From contig MWCM01000012.1 in NCBI GenBank assembly GCA_002070055.1, forward strand, positions 1-42,820: 42,820 nt of DNA, in the 5' to 3' direction. The stretch's first letter is position 1. Every line of letters begins with the position of its first letter. The DNA is from a bacterium ADurb.Bin212. Its GTDB lineage: Bacteria; Patescibacteriota; UBA1384; XYA2-FULL-43-10. A program made the position numbers and the translations under genes. Under the pieces are notes generated by a model. The model was not told the DNA's origin. It was given only the letters and a program-made list of their open reading frames with translations, and searched no databases. Positions 1 to 42,820 of this stretch are shown piece by piece.

Positions 1-110
1 GACGCCCCTCCTGGCCGGATCCCCCACGCCGCCTACCTAGGACCCAAACCGTAGGGGGGTGAGTGGTACTAGGGCTACCTAGGTGACACTACTTATTTAT
101 TTTTGATGTG
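1..110. other. G+C-rich end, candidate cos region
   Basis: The first 60 bases are 43/60 G or C, in a genome that is otherwise A+T-rich. The 9-mer CTACCTAGG occurs at 33-41 and again at 75-83, 42 bp apart (about four helical turns), and each copy contains the palindrome CCTAGG. There is no gene here. Neighbours are the end of a gpZ-like gene and, across the window ends, the start of the ParB-like gene two genes before the terminase. The terminase is of the gpA/Nu1 type, whose known relatives cut at cos sites, so a cos end with terminase-binding repeats is a reasonable inference. It is not proven. Confidence 0.45.
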
Positions 111-131
111 TATACGTTTTATTTACAAGTG

Positions 132-770
132 CTAACGCAAGAACTTAGGGAGCAACCTTAGCTTAGATATAAACTCTTTTGCAAATGTTTGTTGATAGTA
201 TTTAGTAACATGCGTCTTAGTTTTTTTAACCATTACATCGTCGTTCTTAAACATTTTATAAATGCTTGGTGTTGCGTATTTCCTTAGCTTACCTGTACTC
301 TTTGATCTATTAAACAACTGATAGTATCCATTCTTAGCCTTAGCTATGAACCCTCTACCTAATGTAGTAGCTCTACCCTTATAGACTTTTACTTTTACTT
401 TCACTCTACTAGAAATCTTTATACCCTTTTGAGGTCTAGGGAATTTAGATCCAACAACGAAATGAATCATACTCATAGGCTTATTCTGCATTAGTACAGT
501 ACCAATCATTTCATTGATAGGTGAGTTAGCTGTTACCTTTGACTCTTTTATTATTACCATTTGATTTAATCCAGGTGTCAGCCTATCGCCGTCTTTTGCA
601 CCAGATTTTTTTATGTTAACTCTTTTAGATAGGAAGCCTGTTGATATTTTTTTTGCTTCTTTTGTAGTTTTTTTTATTGTAGCAAATGTTGCACGCTTTA
701 GTGCTTTTTCTTTTATGTTTTTATTTAGCCTTGCTAAACCTTGTAATGCTGATGCGTTGATCTCAATCAT
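132..770 (-). CDS. Minor tail protein Z-like (gpZ) protein
   Basis: This 212-residue protein resembles phage lambda gpZ (minor tail protein Z family), which helps complete the head-proximal end of the tail. The N-terminal half is helical and very basic. The middle has the family pattern of a basic beta-strand segment (residues about 118-132, KISSRVKVKVKVYKGRAT) followed by GRGFIAKAKNGYYQLFNR, which matches the usual AFIA...GVFxR signature. The lipoprotein gene upstream overlaps it by 4 bp. Its position is odd: gpZ genes normally sit between the head-tail connector and tail-terminator genes, which here lie at 25.3-26.2 kb. Family assignment is by motif pattern. Confidence 0.7.
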   Translation of the reverse strand: MIEINASALQGLARLNKNIKEKALKRATFATIKKTTKEAKKISTGFLSKRVNIKKSGAKDGDRLTPGLNQMVIIKESKVTANSPINEMIGTVLMQNKPMSMIHFVVGSKFPRPQKGIKISSRVKVKVKVYKGRATTLGRGFIAKAKNGYYQLFNRSKSTGKLRKYATPSIYKMFKNDDVMVKKTKTHVTKYYQQTFAKEFISKLRLLPKFLR

Positions 771-1120
771 TTACACATATTTCCTTTGAAGTAAATAATT
801 TCCATTATGTCGTACATATCGTCTGAGTTTATTCCATAGTAACATAGAGCGTTTTCTTCATCGCTTGCAGTGCACACTCTGTTCGCTTGAGCCATTCTGT
901 CAAAAGAAATTCCTTGGTTTGCCTCTTTGTCTATCCAACACATTTTAGCGTCGAAATCCAAAAAGCAAAAGTTTTGAGCTGATTTTCTTGATTTATCTAT
1001 GGTGTGAGAACATGCACTTAAGGCGTTCATAACAAATACCATAAGCAAAAGAAGAATTAGAAACCTAAGAATCGTTTCTAATTCGTGTGATTTCATCTTG
1101 GATTTCTTTAGTATTTCCAT
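767..1120 (-). CDS. Lipoprotein, candidate outer-membrane spanin
   Basis: The protein has 117 residues with a signal peptide (hydrophobic residues about 19-35) and a lipobox LSAC, so Cys37 would be lipidated after signal peptidase II cleavage. The mature part has five more cysteines and an acidic C-terminal half. Its first 56 bp overlap the end of the preceding gene in another frame, and it sits just after a candidate holin. That resembles Rz/Rz1 spanin organisation, in which the lipoprotein links to the outer membrane during lysis. It is larger and less proline-rich than typical Rz1, so spanin is an inference. The start at 1120 has AAGGAAG about 10 nt upstream; an internal ATG at 1096 is an alternative. 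Confidence 0.55.
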   Translation of the reverse strand: MEILKKSKMKSHELETILRFLILLLLMVFVMNALSACSHTIDKSRKSAQNFCFLDFDAKMCWIDKEANQGISFDRMAQANRVCTASDEENALCYYGINSDDMYDIMEIIYFKGNMCK

Positions 1121-1250
1121 TCTTGGAAGACTTCCTTAGTTTCTTTTTAAACTCTAAAAGGCGCTCTTTAGCTTCAAACTCGATCCATCGAGCCTTAAGC
1201 CAAAGAACACCTTGGTACAAACCATAAGCTATGGAAATTAACTTTCCCAT
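1065..1250 (-). CDS. Small helical protein, candidate inner-membrane spanin
   Basis: A 61-residue protein. Residues about 3-18 form a moderately hydrophobic helix (LISIAYGLYQGVLWLK), followed by a charged, probably coiled-coil helix (EFEAKERLLEFKKKLRK) and a polar tail. A membrane-anchored coiled coil encoded between a holin-like protein and an overlapping lipoprotein is the layout of an Rz-type inner-membrane spanin, but this one is short and its membrane segment is weak. The start codon directly follows the stop of the holin-like gene, with no intervening base, so translation is probably coupled. Function is inferred from position and topology only. Confidence 0.5.
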   Translation of the reverse strand: MGKLISIAYGLYQGVLWLKARWIEFEAKERLLEFKKKLRKSSKNGNTKEIQDEITRIRNDS

Positions 1251-1538
1251 TTATTTGTTTTGTTCGCCAATAGGGAGATCTTCGATCTTCTCTGCCTTTT
1301 TTTGTGGCACCTTAAAAGATCCTAAATAATCGAGCACGTAAGAAACGTATTTATAGGCCTTAGAATCGATTATTTTTTGAAGTAAGGCATTATCCTTCTC
1401 TGTCCAGGCTGTGTAGTCTACAAGCTGCTTTAACATCGAAAACAAAGGCTTGTTGATAACTCTCAGCGATCCAATTACCATTAATGTATATGCCGCACCT
1501 GGATATTTTTCTATTAACCCCAACAACAACTCTTCCAT
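1251..1538 (-). CDS. Putative holin-like membrane protein
   Basis: A 95-residue protein with a hydrophobic N-terminal region (about residues 13-35, including AAYTLMVIGSLRVI), a central amphipathic stretch and a charged C-terminal tail rich in Lys and Glu. Small size, membrane segment, charged C-terminus and position ahead of spanin-like genes suggest a holin or a related lysis factor. I do not recognise a named holin family. A GGGGGAG ribosome binding site lies a few bases before the ATG, typical of the late genes here. The endolysin is not adjacent: it is at 13.1 kb, at the far end of the late region. Confidence 0.5.
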   Translation of the reverse strand: MEELLLGLIEKYPGAAYTLMVIGSLRVINKPLFSMLKQLVDYTAWTEKDNALLQKIIDSKAYKYVSYVLDYLGSFKVPQKKAEKIEDLPIGEQNK

Positions 1539-1580
1539 ACAAACTCCCCCTCGGTAGATTTCATTTTAAGAACTGAGCGC

Positions 1581-1604
1581 AAAAAAACCAACAAAAGTTG
1601 GCTT
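1581..1604 (-). terminator. Intrinsic terminator, minus strand
   Basis: Read on the minus strand, AAGCCAAC and GTTGGTTT pair around a TTTT loop (one G-U pair), and the 3' arm runs into a seven-T tract. It separates the hypothetical gene at 1664-2089 from the holin/gpZ block. Confidence 0.6.
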
Positions 1605-1663
1605 TCCATCTCATCGGCTAGACCTTCGTGAAATTTAAGGGGAGAGTTTTTTGTGTAACATAA

Positions 1664-2089
1664 TTAATGTTCTTGGTTGTGCATTAGCAATTGGCCAACT
1701 CTCTCATAGAGTTCGTTTTCATTTAAAATATTTAAAGGTCTATGTGGGCTTATATTTCTAATGGGAGTGAAAATACTTTTAAATTTGGGTTTAATTCTAA
1801 AGCCTATTTTACAATTAGGTCCTGCCTCAATAATACTCACCCTATAGTTTTTATTAACAAATGCTTTTATTAAAGCTCCATTTGAAATGTAACTTCCAAC
1901 GAAGGCTTCAACAGTGTGCTTAACTCCGTAAGAAGTACCGTGATAGTATTTGTCAGAGTAATCACAAAATTTATCAATAAACAATTCACACAGTTTAACT
2001 TCGTTTTCATTAGGCTCTATATCCCTTAGTTTAGATGCGTTAAAATCGGTTTTCTTTGGGTTAAAAATTCCATCAATATTTATTATCAT
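1664..2089 (-). CDS. Conserved-looking phage hypothetical protein
   Basis: About 141 residues. The start is placed at the ATG at 2089 because AGGAGAG lies 4-10 bases upstream; an ATG at 2113 in the same frame has no such site. The central segment (HGTSYGVKHTVEAF then YISNGALIKA) is like a recurrent small protein family of tailed phages with the pattern SYGLKH...YxSNGAFI. I cannot name a function. It has no membrane segment or catalytic motif I recognise. The gene stands alone between a terminator (1581-1604) and a repeat-rich gene-free region, so it likely has its own promoter in 2114-2477. Confidence 0.7.
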   Translation of the reverse strand: MIINIDGIFNPKKTDFNASKLRDIEPNENEVKLCELFIDKFCDYSDKYYHGTSYGVKHTVEAFVGSYISNGALIKAFVNKNYRVSIIEAGPNCKIGFRIKPKFKSIFTPIRNISPHRPLNILNENELYERVGQLLMHNQEH

Positions 2090-2113
2090 TTTCTCTCTCC
2101 TTTTTTTCTTCAT

Positions 2114-2477
2114 TGCTTAAAATGTAGGAAGGTAGGATTACATTCTCAGTCCGCTGTATATATACAGAAATTACTATACTATAGTAAGCTAACGTCCTTA
2201 TAGTATATGGATACATAATATATAATCCTACTATACTACTTATATATATATTAAAATAATAAAAACAAACACTTAAGTGGGTAGCATTGTTATAAATACA
2301 ATCCTATAGGTAGGGATGTACTCCTACTTTTCGCATAACTCACCGCAATAAAAAAGCACTAATGCAGTGAGTAAAGCGCTGACTCAATGAGTCGATTGCA
2401 TCGCTTAGCGTTACAAGGTCGGATCATTTTAGGATTATAAGTAGGATAGATTTTTATAATTTCTCTATTTTATTTTG
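2114..2477. promoter_or_regulatory. Gene-free control region, candidate origin
   Basis: No gene is seen in these 364 bases. They hold a long A+T-rich part (about 2150-2290) and repeated motifs. TAGGATTA occurs at 2133-2140 and 2430-2437 on the plus strand and at 2223-2230 on the minus strand, with near copies at 2300-2306 (minus, TAGGATT) and 2442-2448 (TAGGATA). There is an inverted repeat ACTCACCGCA (2338-2347) / TGCAGTGAGT (2363-2372) with one mismatch, and a perfect palindrome GACTCAATGAGTC at 2381-2393. The adjacent primase-helicase gene makes a replication origin or a repressor-binding region plausible. Neither is proven. Confidence 0.45.
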
Positions 2478-4799
2478 CTAAAAAGAAGCTTCATTATACT
2501 TAGCGTTATTTGGCCTAAAATAGCTATTTTTAAGCTCCTGTAATTCGATGCTCGGAATGAGTCTTTTTGTACGGAAATAGCCCTGCATTTCATATACTCC
2601 AAGGTGCCCACAATCTTGTTTTATGTAATTCTTAAAATCCCTAGAAAACACCTTTAAAGACTTTTTGTGCTCACCTGAATTGTCACAATAGTGACAGTAC
2701 AAAGGATATAAAGAAGAGATCTTGATAGACTCAACCGTTTCCTCAGCCTCTTTAGCGACAACCTGGAAGTATTTTCTGTAAAAGTAATAAGAAGAGTCAG
2801 CGTCCATTTTAAAAGCTTCCTTAGCCTGAGTAGACACATTAACCTTTGGAAGGTGTCCTCTCTCCAATAGCCTGCAAAGTCCATTAATAGCCCAATTGAT
2901 AACACCTGGGATCTCTGTGGACACAAGCCTATCGCTTAAAAATGGATCTATTATGTCGTCAGTATAAGTTTTGGAAAATGGAATAATAACCAGTCTCTCT
3001 TGGAGCCCAAAAGAATTGTCTCTAAACACTGGATCGGAGTTTGACGCAAAGAACAATCTAGCTGTTGGAACCATTTCGTAGTTATCTTTTCCTTTATAGG
3101 AAACCATAAGCTCGTCTCCAGCGACTAAGGCTTTAAAGGCATCGGATGGAATTGTAGCCTTTGCTGGAGACTCTCCAACGATGTTTGCAAGTTTTCCATC
3201 CATCTGAACAGCATGGAATGGCTCACCTATCTTTTCCATAGATACAGCGGAGTAGTTTGCTTTGGATAAAATTGTTTTTAATACGTTTAAATAAACAGAT
3301 TTTCCGTTTCTACCTGTTCCTATTAAACAAAAAGCTTTATGAAGAAATGGCGCTCCCCCTAATAAAGTGTATCCAAAAATTTCAGCAGATAGGTCAATAA
3401 GCTCTTGATCGTTATCAAAAACATCTCTTAAAAATTCTAACCAAGCTTCGCAAGTAGCATCTGGTGAGAAGTCGTAAGGATTTTTATACTTAAAAAAGTA
3501 TCTTGGGTTGTGGGGAGCCATTCTTTTTGTCTTTACGTCTAAAACTCCGTTAGCCATATTTATTTTAAACTTAGAATCCAAAAAGTCTGACTCAGAGTAC
3601 AAGCAATTGGCTTTAACGTATTTTTTAAATGCCCCCAATGTATAAGAGGGCTTCTCCCTCTCTGGAACCTTTGAGATTTGATCTATTATTAATTTATCCA
3701 ATTCCAAGTCAGAGGTTTTATTGTAGTAACCATCTGCGTAAAAGAACTGCCAACCCTCTGTGTTAGCGTACCTCACTTCTTCTTTAAAGTATTTTGCTAA
3801 GCCTAAATAGTCAGGCCTCCATGACTCATTTCCTTTACTGTCCACTTTTAGAAAATGGAATCCATTTCTAAGGGATGGATGTTTTTCATCCATCTTTGAA
3901 GCGGATAGCTGCTCTACCACTGTAGAGATGCCTTCGAAAACTAAGAGATCGTTGAAGTCGGTTCCCTGGTTTAAGTCTGTTTTAAATTTTGGATACTTGA
4001 AGCTCACCCCAAGGTCTGAAGAAATTGAAATTGCAACGTCTAACCCAGGGTTTCCTACTTTAGGATTTGTTTGGAATCTATCGTTATCAGCACAGATAAT
4101 TACATTCTCATGTCCATACTTTTGAATTGCTTTTAAGACTATGTTTTTTAAATTATTTAAACTAAAAGCTATTAGCACGGTTTTTCCAGTGGCCTCAAAT
4201 ACTGTGGCTCCAGTGGAATAACCTTCGCAAACATAAACACAATCTGTCTCACCTTTAAAAATAAAAAACCCACCTTGTATTTTACCGCCTGGAATAAACT
4301 GTTTAGATCCATCTGGTGAGATGAGTTGAAAAGAATGCACATCAAATAGTTCCAGAGATTGAAATACTGGAATTGCGATTCTATCTTCCTCTAAAAGAAG
4401 GCCGTGAGATTTTACTTTTTTCTTTTTTAAATAAGGATGGTCGTCAGTAGCTTTTGGAGCTGAGTTAAAAAACTCAACAGACATTTTTCTAGCCTCTTCT
4501 CGCCTAGCCTCTTTTTGCTCTTCAGCTTTTTTTCTAAGCCTTTCAAGCTCAGCATCTTTTATTTTCTTTTGATCTTTAGAGAATCTATTTTTAGAAGTAA
4601 ATGTGGTTTGAGTATTAGTAGACCAATTTCCAACTGTAATTATTTGGAGTGGATCTTTAAAGCTTTCGTTTTGAATTTCAGACCCAATATACCAGCCAGC
4701 TAGATCACTTCTGCCCTCAGGCTTAAATCTATGCACCTCCCCATCTAAAATAGGCGGCTGTGTCAACCCCTCAGCGGATAAAAAACTCTCAATATTCAT
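2478..4799 (-). CDS. Toprim primase / D5-type SF3 helicase
   Basis: A 773-residue replication protein that likely primes and unwinds phage DNA. The N-terminal part carries a Toprim domain, with CEG around Glu192 and ADND at residues 237-240. A Lys/Glu-rich helix (residues 78-106) lies before it. The C-terminal half has the D5/P4 superfamily 3 helicase core: Walker A GTGRNGKS (494-501), a Walker B-like segment ending in Glu near 543, the sensor FFASNSDP (583-590) and an arginine near 602. The far C-terminus looks like the usual winged-helix tail. No N-terminal zinc ribbon is visible. The start has AAGGGGAG nearby. It is divergent from the recombination genes at 5168, from which it is separated by a control region. 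Confidence 0.9.
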   Translation of the reverse strand: MNIESFLSAEGLTQPPILDGEVHRFKPEGRSDLAGWYIGSEIQNESFKDPLQIITVGNWSTNTQTTFTSKNRFSKDQKKIKDAELERLRKKAEEQKEARREEARKMSVEFFNSAPKATDDHPYLKKKKVKSHGLLLEEDRIAIPVFQSLELFDVHSFQLISPDGSKQFIPGGKIQGGFFIFKGETDCVYVCEGYSTGATVFEATGKTVLIAFSLNNLKNIVLKAIQKYGHENVIICADNDRFQTNPKVGNPGLDVAISISSDLGVSFKYPKFKTDLNQGTDFNDLLVFEGISTVVEQLSASKMDEKHPSLRNGFHFLKVDSKGNESWRPDYLGLAKYFKEEVRYANTEGWQFFYADGYYNKTSDLELDKLIIDQISKVPEREKPSYTLGAFKKYVKANCLYSESDFLDSKFKINMANGVLDVKTKRMAPHNPRYFFKYKNPYDFSPDATCEAWLEFLRDVFDNDQELIDLSAEIFGYTLLGGAPFLHKAFCLIGTGRNGKSVYLNVLKTILSKANYSAVSMEKIGEPFHAVQMDGKLANIVGESPAKATIPSDAFKALVAGDELMVSYKGKDNYEMVPTARLFFASNSDPVFRDNSFGLQERLVIIPFSKTYTDDIIDPFLSDRLVSTEIPGVINWAINGLCRLLERGHLPKVNVSTQAKEAFKMDADSSYYFYRKYFQVVAKEAEETVESIKISSLYPLYCHYCDNSGEHKKSLKVFSRDFKNYIKQDCGHLGVYEMQGYFRTKRLIPSIELQELKNSYFRPNNAKYNEASF

Positions 4800-4943
4800 A
4801 TAGTTACTCCCCTTTAGATCCCTTTTTCAGAGACAAAATTGTGCGTTATTAATTGATGGAAAAAGAGAAAAAGGATAAGCTTTGCCTCTCATCTAGTTTT
4901 TTTCTTAGTAGTAAAAACTTAGCTGTTTAATCCATGTGGTTGC

Positions 4944-4974
4944 AAGCCCTGACCTAATACGTCAGGGCTTTTTT
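4944..4974 (+). terminator. Intrinsic terminator, plus strand
   Basis: AAGCCCTGAC (4944-4953) pairs perfectly with GTCAGGGCTT (4961-4970) around a 7-base loop, followed by more Ts to 4974. The T tract is on the plus strand only. No plus-strand gene lies upstream, so it ends either a short noncoding transcript or a leader from the divergent region. Confidence 0.75.
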
Positions 4975-5009
4975 CTTTACAAACCCTCTTAGTTAATAAA
5001 ATATAGTTA

Positions 5010-5033
5010 CATAATATTCTTGCAAATATTATG
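5010..5033. promoter_or_regulatory. Perfect 9-bp inverted repeat, candidate operator
   Basis: CATAATATT (5010-5018) and AATATTATG (5025-5033) are exact reverse complements with a 6-base spacer. The site lies between the terminator and the TTGACA promoter of the recombination operon. The sequence ACATAATATT recurs at 7941-7950, just before the gene at 7966. Confidence 0.4.
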
Positions 5034-5095
5034 ACTCTATCGGTCAGCCTCTATCACTAGTGGATGGCCTTTTTAAAAAAACTAGAAACAATCTT

Positions 5096-5126
5096 TTGAC
5101 AATCAAGTGTAACCAGTGAATGAATA
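5096..5126 (+). promoter_or_regulatory. Candidate early promoter
   Basis: A consensus -35 TTGACA is at 5096-5101. The best -10 candidate is weak (TGAATA at 5121-5126, 19 bp away). The 11-mer TGTAACCAGTG (5108-5118) lies between them and recurs at 6493-6503, which suggests a regulator site overlapping the promoter. Confidence 0.4.
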
Positions 5127-5167
5127 GGCACATATTTATTTAAATAATAATAAAGAGGTATTTAAAA

Positions 5168-5914
5168 GTGACAGAAATTGAACCACAAAAAGAAGTAATT
5201 CAAGAGACAGAGAAGCCGAAAACTAGTTTTATGAAGAGAGCTAAAAGGTCTCAAGCTAAGATAAAAATGGGAATTGGCGGCGTGAGTGGTGGAGGAAAAA
5301 CCTACTCAGCTCTATTACTTGCTGACGGTTTAGTAGGTCTTGATAAGACTGTTGTTATAGATACAGAAAATGGTTCAGCTAATTTGTATTCTGATATTGG
5401 AGAATATTCTGTTCTCCCATTTACTCCCCCCTATAATCCTCAAAGATTTGTAAAAGCCATTCAGATAGCTGTTGATGAAGGATTCCAATGCATAATTATT
5501 GATTCGATGTCGGCAGCTTGGGAAGGTACTGGAGGAATTTTAGATATTCATAATAAATATGGCGGTAAATTTTCCGATTGGGCTAAGGTTATGCCTCTTC
5601 ATAAAGAATTTATCGATGCGATATTGCAAGCTCCAGTACATATTATTGTTACAATGAGAAAAAAACAAGATTACGCAATGGTAGAAAAATCTGGAAAAAT
5701 GGTTGTAGAGAAAATGGGATTAAAAGAAATCCAAAAAGATGGTACTGAATACGACCTCACCTTGAATTTTGATATAGATATAAATCATTGTGTAACTTCA
5801 TCAAAAGATAGAACTGGATTATTTGTAGATAAACCTCCCTTTAAGATTACAAGGGAGACGGGGTTGATAATTAAAAAATGGACCTCTGGTGAGCCAACAG
5901 AAAAGAAAATATAA
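5168..5914 (+). CDS. Sak4/RecA-like phage recombination ATPase
   Basis: A 248-residue P-loop ATPase of the phage AAA/RecA-core family that includes Sak4-type single-strand annealing recombinases. Walker A is GVSGGGKT (residues 38-45), Walker B is CIIIDSMS (108-115), and an acidic strand (FDIDIN) lies near residues 201-206. The start is GTG with AGAGGT about 9 bases upstream. The next gene encodes a single-strand-binding-like protein, which is the usual partner of Sak4 ATPases. Together they probably handle recombination and replication-fork repair. The exact subfamily would need a profile search. Confidence 0.8.
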   Translation: MTEIEPQKEVIQETEKPKTSFMKRAKRSQAKIKMGIGGVSGGGKTYSALLLADGLVGLDKTVVIDTENGSANLYSDIGEYSVLPFTPPYNPQRFVKAIQIAVDEGFQCIIIDSMSAAWEGTGGILDIHNKYGGKFSDWAKVMPLHKEFIDAILQAPVHIIVTMRKKQDYAMVEKSGKMVVEKMGLKEIQKDGTEYDLTLNFDIDINHCVTSSKDRTGLFVDKPPFKITRETGLIIKKWTSGEPTEKKI

Positions 5915-5946
5915 AAACTAAAAAACCAATTAACTAAGGAGTTAAT

Positions 5947-6462
5947 ATGTCGTTCTGGGATAATGAGACAACTGACGAAAAACCGTTACTAAGAGAAGGT
6001 GAGTACGCAGCTCTCCTATTTAACTGTGAAATGGATACGAGTAAAAAAGGTGATCCAGTATTGAAGCTTCAATATAAGCTAAACAACAATTCAAGATTGT
6101 TTCAGCAGTTTAATTTTTCAGCTTCAAGCGCCAAGTGGATATTGTGGCAATTTTCGGTTTTGAAGCTAAACGACACAGTAAAAAACAAGTACGGTAAGAC
6201 TGAGGACATGAAAACTCTATGTAAGCAGTATTACGATGAACTCACCCCTCACGTTGGATCTACCTATGTAAAAGGTGAGGTTACAAATGAGGATTTTAAC
6301 GGAAAAACGTACGCTAGATTTAAGCTTACAGACTTAACTGATAAGACGGCATTTGAGTCTTGCGAGGTTAAATACGTTAGAGCTGGAGCCAAACCTGAGC
6401 CTGTCTACGATAAGACACCAGCTGCCCCTAGCTTTGACGCTGATGAAGTTTTGCCATTTTGA
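5947..6462 (+). CDS. Single-strand-binding-like protein (DUF669-like)
   Basis: A 171-residue protein with an N-terminal MSFWDNE segment followed by REGEYAALLFNCEMDTSKKG, the pattern of DUF669-type phage SSB-like proteins that adopt an OB-like fold. The extreme C-terminus is DADEVLPF, an acidic tip ending in Pro-Phe like the protein-docking tail of bacterial SSB. It follows the Sak4-like ATPase by 32 bases and has a strong AAGGAG site before its ATG. It likely coats ssDNA and recruits the recombinase and primase-helicase. The role is inferred from tip, length and neighbour. Confidence 0.75.
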   Translation: MSFWDNETTDEKPLLREGEYAALLFNCEMDTSKKGDPVLKLQYKLNNNSRLFQQFNFSASSAKWILWQFSVLKLNDTVKNKYGKTEDMKTLCKQYYDELTPHVGSTYVKGEVTNEDFNGKTYARFKLTDLTDKTAFESCEVKYVRAGAKPEPVYDKTPAAPSFDADEVLPF

Positions 6463-6488
6463 TACACATATCAATTTAACTAGATTTA

Positions 6489-6521
6489 TTACTGTAACCA
6501 GTGTTACACTAGATACAGTAA
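6489..6521. promoter_or_regulatory. Nested inverted repeats, candidate operator
   Basis: TTACTGTA (6489-6496) pairs with TACAGTAA (6514-6521). Inside it, and overlapping the left arm, TGTAAC (6493-6498) pairs with GTTACA (6503-6508) around CAGT. The two pairings are mutually exclusive. The region lies between the SSB-like gene and the next start codon at 6534. TGTAACCAGTG is also found at 5108-5118, at the promoter of the preceding operon. Confidence 0.5.
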
Positions 6522-6533
6522 TAAGGAGTTAGT

Positions 6534-6755
6534 ATGCACAGTGTAAAAGAAAAAGTGAGTAAGATTTTAAGACGTTTTTCTGGATCTCAAATTCAGCACA
6601 TATTAATGGACGTATCTAAAGATTTTTGCACTATTAAAATAGATACGAGTCAGTCACAAGTAGCAAAGCTTTGCGTTGAGAGCTTAGGAATAAAGTGTGC
6701 TGTGTCGACGCTTCAAGAAAAAGAGAAGAGTATTTTGGTAGTAGATTTATCGTAA
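6534..6755 (+). CDS. Small hypothetical protein
   Basis: A 73-residue protein with a strong ribosome binding site (AAGGAGTTAGT then ATG). It is predicted to be mixed alpha/beta, has two cysteines in the second half and no membrane segment. I do not recognise the family. It begins a new block directly downstream of the nested inverted repeats at 6489-6521, so it may be the first gene of a separately controlled unit with the HTH gene that follows 13 bases later. Confidence 0.65.
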   Translation: MHSVKEKVSKILRRFSGSQIQHILMDVSKDFCTIKIDTSQSQVAKLCVESLGIKCAVSTLQEKEKSILVVDLS

Positions 6756-6768
6756 TTGAAGGAAAAGT

Positions 6769-7008
6769 ATGAGTATTGAAAAACTAAAGAAGCAGCAAAA
6801 AATTATAGTAGAGAGTATCAAATTTATTCTAAACGAGAAAAAGCCAAAGCCTCACCATAAGGAGAGAGTTTTAAATATGGCTGAGGTCGCAAAAGAGGTT
6901 GGAATTTCTAGAAGATGTTTGTACTTATTTATTAAGTCTTCTAACCCAACATTTCACACTGTGTTTTTACTGGCTAGTTACTTTGATATTGATATCAATC
7001 CAAAATAA
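6769..7008 (+). CDS. HTH protein resembling HI1420-type antidotes
   Basis: A 79-residue DNA-binding protein. A basic linker (about residues 22-34) precedes a helix-turn-helix at residues 37-57 (MAEVAKEVGISRRCLYLFI) and the tail SSNPTFHTVFLLASYFDIDI. The tail matches the pattern of prophage antidote proteins of the HI1420 group, in which a conserved NPxFxTV segment follows the HTH. That family usually pairs with a RelE-like toxin, but neither neighbour looks like RelE. It may instead act as a stand-alone phage regulator, for example on the repeats at 6489-6521. The ATG has AAGGAA upstream. Confidence 0.7.
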   Translation: MSIEKLKKQQKIIVESIKFILNEKKPKPHHKERVLNMAEVAKEVGISRRCLYLFIKSSNPTFHTVFLLASYFDIDINPK

Positions 7009-7011
7009 AAA

Positions 7012-7419
7012 ATGATTACGCAGAAATTTTACATCTACTCAGACGACTCATATCATTCTGGATGCGCTAGTTTTTTATCTGAAAATAATGATCTATTTTT
7101 CATTAGACTAAAGGGAGCTAGAAAAGACAGATGTCTACACTACGCTCTATTCTATTGCATAAAACATATTAACCCAATGTTTCCAGCTGAGATATTTACT
7201 CTAGACGACACTATCCATAAACAATTCTTAAAACTATTAGTGCAAAAAGATACAATGGCCTATGCCTCGAATACTCCCCACCAAGACATCTGGTGTCAAA
7301 TATACGATCAAAATAAAAACAGGCTCTCTCACATAGTGTTGACAAAGTCTATTAACACAGAAAATATTGCATTTAAGAAACTAAAAGGAATTTGCGAAAA
7401 GGCGTTGATACAGACTTAA
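7012..7419 (+). CDS. Hypothetical protein
   Basis: A 135-residue protein of unknown function, moderately rich in aromatic residues and cysteine. The start follows the HTH gene stop by 3 bases and has no clear Shine-Dalgarno, so it is probably coupled. The N-terminus (FYIYSDDSYHSGCASFL) vaguely recalls the first strand-turn-strand of RNase H-fold proteins, but the remaining acidic residues are not evident and I do not assign it. It ends in a 4-bp tail-to-tail overlap with the minus-strand nuclease gene. Confidence 0.6.
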   Translation: MITQKFYIYSDDSYHSGCASFLSENNDLFFIRLKGARKDRCLHYALFYCIKHINPMFPAEIFTLDDTIHKQFLKLLVQKDTMAYASNTPHQDIWCQIYDQNKNRLSHIVLTKSINTENIAFKKLKGICEKALIQT

Positions 7420-7910
7420 AAAAGAGGTCCCTCTTCTTGATCTTTATTTTTATCGTAAGGGACTGGAAGAATGGATAGTAGATACTTTTTTCGGTTCTCA
7501 GATATTTTAAAAGCTTCAAGGTATTCTTTTAACATATCAACCGAGTCAACACAGACGGCAAAAGCATTGTGGGATATTTTATCTACTAAGAACTCATGCT
7601 GCTTAGGTCTTAGAGTTTTAAGTTTTCCCTTTGTTTTGACCTCGATATAGAGGGCTAAACCATTTGGAAGACATCCGGCCACGTCACAATGTCCTGGGAC
7701 TATAGATTGAGCAATGTAGCGTTGAGTAATGGGAGAGAATGTGGATTTAGATTCAAATACGTGTGCTGAGCATCCAACAGAGCGCAAGTACTCCATTATC
7801 AGCTCTACTAATTGTTCCTCTGGGTTATTGTTTTTTCTTTTAACCTTAGGAAGATTTTTTGTAGCATGCTTTTCAACAGCCGCTTGTACTCTTTTTTTAA
7901 ACTCAGACAT
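7416..7910 (-). CDS. VRR-NUC / PD-(D/E)XK-type nuclease
   Basis: About 164 residues. The core matches the VRR-NUC nuclease pattern: GHCDVAG with Asp76, then LALYIEVKTKGKLKTLRPKQHEF, giving Glu90 and Lys92 of the ExK motif and a conserved Gln at 104, followed by a hydrophobic strand (FAVCVDSVD). Such proteins cut branched or flapped DNA; some phage versions act as Holliday-junction resolvases. The start is placed at the ATG at 7910, which has GGGG just upstream; an in-frame TTG at 7922 is the alternative. It is the only minus-strand gene in the plus-strand block from 5.2 to 13.2 kb. Confidence 0.8.
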   Translation of the reverse strand: MSEFKKRVQAAVEKHATKNLPKVKRKNNNPEEQLVELIMEYLRSVGCSAHVFESKSTFSPITQRYIAQSIVPGHCDVAGCLPNGLALYIEVKTKGKLKTLRPKQHEFLVDKISHNAFAVCVDSVDMLKEYLEAFKISENRKKYLLSILPVPYDKNKDQEEGPLF

Positions 7911-7965
7911 CCATCCCCACAACCAATATAGTTTGTTGAAACATAATATTTGTAAAGGATTTTAA

Positions 7966-8667
7966 ATGATTTTAGAGACGAGGCTTTGCGAAAAATGCGC
8001 TAAGAAGTTTAAGGTATTAGAAACGTCTCAGCAAAAATACTGCTGTAAGATTTGCGAGACTGGAAATTATCAGGAGAATTACTTTCAATGGAAAGGTCTA
8101 AAGAATCAATCGAAAGACGTAAGAAAAGAGCAAGAGAGCGAGCTAGAGAAAAATACTGGGAAAACGCCACTGAGTCCAGAGCCCAAAAAAGAGCCAGATA
8201 CGCAAGCAACATCGTTAAAGAGCGAGCCCGATCCAAAAATAGATACGAGCGAAATAAAGACGCCTATAACGCTAGAAAAAAACAGTGGGACAAAAGTAAT
8301 AGAGATAAAAAGAACGCAAGTCAGAGGGAGCATTATGAAAAAAACAAATCAAGAATCTGGGAGCTTATCAGAGAAGGAAGGGTTAAAAGAAATCCAACGT
8401 ATGGACTCACCAAAATCATTAGAGACTTCCGAGACGGTAGACTCCCCTTCGACGAGCTTAATAAACGACTCGAGCAAATACTTACTCAATCTAATGAAAG
8501 GGATATTCCAAAACCAACCAGAGCCAGAGATAAGGTCCTATGATCCAGACAAGGTAAAAGCCGCTTGCTTATGTGCTGACCAAATATACAAATTACAAAA
8601 GCTAAAACTAGACAGTATAAAGCTACAAAAAGACTTGCATAGTTATTTTAAGAAAAATAATGGTTGA
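7966..8667 (+). CDS. Zinc-finger protein with disordered linker
   Basis: A 233-residue protein. The N-terminus has a C-x2-C...C-x2-C zinc-finger-like module (Cys8, Cys11, Cys27, Cys30). Residues about 50-160 are a disordered linker rich in Ser, Glu, Lys, Pro and Thr. The C-terminus (about residues 190-230) is a helical region with DPDKVKAACLCADQIYKLQK, similar in style to helical segments of other phage regulators. AAAGGA lies before the ATG. Most of the linker is overlapped, in the -1 frame, by a second 151-residue frame with its own ribosome binding site. The linker's odd composition is consistent with overprinting. Function unknown. Confidence 0.65.
   Translation: MILETRLCEKCAKKFKVLETSQQKYCCKICETGNYQENYFQWKGLKNQSKDVRKEQESELEKNTGKTPLSPEPKKEPDTQATSLKSEPDPKIDTSEIKTPITLEKNSGTKVIEIKRTQVRGSIMKKTNQESGSLSEKEGLKEIQRMDSPKSLETSETVDSPSTSLINDSSKYLLNLMKGIFQNQPEPEIRSYDPDKVKAACLCADQIYKLQKLKLDSIKLQKDLHSYFKKNNG
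8088..8543 (+). CDS. Basic helical protein overprinted inside 7966-8667
   Basis: A 151-residue frame entirely within the preceding gene, read in the -1 frame. It starts at an ATG with AGGAG at 8072-8076 (11-base spacing). It is very basic and helical, with repeats of a Y/W-x-x-N-R/K type (REKYWENATESRAQKRARY, NRYERNKDAYNARKKQWDKSN, REHYEKNKSRIWE). Such repeats usually follow a zinc-finger module in phage HNH-like or DNA-binding proteins, and a zinc finger is exactly what the other frame encodes just upstream. Either this is a separate DNA-binding protein, or an ancestral fusion was split by frameshift. I see no obvious slippery heptamer between them. Confidence 0.55.
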   Translation: MERSKESIERRKKRARERAREKYWENATESRAQKRARYASNIVKERARSKNRYERNKDAYNARKKQWDKSNRDKKNASQREHYEKNKSRIWELIREGRVKRNPTYGLTKIIRDFRDGRLPFDELNKRLEQILTQSNERDIPKPTRARDKVL

Positions 8668-8704
8668 TATGTTTTATTAACATAGTATATATGGTTTATT
8701 ATCT

Positions 8705-8803
8705 ATGTGGACATGGCTTATTACTAAGGTTTATATGATTTATTTATTTATGTGGATAGGACTAGTGTTCCTAATAATATTATTCTTTAGAGGTAGCTCG
8801 TGA
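8705..8803 (+). CDS. 32-residue single-pass membrane peptide
   Basis: A short frame with a hydrophobic core (YLFMWIGLVFLIILFF) and a basic end. The ribosome binding site is weak, but its stop codon overlaps the GTG of the next frame in GTGA, and that frame overlaps the following lipoprotein gene in ATGA. The chain of 4-base overlaps supports real, coupled translation. Possible roles include a small lysis or exclusion factor; none can be assigned. Confidence 0.45.
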   Translation: MWTWLITKVYMIYLFMWIGLVFLIILFFRGSS

Positions 8804-8904
8804 TTGGTATGAAGGAAGTTGGGGTAGGCGTAGCAGTCACAGTAGTACTCGCCTTATCTTTATATAAATATGTGAAGGATGTAATTGAGGAGAGCCAGCG
8901 ATGA
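8800..8904 (+). CDS. 34-residue membrane peptide
   Basis: This frame starts at a GTG with AGAGGT about 7 bases upstream (an ATG at 8809 is in frame) and ends at the TGA overlapping the next ATG. It has one hydrophobic stretch (GVGVAVTVVLALSLY) followed by a charged tail ending in EESQR. It is overlapped by 4 bases on both sides, which argues for a coupled operon. Function unknown. Confidence 0.5.
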   Translation: MIGMKEVGVGVAVTVVLALSLYKYVKDVIEESQR

Positions 8905-9098
8905 AATATTTAATGTTAGTTGTTACCTGTTTAATAGCAACAGGGTGTAGTCAAAACACTCCAAGTAACTTAAAAAAACTAGATGAACTAAATGAAGAAT
9001 GCTCAAAAGAGTGTGCGCCGAGAAAACACACTACAATTAAGTTTCAGTTTCTTGATCTTACTAACTCTTGCACTTGTATAGTAGATCAAAAACTATGA
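8901..9098 (+). CDS. Small lipoprotein
   Basis: A 65-residue protein with signal peptide MKYLMLVVTCLIATGC. The lipobox IATGC predicts lipidation of Cys16, and the +2 residue Ser favours the outer membrane in Gram-negative cells. The mature part is about 50 residues with four further cysteines, two in a CTC pair near the C-terminus, so disulfides are possible. GAGGAG precedes the ATG. Small phage lipoproteins made early can block superinfection at the envelope, but nothing here shows this directly. A spanin role is less likely because it is far from the late lysis genes. Confidence 0.65.
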   Translation: MKYLMLVVTCLIATGCSQNTPSNLKKLDELNEECSKECAPRKHTTIKFQFLDLTNSCTCIVDQKL

Positions 9099-9274
9099 CA
9101 TCAATCCTAGCCATACAAACATTCCTTATTTGCTTTAACGGACAGCTCTATTCTACAGAGAGCGATATTTCATTCTCAACAAGTAGTCGGATTGTAGATA
9201 TTAGAAACGCTATAGATTTAAAAACCAAGTGTGATCCAGACGAGACAGAAAATAAATTAAAAGGTGAGGAGTAA
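9095..9274 (+). CDS. Small protein with signal-like N-terminus
   Basis: About 59 residues if it starts at the ATG at 9095, which overlaps the stop of the lipoprotein gene in ATGA. An upstream in-frame start at 9068 would lack this coupling. The N-terminus (MTSILAIQTFLICFNGQLYS) looks like a short signal peptide or membrane anchor, and the rest is polar. It probably belongs to the same envelope-directed cluster as the two membrane peptides and lipoprotein before it. Family not recognised. Confidence 0.5.
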   Translation: MTSILAIQTFLICFNGQLYSTESDISFSTSSRIVDIRNAIDLKTKCDPDETENKLKGEE

Positions 9275-9276
9275 GT

Positions 9277-9474
9277 ATGGATAAGTTATCTGAAATAGAA
9301 CTAATAGTTTGCACAGACTTTACAAAACTTGAGGCTCAGCACCTTGTATGGCTTATCCATAGAGTTAAAGCCCTAGAATACCAGCTTGGAATTAGAAAAC
9401 CTTTAGAGGTAGACGATACGTTTTTCTATGGCAATAACCCAACTAACCCATATCCAAATGGAGAGAATGCCTAA
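9277..9474 (+). CDS. Small hypothetical protein
   Basis: A 65-residue soluble-looking protein. GAGGAG lies upstream of the ATG, with only two bases between this gene and the previous stop. The first two-thirds is helical with a Leu/Val heptad look (LEAQHLVWLIHRVKALEYQL), and the C-terminus is Asn/Pro-rich. The end lies one base before the start chosen for the next gene. No family recognised. Confidence 0.6.
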   Translation: MDKLSEIELIVCTDFTKLEAQHLVWLIHRVKALEYQLGIRKPLEVDDTFFYGNNPTNPYPNGENA

Positions 9475-9475
9475 T

Positions 9476-9721
9476 ATGGTACATGCTTTAATATTTAATG
9501 AATTAAACGAAGAAATAGCGTCTGGGCTCTATATGTCAGAGCTGGATACTAAAAAGTATTTAAATGTGGATAAGGGTGAGTATTATGTGGTTTGCAAAGG
9601 TTGTAAAAAGTGTGATCCAATAATAAAACCAATAAGAAGAATGTCCATAGCCTCCAAAATACTAATAACCTCTGGCGTTATTTTACTTGGAATAGCTGCT
9701 GTTCAATTTATATTTGGTTAA
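9476..9721 (+). CDS. Tail-anchored small membrane protein
   Basis: About 81 residues from the ATG at 9476, chosen because GGAGAG lies about 10 bases upstream. An in-frame ATG at 9467 sits too close to that site. The middle has a compact C-x2-C-x2-C cluster (CKGCKKC), and the C-terminus is a hydrophobic segment (ILITSGVILLGIAAVQFIFG), so the protein is likely tail-anchored with the bulk in the cytoplasm. It belongs to the tightly packed run of small genes from 8.7 to 12.8 kb. Function unknown. Confidence 0.55.
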   Translation: MVHALIFNELNEEIASGLYMSELDTKKYLNVDKGEYYVVCKGCKKCDPIIKPIRRMSIASKILITSGVILLGIAAVQFIFG

Positions 9722-9760
9722 TAACTTTTGTTGCCTTATTTGAGAGAGGAATTTAGTATT

Positions 9761-10012
9761 ATGGATCTTCAAGAAGAACAACGAACAAGGGTTGGTCTAA
9801 CAGACGCTGTTCAAAAACTATATTCCTGGCAAACAAACTACACTGGTTGTTTTACAGATTTGCTCTATGATCTATTTCTAAAAGCAGATGCTGAGAATTA
9901 TAGAAAGCTATGTGATAGTTATCCTTTCCACGGAATTATATTTGCGCAATGGAGATCGGCTGACTGTTCTGATTTGTTTTTTGAGAAAAATGGAATTAAA
10001 AAGGGGGAGTAA
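9761..10012 (+). CDS. Small hypothetical protein
   Basis: About 83 residues from the ATG at 9761, with AGAGGA roughly 12 bases upstream. An in-frame TTG at 9728 could extend it. It is helical and acidic, with three cysteines and several aromatic residues, and no membrane segment. It ends with GKKGE-like charged residues whose codons form the G-rich ribosome binding site of the next gene. Family not recognised. Confidence 0.55.
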   Translation: MDLQEEQRTRVGLTDAVQKLYSWQTNYTGCFTDLLYDLFLKADAENYRKLCDSYPFHGIIFAQWRSADCSDLFFEKNGIKKGE

Positions 10013-10015
10013 ATT

Positions 10016-10183
10016 ATGTTTTTAGAATTAGAAGAGAAAATAAAAAAGCTTGAGACTAAGGTTAAAATACTAGAGGAGAAGCTTGGTATTGAAGACGCAG
10101 ATGAAGTGAAGGCTAACCCTAAAGCTCCTCACCCAAAAGAGATTAAAAAACAAACCGATCAAAAGAATCTCCTCACTAGATGA
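10016..10183 (+). CDS. 55-residue coiled-coil protein
   Basis: A short gene with an excellent ribosome binding site (AAGGGGGAG before ATG) and a 4-base ATGA overlap with the next gene. Residues 1-24 form a clear heptad coiled coil (LELEEKIKKLETKVKILEEK), followed by a Pro/Lys-rich tail. It is probably an oligomerising adaptor, or simply a translational coupler for the larger protein downstream. Function unknown. Confidence 0.6.
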   Translation: MFLELEEKIKKLETKVKILEEKLGIEDADEVKANPKAPHPKEIKKQTDQKNLLTR

Positions 10184-11145
10184 TAAAAAAATGGGAAACT
10201 TATATAGATAAAAAAGGTCTTATCGTTGCAATCAACGAGACCTATAGACCTGAGCACAGAGTTCAGTATGGAGACACTCTTCAGCGCTGTGGTATGTGGT
10301 TTTTATTCTCTAGCTATTTATACAGGCTAGATAAGGATTTTTGCGAACAGTACTTGCAAGATAACTTTCAAATTATGCACGGCTGGGAATCAAGAGACGT
10401 TACCAATTCTTGGAACGCCATTTGTTTCAGATTTTATAAAATGTATCAGACCTGTTACTACAACGAGAAAACAAAAGAGCAAACTAGATACCCAATTAGG
10501 CATCCAAGTTATGAATTTTTTGGACCTGGAAAAACATCAAGAGATCAAATGATGTCCAACCTTTGGGCGTTATTGTTAATAGCCTCCAGTGATACTCAAG
10601 ACACAGAGAGACAGCGTTGGGCTGGTATTGAGTTAATGAATCTATGGAAGAAATTAAAACAAGACTGGTTTGTACTTCCAGCAAACGACATACTAGCACC
10701 TGAACACTTATCTGTTTTCTGGAGGTTTTTTTACTACAAGGGAGACTGGATAGAGAGAGTTGTTTATAAGCCTCTCATTTGGCTGGGTGATTTGCATAGC
10801 GTACTTTCAACACTTGTAAAAATAAGACATGCTAAAAAATATTATTTCCACACAGACGATCCTAATAGAATCTGTATGTTGATGGGAGCCAATATTCACT
10901 CGCCCACTTTTTTATCTAAGCTCTCTATTAAATTATATTTAAAATATAGGCCCTCTTATTTTCCAAAAGGTGAGCACTACCACGGAAAACCAAACTCTGA
11001 CTTTGACAAAGATCCAGATGGAATTGGCGCAATGTATGCGATGAAATATTACTCTGAAGGTCAAGAGGCTCCTTGGGATGATTTCTTTGAACCAATAGCC
11101 ATTGATATGTATATGAAAGTTGTAATGCAAAATGAAAACATTTAA
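10180..11145 (+). CDS. 321-residue hypothetical protein, helical
   Basis: This is the largest unassigned gene of the early block. It is rich in aromatic residues (many Trp and Tyr) and in helices. It contains HGWESRD, GPGKTSRDQMMSNLWALLLIAS and later HSPTFLSKLSIKLYLKYRPSYF. The repeated helix pattern with SRDQ recalls alpha/alpha-toroid enzymes such as some glycosidases or lyases, but I cannot identify catalytic residues, so this is only an impression. No signal peptide or clear membrane segment. It overlaps the coiled-coil gene before it (ATGA) and the small membrane-protein gene after it. Confidence 0.65.
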   Translation: MIKKWETYIDKKGLIVAINETYRPEHRVQYGDTLQRCGMWFLFSSYLYRLDKDFCEQYLQDNFQIMHGWESRDVTNSWNAICFRFYKMYQTCYYNEKTKEQTRYPIRHPSYEFFGPGKTSRDQMMSNLWALLLIASSDTQDTERQRWAGIELMNLWKKLKQDWFVLPANDILAPEHLSVFWRFFYYKGDWIERVVYKPLIWLGDLHSVLSTLVKIRHAKKYYFHTDDPNRICMLMGANIHSPTFLSKLSIKLYLKYRPSYFPKGEHYHGKPNSDFDKDPDGIGAMYAMKYYSEGQEAPWDDFFEPIAIDMYMKVVMQNENI

Positions 11146-11254
11146 AAAAGTGTTAAGGTATTTGATCTTAATTTTTAATTTAATAGCTACAGGGGTACTA
11201 ATTAGAGTGGGTTTCCAATTGGCCGAAACATATTTACTGGAGCATATGAAATGA
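11132..11254 (+). CDS. 40-residue membrane peptide
   Basis: A frame beginning inside the end of the preceding gene and ending in a 4-base ATGA overlap with the HTH gene. It has a basic N-terminus (MKTFKKVLRY) and one hydrophobic stretch (LILIFNLIATGVLIRVGF), typical of a single-pass inner-membrane peptide. The start has no strong ribosome binding site but could be coupled. Function unknown. Confidence 0.45.
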   Translation: MKTFKKVLRYLILIFNLIATGVLIRVGFQLAETYLLEHMK

Positions 11255-11511
11255 AACAAACTGTGTTAGAGAAAAAGCATCCAACAACTGCGAAGCTTTT
11301 TTTTACTTTAAGAAAAGAATTAGAACTAACTCAAGCTGAGCTTGCAAAAAACCTTGGCTTCCAATCTAAGGTTTTTATCTCTAAGGTTGAGAGCGGTATT
11401 TATCTTCCATCTGAGAAATACATAAAGTATATGGTTTCTAAATTTCCTAAAAAGAAGACTAGAATCCAAAATGTATTCTTAAAAGAGAAAATGAAAAAGT
11501 ATGTTGAGTGA
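11251..11511 (+). CDS. XRE-family HTH protein
   Basis: An 86-residue Cro/C1-type DNA-binding protein. The HTH spans about residues 27-48 (LTQAELAKNLGFQSKVFISK), followed by VESGIYLPSEKYI, the typical XRE third-helix and loop continuation. The C-terminus is basic (KKKTRIQ, KEKMKKY). It has no dimerisation or protease domain, so it is Cro-like in size and not a full lambda-type repressor. The translation start overlaps the upstream membrane peptide in ATGA, and its own end overlaps the next gene by 11 bases. A likely target is one of the palindromes in the window, but none can be assigned. Confidence 0.8.
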   Translation: MKQTVLEKKHPTTAKLFFTLRKELELTQAELAKNLGFQSKVFISKVESGIYLPSEKYIKYMVSKFPKKKTRIQNVFLKEKMKKYVE

Positions 11512-11698
11512 TTTGCAGCTTAAATACCTAGAGCTTTTATCTAAAGAAAAGACTCCAGCCGAGGTTATGTTGCTGTTAGGCTTAGTAATTGAGGACCAAA
11601 TGGCCTTACAGGTCCAGATTAAGTACATACTTGGATCTAAAACTAGAAAACAAATGTTAAAGCGGTATTATGAAGTGTTACTTGAAATGGAGTTTTAA
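11501..11698 (+). CDS. Small helical hypothetical protein
   Basis: A 65-residue protein overlapping the XRE gene by 11 bases, and so probably coupled to it. It is predicted to be almost entirely helical and Leu-rich (LKYLELLSKEKTPAEVMLLLGLVIED), with a basic C-terminal third. The TPAEVMLLLG segment resembles a small HTH-like three-helix bundle, but without a convincing recognition helix. Function unknown. Confidence 0.55.
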   Translation: MLSDLQLKYLELLSKEKTPAEVMLLLGLVIEDQMALQVQIKYILGSKTRKQMLKRYYEVLLEMEF

Positions 11699-11706
11699 GT
11701 AAAAAA

Positions 11707-11904
11707 ATGAATATACCAAACTTCTCAGACACCATATCCATAGTAGATAAAAACGGTAACACAAAAAAATATATCTCAGAAGACCAATTACGAGTGTTTT
11801 TAGAGCATGAGATCTCTAAGTATAAGGACACAGTAGATCAAATATTTAGCCTTTGCATAGACGCTAAGGAAAAAACAGAGCTTATATTTAGGTCTCTGGA
11901 CTAG
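11707..11904 (+). CDS. Small hypothetical protein
   Basis: A 65-residue acidic protein. The N-terminal half has a beta-hairpin-like segment (SIVDKNGNTKKYISED) and the C-terminal half is a helix (RVFLEHEISKYKDTVDQIF). No clear ribosome binding site beyond an A-rich stretch. No family recognised. Confidence 0.5.
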   Translation: MNIPNFSDTISIVDKNGNTKKYISEDQLRVFLEHEISKYKDTVDQIFSLCIDAKEKTELIFRSLD

Positions 11905-11955
11905 TTTAAAACTAAAACATACATTCAACATCGATCATTCATATATATTTTAAGT

Positions 11956-12147
11956 ATGGGATTTCCATACAAGTGCCCTCATTGTTTTTCAGATAGAAAA
12001 TGGGAGGCCTGGCATACCATTACTGAAAAAATAAGAGTGATAGCAATAGAATATGAGTGCGGTCGTAAGGTAGAAATTGAAATCGTATCTGGTAAATCAA
12101 GTCAGCATATCAAGCGCGACTGTCCAGCTCAAAGAAAACGCCCCTAG
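11956..12147 (+). CDS. Small zinc-ribbon-like protein
   Basis: A 63-residue protein with CPHC near the N-terminus (Cys7, Cys10) and two later cysteines (around 35 and 55), compatible with a zinc ribbon. Strands between them read IRVIAIEYECGRKVEIEIV. The C-terminus is basic (AQRKRP). It may bind nucleic acid. The stop codon overlaps a CTAGGC...GCCTAG hairpin (12144-12166) that may mark the transcript end. Confidence 0.6.
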   Translation: MGFPYKCPHCFSDRKWEAWHTITEKIRVIAIEYECGRKVEIEIVSGKSSQHIKRDCPAQRKRP

Positions 12148-12166
12148 GCATAGAATAAACGCCTAG
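12144..12166 (+). repeat. Hairpin after zinc-ribbon gene
   Basis: CTAGGC (12144-12149) pairs with GCCTAG (12161-12166) around an 11-base loop. There is no T tract, so it is not a standard terminator; it may stabilise the 3' end or bind a protein. Confidence 0.35.
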
Positions 12167-12283
12167 AGGCAAAGCCAAAAAAAGAACTACTAAACGGATT
12201 GAATCGAAGTTGCTAAAATGGGCTTAGGTTAATCTTAAGGTTTTTAGTTTCATTTTTAAAGAAAAACATTCTAAAATAGGCCT

Positions 12284-12547
12284 ATGGAACAACTTTTAAA
12301 TGTTGGAACTATTGTGGGAGCTATTTGTGGATTCTTAGGTATTAAGATATTCGAAATGGTATTTGATAAGCATAAGGACCACGAAGATAAGCTCCAGATG
12401 AATACAATAGCCATTGTTGAATTAAAGGGCGAGATCAAAAGACTTAATGATTATTTGGCTAGAGTAGATAAACTAGAAAAAGATACGAATCAGGCTCACC
12501 AGAGAATTAGAGATCTTAAATCGCAAGTTGAAAACATGAGCACATAA
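12284..12547 (+). CDS. Membrane-anchored coiled-coil protein
   Basis: An 87-residue protein with an N-terminal hydrophobic helix (VGTIVGAICGFLGIKIF, residues about 7-23). A long coiled coil follows (residues about 35-84: KLQMNTIAIVELKGEIKRLNDYLARVDKLEKD and beyond). The topology is that of small phage membrane proteins such as inner-membrane spanins or holin accessory proteins, but it lies in the plus-strand block and not next to the late lysis genes. The convergent endolysin gene ends 590 bases away. The gene after it starts one base past its stop. Function not assigned. Confidence 0.6.
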   Translation: MEQLLNVGTIVGAICGFLGIKIFEMVFDKHKDHEDKLQMNTIAIVELKGEIKRLNDYLARVDKLEKDTNQAHQRIRDLKSQVENMST

Positions 12548-12548
12548 A

Positions 12549-12818
12549 ATGAAATCAGATGAAATCATACTCATCTTAAAAACCTTCCAGAAAACAATAG
12601 ATCCCAAAACAAATGAACATATCGTAATAGAAGAGGTAATTAAAAGAGTCGGAGAAATGGCTCTTGGTTTAAAGTTCTATTCCAACGGTCACTACGACAA
12701 CGGTTATGTAGCAAGAAAAGCTTTAGAGGAGCTAACTCCAAAGGATGTTAGACATTCTGGCTTTATGAAACAAAACGTACGCTCAACAAGAAAATCATAT
12801 ATGGACACTGAGAGTTAG
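12549..12818 (+). CDS. Small hypothetical protein
   Basis: An 89-residue soluble protein, starting one base after the previous stop. The N-terminal two-thirds is helical with an acidic segment, and the C-terminus is basic and polar (KQNVRSTRKSYMDTES). No family recognised. The tandem hairpins ending in a T-rich stretch just downstream probably end this transcript. Confidence 0.6.
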   Translation: MKSDEIILILKTFQKTIDPKTNEHIVIEEVIKRVGEMALGLKFYSNGHYDNGYVARKALEELTPKDVRHSGFMKQNVRSTRKSYMDTES

Positions 12819-12820
12819 GC

Positions 12821-12864
12821 CTTCATGGATGAAGGATTGGGCTCAAGGATGAGCCTCTTTATTT
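12821..12864 (+). terminator. Tandem hairpins with T-rich tail
   Basis: Two hairpins follow the gene at 12549-12818: CTTCAT (12821-12826) / ATGAAG (12829-12834), then GGCTCA (12840-12845) / TGAGCC (12850-12855) with an AGGA loop and the tail TCTTTATTT. The second is a plausible plus-strand intrinsic terminator. Confidence 0.6.
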
Positions 12865-12885
12865 ATATCAAATATTGATATAAAT
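12861..12885. promoter_or_regulatory. 25-bp near-perfect A+T-rich palindrome
   Basis: Arms 12861-12871 and 12875-12885 are exact reverse complements (core TATATCAA / TTGATATA) around ATA. It sits just before the next gene and just after a terminator, the position of an operator. No T tract follows on either strand, so it is unlikely to be a terminator. Confidence 0.5.
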
Positions 12886-12909
12886 GCTGGCTTTTTGGTT
12901 CATATTTGC

Positions 12910-13167
12910 ATGAAAATTATAGGTATGAAGATTGGCTGTTGTAAGGAACATAAGAATCTAAAGCTAAAGTACCAAGTCTTAAAAGAAGGCCAAGAGCTGT
13001 TGTGGAAAACTACGGAATCTTTAAATGCAGATAAGAATAAGTACAAAGAAGCTGTTGAAAATGCTATATTTTGGCTTAGTAAAATTGCTCAAGAAAATGA
13101 TCCAGAGCTTGCAAAATTTGGGATCAAGGCTGTAAATCAAATTCTAAATACCATCGAAGCTTCATGA
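12910..13167 (+). CDS. Small hypothetical protein
   Basis: About 85 residues from an ATG at 12910. ATGs at 12910 and 12925 and an upstream TTG at 12895 are all possible, and none has a strong ribosome binding site. It is helical and lysine/glutamate-rich (KYKEAVENAIFWLSKIAQ), with a CC pair near the N-terminus. It follows a terminator and a palindrome, so it is probably transcribed separately under local control. Its last 31 bases overlap the 3' end of the convergent endolysin gene. Function unknown. Confidence 0.55.
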   Translation: MKIIGMKIGCCKEHKNLKLKYQVLKEGQELLWKTTESLNADKNKYKEAVENAIFWLSKIAQENDPELAKFGIKAVNQILNTIEAS

Positions 13168-13625
13168 ATCTTTAAAATCCTCTTGATCCAACCTCTTCCA
13201 AAAATAGCAAAGTTTCCTATTTTAGTGTAAAGTAATATTCTGTTACACAAAAAGTCTTGAACCAAAGCATCTTGATTTGCTCTATCCATACAAAGCTTTA
13301 TAGTATCTGCACCTAGAATACCGTCCTCTTTTGCTTTAACCGACCGCTGCAACAATCTAATAGCTGTGCCAGGTCCTTGGTTAATGGCAGCATCTAAAAC
13401 ACAAAGAGACAAGCTTGGATAGAGCTTGTCTAATTTATATTTTAAATAGAATTCGTGATAATAAAATCTAGAAGCGCTCTCATAGGTGAGGTTTTCAATA
13501 TCTACTTGAGGAAAAGATTTCTTAGATATTCCAAATTTAGTCAAACCGCCTGGATCGTTAGGGTGGGAGTGCAAAAGGTCTCCCCCCTCTAAATCTATTA
13601 TGATTTGAATAAATTTATCAAACAT
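13137..13625 (-). CDS. GH108 muramidase endolysin
   Basis: A 162-residue glycoside hydrolase family 108 lysozyme that cuts the glycan backbone of peptidoglycan for lysis. The N-terminal motif is DLEGGD with the catalytic Glu13, followed by HPNDPGGLTKFGIS (21-34), characteristic of the family. The C-terminal part (about 85-150) matches the peptidoglycan-binding-3 region (AAINQGPGTAIRLLQRSV, DGILGADT). There is no signal peptide or SAR-like helix, so release should need a holin. It is the last gene of the late minus-strand run; the candidate holin and spanins are at the other end of the window. Confidence 0.92.
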   Translation of the reverse strand: MFDKFIQIIIDLEGGDLLHSHPNDPGGLTKFGISKKSFPQVDIENLTYESASRFYYHEFYLKYKLDKLYPSLSLCVLDAAINQGPGTAIRLLQRSVKAKEDGILGADTIKLCMDRANQDALVQDFLCNRILLYTKIGNFAIFGRGWIKRILKIHEASMVFRI

Positions 13626-15518
13626 CTACTTTCCTATGCAATAAACGCCCATTGCTGAATCAGTCGCAGTACCAGATAAGTTCTTAGTTAAAAGATTTAC
13701 CGTTCCAACTGCGTAGGTGTTAAATGTTCCAATTAAGTTAGTATTTGATTGCTCCGAGTAAGTACAAATAATGGAGCTAGCATCTGAAAAATAACTTCCA
13801 TCAAAATTAACTATATAAGTTCCAGCACTTGATCTAGTAATCGAAGTAATCCCTTCAGCGCCTAGAAGCGGAGTACAAGGAGATACCGAGCAAACTCCAG
13901 CTGTAAGTTTCGCAGCAGCTATTTTCATTGCTCCGTTTTCTGCTTTTATTAAGTTTTGTAACTCAGTAAATACTGGAGCTGGGAATGTTTGGTCAGCTTT
14001 AAATAAAGTCCAGTTTGTAGCATTCTCTAAACCGTTTTTATTCAAAACAATCGCTACACCGCCAGCGTGTCTACTTTGTATTTTTAATGTAACAGCTGAA
14101 CCAGCTGAAGCTTGATAAAATCCGCTCATAGTCCATACCGAACCCTCAGTACCGCCGCCTGCGCAATCTCCAGCAGCGTTTGAAACAACAGTTCCAGATC
14201 CGTCTACTAATTGAATAGCATACTCTGAGTTTGAAGCGTTACACCCGATGTCGTTAACTATTACTGAAACAAAGTATTTGCCAGATGTATTCGGAGTAAA
14301 AACAATCCCTGGCAATTTATTTCCAGCAGAATCTGCACTTACAACAGTTCCAAAACCAGCGTTACTTCTTTGCGTAAATGCGCAAGTAGCATCAGCTGTT
14401 GGATCGCCATAAGCGACGTTCGTTCTTGACCAAGAACAAGTTGAGTCGTGAAATCCAGACCAAGATTGACCTGAAGTTTCAAGAGTTACAGCACTTCTAT
14501 TTGCTGAGGATTCAACTTTTTGACATGTTAAATTAAAGTTTCTGTCTGTTAAAGCGCCGCTTGATCTAGTGTTTAAAATAATAGAGCTAGCTGTAACTGT
14601 ATCCACATTACAAGTTTGATCGGAGCCTGAAGCTGCTTGAGTTATTGTACAAGTACAATTCGGAGCGCTTGCAAAAAAGTTGGATGTAAAAGTACAAGTA
14701 GCAAAACCAGTAGATCCATTTGTACAGTTACCAGAAATAAAATCTACGTTTTCTGAACTTACTACATCTGTTGTAGAAACTTTAGCTGAGAAAACATCTT
14801 GAGGCTTTTCTGTAATCATTGAATTACCAGAGCCTAAAAACGCATTATCAACAGTGATTGCTGCTGGATTTACTACTGTAGACTCCAAACACATTTGCAA
14901 AGTGTCTGTTGCTGTATCTGGACAATCATAAACTAAAATAGCGCTGGTAACATTATCCCCTGTTGTAGGAGTTAAATTAACCGTAGCCACTTCAACGGCT
15001 GTGTCTTTTACTAACATTCTAATGTCGTTAGCCACGCCTGAAGGCCAGCGATAGTAAATTTGAGCCTGACACTTTTGACCGATCATTCCACGCTCTATAG
15101 TTGTAGCGTTTGAGCATAAAGTTTGAGCTGAAGCCGATGAGTCCCACACTCCAGATTGAGTTCCAAAAATCTCTGTCGCTGTGTCTGAAACAAAAGTCCC
15201 ACCACTTGATGTCCAGTTTGCTGGAGGGCTTGATGTTTCAAAGTCAGCATTAAAAGCGGATAATAAGTTAACACCGCCAGCGCCGCCAGATCCAGATCCA
15301 AGTTCTTTAAAGGTAGAGCCGTCGTTTGTGAATTCAAGCTTCCCAGTTGTTTTATTTCCACGTACTTTTTGAGTCGTGTTTCTAAAACGAATCTCACCAG
15401 CTGGTGCTCCAGACTGAGGTTTCCCGATCACAACTTCATCTGTTTCAATGAAATTCTTAGACTGTGCATATAGCAACGTCGTAAATAAAAGCGTTATTAA
15501 AATTATATACATTTTCAT
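13626..15518 (-). CDS. Exported cysteine-rich protein in fibre position
   Basis: A 630-residue protein. The start is placed at 15518: GAGGGG lies 8 bases upstream and the product then begins with a clear Sec signal peptide (MKMYIILITLLFTTLLYAQS, cleavage after Ala18). The mature part is beta-rich, Gly/Ser/Thr/Asn-rich and contains 18 cysteines, which is unusual for a cytoplasmically assembled fibre and suggests disulfides formed in the periplasm. The early mature segment (EVVIGKPQSGAPAGEIRFRN) resembles repeat-type fibre beginnings. It sits between the fibre gene and endolysin. It may be a host-derived surface protein, a receptor-masking factor or a modified fibre; the sequence does not decide. 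Confidence 0.6.
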   Translation of the reverse strand: MKMYIILITLLFTTLLYAQSKNFIETDEVVIGKPQSGAPAGEIRFRNTTQKVRGNKTTGKLEFTNDGSTFKELGSGSGGAGGVNLLSAFNADFETSSPPANWTSSGGTFVSDTATEIFGTQSGVWDSSASAQTLCSNATTIERGMIGQKCQAQIYYRWPSGVANDIRMLVKDTAVEVATVNLTPTTGDNVTSAILVYDCPDTATDTLQMCLESTVVNPAAITVDNAFLGSGNSMITEKPQDVFSAKVSTTDVVSSENVDFISGNCTNGSTGFATCTFTSNFFASAPNCTCTITQAASGSDQTCNVDTVTASSIILNTRSSGALTDRNFNLTCQKVESSANRSAVTLETSGQSWSGFHDSTCSWSRTNVAYGDPTADATCAFTQRSNAGFGTVVSADSAGNKLPGIVFTPNTSGKYFVSVIVNDIGCNASNSEYAIQLVDGSGTVVSNAAGDCAGGGTEGSVWTMSGFYQASAGSAVTLKIQSRHAGGVAIVLNKNGLENATNWTLFKADQTFPAPVFTELQNLIKAENGAMKIAAAKLTAGVCSVSPCTPLLGAEGITSITRSSAGTYIVNFDGSYFSDASSIICTYSEQSNTNLIGTFNTYAVGTVNLLTKNLSGTATDSAMGVYCIGK

Positions 15519-15540
15519 ATTCTGAACCCCTCTAAAAAAA

Positions 15541-16134
15541 TTAAACCTTAAATCTCTCAACTTTATATCTCATAATACCAACGTAGTTTGCTCCAGCTAA
15601 GTTTGTAGAATCATAAGTTAGCTGAACATCGTCTAGAGTCTGAGTGATCTCTAAAGTAATACCAGTATCATCTCCTAAAAAATTACTCTCTAAGATTTCC
15701 CAAGTACCGTTTGCTCCAAGATCAACTTTATATCCAAGTGTTAATTCAAAGTATGCCTGAAGGTATTCTGGACTATCTGTTTTTCTATATATATGGCCCT
15801 TAATTTTTATACATCTAAAAGCATCGCCCGAGTAAGTTACTCCAGTTACAACAGCATCTGATTGGTTATTTGCCAAAGTAAAGTTTGTAGTGGTATCTGC
15901 TGCTGCTGCGTTGATTGAATCTCTTAGCTGAGTATTAACACCTTTTGTTGGAGTAAGTCCTGCTGCTAAAATTACAGCTATGATTTCCTCTTGGATTTGG
16001 TTCGCCCAATCCTTTGTTACAACCGTTGCTGGAATGGCATTCTGTGGATCTCCCTGAGTAAAATAACCAGGCGTCCCAGCCGCATCTATTGCTGGCAGCG
16101 TAACAACCGCCGTTGGATGATCTATTCTAAACAT
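15541..16134 (-). CDS. Tail fibre / fibre N-terminal protein
   Basis: A 197-residue protein. Its N-terminus (YFTQGDPQNAIPATVVTKDWANQIQEEIIAVILAAGLTP) is the typical baseplate-attachment segment of tail fibres, in which a GxPxxxxPATVVTxDWxNxxQEE pattern precedes an AAGL turn. The rest is beta-rich. It follows the gp48-like baseplate gene, the normal position for a fibre. GGGGGAG precedes its ATG. It is short for a full fibre, so it may be an adaptor or a short tail fibre, perhaps with the exported protein downstream as an accessory. Confidence 0.7.
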   Translation of the reverse strand: MFRIDHPTAVVTLPAIDAAGTPGYFTQGDPQNAIPATVVTKDWANQIQEEIIAVILAAGLTPTKGVNTQLRDSINAAAADTTTNFTLANNQSDAVVTGVTYSGDAFRCIKIKGHIYRKTDSPEYLQAYFELTLGYKVDLGANGTWEILESNFLGDDTGITLEITQTLDDVQLTYDSTNLAGANYVGIMRYKVERFKV

Positions 16135-16156
16135 AACTCTCCCCCATAAAAATTTA

Positions 16157-16756
16157 CTATAAATCGAAAGTAAATATTGCCGCCGTATGAGCTGGCTTAA
16201 TTTTATTAATCGTACACTCTAATGGTTCATTTCCCCATATTCTTAATGGCTCGCCAACAGTGTTTCTTCCTGTTCTAAAACTAATAAATGTTAAAACTGG
16301 ACCTCTTATCTCAAAGGCAAAAATCCAGTCTCCATTCGATAATGGATCGCCAGCTCTAGACCTTCCAACTTGAAACGGCCTAAATTCTCTAATTGATATT
16401 GTAAACCCAAGTTGAGCTGCGATGTCTATGTAATATTGCTTTGAAATAGAACCCACTTGAGTAAGCTTTGCTAAGATTTCGTCTCTTCTTACTTGCACCG
16501 TTCGGTCGTCTACGTTTCTAGAACACTCGTCTGGAAGCCCTAACATTCTCTCCCAGTCTGGAAGCGATTCGTTAGAGTCTCTTGGATCTAATTCTCTGAT
16601 TAACTCAGCAGACCTTAAGCCAAGCCTTGTAAATTCCTCAGCCGTTGCGTCAACAGTGGAGTAGAAATCAGTGTCTTGATCTCTAGGCCAAGCAATGCCT
16701 ATTGGAAACAAATCCAAGAGCATTTTTATGTAAGAGCTTTTATCTGTTATAAACAT
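16157..16756 (-). CDS. Mu gp48-like baseplate protein
   Basis: A 199-residue protein in the DUF2313/gp48 family, a baseplate wedge component that connects to fibres. It contains the family pattern LLDLFPIGIAWPRD (residues 14-27), ELIRELDPRDSNESLPDWERMLGLPDEC in the middle, and a C-terminal domain ending LECTINKIKPAHTAAIFTFDL. It starts directly after the gp47 gene stop. The order gp45-gp46-gp47-gp48-fibre matches Mu-type contractile tails. Confidence 0.85.
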   Translation of the reverse strand: MFITDKSSYIKMLLDLFPIGIAWPRDQDTDFYSTVDATAEEFTRLGLRSAELIRELDPRDSNESLPDWERMLGLPDECSRNVDDRTVQVRRDEILAKLTQVGSISKQYYIDIAAQLGFTISIREFRPFQVGRSRAGDPLSNGDWIFAFEIRGPVLTFISFRTGRNTVGEPLRIWGNEPLECTINKIKPAHTAAIFTFDL

Positions 16757-17812
16757 CTATATCCAAGTTATTGTGCCAAATGTTAATAATTCTCCAGCGG
16801 CTGGTGTTACGTTAGCCGATGGAACCGTTAAATCGTGGTCACTCTCACCAGTGGCAATAGAAATAGCTTCAGCAATATGAGTTAAAGGCAATACCGCTCC
16901 AGGCGATGCCTCTCTTAAAAGCAAATCCTTAAGCTCTTGCGTAACAGCTGCCCTTACCTCTGTTGTGTCTGGGATTACTTCAATCGTAAAATTTAATGGA
17001 AGTGCTATGGGCGCAAATACTGTTACATCTGAAGTAAGAGGTCTTCTTGCTTCAATGTAATCAAATACAGTCGTAACCTCTCCAGCGTCTGGAATAATAG
17101 AAGGTGTATCATCGTCTCTAACAAATGTGACTCCAACAGTACCAAGACCTAAATAGTTTTCATAAGCCCAAGCTCTAGTAACGCCCGACACTTCCAAGGC
17201 CCAAGTTTTATAATCGTTTTCTGTCCCACCTTGGGGAGGTTGTCTTTTTCTAGCAAGAACTCTCTGTCTATAGTCTTCGATATCTTCAATGTCTACTCCT
17301 CCAGATAATCCAGGTGTAACCACTGTAACAGTGTTATCAACACCTGTAATTGGAGACACTAATTGCATTTGATTGCCAGTCTCTGTATTTCCTGAAGCGC
17401 CCGAAGTCTGTGCTACAACCTCATCGTTTATTGTGCCGCCAGCTATAACTACGTTATTTTGAGTAACAAAAATAAGACCGTCAGACCTTTGAACCTCAGT
17501 ACCTTGAGGAATGGCTGTACCGTTTGCTCCAGTGAAAGTAATCTCTCCAGTGGCAAATTCAGCTGGTTTTCTAACCACTCCAAAAATAGAACCGTCTCTT
17601 AGTAAGTTTTCTTCGTCTGAAGTATCTGTGAAAGCTTGTCTAAAAATCCAATCGAGGTAGCCATATTGTAAGTGGAAAGCACCAGCTAAGACTCTAGATA
17701 AAACAAAAACCCAAGCTCTTCTTAAGAAACTAGAGTCGTTATTTAAACGAGTTTTAAAGTCGCTTTCTATCCTCTCAACAAGCTGTTGCAATGTTGGTCT
17801 AGCAAAAGCCAT
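16757..17812 (-). CDS. Mu gp47 / P2 gpJ-like baseplate protein
   Basis: A 351-residue baseplate J-like wedge protein. It shows the N-terminal FARPTLQQLVERIESDFKTRLNN, a hydrophobic-aromatic region around residues 45-90, GxAIPQGTEVQRSDGLIFVT (about 95-115), and the conserved DIEDIEDYRQRVLARKRQPPQGGTENDYKTWALEV segment (about 176-210). Full length for the family. It abuts gp46 and gp48. It forms part of the hexagonal baseplate that triggers sheath contraction. Confidence 0.92.
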   Translation of the reverse strand: MAFARPTLQQLVERIESDFKTRLNNDSSFLRRAWVFVLSRVLAGAFHLQYGYLDWIFRQAFTDTSDEENLLRDGSIFGVVRKPAEFATGEITFTGANGTAIPQGTEVQRSDGLIFVTQNNVVIAGGTINDEVVAQTSGASGNTETGNQMQLVSPITGVDNTVTVVTPGLSGGVDIEDIEDYRQRVLARKRQPPQGGTENDYKTWALEVSGVTRAWAYENYLGLGTVGVTFVRDDDTPSIIPDAGEVTTVFDYIEARRPLTSDVTVFAPIALPLNFTIEVIPDTTEVRAAVTQELKDLLLREASPGAVLPLTHIAEAISIATGESDHDLTVPSANVTPAAGELLTFGTITWI

Positions 17813-18274
17813 CTATTCCCCCCGAGTCGATTCAAATAACCACAAAAATTGATACTTTAACTTTACATCCTCTTTTGGTCGTTGAATATAAATTTGTATC
17901 GCTATGATTCCATCCGATGGATAACTTGTCTCGACTTCTATGCTTTGGGCTACTGCGTCAGTTATTAACCATTGAAGGCATTCGGTCGCATATTCCTTAG
18001 CTCTTTTTAAAACTTCGTTTGTTTGTTTTTCTCTTTTTAAAATCCAAAGTTTAGAACCAATTTGATCTCCGAAATCAAATGGGAATAAGTCTCCCCACCA
18101 GCCTCTACGATATGTTTCTTCAATAGGAAGCTCGTCTGGTAAAACTCTTTTATCTGTAAATAGAGAGATAATAATAGCCGTTCTTAAACCCTCGTCTAAT
18201 TCAAAGTCCTGCTTTGTCGTATTAAACTTAATATCGAAGAACTGATTATCTATAAAATTTAAAGCTATATCCAT
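17813..18274 (-). CDS. Mu gp46-like baseplate wedge protein
   Basis: A 153-residue protein of the gp46 (DUF2590-like/GPW-gp25-type) class, a small wedge subunit. The pattern is FELDEGLRTAIIISLFTDKRVLPDELP (about 24-50) followed by RRGWWGDLFP (about 56-65), which is typical of Mu gp46 homologues, and ends with an alpha/beta domain. It lies between the spike (gp45) and gp47 genes. Confidence 0.85.
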   Translation of the reverse strand: MDIALNFIDNQFFDIKFNTTKQDFELDEGLRTAIIISLFTDKRVLPDELPIEETYRRGWWGDLFPFDFGDQIGSKLWILKREKQTNEVLKRAKEYATECLQWLITDAVAQSIEVETSYPSDGIIAIQIYIQRPKEDVKLKYQFLWLFESTRGE

Positions 18275-18286
18275 AAATTCCCTTTA

Positions 18287-18967
18287 TTACATAGGCTCAT
18301 TTGGAGCACTTGTTGTACCGCCGCCAGTACCATTTTCTGGATGAGTGTGAGTATTGTAAATGGTCCTGTCTCCAGCCATTGATCTCGTTCCATCACTAAC
18401 ATCGCCTGTAGCCTCTAAATCCCCTAGTATTTTAGCCTTACCAGCAACAGGCGTAACACCAGCTCCAAGGCCAGCACATTGAATAAGGCCTGACACATTT
18501 AATAATGGAGTCGTAATTGTAACTCCAGTAGCAGAAATAATCTCTGTCGTTGGAGCAGTAACCTTAGCCTTAATAGACGCATTTACTGTTAGCTCGCCAG
18601 TGGTTATTTCTATTTTATTTCCACGCTTTAAATGGATCTTATCGCCCTCATCTGTATAGATTGCGACCTCACCACTAGCTAAATTCTTTACTCTATATCT
18701 TCTATCGTCACACTTTATTACGATTCCATGCCCTCTATTTCCACTAGGAAAAGCCACTAACATTTCACCGCTAGGGAGTGGGTTTGAAGCATAGCCGTAA
18801 TCTTGTAATCTCTCTAAGTCGTCTAACGACTCATCGGCCATTAGTTTTCCTTTTACTTTTTGAATCTGTGTCGAGTCGTCAATGGACTCAACAAAACCTC
18901 GTCCAAGTAAATTTATGATTCTAACCTTGTATGAATTTAAAAGCCTTTGAATGTCTGTAATTCTCAT
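18287..18967 (-). CDS. Mu gp45-like baseplate spike protein
   Basis: A 226-residue membrane-piercing spike of the Mu gp45 / P2 gpV type. An N-terminal OB-like domain (containing DDLERLQDYGYASNPLPSGEM and VAFPSGNRGHGIVI) leads into a beta-helical repeat region (VTAPTTEIISATGVTITTP). Near the C-terminus is YNTHTHPENG with His207 and His209, the HxH motif that in characterised spikes binds a metal ion at the tip. It punctures the outer membrane. It lies 2 bp after the hub gene. Confidence 0.88.
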   Translation of the reverse strand: MRITDIQRLLNSYKVRIINLLGRGFVESIDDSTQIQKVKGKLMADESLDDLERLQDYGYASNPLPSGEMLVAFPSGNRGHGIVIKCDDRRYRVKNLASGEVAIYTDEGDKIHLKRGNKIEITTGELTVNASIKAKVTAPTTEIISATGVTITTPLLNVSGLIQCAGLGAGVTPVAGKAKILGDLEATGDVSDGTRSMAGDRTIYNTHTHPENGTGGGTTSAPNEPM

Positions 18968-18969
18968 AA

Positions 18970-20052
18970 CTACCTACCTGCCAATTCTTTTGTTATTTGG
19001 CTAGCAAATGGATCGCCTTTTTCTTTTACCACTGGCTCTGGAAGGTATGCGTCTTTTCGCTCTAATTCCATATTGGCAAATGTCCCAGAGTTACTCTGGT
19101 TATACTCAATAGATGTAATTAAAAGATCGTCGTCTATTCCAAGAGATACTGATTTTAATCTTACAAGCTCGTTTGGAATCCAAAGTGTGCCGTCTGCTTT
19201 TTTCCAGCCCTTTACGGTCACTTTAAATTTAGAAGCGTCAGCAGCTCTTTTCTTAGCTTCCCACTGAGCCCTAGATCTCGCCTGTCCAGCATTTGCTATA
19301 CTCTCAGATACAAACATAAATGGTCTGTATCTTTTTAACGACTCATCTTTTGCCGATTGTTTTATTTGAAAGTTTGCAACAACAGATGCAAGCTCTGGTT
19401 CGTTTGCAAAATCATTACTTTGGCTTTTCACTGTGTACTCAGAAAACCTATTTGAAAAATCAAAAGTGGCTGAACCAGATACAAGGTTAACCCCTTGCTC
19501 GATGTTGGTTGTAGATTTTAATGTGGAAGGTCTTGTAATAATAATTTCTGAATTCTCGTTACTAGTAAATAAATAACCAAATTGCTTTGAAGCCTTATCT
19601 AGTATTTCAAAACAAGTCTCCCCTTGAGAGATTGTTAAGTTCTTTACTACCTCTAAACCGTATTGATTCTTTACAACAGTAAGTTTAAATGGAGCTGCTA
19701 GTTTTCTAGCAAGTGCGGCAACACTTATATTTTTATTTTTAAACTCAGCTCCAGCATAAGAACAGTCTATGAAGTCAGCTGTTTTATCTCTGCCAGAAAC
19801 AGAAATAGTTTTAGATGCAGCAGAAATAGAGTTATCAATAGAATCTATGTAGCCAGTGATGAGTTTTACAGAATCAATCTTTAACTCACACTCATCGCCT
19901 GGAGCTAGTATCCAGGGAATTCTTTGATTCGACCAATTATCTGTAACGCCAAGATCAAAAGTAGAGGACAAATTCTTAATGGATTTTTTAATTGAAACTG
20001 AGTTCCAACCTCCGAATATTTTTCCATTAACAAAAAGCTCTACCTTATTCAT
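18970..20052 (-). CDS. Mu gp44-like baseplate hub protein
   Basis: A 360-residue hub protein of the gp44/gpD family, forming the trimeric platform above the spike. Family features are the N-terminal VELFVNGKIFGGWNSVSIKKSIKNLSSTFDLGV, DKTADFIDCSYAG (about 89-101), and FEILDKASKQFGYLFTSNENSEIIITRP (about 149-176). Its start overlaps the previous gene by 8 bases, which fits coupled expression of the DNA-circularization-like protein and the hub. Length is normal for the family. Confidence 0.88.
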   Translation of the reverse strand: MNKVELFVNGKIFGGWNSVSIKKSIKNLSSTFDLGVTDNWSNQRIPWILAPGDECELKIDSVKLITGYIDSIDNSISAASKTISVSGRDKTADFIDCSYAGAEFKNKNISVAALARKLAAPFKLTVVKNQYGLEVVKNLTISQGETCFEILDKASKQFGYLFTSNENSEIIITRPSTLKSTTNIEQGVNLVSGSATFDFSNRFSEYTVKSQSNDFANEPELASVVANFQIKQSAKDESLKRYRPFMFVSESIANAGQARSRAQWEAKKRAADASKFKVTVKGWKKADGTLWIPNELVRLKSVSLGIDDDLLITSIEYNQSNSGTFANMELERKDAYLPEPVVKEKGDPFASQITKELAGR

Positions 20053-21244
20053 CGTTTAATATCTCTAACTCTCTTCCCCCAATAATAAAGCCTGGATGAG
20101 AGATCTTGTTTCTATCTATAAGGTCTGTTTCGAATGTAATATTTTCATAGTAGTCGTGAGTCAACACTAGTGAGTTTGTAGTTTGATTATTTTGAACTTT
20201 AGATATGAAAGCCAAATCTTGAGCTGGCTCTGGAATAGCTTTAGCTAAGTCTGACATTAATTGTATTTGTGCTTGGTACACATTGTCGTCGTCAGTCTCT
20301 AGAGTCTGCTCATCAAGAGCTGCTAGTAATTCTTGTTTTAATGAAGCAGCCTCTTCAGAGGTCTGTAGAGGTATTTCAATTGCTACCTTTGCTGCTTCTA
20401 CAAAAGCTAACTGCTTTGTAAGATCGTTTAATGATTTTTGGTTAACCGCTTGAGCTACTCTTGTAGGAGTAGTCTGAGGAATTGGTTTATCTGAGCTTCC
20501 AAATTTAAAAAACTTCTTTAATTCTCCGAATGTATCTTTAGGTGAGTTAGAAGCACCTTTTAAAAAACCAATACTTGAAGCCATTTGAGCTGCAAGATTA
20601 CTTGGAGTTTTAACAAGATCTAAAGTCTTAGCGTTTAAGTTTCTAACAGAAAAGGCAAAGTCAGTAGTACCTTCAGAAGCCGACGTAATTCCAGATAAGG
20701 AATCAGTCAGCTGTTTTGTAAAGTCCCCGACTTTGCCAGTAGCAGAATCGGTTACAAATTGTGGTTTTCTTAATACAGAAAATTTATCAGCAAAACTATT
20801 TTGGCTTGCAGCAGACAAAGCATCTGCTGAAGCTATTACGTTTGCATTTACATCTGCATTTTGATTTGGAAATAATTCTTGTCCAGCCTCAACAAACTCT
20901 AGTGAGAATTGAACATATCTTCCATCTGTTTTTGTTTCGCTAAAAGAATAGTTTTCGCATCTTACAATTCTTGAACCTAAAAATGGATGCACCAGCTCGC
21001 CTGGCTCAGTTCCATTCTCGCAAGCATTTATTAATTGATCCCTTTGATTAAAGTAGTTATCCCCTAAGATATAAGCTTCTATTTTAAAGCTTCTAGCTTT
21101 TCTACCCTTATCCTCTGTGTCTGGAACATCTCTATCTGGAAACTCAGTTACTATTGTACGTCTACCGCCGCTCGCTGTATGAGCCTCAACGAAAAACTGT
21201 ACCCCTTTAAAGCTTGCTTGTCGTAACTCTTCTCTCCACGCCAT
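20045..21244 (-). CDS. Mu gp43-like tail/DNA circularization protein
   Basis: A 399-residue protein with the N-terminal DNA-circularization domain (Mu gp43 / protein N family): MAWREELRQASFKGVQFFVEAHTASGGRRTIVTEFPDRD, then an AYILGDNYFNQRDQLINACENG motif (about 53-74) and GELVHPFLG. Despite the name, it is a baseplate/tail component between tape measure and hub. The helical middle and C-terminal parts are typical. It overlaps the tape-measure gene by one base (TAATG). Confidence 0.9.
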   Translation of the reverse strand: MAWREELRQASFKGVQFFVEAHTASGGRRTIVTEFPDRDVPDTEDKGRKARSFKIEAYILGDNYFNQRDQLINACENGTEPGELVHPFLGSRIVRCENYSFSETKTDGRYVQFSLEFVEAGQELFPNQNADVNANVIASADALSAASQNSFADKFSVLRKPQFVTDSATGKVGDFTKQLTDSLSGITSASEGTTDFAFSVRNLNAKTLDLVKTPSNLAAQMASSIGFLKGASNSPKDTFGELKKFFKFGSSDKPIPQTTPTRVAQAVNQKSLNDLTKQLAFVEAAKVAIEIPLQTSEEAASLKQELLAALDEQTLETDDDNVYQAQIQLMSDLAKAIPEPAQDLAFISKVQNNQTTNSLVLTHDYYENITFETDLIDRNKISHPGFIIGGRELEILNDE

Positions 21245-22764
21245 TAGAAACCTGCTCCAGAAAATCCAGCTTTAAGATCCATAAAGTCAGCTGGCTCACT
21301 TCTTATTTTCGTTCCTTGTGGAACATTTGAGAAATCTAAATTCACTCTATTTTCAGTAATTTGTTTTTGTGTAGAACTGCTCACCTGTCTATTTACTATT
21401 TCTCTAGCATTTATTTTAGTAGTATCGGGAGCGGATTGAGCTGAATCTCCCCCACCTATTCCAAAAAAACTTCCAACCATACTTCCAAGGCTTTTTAGTT
21501 TTTCCCAAATTCCATCAACCATATCTCTGAATGGAGCAAAGTTTTTATATAAAGCTACGCCTAAAATAACAACACCAGCTACTAATGCTGTAATTGGGTT
21601 TGCTAAAATAAGAGCCCACAATGCTGACATACCAGACATAAGAAGTGGAATAACTTTTATGCCTAGGTTAATAAGCTCTTTTCCAAACGAAGCAAATGCA
21701 AATGCTGCTTTTCCAAATATAGTTACAGCTAAGCCTCCAGCAATTACATTTGCTAGTCCCATATACTCAATTAAGAATGAAAATATTGGAATAAGAGGCT
21801 GTACCGCTGACATTAATCCACTAAATATTTTAGCTAGCCCTGCAATTGTTGAAGGTAAGTTTTTAGCAAACTCTTTTGCAAATGCTACGATCTCTTCTTT
21901 ATTTTCTGAAATAAAAACTTGAAACTGTTTTGCCATTTCTTCTAATACTGGAAGCATTTCAACAGCGATTGTGTTTCTAAGAGATTCAAAAATTAATTGT
22001 AGCTTTGCTAAAGTATCGCCAAAGTTTTCACCTTTTTTAATAGCATCGCCGCCTAAAACAATTCCAGCTGCTTTTGCCTCTTCAGCAAATTTATCTAAGC
22101 CCTCTGAGCCTTCAGATAAAAGGCCAGCAAACTTAACGCCTTCTTTTCCAAATAATTGCATAGCTATTTGGTTCTTTAATGTTTCATTTTTTATATTTTT
22201 AAATTTATCAGCTAGCTGTGGGAGTACTTGATCAATACCCTTCATTGATCCATCAGCATTTCTAGCAGATATTCCAAGAGCGTTAAATATTTCAGCGGCC
22301 TTTCCAGTGCCAGATGCAGCATCGCCTATTGTGTCTGATAACCTTGTAAATAAAGGCTCTACTCTTTGTATGTCAATTCCAGATTGCGAAGCTGCAAATC
22401 TTAACTCTTGAAACTTTTCGGCTGTGATTCCTAGCCTAGAGCTTGCGTCTTGTATGTTAGACATATCGTCAACGGAAGATTTTATGAATGCGCCAAAAGC
22501 TGCTGAGGCTACGCCTACAACAACACCTAGCTTACTAAAGCCTCCGATTAATTCTCCGAGGAAATTTTTGCCAGCTGAACCAGCTCTTCCAAGCTGTGTT
22601 GCAAAACCACTCAAGCCAGAAACCCTAGATAGGTTTCCCATTGATTTTCCAAGGTCTTTAAATGGAGCCGAGAACTTACCTATTTTTTGATTTATCGAAT
22701 CAAATTTTGCTGAGAATTGATCTATGGCTTTTATGGATATGGCTACCGTAAATTTTTCTGCCAT
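21244..22764 (-). CDS. Tail tape measure protein
   Basis: A 506-residue tape measure, which sets tail length and is carried inside the tube. It has an N-terminal coiled coil (AIKAIDQFSAKFDSINQKI), Gly-rich and Ala-rich helical segments with the family signature SSVDDMSNIQDASSRLGITAEKFQELRFAASQSGI (about 111-146), and two hydrophobic stretches around residues 325-350 and 380-410. The short length suggests a short tail. It begins just after the chaperone frameshift stop at 22767 and ends overlapping the next gene by one base. Confidence 0.9.
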   Translation of the reverse strand: MAEKFTVAISIKAIDQFSAKFDSINQKIGKFSAPFKDLGKSMGNLSRVSGLSGFATQLGRAGSAGKNFLGELIGGFSKLGVVVGVASAAFGAFIKSSVDDMSNIQDASSRLGITAEKFQELRFAASQSGIDIQRVEPLFTRLSDTIGDAASGTGKAAEIFNALGISARNADGSMKGIDQVLPQLADKFKNIKNETLKNQIAMQLFGKEGVKFAGLLSEGSEGLDKFAEEAKAAGIVLGGDAIKKGENFGDTLAKLQLIFESLRNTIAVEMLPVLEEMAKQFQVFISENKEEIVAFAKEFAKNLPSTIAGLAKIFSGLMSAVQPLIPIFSFLIEYMGLANVIAGGLAVTIFGKAAFAFASFGKELINLGIKVIPLLMSGMSALWALILANPITALVAGVVILGVALYKNFAPFRDMVDGIWEKLKSLGSMVGSFFGIGGGDSAQSAPDTTKINAREIVNRQVSSSTQKQITENRVNLDFSNVPQGTKIRSEPADFMDLKAGFSGAGF

Positions 22765-22766
22765 AA

Positions 22767-23182
22767 TTAATCCCCCAAACTTCCCTTTGCACTATCACTC
22801 ATGTTTTGAAAAAACTCTAACCACTTTACAACGTCTTCAACATATATCTCGTATGTAGAGGCTCCGCTTTTAAACACATAAGCAAATGCAAATACTAGCT
22901 CATCCCATTCTCTTGGAGTTCTGGGGAGTCCTCTAAAAAACCTTGTATTACCGTAGCAAGATTTTTTAAATCTTTTAAATCCATTTCTTTTAACGCCTTT
23001 ACATCAACAGATGTAAGAGCTTGAGTTAATTTTAAAATATTGTTTGTGTCCGAAAGTTTTGAAAGGTCTATGCCCTGTAGATGTTTTACTTTCGGTCTTA
23101 CAAATTCTAAAAACTCAACAACTCGCTCACCCTCTTTTATAGGGTAAGCAAGCTTCATAGTTTCTACTACTTGTCGTTCCAT
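22767..23182 (-). CDS. Frameshifted tail assembly chaperone (gp41-gp42)
   Basis: Continuing translation at the TTTTTTA heptamer (22934-22940) in the -1 frame gives a 138-residue product: 83 residues of the first frame plus 55 new residues (starting RGLPRTPREWDEL, including WLEFFQNMSD), ending at a TAA three bases before the tape-measure ATG. This matches the G/GT and gp41/gp42 pattern, in which the longer protein links the chaperone to the tape measure. The extension is well-formed protein with hydrophobic helical spacing, which supports a real frameshift. The efficiency is unknown. Confidence 0.8.
22895..23182 (-). CDS. Tail assembly chaperone (gp41-like), short form
   Basis: A 95-residue protein of the Mu gp41-like chaperone family that coats the tape measure during tube assembly. 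The pattern PIKEGERVVEFLEFVRPKVKHLQGIDL (residues 15-41) followed by a helical region matches the family. It ends by the normal stop at 22895; a -1 frameshift in codons 82-83 would bypass this. It lies between the tube and tape-measure genes. Confidence 0.85.
   Translation of the reverse strand: MERQVVETMKLAYPIKEGERVVEFLEFVRPKVKHLQGIDLSKLSDTNNILKLTQALTSVDVKALKEMDLKDLKNLATVIQGFLEDSPELQENGMS
22934..22940 (-). promoter_or_regulatory. Slippery heptamer TTTTTTA
   Basis: In the chaperone frame the codons are GGT TTT TTA, so the T-TTT-TTA heptamer is correctly phased for tandem -1 slippage (XXXYYYZ type). The -1 frame then stays open for 55 codons. This is the same heptamer class used by known viral frameshifts. 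Confidence 0.8.
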
Positions 23183-23219
23183 TCTTAGATTCTCCGTTTA
23201 GTCTTTTTGGCTTTTAAAA

Positions 23220-23582
23220 CTATCTAATTTCTTCAGCACTCTCAGCTTCAAAACGAGCTGCAATGTTGCCCTCTTCCGTGCCGCCATTTCCTTCTCCAGC
23301 AAACCATGAGTTTCTAAAAACTAATGTTTTTCCGTTTAAAAGTTCTAGCGTAATAGTTGATGAAACAATTGCTTGAAGTGTTTTTAAATCTAAGTCTAAA
23401 GAGTCTCTTACTTCCAATTCTAAAAAAGGAATTTGAGGCTTCTCTTTATAACCGTGGACTTTATCACTACCAACGAGCCCCTCTCTCATAGGGCTCCCAA
23501 GGTTGTAATTTACATTCCCGATTACATCGTACTCTAGACCGTCTATCTTTAGGGCTCTAAGGCCCGCTCTAATTTTTGCCAT
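23220..23582 (-). CDS. Tail tube protein
   Basis: A 120-residue protein of the Mu gpM-like tube family that forms the inner channel. It has a beta-rich fold with LKIDGLEYDVIGNVNYNLGSPMREGLVG (residues about 11-38) and EEGNIAARFEAESAEEIR at the end. It follows the sheath gene with a typical late binding site (AAGGGGGA before ATG). Length is typical. Confidence 0.9.
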   Translation of the reverse strand: MAKIRAGLRALKIDGLEYDVIGNVNYNLGSPMREGLVGSDKVHGYKEKPQIPFLELEVRDSLDLDLKTLQAIVSSTITLELLNGKTLVFRNSWFAGEGNGGTEEGNIAARFEAESAEEIR

Positions 23583-23592
23583 TCATTCCCCC

Positions 23593-25059
23593 TTACAGTC
23601 TAAAACCGATTTGCGTAGCTGTTACTCTTAATTGATTGATTAAATCAGGCGGTAAGTAAATGTCGAGTCTATCTCTATCAAGAACATTCCTCTCAACAAT
23701 TAGGTCTTCCTTGAATTGATCAAAGTTCTCAACTCTTCCTTGCGATTCCCAATCTCTGAATTTAGTAATAGCTTCTGCTTTAATTAAATTCGGAGTTACT
23801 ACTGGTTGACCAGGACCAAATCTTGTTCCGTCGTCAGCTAGTTTATGTCTTGGATATTTATTTAAAATGTAAGTTCTCCAGTCAAATCTTAGGTAAGACA
23901 GGTTCAACATATTTTCTATGTTTAAATAACTAGTGTCAGGTGCTCCAAATGTATTTTCTTGATACATAGTTATAACTCTCTCTAACGCAACATTCCCACT
24001 TGGATTTACATAGAATGTAGAAATACCGTCGTATAACAACAAGTTTCTCTCTTCTAGTGTTAATCTCTCAGTTAGTTTTGGAGGTAAAACATTAGTTAGT
24101 TGTAGAGTTTGAAGAGGTCTCGGTTGATCGATCGAAGCATGGAATGCAACGAGACCAGCGATACCAGCTGCAAATTCCCAAGTGCTAGTTGGAACTTTAT
24201 AAGCGCCCATCATAGAAACAAATTGTGAATTTCTACCGTCGCCAAAAGTAATTAGAGCAGACTGACTTAGGTTTTTTGCGCAAAATGCGAAACCGTCGTT
24301 TTGTCTAATGCCGCCCCAACGATCTAAAAGCTCAGCTTCTAAATCTGTTAAGCTTGCTGCATCTGTGAATGGGAATGCAATAATGTTATATTGTTCTTCA
24401 CCCATTGCTGTAATTAAATCAGAAATGTCAGGAGCTAATGTTCCAGCTGTAAATGCTGTGATAGCAAGAGACACTCCAGTTGGAAGTGCTTCACCTTCGT
24501 AGTAATTTACTTGAGCTGTAAGTTCGTTTCCATGAACACCTTTGTGTCTAACAGTCATCGTAACTACGTTTGTTGAAACACTTGATGTAACTGGCAATTC
24601 AGAGTCTGCGTTAATTGCAGCATTGATTGAAGCAGCGATTGTATTTGCTGTGTCTCCAGATGCAATTGCTACACTTACTTTTTGATCTCCGATTAAAATC
24701 TCAGCTGACCCTTGCGCTGTCGCTGGCCCTGTAACAGTAATTGTTGCTGCGGCTTGAACTCCAGCTCCTGGTTCAGCAATTGCTATTACGCTTAGCTGAG
24801 TGAAGGAATTGTTTGCGAGCCATTTCTCAGCCATTTTTGCAGCCATAGAACCAGTTCCAAACAATGTTTTTGCTTGGCTAGCACTTGTAACAAGATACGG
24901 TTGGTTCAAATTAGCTGTACCGCCTGATAATTTTAAACCAGCGATAAGGCCTTTATAAACTTGTTGAGCAGAACCTTGAACCGCTCTAGTGTTATCAAAC
25001 TCAACGTACGCAAATGGCACTCTTAAGTTTGAAGGTATTGTGTTAAATGATATTGGCAT
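23593..25059 (-). CDS. Tail sheath protein
   Basis: A 488-residue contractile sheath protein of the Mu gpL / P2 FI type. It starts with SFNTIPSNLRVPFAYVEFDNTRA and contains the conserved IAFPFTDAASLTDLEAELLDRWG (about 227-249), the YKVPTSTWEFAAGIAG motif (about 285-300), and the C-terminal NKYPRHKLADDGTRFGPGQ (about 409-427). The middle domain has the usual sheath beta-sandwich look. It abuts the DUF2635 gene upstream and the tube gene downstream. It powers DNA injection by contraction. Confidence 0.93.
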   Translation of the reverse strand: MPISFNTIPSNLRVPFAYVEFDNTRAVQGSAQQVYKGLIAGLKLSGGTANLNQPYLVTSASQAKTLFGTGSMAAKMAEKWLANNSFTQLSVIAIAEPGAGVQAAATITVTGPATAQGSAEILIGDQKVSVAIASGDTANTIAASINAAINADSELPVTSSVSTNVVTMTVRHKGVHGNELTAQVNYYEGEALPTGVSLAITAFTAGTLAPDISDLITAMGEEQYNIIAFPFTDAASLTDLEAELLDRWGGIRQNDGFAFCAKNLSQSALITFGDGRNSQFVSMMGAYKVPTSTWEFAAGIAGLVAFHASIDQPRPLQTLQLTNVLPPKLTERLTLEERNLLLYDGISTFYVNPSGNVALERVITMYQENTFGAPDTSYLNIENMLNLSYLRFDWRTYILNKYPRHKLADDGTRFGPGQPVVTPNLIKAEAITKFRDWESQGRVENFDQFKEDLIVERNVLDRDRLDIYLPPDLINQLRVTATQIGFRL

Positions 25060-25079
25060 CCCAATTCCCCCTTAAATTA

Positions 25080-25304
25080 TTATTTTTTCTTTTTCTCTTT
25101 AACTTCTTCTATTACTTCTATATTTTGTTTTTCAGATAATTCTTTTTTCATCTCTAACGATTCAATCGTTACTTCATTATCTTGTTGTCTACGCTTCCAA
25201 TAAGCTGAAATTCTATCAATCTTTAAGGGTTTGCCAGGCTCCATAAGCTTTTTACTTATTGGATCTCTAACCATTTTTCCTTCGCATAATTTTACTAAGA
25301 ACAT
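25080..25304 (-). CDS. DUF2635 / Mu gp38-like small tail protein
   Basis: A 74-residue protein with the DUF2635 signature: MFLVKLCEGKMVRDPISKKLMEPGKPLKI then AYWKRRQQDNEVTIE. It lies just upstream of the sheath gene, as in Mu-like phages. The C-terminus is extremely lysine/glutamate-rich. AGGGGGA lies before its ATG. It is probably a minor tail or assembly factor; the biochemical role is not known. Confidence 0.8.
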   Translation of the reverse strand: MFLVKLCEGKMVRDPISKKLMEPGKPLKIDRISAYWKRRQQDNEVTIESLEMKKELSEKQNIEVIEEVKEKKKK

Positions 25305-25329
25305 CGTATCCCCCTAAGAATCTTTACTA

Positions 25330-25878
25330 TTATGGTAGTATTGGAAGCGTTATAATATCAACTGGTTTCTCAGCAGCACTCGGAGGCTGAACCTCGTACT
25401 CCGTTCGAGCTGTTTGGAAATCGTCTAGTGCCAATTGCTCGTCTGGTGCATCTACAAAATACTCAATATCAAACTGTATCCTTGCAGCAACGACTGTTTT
25501 AGAGCCGTCCTCAATCATATCCATATCAGTCTGGCCAAGCATCGTATCCGAAACCTTATCATTTAAAGTCTCGTTTCTAAATACTGCTGTCTCTATTTTC
25601 TCTGTAATCTCATCCACTACGTCGTCAGCTGATTCAAAGCCTCTAGCTATTACCTCACACGTTAACTGCATCTTGCGATTGTAACGTCTAGGCGCTGTCG
25701 TATAAATTTCTGGAGCGTCGCTTTTCGTATAAATTATAACGCAAGGTAGCTCTGTTCTTTCGTCTATCTTAACGGCTCTATTTAAAAATATTCTCTCCGT
25801 TGGAACTAAAGATAGAATAGCGGTTTTGATAACCTCTTTAAATTCTTTTCTAATTTCCTCACGCTTAGAGTTAGCCAA
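25330..25878 (-). CDS. Tail terminator / gpU-like protein
   Basis: A 182-residue protein in the position of the tail terminator, with the alpha/beta pattern FLNRAVKIDERTELPCVIIYTKSD then RRYNRKMQLTCEVIARGFESADDVVDEITEKIETAV typical of lambda gpU-like/terminator proteins. It has a Pro/Ala-rich C-terminal extension. It starts directly where the head-tail joining gene ends. It caps tube growth and joins the tail to the head. Confidence 0.7.
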   Translation of the reverse strand: MANSKREEIRKEFKEVIKTAILSLVPTERIFLNRAVKIDERTELPCVIIYTKSDAPEIYTTAPRRYNRKMQLTCEVIARGFESADDVVDEITEKIETAVFRNETLNDKVSDTMLGQTDMDMIEDGSKTVVAARIQFDIEYFVDAPDEQLALDDFQTARTEYEVQPPSAAEKPVDIITLPILP

Positions 25879-26199
25879 TTAATCGTCCTTATGTAAAAAA
25901 AGCTGAATACCAGCTTCGCCGTCTGGTTGAATCTCTACCACTCGGTAGTCTGTTCCATTTATTGTGACCTCATCGAAATTCTGAGGATAAAAATCTAAGT
26001 CTAAAAGCCTTAATCCAAGTCTTGGTTTAACGCTAGCTACAGAGGCACCGTCTAGAATCTCAACGACTTGATAAGCTTCGTCAAAAATTCCAATCAGCTC
26101 CCTCTGAGCAAGTAGCTTTGGAGTATAGAGAATTGTAGACGAAAATGTGTCTCTACAAATTCTCATTACATTATCTGTCTTGTCCTGCCAATCGCCCAT
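25879..26199 (-). CDS. Head-tail joining / gpFII-like protein
   Basis: A 106-residue protein of the lambda gpFII-like head-tail attachment type, forming a beta-barrel-like ring at the neck. The pattern at the end, VTINGTDYRVVEIQPDGEAGIQLFLHK, is characteristic of that class. It begins after a strong terminator (26213-26251), so either readthrough or a local start must feed it. It is adjacent to the terminator-like protein gene. Confidence 0.65.
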   Translation of the reverse strand: MGDWQDKTDNVMRICRDTFSSTILYTPKLLAQRELIGIFDEAYQVVEILDGASVASVKPRLGLRLLDLDFYPQNFDEVTINGTDYRVVEIQPDGEAGIQLFLHKDD

Positions 26200-26212
26200 A
26201 AACTCTTTTCTT

Positions 26213-26251
26213 AAAAAAAAAGGGGAGTAAAGAAATAATCTTTAATCCCCT
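26213..26251 (-). terminator. Strong intrinsic terminator, minus strand
   Basis: On the minus strand, AGGGGATTAAAGA pairs with TCTTTACTCCCCT (one mismatch) around a 5-base loop, and is followed directly by a run of eight or nine Ts. It lies between the decoration-protein gene and the head-tail joining gene. Confidence 0.85.
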
Positions 26252-26283
26252 AGTTCATAACTCCAGAAAGTTAATTCTGGGAA

Positions 26284-26613
26284 TTAAGCGCCTTGTTGCA
26301 TTAAATAAACTTTTACAGTAGTAGCAGCTGAAATTGCGCTTTCAAAAGCGTATCCGATAAAAACATTTGTATTTGTTTTATCAACATTTTTAGCTGTTGT
26401 ATCGTAATAAACTTTGTCGCCTTGGTTGATTACTAGTGGAGCTTCTTTTGTAAGTTCAACTACTCCAGATAGAAGTAATTCACCTACTTCACCATTTGCA
26501 ATTGCCCCAGTAGCTACACCGATAAGATCCACAACTTCAATTGCTTCTCCAGATGCTACAGCAGCTGTTGCCGTGTAAGGCATAACCATTCCTGGTTGTA
26601 CGAAATTTTTCAT
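26284..26613 (-). CDS. DUF2190-type capsid decoration protein
   Basis: A 109-residue protein of the DUF2190 family, thought to decorate or cement the capsid exterior. It has the family pattern MVMPYTATAAVASGEAIEVVDLIGVATG (residues about 9-36), GELLLSGVVELTKEAPL and VYYDTTAKNV. CGGGGGA lies before its ATG. It lies just after the capsid gene and is framed by terminators on both sides, consistent with special control of abundant capsid proteins. Confidence 0.8.
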   Translation of the reverse strand: MKNFVQPGMVMPYTATAAVASGEAIEVVDLIGVATGAIANGEVGELLLSGVVELTKEAPLVINQGDKVYYDTTAKNVDKTNTNVFIGYAFESAISAATTVKVYLMQQGA

Positions 26614-26649
26614 TATATCCCCCGTTATTTTTTAATATTTTTAAACTCT

Positions 26650-26683
26650 AAAAAACTAAGAAGAGAGATTTCTCTCTCTTCTT
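26650..26683 (-). terminator. Intrinsic terminator after capsid gene
   Basis: AAGAAGAGAGA (26658-26668) pairs perfectly with TCTCTCTTCTT (26673-26683) around TTTC. On the minus strand it is followed after two bases by six Ts. It lies between the capsid fusion and the DUF2190 gene, so it could reduce readthrough. Confidence 0.7.
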
Positions 26684-26693
26684 TATTATTCAA

Positions 26694-28643
26694 TTAAAGA
26701 CCTACGTGCTTAGCAAGACCTTTGTGATCAATTGCTTTTGCTACGAAATCAAGTCTTGCTTTAACTTCAAGTCCGTCAACATCAAAACCATTTTTTGTTT
26801 CGATATAAACGCCACGTTGACCTTGTAAGTATGCAACCTCAATAGTGTCGATTTGTGATGGATCAGCTGCAACATACCATGGTTGTGGAGCAGATACATC
26901 TGACAATCTTGGCTCAACAATTAATTGCATAGAACCAGCAAATGGATTTACTTGAGCCACTTGGTTTGCAAGCATTGTTGCAGATAAAACTTGTTCAGCA
27001 TCGACTTCATATTCTGGCGGTACGATTAAGTAACGAGCCATAACATTGATGTACTGAGCTTCAGCTGCTGAATCAGACAAGCCTTTTTGTTTTCTCATTA
27101 ATGTTCTAATAGCTTGAAGAGCTGCAACGCTTGGCTTAGCTCCAGATGCTACTAGGTTTCCGTGACCTGCTACGAATAGCGCAAGACCGTCAGCCATTAA
27201 TGGGTTTGTGTTAAATATTTTATAAACTTCATCTGACTCTAAATCAGCAGCAGATTGACCAAACAATTCAGCTACTCTTGTAAAAGCAGATAGGTCGTCG
27301 TTGATAATTACTTGGCGAGTAATTCCAATGATTCTACCGAAAGTTGAAAGGCTGTATTTCTCAGCTGCATCCTTCATTGCTCCACGAGTAAATTCTCCGT
27401 GCTCATTAACTTTTTTAAGTTTAGGAGCATCGCCTAATTGAGTTCTAGAAACTTGTTTAAAGTCAGGAACTTCAGTGATTCTTACAAACGGCATCCAAGA
27501 TCTTGGAGCTTTTTCATAACCAGCTCTTAAAGATTTGTTAGCAACATTTGCTAATACTTCAGGAAAATCTGTTGTGTGGTGCAAAGCTCTTACAGCTAGT
27601 TCAGACTTAGAAAGTAGGCCTGTTCTAGTTCCACCTTTTTCAAGGAAGTAACGAGCTAGTTCAACTAAAGAATAATTTCTGAATTCTTGAGCTAATTCGT
27701 TGTTTTTAAGAGGTTCCATATTGCCAGTGTGACGAGCCATTAAAGCAAGTTCAGCAGCTTGTTTTCTATTTGATAATTCATCCATATTTCCAGCCTCAAC
27801 TCTAACTGTAGTTTTGATATCTTGAGCTTTACTTTTTTCAGCAAGGCTTTCGATGATTTGTTTTCTAGCTTCGTCAACAGATACACCAGACGCGATAATT
27901 TTGTCTGACATAGAGTCTTCAAATCCAGCAGCTCTTACAGCTGTTTTGATTTCAGATACTTCTTTAAGAGTTTTTTCTCTCTCTTCTTTTCTAACAGCTT
28001 CAAGATCAACTTTTGCGTCTTGAGCGATTTCTGGAATTTTATCCATTAGATCTCCCCTATTATTATTGTTTAAGTTTTCTTCTATTACTAAAACTTCGTT
28101 TTTTATTTCGTTATTTTCTTCTCTTACTTGAGCTTTATAATCAGCTGGAATTGGAACTAGTGAAATCTCAAATGGCTCCCAGTCAATAGCTCTATATACT
28201 GGAATTGCGTCTGGAACTTTATTATCATGCTCAACTTGCATTTTGTGAATACGATATCCAACGGATACGTTTTTGATAATTCCAGTTTTTACGTCTTTAA
28301 AAAAAGGCTCTACTTCTTCACGCTCTGAAAAACGAACCTCAGCATAACCAAGACCGTTTTCAATCCAAGCTCTTTCGACTACGCCCATTACTGAGGATAA
28401 ATCGTATTGAGAATGTGTGTTTAAAAGTGGCGCTCCAGAATTGATTCGATCCATTCTTACTTCAGATGGATTCATTGAAAGAACTTCGCTGTAATATCTC
28501 TCTTTTTCCCAGTCGTATCTTTTTACAGATTGACCTGCTGCCCATACAAGAACCGCTGTACGCTTTTCTGAATCAACGGAATTTTCCTTGATGTCAGCGC
28601 GACAAGACAATGGCAACAAACTACTCTTTGTTGTTTTCAGCAT
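26694..28643 (-). CDS. Prohead protease-major capsid protein fusion
   Basis: A 649-residue fusion. The N-terminal part (1-170) is an HK97-type (U35) prohead protease: His77 in LLNTHSQYD and Ser127 in KNVSVGY are the likely catalytic pair, followed by EISLVPIPADY. A coiled-coil scaffold-like stretch with Asn, Glu and Lys runs from about 175 to 290. The rest is an HK97-fold capsid domain (NKSLRAGYEKAPRSWMPF, then VAGHGNLVASGAKPSVAALQAIRTLM). Such fusions are known in several phage groups; the protease would cut itself away from the shell protein. AAGGGGA lies before its ATG. Confidence 0.92.
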   Translation of the reverse strand: MLKTTKSSLLPLSCRADIKENSVDSEKRTAVLVWAAGQSVKRYDWEKERYYSEVLSMNPSEVRMDRINSGAPLLNTHSQYDLSSVMGVVERAWIENGLGYAEVRFSEREEVEPFFKDVKTGIIKNVSVGYRIHKMQVEHDNKVPDAIPVYRAIDWEPFEISLVPIPADYKAQVREENNEIKNEVLVIEENLNNNNRGDLMDKIPEIAQDAKVDLEAVRKEEREKTLKEVSEIKTAVRAAGFEDSMSDKIIASGVSVDEARKQIIESLAEKSKAQDIKTTVRVEAGNMDELSNRKQAAELALMARHTGNMEPLKNNELAQEFRNYSLVELARYFLEKGGTRTGLLSKSELAVRALHHTTDFPEVLANVANKSLRAGYEKAPRSWMPFVRITEVPDFKQVSRTQLGDAPKLKKVNEHGEFTRGAMKDAAEKYSLSTFGRIIGITRQVIINDDLSAFTRVAELFGQSAADLESDEVYKIFNTNPLMADGLALFVAGHGNLVASGAKPSVAALQAIRTLMRKQKGLSDSAAEAQYINVMARYLIVPPEYEVDAEQVLSATMLANQVAQVNPFAGSMQLIVEPRLSDVSAPQPWYVAADPSQIDTIEVAYLQGQRGVYIETKNGFDVDGLEVKARLDFVAKAIDHKGLAKHVGL

Positions 28644-28820
28644 ATTCCCCTTAGTTCCTTTAAAATTAGACGATTACTTTTTCATTCTCAAAAGAATTAT
28701 CGACAAAAGCAATGAATATTTTAACAAGACCTTGTTCAAAGTTGACTTTCGTTTTTTCTCATAGGTATTTTTATTTAGGAAGCTAAGCGTTAACTACTGA
28801 CTTTAAGTTTTGGTTTCAAA
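28644..28820 (-). promoter_or_regulatory. Capsid-gene promoter region with inverted repeat
   Basis: A gap of 177 bases upstream of the capsid fusion. It holds AACAAG (28723-28728) / CTTGTT (28731-28736) around AC, and A+T-rich stretches. TTGAAC followed by a T-rich segment on the minus strand might be part of a promoter, but the -10 is unclear. Confidence 0.4.
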
Positions 28821-29345
28821 CTACTGATTTAATTCAACTAACAAAACATTAGATTCCAATTGTTGAGCCAAGAAATCCAAATAATTCTCAATGTCTTTAA
28901 CGTCGACCATTTCTGAATTAATTTTTTGATCAAACAACTTGTTTAAGAAGTTGGCCAAAAGTTCAGAGCACTTCATAAACTTATCGTCTGAATAAAAGTT
29001 GTTTTCTAGGCGCAACCATTTTGAAAAAGCTAGGGCTATGTTTTCTAAAACTGGATAAGGGGAGCCTGAGTAAAGCATTACCATATCTCTTATGTCTCTA
29101 TACTTTTCCTCGGAAACTGTGATCTTATATCTTTTTATAACTTCGTACTGCTTCTTAAAAAAATACTCGTTTCTCAAAGATACCTCTGGTTGCTTTGCCT
29201 CATAGAACATTCTGTGATTTGAAATACTAAACTCAAAAGCGCAATGTGAATACTTGGTCCAACCTTGAAATAATCTTATGATCCAACTAAATGGAACGAA
29301 CTTTTTCTTAGGCTTTACTAAAACAACAAAAAATTCTCTATTCAT
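28821..29345 (-). CDS. Permuted papain-fold (NlpC/P60-like) enzyme
   Basis: About 174 residues from the ATG at 29345, which has GGGG 6 bases upstream (an in-frame GTG at 29357 is the alternative). KYSHCAFEF with His34 near the N-terminus and KCSELLANF with Cys126 near the C-terminus match the circularly permuted NlpC/P60-like (YiiX/LRAT) hydrolase pattern, in which His precedes Cys. Such enzymes act on peptides, amides or lipids. Located between the fibre module and the capsid gene, it could be a virion-associated cell-wall enzyme. Confidence 0.65.
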   Translation of the reverse strand: MNREFFVVLVKPKKKFVPFSWIIRLFQGWTKYSHCAFEFSISNHRMFYEAKQPEVSLRNEYFFKKQYEVIKRYKITVSEEKYRDIRDMVMLYSGSPYPVLENIALAFSKWLRLENNFYSDDKFMKCSELLANFLNKLFDQKINSEMVDVKDIENYLDFLAQQLESNVLLVELNQ

Positions 29346-29361
29346 TTTTAGCCCCACGTCT

Positions 29362-29769
29362 TTAAAGCTTGCTAGATAAAATCCATAAATTATCTAATTG
29401 CTCAGCATTCCAACCAAGCATTACGGCAACCATTGGTACAAGCGAATTGTCTCTAAAAAATTCATTCGATTGACGCCACTCAATTAAAGATACTGATCTT
29501 GTTGGCTCTGGCAAAGAATTTAAAGCGGCCTCGATGTCTGCTTCAAAAACGCCACTTGCTAAAAGACCTCGTCTTATTTGTCTCGCCGTAACTGGAGCGC
29601 AATATAAAAACAAAATGCCTTTTTTATAAGACCAACCAATTTTAGGCATATAAGAATAATCTGTTATATTAATAACAGCCTGATACAAATGGCCGTCTAG
29701 AATTTGGTCTTCAGACTCAAAGTCTTCAATTTTTTTTACTACATCGTCGTTTATAAATGCGAATTTCAT
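29362..29769 (-). CDS. Small fibre-module protein
   Basis: A 135-residue protein with a predicted beta-rich N-terminal half and a helical C-terminus (APVTARQIRRGLLASGVFEADIEAALNSLPEPTRSVSLIEWRQSNEFFRDNSLVP). The C-terminal pattern is common in short proteins encoded after tail-fibre genes. It overlaps the previous gene by one base. It may bind or chaperone the fibres. Function is inferred from position and resemblance. Confidence 0.6.
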   Translation of the reverse strand: MKFAFINDDVVKKIEDFESEDQILDGHLYQAVINITDYSYMPKIGWSYKKGILFLYCAPVTARQIRRGLLASGVFEADIEAALNSLPEPTRSVSLIEWRQSNEFFRDNSLVPMVAVMLGWNAEQLDNLWILSSKL

Positions 29770-30293
29770 TATTCATCCAGCTTTGTTATTTGAAAATATT
29801 CAATTTCTTTTTGAAGTCTTAAGATACTATCAAAACAACCCAAATGATTAAAATAAACCTTCTTTTTAAAAGTTCTTCTTTTTCGTAAAGCTGTAACCTC
29901 TAGAGCATAAGTTTCCATTCCAGATAACTCGTTTAATAAAAGAGTGCTCTGAGAAACCGTTCCAGTAAAAACTCCAAGAGCCATAGTTAGCGTTGGAGAA
30001 TCAACTAACGTCTCAACCCAACTAGCTTCATTGACTCTAAAAAGGTTTGTGCTAACAATGGACATAGCACTTACTCTTTGCTCTTTTAAAAGCTGAGCCT
30101 TTATTTGAATTCCATCCATAATGTCAGCATTAAATTTTACGTGAATATCTAACTCGTAATCTCGTCTAGATTGTCTATGCCAAGTTCGCTCAATTAGCAC
30201 ATTAGAATGATTTGACGACGTAATTAACTGAGGCGTTTTTTGGCCTAAGTGAATTAAGTAATCACATGATTCTAAACGCCTAATTCGTCTCAT
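29769..30293 (-). CDS. Fibre-module hypothetical protein
   Basis: A 174-residue, mostly beta protein with a basic start (MRRIRRLESCDYLIHLG) and a charged C-terminus. No family is recognised. It overlaps the genes on each side by 1-4 bases, so it is part of a translation-coupled module with the 126-residue and 135-residue proteins. The role is probably structural. Confidence 0.55.
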   Translation of the reverse strand: MRRIRRLESCDYLIHLGQKTPQLITSSNHSNVLIERTWHRQSRRDYELDIHVKFNADIMDGIQIKAQLLKEQRVSAMSIVSTNLFRVNEASWVETLVDSPTLTMALGVFTGTVSQSTLLLNELSGMETYALEVTALRKRRTFKKKVYFNHLGCFDSILRLQKEIEYFQITKLDE

Positions 30294-30670
30294 TCGCCTA
30301 CCACTAAACCTATAGAGCTAGCTATTTCCTCATCGTCAACTGGAGCTTCAATCTCTAATATATAATGAGTTAAATCATAAATAAGCGCTGCACTTACAGC
30401 TGTTATTTTGTAATAACCATTTACGTCTGGAGCAACACTATTGCTAGAAATTCCAGAAACTAAATTTCCAGCCTTATCTCTTAATCTGTAAGATGCGTTT
30501 CCAAGTCCAGAATCTACTCTCTGTCCATTTCTATTGATCCAAAAAGAACACTCAAATTGATTTGAAGCGTTTATATTTGCAATAGCGCAGACTTGAAACA
30601 AGTCTTGAACCGCTACCACTCCAGGGGTTGATGTCCCCTGGTATGCTTGTTGAGAAAATATATCTGCCAT
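30290..30670 (-). CDS. Fibre-module beta-sandwich-like protein
   Basis: A 126-residue protein with alternating beta-strand segments (ASYRLRDKAGNLVSGISSNSVAPDVNGYYKITAVSA), like Ig- or fibronectin-type structural domains found on virions. No motif gives a definite function. It starts one base after the 686-residue gene ends and overlaps the next gene by 4 bases. Confidence 0.55.
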   Translation of the reverse strand: MADIFSQQAYQGTSTPGVVAVQDLFQVCAIANINASNQFECSFWINRNGQRVDSGLGNASYRLRDKAGNLVSGISSNSVAPDVNGYYKITAVSAALIYDLTHYILEIEAPVDDEEIASSIGLVVGE

Positions 30671-30671
30671 T

Positions 30672-32732
30672 TTATGCCTCTTTTAATGAAGGTCTAATGT
30701 CTACTCCAGGACTTGAACTAAACGTATATCTAACCAAAGTGCCAACTGTGTTTGGAATCGTTCCAAGAGCAAGCCAACTAACGCCGCTATTTGTTGAGTA
30801 TTCAAACAATCCAGCGTTTGTTACAGTGTTGTGAGTTACCAAAGTTACGTCTGTTAAATCCAAAGCTCTGTAGTAAAGAGTTGGAACCGTAGACGGATAA
30901 GCTTTTTTCAATCTAAATGCTGACTTTGAAGGGCTTCCATTTTCAGAATCATCAACGCTTAATTCCCAGTGCTCTGAATTATCTGTCAGTGAGTCGTAGC
31001 CTAAAACGAACTCGCAAAGCTGCGCGTGAATGCTTGTATCAAGAGCAAGAGTGGAAAACAAAATCTTAAATTGTATCTGTGTGCCAGACGCAAATGCTGT
31101 TAAGTCTTCAGCAAAAGGAATTGACGTCCAACCGCCACTGATAGAGCCAAAACCACTTGTTCTATAATAAATATCAAGTGATCCCGTGTAATCATAAAGA
31201 GCATCGAGCGTTGTTAAAAACTTTAAGACAGATGGATTAAGACTTAAAACCTTTGTTGTTATAAATGAATAATCAAAGTGAGAGTCCGATCTTAAATCAC
31301 ATAAGAAAATACCACGCTGGCCAGTAGAGCCAGTAGATACCCCAATCCATCCATTTTCAACGTCCATTCCTGTAATCGCAGTAAATGGCTGAAATTCAAT
31401 AGCCTCTGTTGATACACCTTCAAGGTATCTGTTGTTATTGCCGCCGAATATTTTCTCAATTACGTTATTAACAAAAGACTTTATAACAAACACCGTGCCC
31501 ACTGTGTATATTGCGCGATCAAGAGCGTTAGACCATGTTGCATAGGTTGCTGCTGGTGCAATTATCTGGTTAGGACTACCTAATAAATTCACCGTAGCTA
31601 GTGAAGGCCAAGTAACAGCCCCAGTAGTTAGTTCTGATAACTTTCCTAAATAAAGATTTGAGTTTGTTGAAAAAAAAGCGCAGTCAAATCCAGATAAAGG
31701 CCCATGCTGTGGCTGCGCAAAATCTTCGCTATCTGTTAGCAAAAGAGTACCAGTTATTACTGGCAAATTGCCTGTTTTAAATAAGAAGCTTGCGTGGCTA
31801 GTCCCAAACGCTCGGCCAATAGTTCCAGCGCTAATATCAGTTGTGAAGTTAATCGCAGCGCCACCACTTGTTGCCGATAATTGATAACTAACTCCAGCTA
31901 CTGCGCTTACAACAAAATAAGTTGTGCCTACAGTAAAACCTGCGCCGCCTGTTAAAGCTGTAAAAGTCACTGGATCGCCGTTAACAAAAGTATGTCCTGC
32001 GTGGTTAATTAAGTTTGTTGCCTCTGTGCCAGTAATAGCAAATGTCGTGTATGTGAGCGCAGCACTTGTATCAAACACATAATATTGATGAGTGGCCGAT
32101 ACACCGTTATGGACATACATACGGTTGGAAGCAATATCTAGAACAGAACCAGCGCTTGCTGTATTGCTATTTACGTGAGCTGCTCCAGTGTTGGCCGGAT
32201 CTTGCATAAAATAAACAGCTTTTTGAGCGTTACCTGTAGCAAAAGGAATTGTCGGAAATCCAATGGGCACAAAATCAGCTAAGGCCAAATTGTTGACAAC
32301 AAAAGAGCCGCCGTTAATAAGAACAGACCCTGTCGTTGTAAAATAAAGTTTCCAACCAGTTGTCCCAGTGTCAATCGCTTTAATAGAACGATAAACGTGT
32401 GTGGTTGCTGCTGTATCTGGCATAGCCACCTGAACTTTGCCCACATAAGCGGTTGCTCCTGTGTCGTAATTAATTGTGTAAAGAGCAATAACGCCAAGTC
32501 CAGTAGCCTCTAATTGAAATATAAATACGCGACCGTTTGGAGTCATATAGTGAGCGTTTGGAGCTGGTACAACCGCGGCATCTGTAAAAGCATCTAAGAA
32601 TTTATTTAATGGAGGACCAAGAGCTGTTTTTGAATCAACAGTTTTAGAAAATGCTCGCCCTTGAACCGTGGTTTTTGTTTGGTCGTAACTTGAAACTACA
32701 TCGTCAAGTAATCCAGCCTTTATATATCTCAT
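30672..32732 (-). CDS. Large beta-rich virion protein
   Basis: A 686-residue protein, mostly beta-strand, with many Gly, Thr, Ser and Ala. An internal segment (about 246-303: GHTFVNGDPVTFTALTGG...YFVVSAVAGVSYQLSATSGG) is a domain that recurs in many phage fibre and tail proteins. The first two-thirds looks propeller-like in its repeated strand spacing. No catalytic site is obvious. It is probably a fibre or head/neck appendage protein, coming after two paralogous proteins. Its start has AAAGGGGATATAAA upstream. Confidence 0.6.
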   Translation of the reverse strand: MRYIKAGLLDDVVSSYDQTKTTVQGRAFSKTVDSKTALGPPLNKFLDAFTDAAVVPAPNAHYMTPNGRVFIFQLEATGLGVIALYTINYDTGATAYVGKVQVAMPDTAATTHVYRSIKAIDTGTTGWKLYFTTTGSVLINGGSFVVNNLALADFVPIGFPTIPFATGNAQKAVYFMQDPANTGAAHVNSNTASAGSVLDIASNRMYVHNGVSATHQYYVFDTSAALTYTTFAITGTEATNLINHAGHTFVNGDPVTFTALTGGAGFTVGTTYFVVSAVAGVSYQLSATSGGAAINFTTDISAGTIGRAFGTSHASFLFKTGNLPVITGTLLLTDSEDFAQPQHGPLSGFDCAFFSTNSNLYLGKLSELTTGAVTWPSLATVNLLGSPNQIIAPAATYATWSNALDRAIYTVGTVFVIKSFVNNVIEKIFGGNNNRYLEGVSTEAIEFQPFTAITGMDVENGWIGVSTGSTGQRGIFLCDLRSDSHFDYSFITTKVLSLNPSVLKFLTTLDALYDYTGSLDIYYRTSGFGSISGGWTSIPFAEDLTAFASGTQIQFKILFSTLALDTSIHAQLCEFVLGYDSLTDNSEHWELSVDDSENGSPSKSAFRLKKAYPSTVPTLYYRALDLTDVTLVTHNTVTNAGLFEYSTNSGVSWLALGTIPNTVGTLVRYTFSSSPGVDIRPSLKEA

Positions 32733-32744
32733 TTTATATCCCCT

Positions 32745-33278
32745 TTAAAATAACGCTAAAGTATAACCGTCGCGCTTGTAACGAATTCCCGAAGTTGAAT
32801 ATGCATGCGTTTTCCTAACACTATCTGGTGCTAATACTGCCCCAACATACTCTTCTTTATCAATTCTCTGTTTCATAGTTCCAACATCAAGCCAAAAAAT
32901 AGTCTTTACCAAATTAGTATTTGGATATAGAGCGCTTGAATATGTAACCGTATTTATTCTCTCAGTTCTTAAGCCAGAATCAAGATAAGTTACGCTAAGG
33001 ACTTTGTCGTATGCCGCAAGAGACGCTAAATGAAACTTAAGCTTCTTATTGGCCCTTGGAATTAATTCCCAATCGGACTGACTCCCCACTAGGGCTATCT
33101 TTTGGTATAACTCGCTAGTCGGACCTCGTAAATAAATAGATCCAAGAGAGGCTGCGTCTTGATCGCCAGAATCCCCCCCTGGAATAGCCGTACCATAAAT
33201 AATATCGGCAAAATCAGTGTCGCTATTTTCAGAGTAGACACGTATTCCATTTTCGGTCTCAAAAAATCTCTCTCCCAA
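32745..33278 (-). CDS. Short fibre-module protein, paralogue of next upstream
   Basis: A 177-residue protein. Its first 72 residues are paralogous to the N-terminal domain of the gene at 33309-34349 (ENGIRVYSENS and AASLGSIYLRGPTSELYQKI versus EKGLRIYQENS and AASIGSLYVREGTGELYQKI). The start is TTG at 33278, supported by GGGGGAG close upstream and by alignment to the paralogue's ATG. The C-terminal part differs and is beta-rich. Probably an adaptor that attaches to the same partner as its paralogue. Confidence 0.6.
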   Translation of the reverse strand: MGERFFETENGIRVYSENSDTDFADIIYGTAIPGGDSGDQDAASLGSIYLRGPTSELYQKIALVGSQSDWELIPRANKKLKFHLASLAAYDKVLSVTYLDSGLRTERINTVTYSSALYPNTNLVKTIFWLDVGTMKQRIDKEEYVGAVLAPDSVRKTHAYSTSGIRYKRDGYTLALF

Positions 33279-33308
33279 TAGCTCCCCCTCGAACTAAATT
33301 ATAAATAC

Positions 33309-34349
33309 CTATCTAATTTCTTCTCGAATTGCCGTAACTGTAACTCCAGCTGTTGAGGAACTTGCTCTTAGTCTCATTGTTTGACCTGCACCAGTTCCAT
33401 TAATATCTACTGAAATGTTTAAGTTAAAGTTAGTGCCAATTCTAAGCTGAGCATAAACCGTATCATCTGCTTGCGTAGCGTCTGCTACCGATGTTCCATT
33501 GTGAGTTGCAAAAACTTCCATTGATTTAATTCTAGCTGGGTTTGCATCTTCAAAAACGTGAATTTTCCAATGAACCGCTTTTACATCGTCAACTAAAACA
33601 GAATCAACTGTCGCCAGAGTTGTTAATGCTGCTACTTGAACTCTTTTAACCGATCTTCCATCAAGTTTTGCAATAGCACTCTCAACAGAGTCTGCATTTG
33701 ATATTACTGCTCCAGAATTGTTTGCTGCATAACCGCTTGATAAGCTAATTCCAGTCGCAAAATTCCAGTCAACGTCTGCAATCTTATTAATGATTGTTCC
33801 ATCGTAAACTACAATTGCGCCGTTCTCAAAACCGTCTGCATCTGGTAAATAGTTTTTTGTATAAAAAGTATCGTCTGCAACAAGTGGGCTAGCTGCTGCA
33901 ACAAACGTAACATCGTCACCAGATACCGCTGAAATTCTAAGTAAAACTGGTGTACCATCTGCGTCTGTTATTACGTGCTTATTTACAACAAATGCTGAAA
34001 CTGGAAGTGGCGTTCCATTGTCGTCTGTAAATGGTGTAACAACCATATCTCTAGTGCCAGCGCCTTGAACTTCATTCGTAACTGCGATTAAAGATTCAGG
34101 TCTCCAGTTACCAACTACACTTGATGAGGTTGGGGAGTTTAATTGCCAGTCTCCAGAGTTACCGTTGTTTAAAATCTTTTGATATAACTCGCCAGTGCCT
34201 TCTCTAACATATAAAGATCCAATTGAAGCTGCTGATTGATCTAAAAGACCGTCTGGCGCAGCTGTGCCAGTAAGAATATCAATAAATAGAGCCGAATTCT
34301 CTTGATATATCCTTAGACCTTTTTCTATTGCGTGTAAAACTCTAGACAT
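33309..34349 (-). CDS. Fibre-like structural protein with shared anchor domain
   Basis: A 346-residue protein. Residues 1-70 carry the anchor domain shared with the next gene (EKGLRIYQENS, then GSLYVREGTGELYQKI...GDWQL). The rest is beta-rich and Val/Thr/Ala/Asn-rich, like a fibre shaft or a head decoration domain. AGGGGGA lies before the ATG. It sits between the collagen-like gene and its paralogue. Function is structural by composition and context. Confidence 0.65.
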   Translation of the reverse strand: MSRVLHAIEKGLRIYQENSALFIDILTGTAAPDGLLDQSAASIGSLYVREGTGELYQKILNNGNSGDWQLNSPTSSSVVGNWRPESLIAVTNEVQGAGTRDMVVTPFTDDNGTPLPVSAFVVNKHVITDADGTPVLLRISAVSGDDVTFVAAASPLVADDTFYTKNYLPDADGFENGAIVVYDGTIINKIADVDWNFATGISLSSGYAANNSGAVISNADSVESAIAKLDGRSVKRVQVAALTTLATVDSVLVDDVKAVHWKIHVFEDANPARIKSMEVFATHNGTSVADATQADDTVYAQLRIGTNFNLNISVDINGTGAGQTMRLRASSSTAGVTVTAIREEIR

Positions 34350-34361
34350 TAATTCCCCCTG

Positions 34362-35339
34362 CTATATAACAATTCTTGAATACTTTATTTCTAATGTATT
34401 AGTAGAATTATTCGTTAAAAAAACCTCTGTGTTAAGACCAGAAAAAGACGCGTCAACAAGCACTGGTATTTCGTCTCCAGTCCTTGCGTATATTTGCGTT
34501 CTAGGATTTAAATCGGTTTTTATGAGGAATAATTTTAGACCTTTAAATTTTGAGTCCGTTGGATCGTATATGTTAACGAAATACTCGACCTGTCTTATTT
34601 CAGATGTAACAAATTGATCCAGATTTACTGTTCCACTTGGAGCTACTGACTTTGTAAAGACCTCAGAGCCGCCGCCATTATTAATTATAGTCTGGCTTGC
34701 ACCTCTAACAAATTTTGCGTTAACTCCTCTAAGCTCTGTCCACTCACCCCAAGATCCATCTGCATTTTGAAATCTTAACTTCGTTCCACTCCACTCGTGC
34801 TTTGGCGTAAATCCATCAAGGCCTTTTTTACCTTGAGGCCCTTCAATAGATTTTCCATCTTTGCCATCTTTGCCAGGCAAACCCCTAGGACCAATTTTTC
34901 CAACGCCGTCTTTGCCATCACGACCATCTTTTCCTTTTATGTTTAAAGAAAAAATCCAAGAGCCGTTTATTTTTTTATATATATCTGAAGATTCTTCGTC
35001 TAAATAAAAATCGTTATCTTTTGAATCTGTAATTTCAAAAGGAACACCTTTTCCAGAAAACCAAATGGAGCCCCTAGCTCCGTCTGCTCCTCTGTCACCA
35101 GTGTTACCTTGGATACCTTGAGGCCCAACAATAGATTCTCCGTCACGACCGTCTAACCCTTTTGGTCCTATGATAGACTCGCCTGGAATACCTTGAGGTC
35201 CTGTCTCGCCCTTAAATCTATTCTCTTTTACTAATGAGCTTAAGGCTTCAACAATAGAAATGGATTTTATTTCTCTCATTAGAGAAAAATCCACTGGAAC
35301 TTTTTGAATTTGTTTTAAGTTAGATCGCTTCAAATCCAT
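34362..35339 (-). CDS. Collagen-like fibre protein
   Basis: A 325-residue protein with two collagen-like Gly-X-Y regions at about residues 43-90 and 135-177 (for example GPQGIPGES and GPRGLPGKDGKDGK). Between them is a short domain with FYLDEESSDIYKKINGSW, resembling the motif in the two fibre-module paralogues. The C-terminal third is beta-rich. Such trimeric collagen-like stems are common in phage fibres. The start overlaps the portal gene's end by 20 bases, so expression is linked to the portal. It is unusual that it follows the portal rather than the baseplate genes. Confidence 0.8.
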   Translation of the reverse strand: MDLKRSNLKQIQKVPVDFSLMREIKSISIVEALSSLVKENRFKGETGPQGIPGESIIGPKGLDGRDGESIVGPQGIQGNTGDRGADGARGSIWFSGKGVPFEITDSKDNDFYLDEESSDIYKKINGSWIFSLNIKGKDGRDGKDGVGKIGPRGLPGKDGKDGKSIEGPQGKKGLDGFTPKHEWSGTKLRFQNADGSWGEWTELRGVNAKFVRGASQTIINNGGGSEVFTKSVAPSGTVNLDQFVTSEIRQVEYFVNIYDPTDSKFKGLKLFLIKTDLNPRTQIYARTGDEIPVLVDASFSGLNTEVFLTNNSTNTLEIKYSRIVI

Positions 35340-36942
35340 TTTTAGTCAATTTCCAAACTTTGTTGTTTTGGTCCGTAAAAAATCTTTCCTCTGAATCAGC
35401 CAATTCCTCTTCGTCGTCTTCGACATCTTCGACATCTTCACTTGAATCATCCACTGGAGCTTGCGAACCAATAGATTGAAATTGACCGCTCTGACTTACT
35501 TTTCTTGGATCGGAATCTAAGACTAAATTAAATTTATCTATCTTCTCATTGTCCTCATGCATTTCTTTTAGCACTTGGTCTGGATCATTTCCTAAAGATC
35601 TATGAGCTTCGCTGAAACTTATTAAGCCAGATCTCATTGCTGTACTCATTGCCTTTAATTCATTTGCTGGATCAATCATCTCTCTCTTTGGAGGTGTCCA
35701 TAAAGCTGAAAGTCCATCTGTACTATCGATCTCTCCAGAAATAACAGCTGATTTTAAAAACCATTCAAATGCTTGATCGCAAAATTGAGGAATAATTGTA
35801 TTCCAACGCCATTGATCTATGTTTCGTTGAAACTCAATCCAACCCATTCGACCGCTTGAGAAATTTACTTGCGAGTAATCGTTTGAAAGTGCCTCGTATG
35901 TAATCCCAAGTCCTGCTGCAATTTGTCTTAAGAATGTTTTTACTAATGGATCAAAATCATTTGCACTTGGTGGGTTTGGAAATTTAATATCTCTACCTGG
36001 AGGTAATAACTCAATTGCTCCAGGCTCCATTTTGTCAGAGAAATTAAAATTTCCAGCTGCGTCTTGGCCCTCAACATCCGTTACAAATCCAGAAAACGCT
36101 GCTGCAACCTTTTGCTTCACTATTGTTGCGTCTATGAATTCGTTTAGGTCTTGCATTGTGATAATACAAGCGTGAAACCAAGGAACACCTCTCACCTGTC
36201 CTGGTCTATCTTGTTTAAAGACGTGAATCATTTCACTGGCTGGAATTCTTTTTGATATGTATGTATTTTTACTGATTGCTGAGTTATCGCCTGGATGATT
36301 TTCGTAAATATGATACGCCACTCGCTGGCCTTGGGGATCAAACTCAACGCCTTGAATAACTCTGTTCTTTGAACCTTCGTTAAAATATCCGTCCTTTAAA
36401 TTATCTAAATGATCGGGCTCCAAAACTTGAAGCTTTAAATTAACTCCAGACTTTGACTCCGTTACATTGATTTTTCTAATTAAACACTCGCCCGACTGAA
36501 CTATAGTATTCATAATTAAAGACTGAAGAGCGAAAAAATCTCTTCGTCCTTCAGCATCGCATTCTTTTGAGTACGCCCATTTTTTCCAGACCTCTTGAGC
36601 TGTCTTTGCTCGGCCCATTGCTTTAGCTTCAATCTTTAAAAGTATTCCAGCTCCAACAGTGTTACCAACAACAACATCTACGGCTCTTTTTGCAAAGGCG
36701 TCGTTTCTATATAGGTCTCTTGATCGGTCTCTAAGCCTTGATAGCTGTCCATAAGTTTCAGCACTTGAACTTGTAGACGGCGTAACCCAGCCGTCTGTCC
36801 TGCGCCCACTGGAAGCTCCGTCGTAAAACCTGGAGCTTAATCTTTTTTCTATGGTTTCCGATACAATCTTAGCTTGAGTACGCTTTAATCCAGCTGAAGG
36901 GCTTAGATAACCCACGAATTTATCTAAAAAAGATTTTTTCAT
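35320..36942 (-). CDS. Portal protein (lambda gpB-like)
   Basis: A 540-residue portal of the lambda gpB family, the dodecameric DNA entry ring. It shows RRTDGWVTPSTSSSAETYGQLSRLRDRSRDLYRNDAFAKRAVDVVVGNTVGAGI (about 46-99), then LQVLEPDHLDNL and EMIHVFKQDRPGQVRGVPWF (about 238-257). YSQVNFSSGRMGW (about 364-376) is a hallmark of this class. The C-terminus is acidic (SSEDVEDVEDDEEE). It lies downstream of gpW and overlaps the collagen-like gene. Length is normal. Confidence 0.93.
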   Translation of the reverse strand: MKKSFLDKFVGYLSPSAGLKRTQAKIVSETIEKRLSSRFYDGASSGRRTDGWVTPSTSSSAETYGQLSRLRDRSRDLYRNDAFAKRAVDVVVGNTVGAGILLKIEAKAMGRAKTAQEVWKKWAYSKECDAEGRRDFFALQSLIMNTIVQSGECLIRKINVTESKSGVNLKLQVLEPDHLDNLKDGYFNEGSKNRVIQGVEFDPQGQRVAYHIYENHPGDNSAISKNTYISKRIPASEMIHVFKQDRPGQVRGVPWFHACIITMQDLNEFIDATIVKQKVAAAFSGFVTDVEGQDAAGNFNFSDKMEPGAIELLPPGRDIKFPNPPSANDFDPLVKTFLRQIAAGLGITYEALSNDYSQVNFSSGRMGWIEFQRNIDQWRWNTIIPQFCDQAFEWFLKSAVISGEIDSTDGLSALWTPPKREMIDPANELKAMSTAMRSGLISFSEAHRSLGNDPDQVLKEMHEDNEKIDKFNLVLDSDPRKVSQSGQFQSIGSQAPVDDSSEDVEDVEDDEEELADSEERFFTDQNNKVWKLTKNGFEAI

Positions 36943-36943
36943 C

Positions 36944-37159
36944 TTAGCCCTTCAGTCCTTTTGAATGTTTCATGAATACTCGGCGCTTATTAGCCTCATC
37001 ATTTGCGGCATTAATGCCAAGCTCTTGCTCCATTAAGTCTTTAAGCTTAAGCATTTCCTCTAAAGTTCTGTACTGCGTTAATTTATCGCCGTATCTGACG
37101 GTAAGCACACCTTGAGATATAGAAATTATTAAAGACTCATACTGTTGCTGAGTAAACAT
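36944..37159 (-). CDS. Head-tail connector gpW-like protein
   Basis: A 71-residue protein similar to lambda gpW, which stabilises packaged DNA and prepares the head for tail joining. The YGDKLTQYRTLEEMLKLKDLMEQELG segment matches the family core. It starts within the last 23 bases of the HNH gene and ends one base before the portal gene, the normal terminase-gpW-portal order with an HNH gene inserted. Confidence 0.85.
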   Translation of the reverse strand: MFTQQQYESLIISISQGVLTVRYGDKLTQYRTLEEMLKLKDLMEQELGINAANDEANKRRVFMKHSKGLKG

Positions 37160-37802
37160 CGTTTTCTCCTACGCCAAGGCACTCATGCAGTGGCCATTTA
37201 GATCTTTTCATTCTTTGTCTAACTGTAGAATATTTTAAATTTAATTTTTCGCATAAATCAGTTAAGCAATATTTTTCGCCCAAATAAATAATGTTAACAT
37301 TAGATTTTCTGTTTCGATTTTGCTCTCCGATTGTCGCCCATCTACAATTTTCTTTAAAGTAACCTTTGGAGTTGTCGATTCTGTCTAATGTATAAAGTTC
37401 TGAAGGCCTAATTCCAACGTCGTTTAAAAATCCTTCAAATTCCATCCAGCTTTTGTCTATATACATTCCCTTATATATTATTAAGCTATGCTTAGCCTTA
37501 CACTGCCCCTTAATTCTTCTCATTAAAGAGGCCCAAGAGCTGTATGTCGGAGAAAACTTTCCGTCTGAGCTATGGCCATGCGTTTTTCTTTTCTCAGAGC
37601 TTATTGCGTGAGATTCTTTTTGAAGGCACCCACAACTTCTTATCTGACTAGAGCCAAGGCTTCCGGCTTTCACTATATGGTTCTTAGTTCCGCAGTCGCA
37701 GTCACAAAACCAAAAAGTACTTTGGTTTTTAATGTGAGCAAATCCAACGACCGTAAGTCTGTTGAATTTCTGTCCTGTTAAATCTTTATACCTAGGCTTC
37801 AA
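37137..37802 (-). CDS. HNH homing-type endonuclease
   Basis: A 221-residue HNH endonuclease. A zinc-ribbon-like N-terminus (CDCDCG with later SCGC) is followed by the HNH region (YTLDRIDNSKGYFKENCRWATIGEQNRNRK). The C-terminal tail resembles a small DNA-binding helical domain (TDLCEKLNLKYSTVRQRM). These genes are often mobile and sit beside terminase genes, and some assist packaging. The start is TTG with AAGGGG 6 bases upstream; an ATG nearby is out of frame. It overlaps gpW by 23 bases. Confidence 0.85.
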   Translation of the reverse strand: MKPRYKDLTGQKFNRLTVVGFAHIKNQSTFWFCDCDCGTKNHIVKAGSLGSSQIRSCGCLQKESHAISSEKRKTHGHSSDGKFSPTYSSWASLMRRIKGQCKAKHSLIIYKGMYIDKSWMEFEGFLNDVGIRPSELYTLDRIDNSKGYFKENCRWATIGEQNRNRKSNVNIIYLGEKYCLTDLCEKLNLKYSTVRQRMKRSKWPLHECLGVGENDVYSATV

Positions 37803-37812
37803 GCCATACCCC

Positions 37813-39765
37813 TTAGCGATTTTCCCAAAAACTAGATCGTTTGCGTCTCACTTCGTACTTACCACTAGAATAATCGGTTCCAATTGGTTTTTTCTCTGAA
37901 TTTTGTGAGTTTTCATTAAAATTTTCGACTGTTTCGCTGCTTTTTTCAATCTTTTCGTCTTTTTTAATAACATAATTAGGCCTAACAGGCTGCTTCATTC
38001 GCTCAATTCCAAGAATTGAAGCGCATGCTCTGGCAATAACCAGGGTATCTAAGACCTCGTTTCGCTCATATGTTTTAATCCATTCGTACTTTCGATAGCC
38101 CTTATGAAACCTAACCTGGACCTGTTCCGCCGTTAATTGTCTGAAAAATTCCTCGTCAAACATTGGGAAATGGCAGTATCCTTGGGGATAGCCGTTTATC
38201 ATTTCTGATTCGGTTGGTTTATTTAATCTAAGGTGTCCATAGATCTCGTTCTTAATATGGCTGGACCCTATCGACCAAACTTTTATACCCCTTCTTATTT
38301 TTCTACCCGACTGGTTAACGTCCACTGCCTTTGGTTGCGCTATTGTTGTTTGTAAATTATCAAACCCTTTTGTAGCCACAACTTTAGTAATAGGAAACTG
38401 TCTGCAGAAATCATAAACCGTTTGAGTGTTGTAACCAGAATCTATTCCAGTGAGTTTTATTCCTAGAAGACCGCCTTCGTATTCCCAAGTTTCAGAAATC
38501 ATAGGTCTTAATCTTTCCCAAGGTCCTGAAACAGATAAGTCCGAGGTGTCTCCAGGGATAACTCTGTAATCTATCGTCCATTTTTCTAAGTTAGGGGACC
38601 AACCAACAATGTGCATCTCTAGTCTGTCTTTTTGAACGTCTACTCCAGCCGTTATTAACTCAACACCCTTTGGAATTGTATTTGTCTTATAGTCCTCTCG
38701 CTTGTCGTAAAGATTTCTCCACTCTGGAGCATCTCCCTTTTCTTTCCAAGTCTCACCTAGAACTGTATTCACGAAAGTCTTTAATTTATCTTGAGAATTT
38801 TTAGCTTCAAGCCAATCTCTTACAGCCTCTCTCCAAGAATACCAACCAAGAGGGGAATAGAGAGAGTTTATAAAAAACCCAGCTTTTTCAGAATTCAAAT
38901 TGGCCTTAATCCATTTTCCATTCTCTAGCATTTGAGTTTTAGACGACTCGTCTATTACGCAACCGTTTTGCTCGCATACTAAATAAACTTTGTCTGGTGA
39001 TTCTGCATCCCACTTTATATTTTTCCACTCTATGGTTTGAAAGTGTTCGCAGTGAGGGCAGGGCACATAATATTTTCTTTGATCGGACTCGTTGTAATGT
39101 TTTTCTATTTTAGATCTTCCACTTATTGTTGGAGTTGAGGTCATAAATATTTTTCTCCTAGAATACGTCCGTGTTCTAGCTTTCGCTAAGTCAATGGGAT
39201 CACCTTCACCCGATGCATCGGCTGGGTACGCATCGATCTCATCCAAAAATAAATATCTAGCTGGTAGAGATCGCAAGCCAGCACTTGAGTTAGCACCAGT
39301 CATAACTAGAATCCCGCCGATGAATTCTTTTGATAAAACTGTGTTGCCAGAGTCGCGCTCTCTACTTGTTTTTACTTTTGCAGATAATCTTTCTGACTCT
39401 TCTATTAAAGTATCTATCCGTTGCTTTGAATATCTTTTTGCTAACTCAACAGTGGGTTGAACGCAAAGCATCGGCCCTGGAGCGTGGTCGATTACATAGC
39501 CAATCCAGTTATTTCCTGTTTCACTTTTTCCAATTTGAGCGCCTGCCATAAATACAATCTCTTCGGTCGAGTCGTATGCTGACAGAGTATCTAGAATTTC
39601 TTTTAAATAAGGGGTTCTTTTTGTGTGCCATTTGCCTGGCTCAGAGCTGGCCCTTTGAGATAAAAATCTATACTCATCTGCCCACTCGGAAACGAGTAGT
39701 ATCGGCTCTGGCCTTAGGCCTCCAATAAATCCTTCTAGGTATGGATCATAGTTTAAGTTTTCCAA
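37813..39765 (-). CDS. Terminase large subunit (gpA-like)
   Basis: A 650-residue packaging motor and nuclease of the lambda gpA family. ATPase motifs: Walker A AGAQIGKSE (74-82), Walker B YLFLDEIDAY (171-180), coupling motif MTSTPT (208-213). A CPHC...C...C zinc site follows at 236-269. The nuclease domain has GVDVQKDR with Asp375 and TGIDSGYN with Asp442. The C-terminus is Lys/Ser/Asn-rich. It overlaps the small subunit gene by 20 bases. It should cut at cos and pump DNA into proheads. Confidence 0.95.
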   Translation of the reverse strand: MENLNYDPYLEGFIGGLRPEPILLVSEWADEYRFLSQRASSEPGKWHTKRTPYLKEILDTLSAYDSTEEIVFMAGAQIGKSETGNNWIGYVIDHAPGPMLCVQPTVELAKRYSKQRIDTLIEESERLSAKVKTSRERDSGNTVLSKEFIGGILVMTGANSSAGLRSLPARYLFLDEIDAYPADASGEGDPIDLAKARTRTYSRRKIFMTSTPTISGRSKIEKHYNESDQRKYYVPCPHCEHFQTIEWKNIKWDAESPDKVYLVCEQNGCVIDESSKTQMLENGKWIKANLNSEKAGFFINSLYSPLGWYSWREAVRDWLEAKNSQDKLKTFVNTVLGETWKEKGDAPEWRNLYDKREDYKTNTIPKGVELITAGVDVQKDRLEMHIVGWSPNLEKWTIDYRVIPGDTSDLSVSGPWERLRPMISETWEYEGGLLGIKLTGIDSGYNTQTVYDFCRQFPITKVVATKGFDNLQTTIAQPKAVDVNQSGRKIRRGIKVWSIGSSHIKNEIYGHLRLNKPTESEMINGYPQGYCHFPMFDEEFFRQLTAEQVQVRFHKGYRKYEWIKTYERNEVLDTLVIARACASILGIERMKQPVRPNYVIKKDEKIEKSSETVENFNENSQNSEKKPIGTDYSSGKYEVRRKRSSFWENR

Positions 39766-40270
39766 CCGCTAGCTCTTCCAAGGCTTCTATCAATGCCTCT
39801 GTTAACATAAAGTTTATTTTGTTTGGATCCGTTTCAGCTGCCAACTGATAAGCTATTTTATTTGGAACATTTAAAATATTCTCTCTCACAATCCTTGCTG
39901 TATTAAAAGCTGTTATCTTTACTTTTTCTGCTGAGATAAGTTTCCCTAATTTTTCTTCGTACGATAATTTAGAAAGCCTCGCTGTGTAAGCTTCTCTTAT
40001 AGATCTTGATTGGGCATAGGTTGCCGCCGTCGTTGGGACCGTTTTTGTATCCGTGCTCGGATCTTCATTAGCCTCTTCCCTTAAAGCCACTTGGATATCA
40101 ACACCTTTATTTTCTTCCCAGGCCTTGTTTGCTATATCCACATCAATTTTACGGTTTCCTTTTTCGTCCAGAACATAGGGTATGATACCTGAGTTTAGAC
40201 CTTTAAAAATTACATTTTTGTTTACGCCTCTAATTCTTGCGTACTCCGATAGTGAGACTAACTTAGCCAT
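39746..40270 (-). CDS. Terminase small subunit (Nu1-like)
   Basis: About 174 residues. The start is placed at the ATG at 40270, giving MAKLVSLSEYARIRGVNKNVIFKGL, a winged-HTH pattern like lambda Nu1; an ATG at 40288 in the same frame would extend it by six residues. The middle is Thr/Ala-rich and the C-terminal half is helical (EEKLGKLISAEKVKITAFNTARIVRENILNVPNKIA). It likely binds the cos-adjacent sequence and brings in the large subunit, whose gene it overlaps by 20 bases. Confidence 0.85.
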   Translation of the reverse strand: MAKLVSLSEYARIRGVNKNVIFKGLNSGIIPYVLDEKGNRKIDVDIANKAWEENKGVDIQVALREEANEDPSTDTKTVPTTAATYAQSRSIREAYTARLSKLSYEEKLGKLISAEKVKITAFNTARIVRENILNVPNKIAYQLAAETDPNKINFMLTEALIEALEELAVGKLKL

Positions 40271-40406
40271 TTGCACCGCCCTAATCATTTTAAATGATAT
40301 CCCATAAGTAGACTGAAAGCATTAACCTGTAAACATATTTACTCGTACTTCAGATATCATAAATAGCATTTGACGATTTGGACCATTGGTAAATATGAGT
40401 GTAAAA

Positions 40407-40415
40407 TGGTATAAT
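40407..40415 (+). promoter_or_regulatory. Extended -10 promoter
   Basis: TGGTATAAT is a perfect extended -10 (TGnTATAAT), 17 bases before the ATG at 40432. It gives the inserted plus-strand gene its own promoter within the minus-strand late region. A distal TTGACG at 40370-40375 is too far to be its -35. Confidence 0.65.
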
Positions 40416-40431
40416 GGATAGAGAGGTAAAT

Positions 40432-40674
40432 ATGAAAATGAGTCGTATCGACTATTTTAATACTCTAAAAAAAGATCCATACTATAGCAGACTGTGTCCC
40501 AAACTAAAACCGTCTGACATAGATGCCATACTTTCCTTCATATCTCATAATGATGCGCTAGGCTACTCCGAGTTTGAAGAGCGTTTAAATAGACTCTATA
40601 TAGATAAGGAAAAGCCTAAAAACTGGAAACTCATCCTAGAGATTTTGATGATCTCAAATAGAGCTAAGGTGTAA
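40432..40674 (+). CDS. Small plus-strand insert gene
   Basis: About 80 residues, starting at the ATG at 40432, which has GAGGT 5-9 bases upstream; an upstream in-frame ATG at 40414 overlaps the promoter. The protein is helical and charged, with no membrane segment (SRIDYFNTLKKDPYYSRLC, then NWKLILEILMISNRAKV). No family is recognised. It has its own promoter and terminator and is opposed to the late genes around it, which is the layout of a moron. Confidence 0.6.
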   Translation: MKMSRIDYFNTLKKDPYYSRLCPKLKPSDIDAILSFISHNDALGYSEFEERLNRLYIDKEKPKNWKLILEILMISNRAKV

Positions 40675-40730
40675 AAACGCAATGCTCCGTCTTGGGTTAT
40701 AACTTCCAAAGTAAATAAAAAACATCTATA

Positions 40731-40762
40731 CCCCTAGTAATAATACTAGGGGATTTTTTTTT
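40731..40762 (+). terminator. Intrinsic terminator, plus strand
   Basis: CCCCTAGTA (40731-40739) pairs perfectly with TACTAGGGG (40744-40752) around an ATAA loop, followed by A and nine Ts. It ends the transcript of the small insert gene. The 3' arm contains the only good ribosome binding site for the next frame. Confidence 0.85.
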
Positions 40763-41036
40763 GATACTCACAATTACAAAATACTATTTTGATGAGATAG
40801 CTAGCGGTAGAAAAAAAATAGAGTATAGGAAAAACATATCCTATTACAGAAAGAAGTTTAAAAAACCAGTACCATTTATCAGCTTTCATTATAGAAAAAA
40901 AATATATCTAGACTGTATGATAAAAAAGATAACTAAAATAAAAAGACCTAAGAAACTAGCTAACAGTATTTTTGTAACTACGCCCTACTGCTACGCTATA
41001 CACGTCGAGTCTTTTCGGATAAGAAACGAAAAATAA
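40761..41036 (+). CDS. ASCH-domain protein
   Basis: A 91-residue protein with an ASCH-like fold. The N-terminal ILTITKYYFDEIASGRKKIEYRK is the family signature (strand, then helix with GxKxxEYR), with matching later strands (FISFHYRKKIYLDCMIKKI). ASCH proteins bind RNA or modified nucleotides, and some act in RNA or modified-base metabolism. The only nearby start is TTG at 40761, in the T tract of the terminator at 40731-40762. It overlaps the convergent ABC/acetyltransferase gene by 41 bases. Translation is uncertain, but the protein pattern is clear. Confidence 0.7.
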   Translation: MILTITKYYFDEIASGRKKIEYRKNISYYRKKFKKPVPFISFHYRKKIYLDCMIKKITKIKRPKKLANSIFVTTPYCYAIHVESFRIRNEK

Positions 41037-42156
41037 AATACTTTACATAAAATAGTTTAGCATCGTTTCTTTTTTTTGTTTTTGCCTCATCATTTACAAT
41101 GCCTCCAACTTTTATATATTTTCCAACAGCTCCCATTTTGTTTGATGTGACGTCTTGGACAGAAAGGAGCTGCCATTTTTTATTTTTCATTCTAGCTTTT
41201 AGCATTGCTACGCTCGTAAACTTAGCTCGTATTTCGTAACCCTTGTTGCTCAAATACTCTGACGATATGTCTACTAGTTTTATTCCAAGGCCTAAGCCAA
41301 CATAGTCTGGATGAATAACCACTCTGTTTGAATGTAACATTTTTGAATTTTTGAATGCGTATCTAGTGAAAGCGCAAAAACCTATCTGGTTTTCTCCGTC
41401 AAATAGTCCGAATGTATATCTAGTGTCTGGTGCAATGTTGTGGCTTAAATAATGATACTTGCTAAAATATTTCCAAGTGGATTTGTCGCAAGGTCTGACT
41501 TCGAGCCGAAGAGAGTCTTGACGCTTATGCGACTCGACTTCTCCACTCTTTTTTCTATTCACATAAGTAGACTTATTGCAGTCTATTATAAAATCTGGAT
41601 TTAACCAGTCGACAACATCGTAGTGACAACTCAAGAGCACTATCTTTTTTTTATTTTTCCTGACTTCCTTTTGTATTGTGTGACTCATAACCTTGGCCAC
41701 AGTTCTATCAACAACAGAAGTCCATTCGTCTATTACAGTAACATTTTCTTTCGATAAAGATAATTTAAGAGCGGCTTCTGCTCTTGCCTTTTGACCATTG
41801 CTTAAAGTTTTCACTGGCCTTAGCCAACATGGAATAGAAGTAAGTCCCATTCCAGTAAGATTGTTTACGCATTCTTCGTAAGTAACATCTTTTTTAAATT
41901 GATCTATTATAGGGGTATCCAGGTCTAAAACATTTTCCTCAAAAGAATTGCCAAATATTTTTCTAGCCAGCGTTGTTTTTCCACTCCCGCTTGCGCCAAG
42001 AATTACTCCAATATTAAAATCTTGTAACTCGTCTATCGTAATATTTAAAATATGTTTCGATTTTGTAGATGGATCTAAGTTTACTGAGTCTGCTGCCTTT
42101 TGACAGCGAAATGAGTTGCCCATTTCGCATTCTAATTCTACTACAATATCTTGCAT
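40996..42156 (-). CDS. ABC ATPase fused to GNAT acyltransferase
   Basis: A 386-residue fusion. Residues 1-200 are an ABC ATPase: Walker A GASGSGKTT (54-62), signature LSNGQKAR (118-125), Walker B VTVIDEW with Asp143-Glu144, and His178. No transmembrane segments exist, so it is not a transporter. Residues about 218-335 are a GNAT-like acyltransferase with RVVIHPDYVGLGLG (278-291), the acyl-CoA-binding pattern. This architecture occurs in phages; the GNAT part resembles the acyltransferase group to which Mu Mom (DNA adenine modification) has been assigned. Role in DNA modification is inference. It overlaps ParB by 16 bases. Confidence 0.8.
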   Translation of the reverse strand: MQDIVVELECEMGNSFRCQKAADSVNLDPSTKSKHILNITIDELQDFNIGVILGASGSGKTTLARKIFGNSFEENVLDLDTPIIDQFKKDVTYEECVNNLTGMGLTSIPCWLRPVKTLSNGQKARAEAALKLSLSKENVTVIDEWTSVVDRTVAKVMSHTIQKEVRKNKKKIVLLSCHYDVVDWLNPDFIIDCNKSTYVNRKKSGEVESHKRQDSLRLEVRPCDKSTWKYFSKYHYLSHNIAPDTRYTFGLFDGENQIGFCAFTRYAFKNSKMLHSNRVVIHPDYVGLGLGIKLVDISSEYLSNKGYEIRAKFTSVAMLKARMKNKKWQLLSVQDVTSNKMGAVGKYIKVGGIVNDEAKTKKRNDAKLFYVKYFIFRFLSEKTRRV

Positions 42157-42725
42157 TCCAAACCGTTCCTTTTAGACAGCTCCTCAAATAAATCTGCCTG
42201 TATATTTTCGTCCGAGCATAGCACCATTACTCTGTACTCATTCTCTAAAAAACTTTCTACCGCTTTGGATGCCGAAGCTGGAGTGCTTTCGTTTTTTTTT
42301 CTATATGAGCCCTCTACAGATATATCCGAGGGGAGGTTGTTTAATTCCTCATCTGTGAAAGCTGCAATGGATAAGTCGTATCCCATTTCTTTTAAAGAAT
42401 GGAGTTCCTCGGCTAATATGTCTATATCCCAACCAGCCATATCAGATAATTTATTATCTGCTATTACATACGCTTTTTTTTGCGCCTCGCTCAAATGATC
42501 TAGGACGATCACTGGTACTTCTTTTAAAGATAGTTTTTTAGATGCCTCTAGTCTGCCATGCCCTGCTATGATGCCTTGTCTAGAATCGACCAGGATAGGA
42601 TTGGTAAATCCAAATTCAATAATGCTAGCGGCTATTTGATCTACCTGAGCCTCGGAGTGAGTGCGTGAGTTTTTTTGATACGGAATTAATTTGTCTATAG
42701 GCCAAAGCTCTATGTTTTTTGCCAT
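42141..42725 (-). CDS. ParB/sulfiredoxin-fold protein
   Basis: About 194 residues from the ATG at 42725 (GGAGGG upstream, at a long spacing of about 15 bases; an in-frame TTG at 42815 would extend it). The ParB N-terminal domain is clear: LIPYQKNSRTHSEAQVDQIAASI (about 13-35), PILVD and GIIAGHGRLEAS (about 51-62). Members may bind or hydrolyse nucleotides or act on DNA. The C-terminus is helical and ends with a separate alpha/beta segment (YRVMVLCSDENIQADLFEELSKR). It overlaps the ABC/GNAT gene, and the pair lies between the probable DNA end and the terminase. Confidence 0.85.
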   Translation of the reverse strand: MAKNIELWPIDKLIPYQKNSRTHSEAQVDQIAASIIEFGFTNPILVDSRQGIIAGHGRLEASKKLSLKEVPVIVLDHLSEAQKKAYVIADNKLSDMAGWDIDILAEELHSLKEMGYDLSIAAFTDEELNNLPSDISVEGSYRKKNESTPASASKAVESFLENEYRVMVLCSDENIQADLFEELSKRNGLECKIL

Positions 42726-42820
42726 CGAAATATTCAAAAACCCTCCAAAAACTAGTGAAAAATGACTCGTACACCCCTTAAAATGTCTGACGCTAGATGT
42801 TACCTGCGCACTCAACCACC

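Follow-up and report, generated by a model that had tools for sequence, protein, structure and literature searches.

Known nested genes and finger-repeat proteins

The closest described counterparts of the locus reported here are phage HNH/endonuclease VII proteins, in which a zinc finger, repeats and an HNH nuclease follow one another in one frame. The phage proteins compared in this study include f2b1 (QIA28523.1), Streptomyces phage TunaTartare gp203 and Vibrio phage NVP1240O_37; four such proteins (f2b1, the TunaTartare protein and two from Vibrio phages) begin with a Cys-rich N-terminus and carry the repeats after it in a single frame, which agrees with the statement in the initial annotation that basic repeats of this type are usually fused to zinc fingers. 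At the locus described here, a 151-residue inner protein shares the repeat length (15 residues) and the repeat pattern of these phage proteins, and as in them a zinc finger is encoded 5' of the repeats. However, the finger is not in-frame before the repeats and sits instead in the frame of a longer, outer gene, its CxxC spacing is shorter, and the HNH or endonuclease VII nuclease domain that was sought after the inner repeats gave no match.

Overprinted nested genes are known from other viruses, including lambda (Rz/Rz1) and phiX174, where a gene with its own start is contained entirely within another gene and read in a different frame. The same arrangement is seen here, although the proteins are unrelated to those of lambda and phiX174, a domain pair that is usually fused is divided between frames, and the overlap is read from one sequence. 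Approximately 30% of annotated viral overlaps consist of one gene wholly inside another (PMC7017920), and an enrichment of disorder-promoting residues has been reported for overlapping genes (PMC6195259).

Source contig and phage context

The window, meaning the whole stretch of 42,820 nucleotides that was analyzed, is contig C12 of a genome bin of 1.22 Mb and 74 contigs (bacterium ADurb.Bin212). The contig carries genes of a contractile-tailed phage, including those for a tail sheath, a fused prohead protease-capsid protein and a large terminase with 52% identity to the Wolbachia phage WO terminase; the nearest matches of the terminase are Wolbachia WO, an IMG/VR fragment (70%) and a Silvanigrella phage. 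Tetranucleotide profiles of the phage contig and other contigs of the bin show a correlation of 0.40-0.43, compared to 0.89-0.92 for those contigs among themselves. The phage contig may have been wrongly binned with a small-genome bacterium. Two recombination-type genes neighbor the locus:

5168-5914: RecA-like ATPase
7416-7922, minus strand: nuclease-like gene (phrog_93 endonuclease, E 8e-10; weak VRR-NUC match)

The nuclease-like gene is divergent from the outer gene, on the opposite strand, and has no close relatives. Just 3' of the locus is a short lipoprotein-like ORF (8901-9098) whose signal ends in TGC and which is possibly the spanin of a lysis cassette. Farther along the contig (40996-42156, minus strand), an ABC-type ATPase half is fused to a GNAT acetyltransferase domain, an unusual combination, and its neighbor at the end of the contig is a ParB-like gene.

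Two long overlapping frames

The overlapping genes and their features are as follows:

7966-8667, plus strand: outer gene, 233 codons (233 aa), with a zinc finger, a disordered linker and a helical C-terminus (open frame, AAAGGA 5' of ATG 7966, AF2 model)
7987-8055, plus strand: zinc-finger motif CEKC-x14-CCKIC, outer residues 8-30 (from sequence; weak PHROG matches to phrog_2308 and phrog_3794)
8073-8077, plus strand: AGGAG ribosome-binding site of the inner gene (from sequence; duplex -7.4 kcal/mol)
8088-8543, plus strand: inner gene, 151 codons (151 aa), -1 frame, strongly basic and helical (open frame; single-sequence AF2 model, pLDDT 81, mostly helix)
8145-8369, plus strand: five tandem 15-residue basic repeats, inner residues 20-94 (profile from Vibrio phage HNH proteins)
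8544-8667, plus strand: outer-only C-terminus, predicted helical (41 codons open past the inner stop; AF2 helices 194-212 and 218-230)

Both frames, the start site of each, the repeat match and the absence of stops in both are seen directly, and the description in the initial annotation of two long overlapping frames, the outer beginning with a zinc finger and the inner basic, helical and furnished with its own AGGAG, holds in all these respects. The chance of finding a CxxC-x10-20-Cx2-3C motif within any 40-residue protein start is approximately 0.2%. In a single-sequence AF2 model of low overall confidence, the outer protein has helices at both ends and disorder across residues 65-166, and charged residues, Ser and Pro are abundant in its linker. 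A search for family matches to the outer C-terminus returned none that was significant, leaving this region without a recognized family.

The inner frame is open from position 8049, where a stop at 8046-8048 closes its upstream side, and runs from ATG 8088 to the stop codon at 8541-8543. Its ribosome-binding site is stronger than 97% of the sites at all plus-strand ATGs in the window. A repeat profile built from only two Vibrio phage proteins matched inner residues 20-94 with a z of 9.5 (equaled in 0 of 3000 shuffles) and found no match in the outer frame. Among PHROG families the repeat region matched phrog_7091 (E 0.00095), while further matches to the repeats were mostly annotated phage HNH or endonuclease VII proteins. 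A 45-base periodicity is seen in the repeat DNA and, less strongly, in the outer frame. Duplication of the repeats, with the inner frame the conserved one, would produce this pattern. On sequence grounds, the inner frame is a real protein sequence, and its product is probably a nucleic-acid-binding arm lacking a nuclease domain. A structure search with the inner AF2 model gave no significant match. The inner N-terminus (ERRKKRARERAREKYWENAT, positions 8088-8170) may resemble the arginine-rich motif found in lambda N-type antiterminators. Taken with the neighboring recombination-type genes, the zinc finger and basic repeats suggest nucleic-acid-binding roles for both proteins.

No full-length relatives of either protein were found in IMG/VR, in phages, or among genomes sampled from the class and phylum of the bin and from alphaproteobacteria. 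Likewise, GTDB contigs yielded no relative of the outer protein, plasmids no relative of the inner protein, and phages and genomes carrying a related terminase no relative of either. Neighbor genes used as bait recovered nothing, and a zinc finger-repeat chimera used as a query matched repeats only. These searches returned only weak repeat matches or chance hits, among them L086, in a high-GC contig, and L167, near a ribosomal S1-like protein's lysine-rich tail.

Double openness and codon choice

Over the overlap, the two frames are both open beyond chance (for the outer frame, p 0.00015-0.001 under genome-usage nulls and 0.13 under within-gene permutation), and the third frame contains 21 stops. 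When the outer protein was held fixed, the inner frame was open in a 1e-4 fraction of codon permutations made within the gene and in 0 of 20,000 draws from genome usage. When the inner protein was held fixed, the outer frame was open (150 codons without a stop) in 0.015% of draws from genome codon usage, in 0.13% with third-base composition matched, and in 13% of within-gene permutations, a null that leaves the unusual codon set of the inner gene in place and therefore hides the effect under test. No other same-strand nested ORF in 215 kb of low-GC sequence is as long as the inner ORF, and the runner-up has 132 aa. In the related repeat genes, the +1 frame, which is the same alternative frame, contains 9-16 stops, with a longest open run of 56 codons.

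The outer frame is kept stop-free through codon choice. Stops in this frame can arise only at inner codons with a middle T and a final purine, and the inner I/L/V codons end in a purine in 2 of 18 cases, compared to 9.1 expected (p 0.00026); both of these purine-ending codons precede a pyrimidine. No equally extreme deficit was observed in 253 segments of other genes, and inner codon choice is normal for the A/R/G/P/S/T, K/E/Q and two-fold pyrimidine families. In the mirror test, outer T-ending codons before AA/AG/GA number 0 in the overlap, where 13.5 are expected, and are normally represented in the flanks of the same gene. Since the locus was chosen for openness and the tests for the most part express that openness again, they describe how the frames stay open and do not provide an independent p-value. 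Codon-likelihood support for the outer frame was strong at first, vanished once inner amino-acid composition was controlled, and was discarded.

Origin of the overlap

Genuine dual coding is the best reading of this locus (probability about 0.7), with two overlapping genes carried on one transcript and initiated independently. Ribosomes at AAAGGA-ATG 7966 would make the 233-aa protein of zinc finger, disordered linker and helical C-terminus, and those at the internal AGGAG-ATG 8088 would make the 151-aa basic helical protein with its tandem 15-residue repeats. The ancestor may have been a one-frame zinc finger-basic repeat protein in which the frame changed between finger and repeats; the repeats would have retained their frame through a new start codon, and their out-of-frame reading would have become a linker joining the zinc finger to downstream coding sequence. 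An older frame change is the likely origin of the overlap. The fuller proposal, that this change split a fused finger-repeat protein, leaving the repeats to be internally initiated and their out-of-frame reading to be recruited as a new disordered linker, is tentative, at somewhat less than even odds. Because the recognized repeats are in the inner frame, this frame is regarded as the older one in the overlap, and the outer middle, which is disordered and has no homologues, is taken as the overprinted part; as modeled, a disordered outer overlap atop a helical inner protein is the usual picture of overprinting. Translation of both frames and the order of events are what we infer from these features. 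Counted against dual coding are the within-gene permutation result, the failure of codon likelihood to support the outer frame, the lack of a family for the C-terminus and the fact that, among the relatives found, none has both frames open.

The initial annotation offered dual coding or a recent frameshift. The first of these gained from the repeat match, the avoidance of stops and the separate start sites, while the second, as a recent mutation or assembly indel between 8049 and 8145 that split one finger-repeat gene and left the rest of the outer frame functionless, is the main rival. A one-frame fusion is the architecture of the four related proteins, finger and repeats occur here in the fused order, and purine-rich repeat DNA is stop-poor (permutation p 0.13). 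However, a recent split is unlikely, since the openness of the long outer frame and of its tail would then be accidental; several low-probability events are needed, namely the openness of the overlap (0.00015-0.13), the 41 further outer codons staying open beyond the inner stop (0.01-0.07) and a strong start site falling at the new inner ATG (0.03).

Less probable still is programmed -1 frameshifting, by which translation from the outer start would produce a finger-repeat fusion alongside the outer protein. In its favor, the inner frame has the required -1 phase, but an in-phase slippery heptamer and stable structure were sought at the frame junction and not found; the sole heptamer, A_AAA_AAC at 8277, is in phase but lies inside the repeats instead of before them, its downstream fold reaches only -0.4 kcal/mol, and frameshifting would not need the inner gene's own strong start site. 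Slightly less probable again is that the outer gene alone is made and the inner frame is an untranslated relic of overprinted repeats. An overprinted frame can keep traces of an older one, and inner-frame expression is deduced here from the DNA only; however, a dead frame of 150 codons should gain stops, the outer T-ending codons that would admit them are absent (0 versus 13.5 expected), and the repeats and start site of the inner gene are intact.

At this locus a single sequence suffices to show the likely direction of overprinting, since one frame carries a recognizable repeat family and the other is kept open by codon choice in a single codon class. Annotation often overlooks long nested same-strand genes, and proving them in tailed phages is difficult. 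Should both products be made, the locus would show how a new gene can arise from a change of frame while the old one is kept, and if the frame-change reading is true, it would be a clear case of overprinting triggered by a frameshift.
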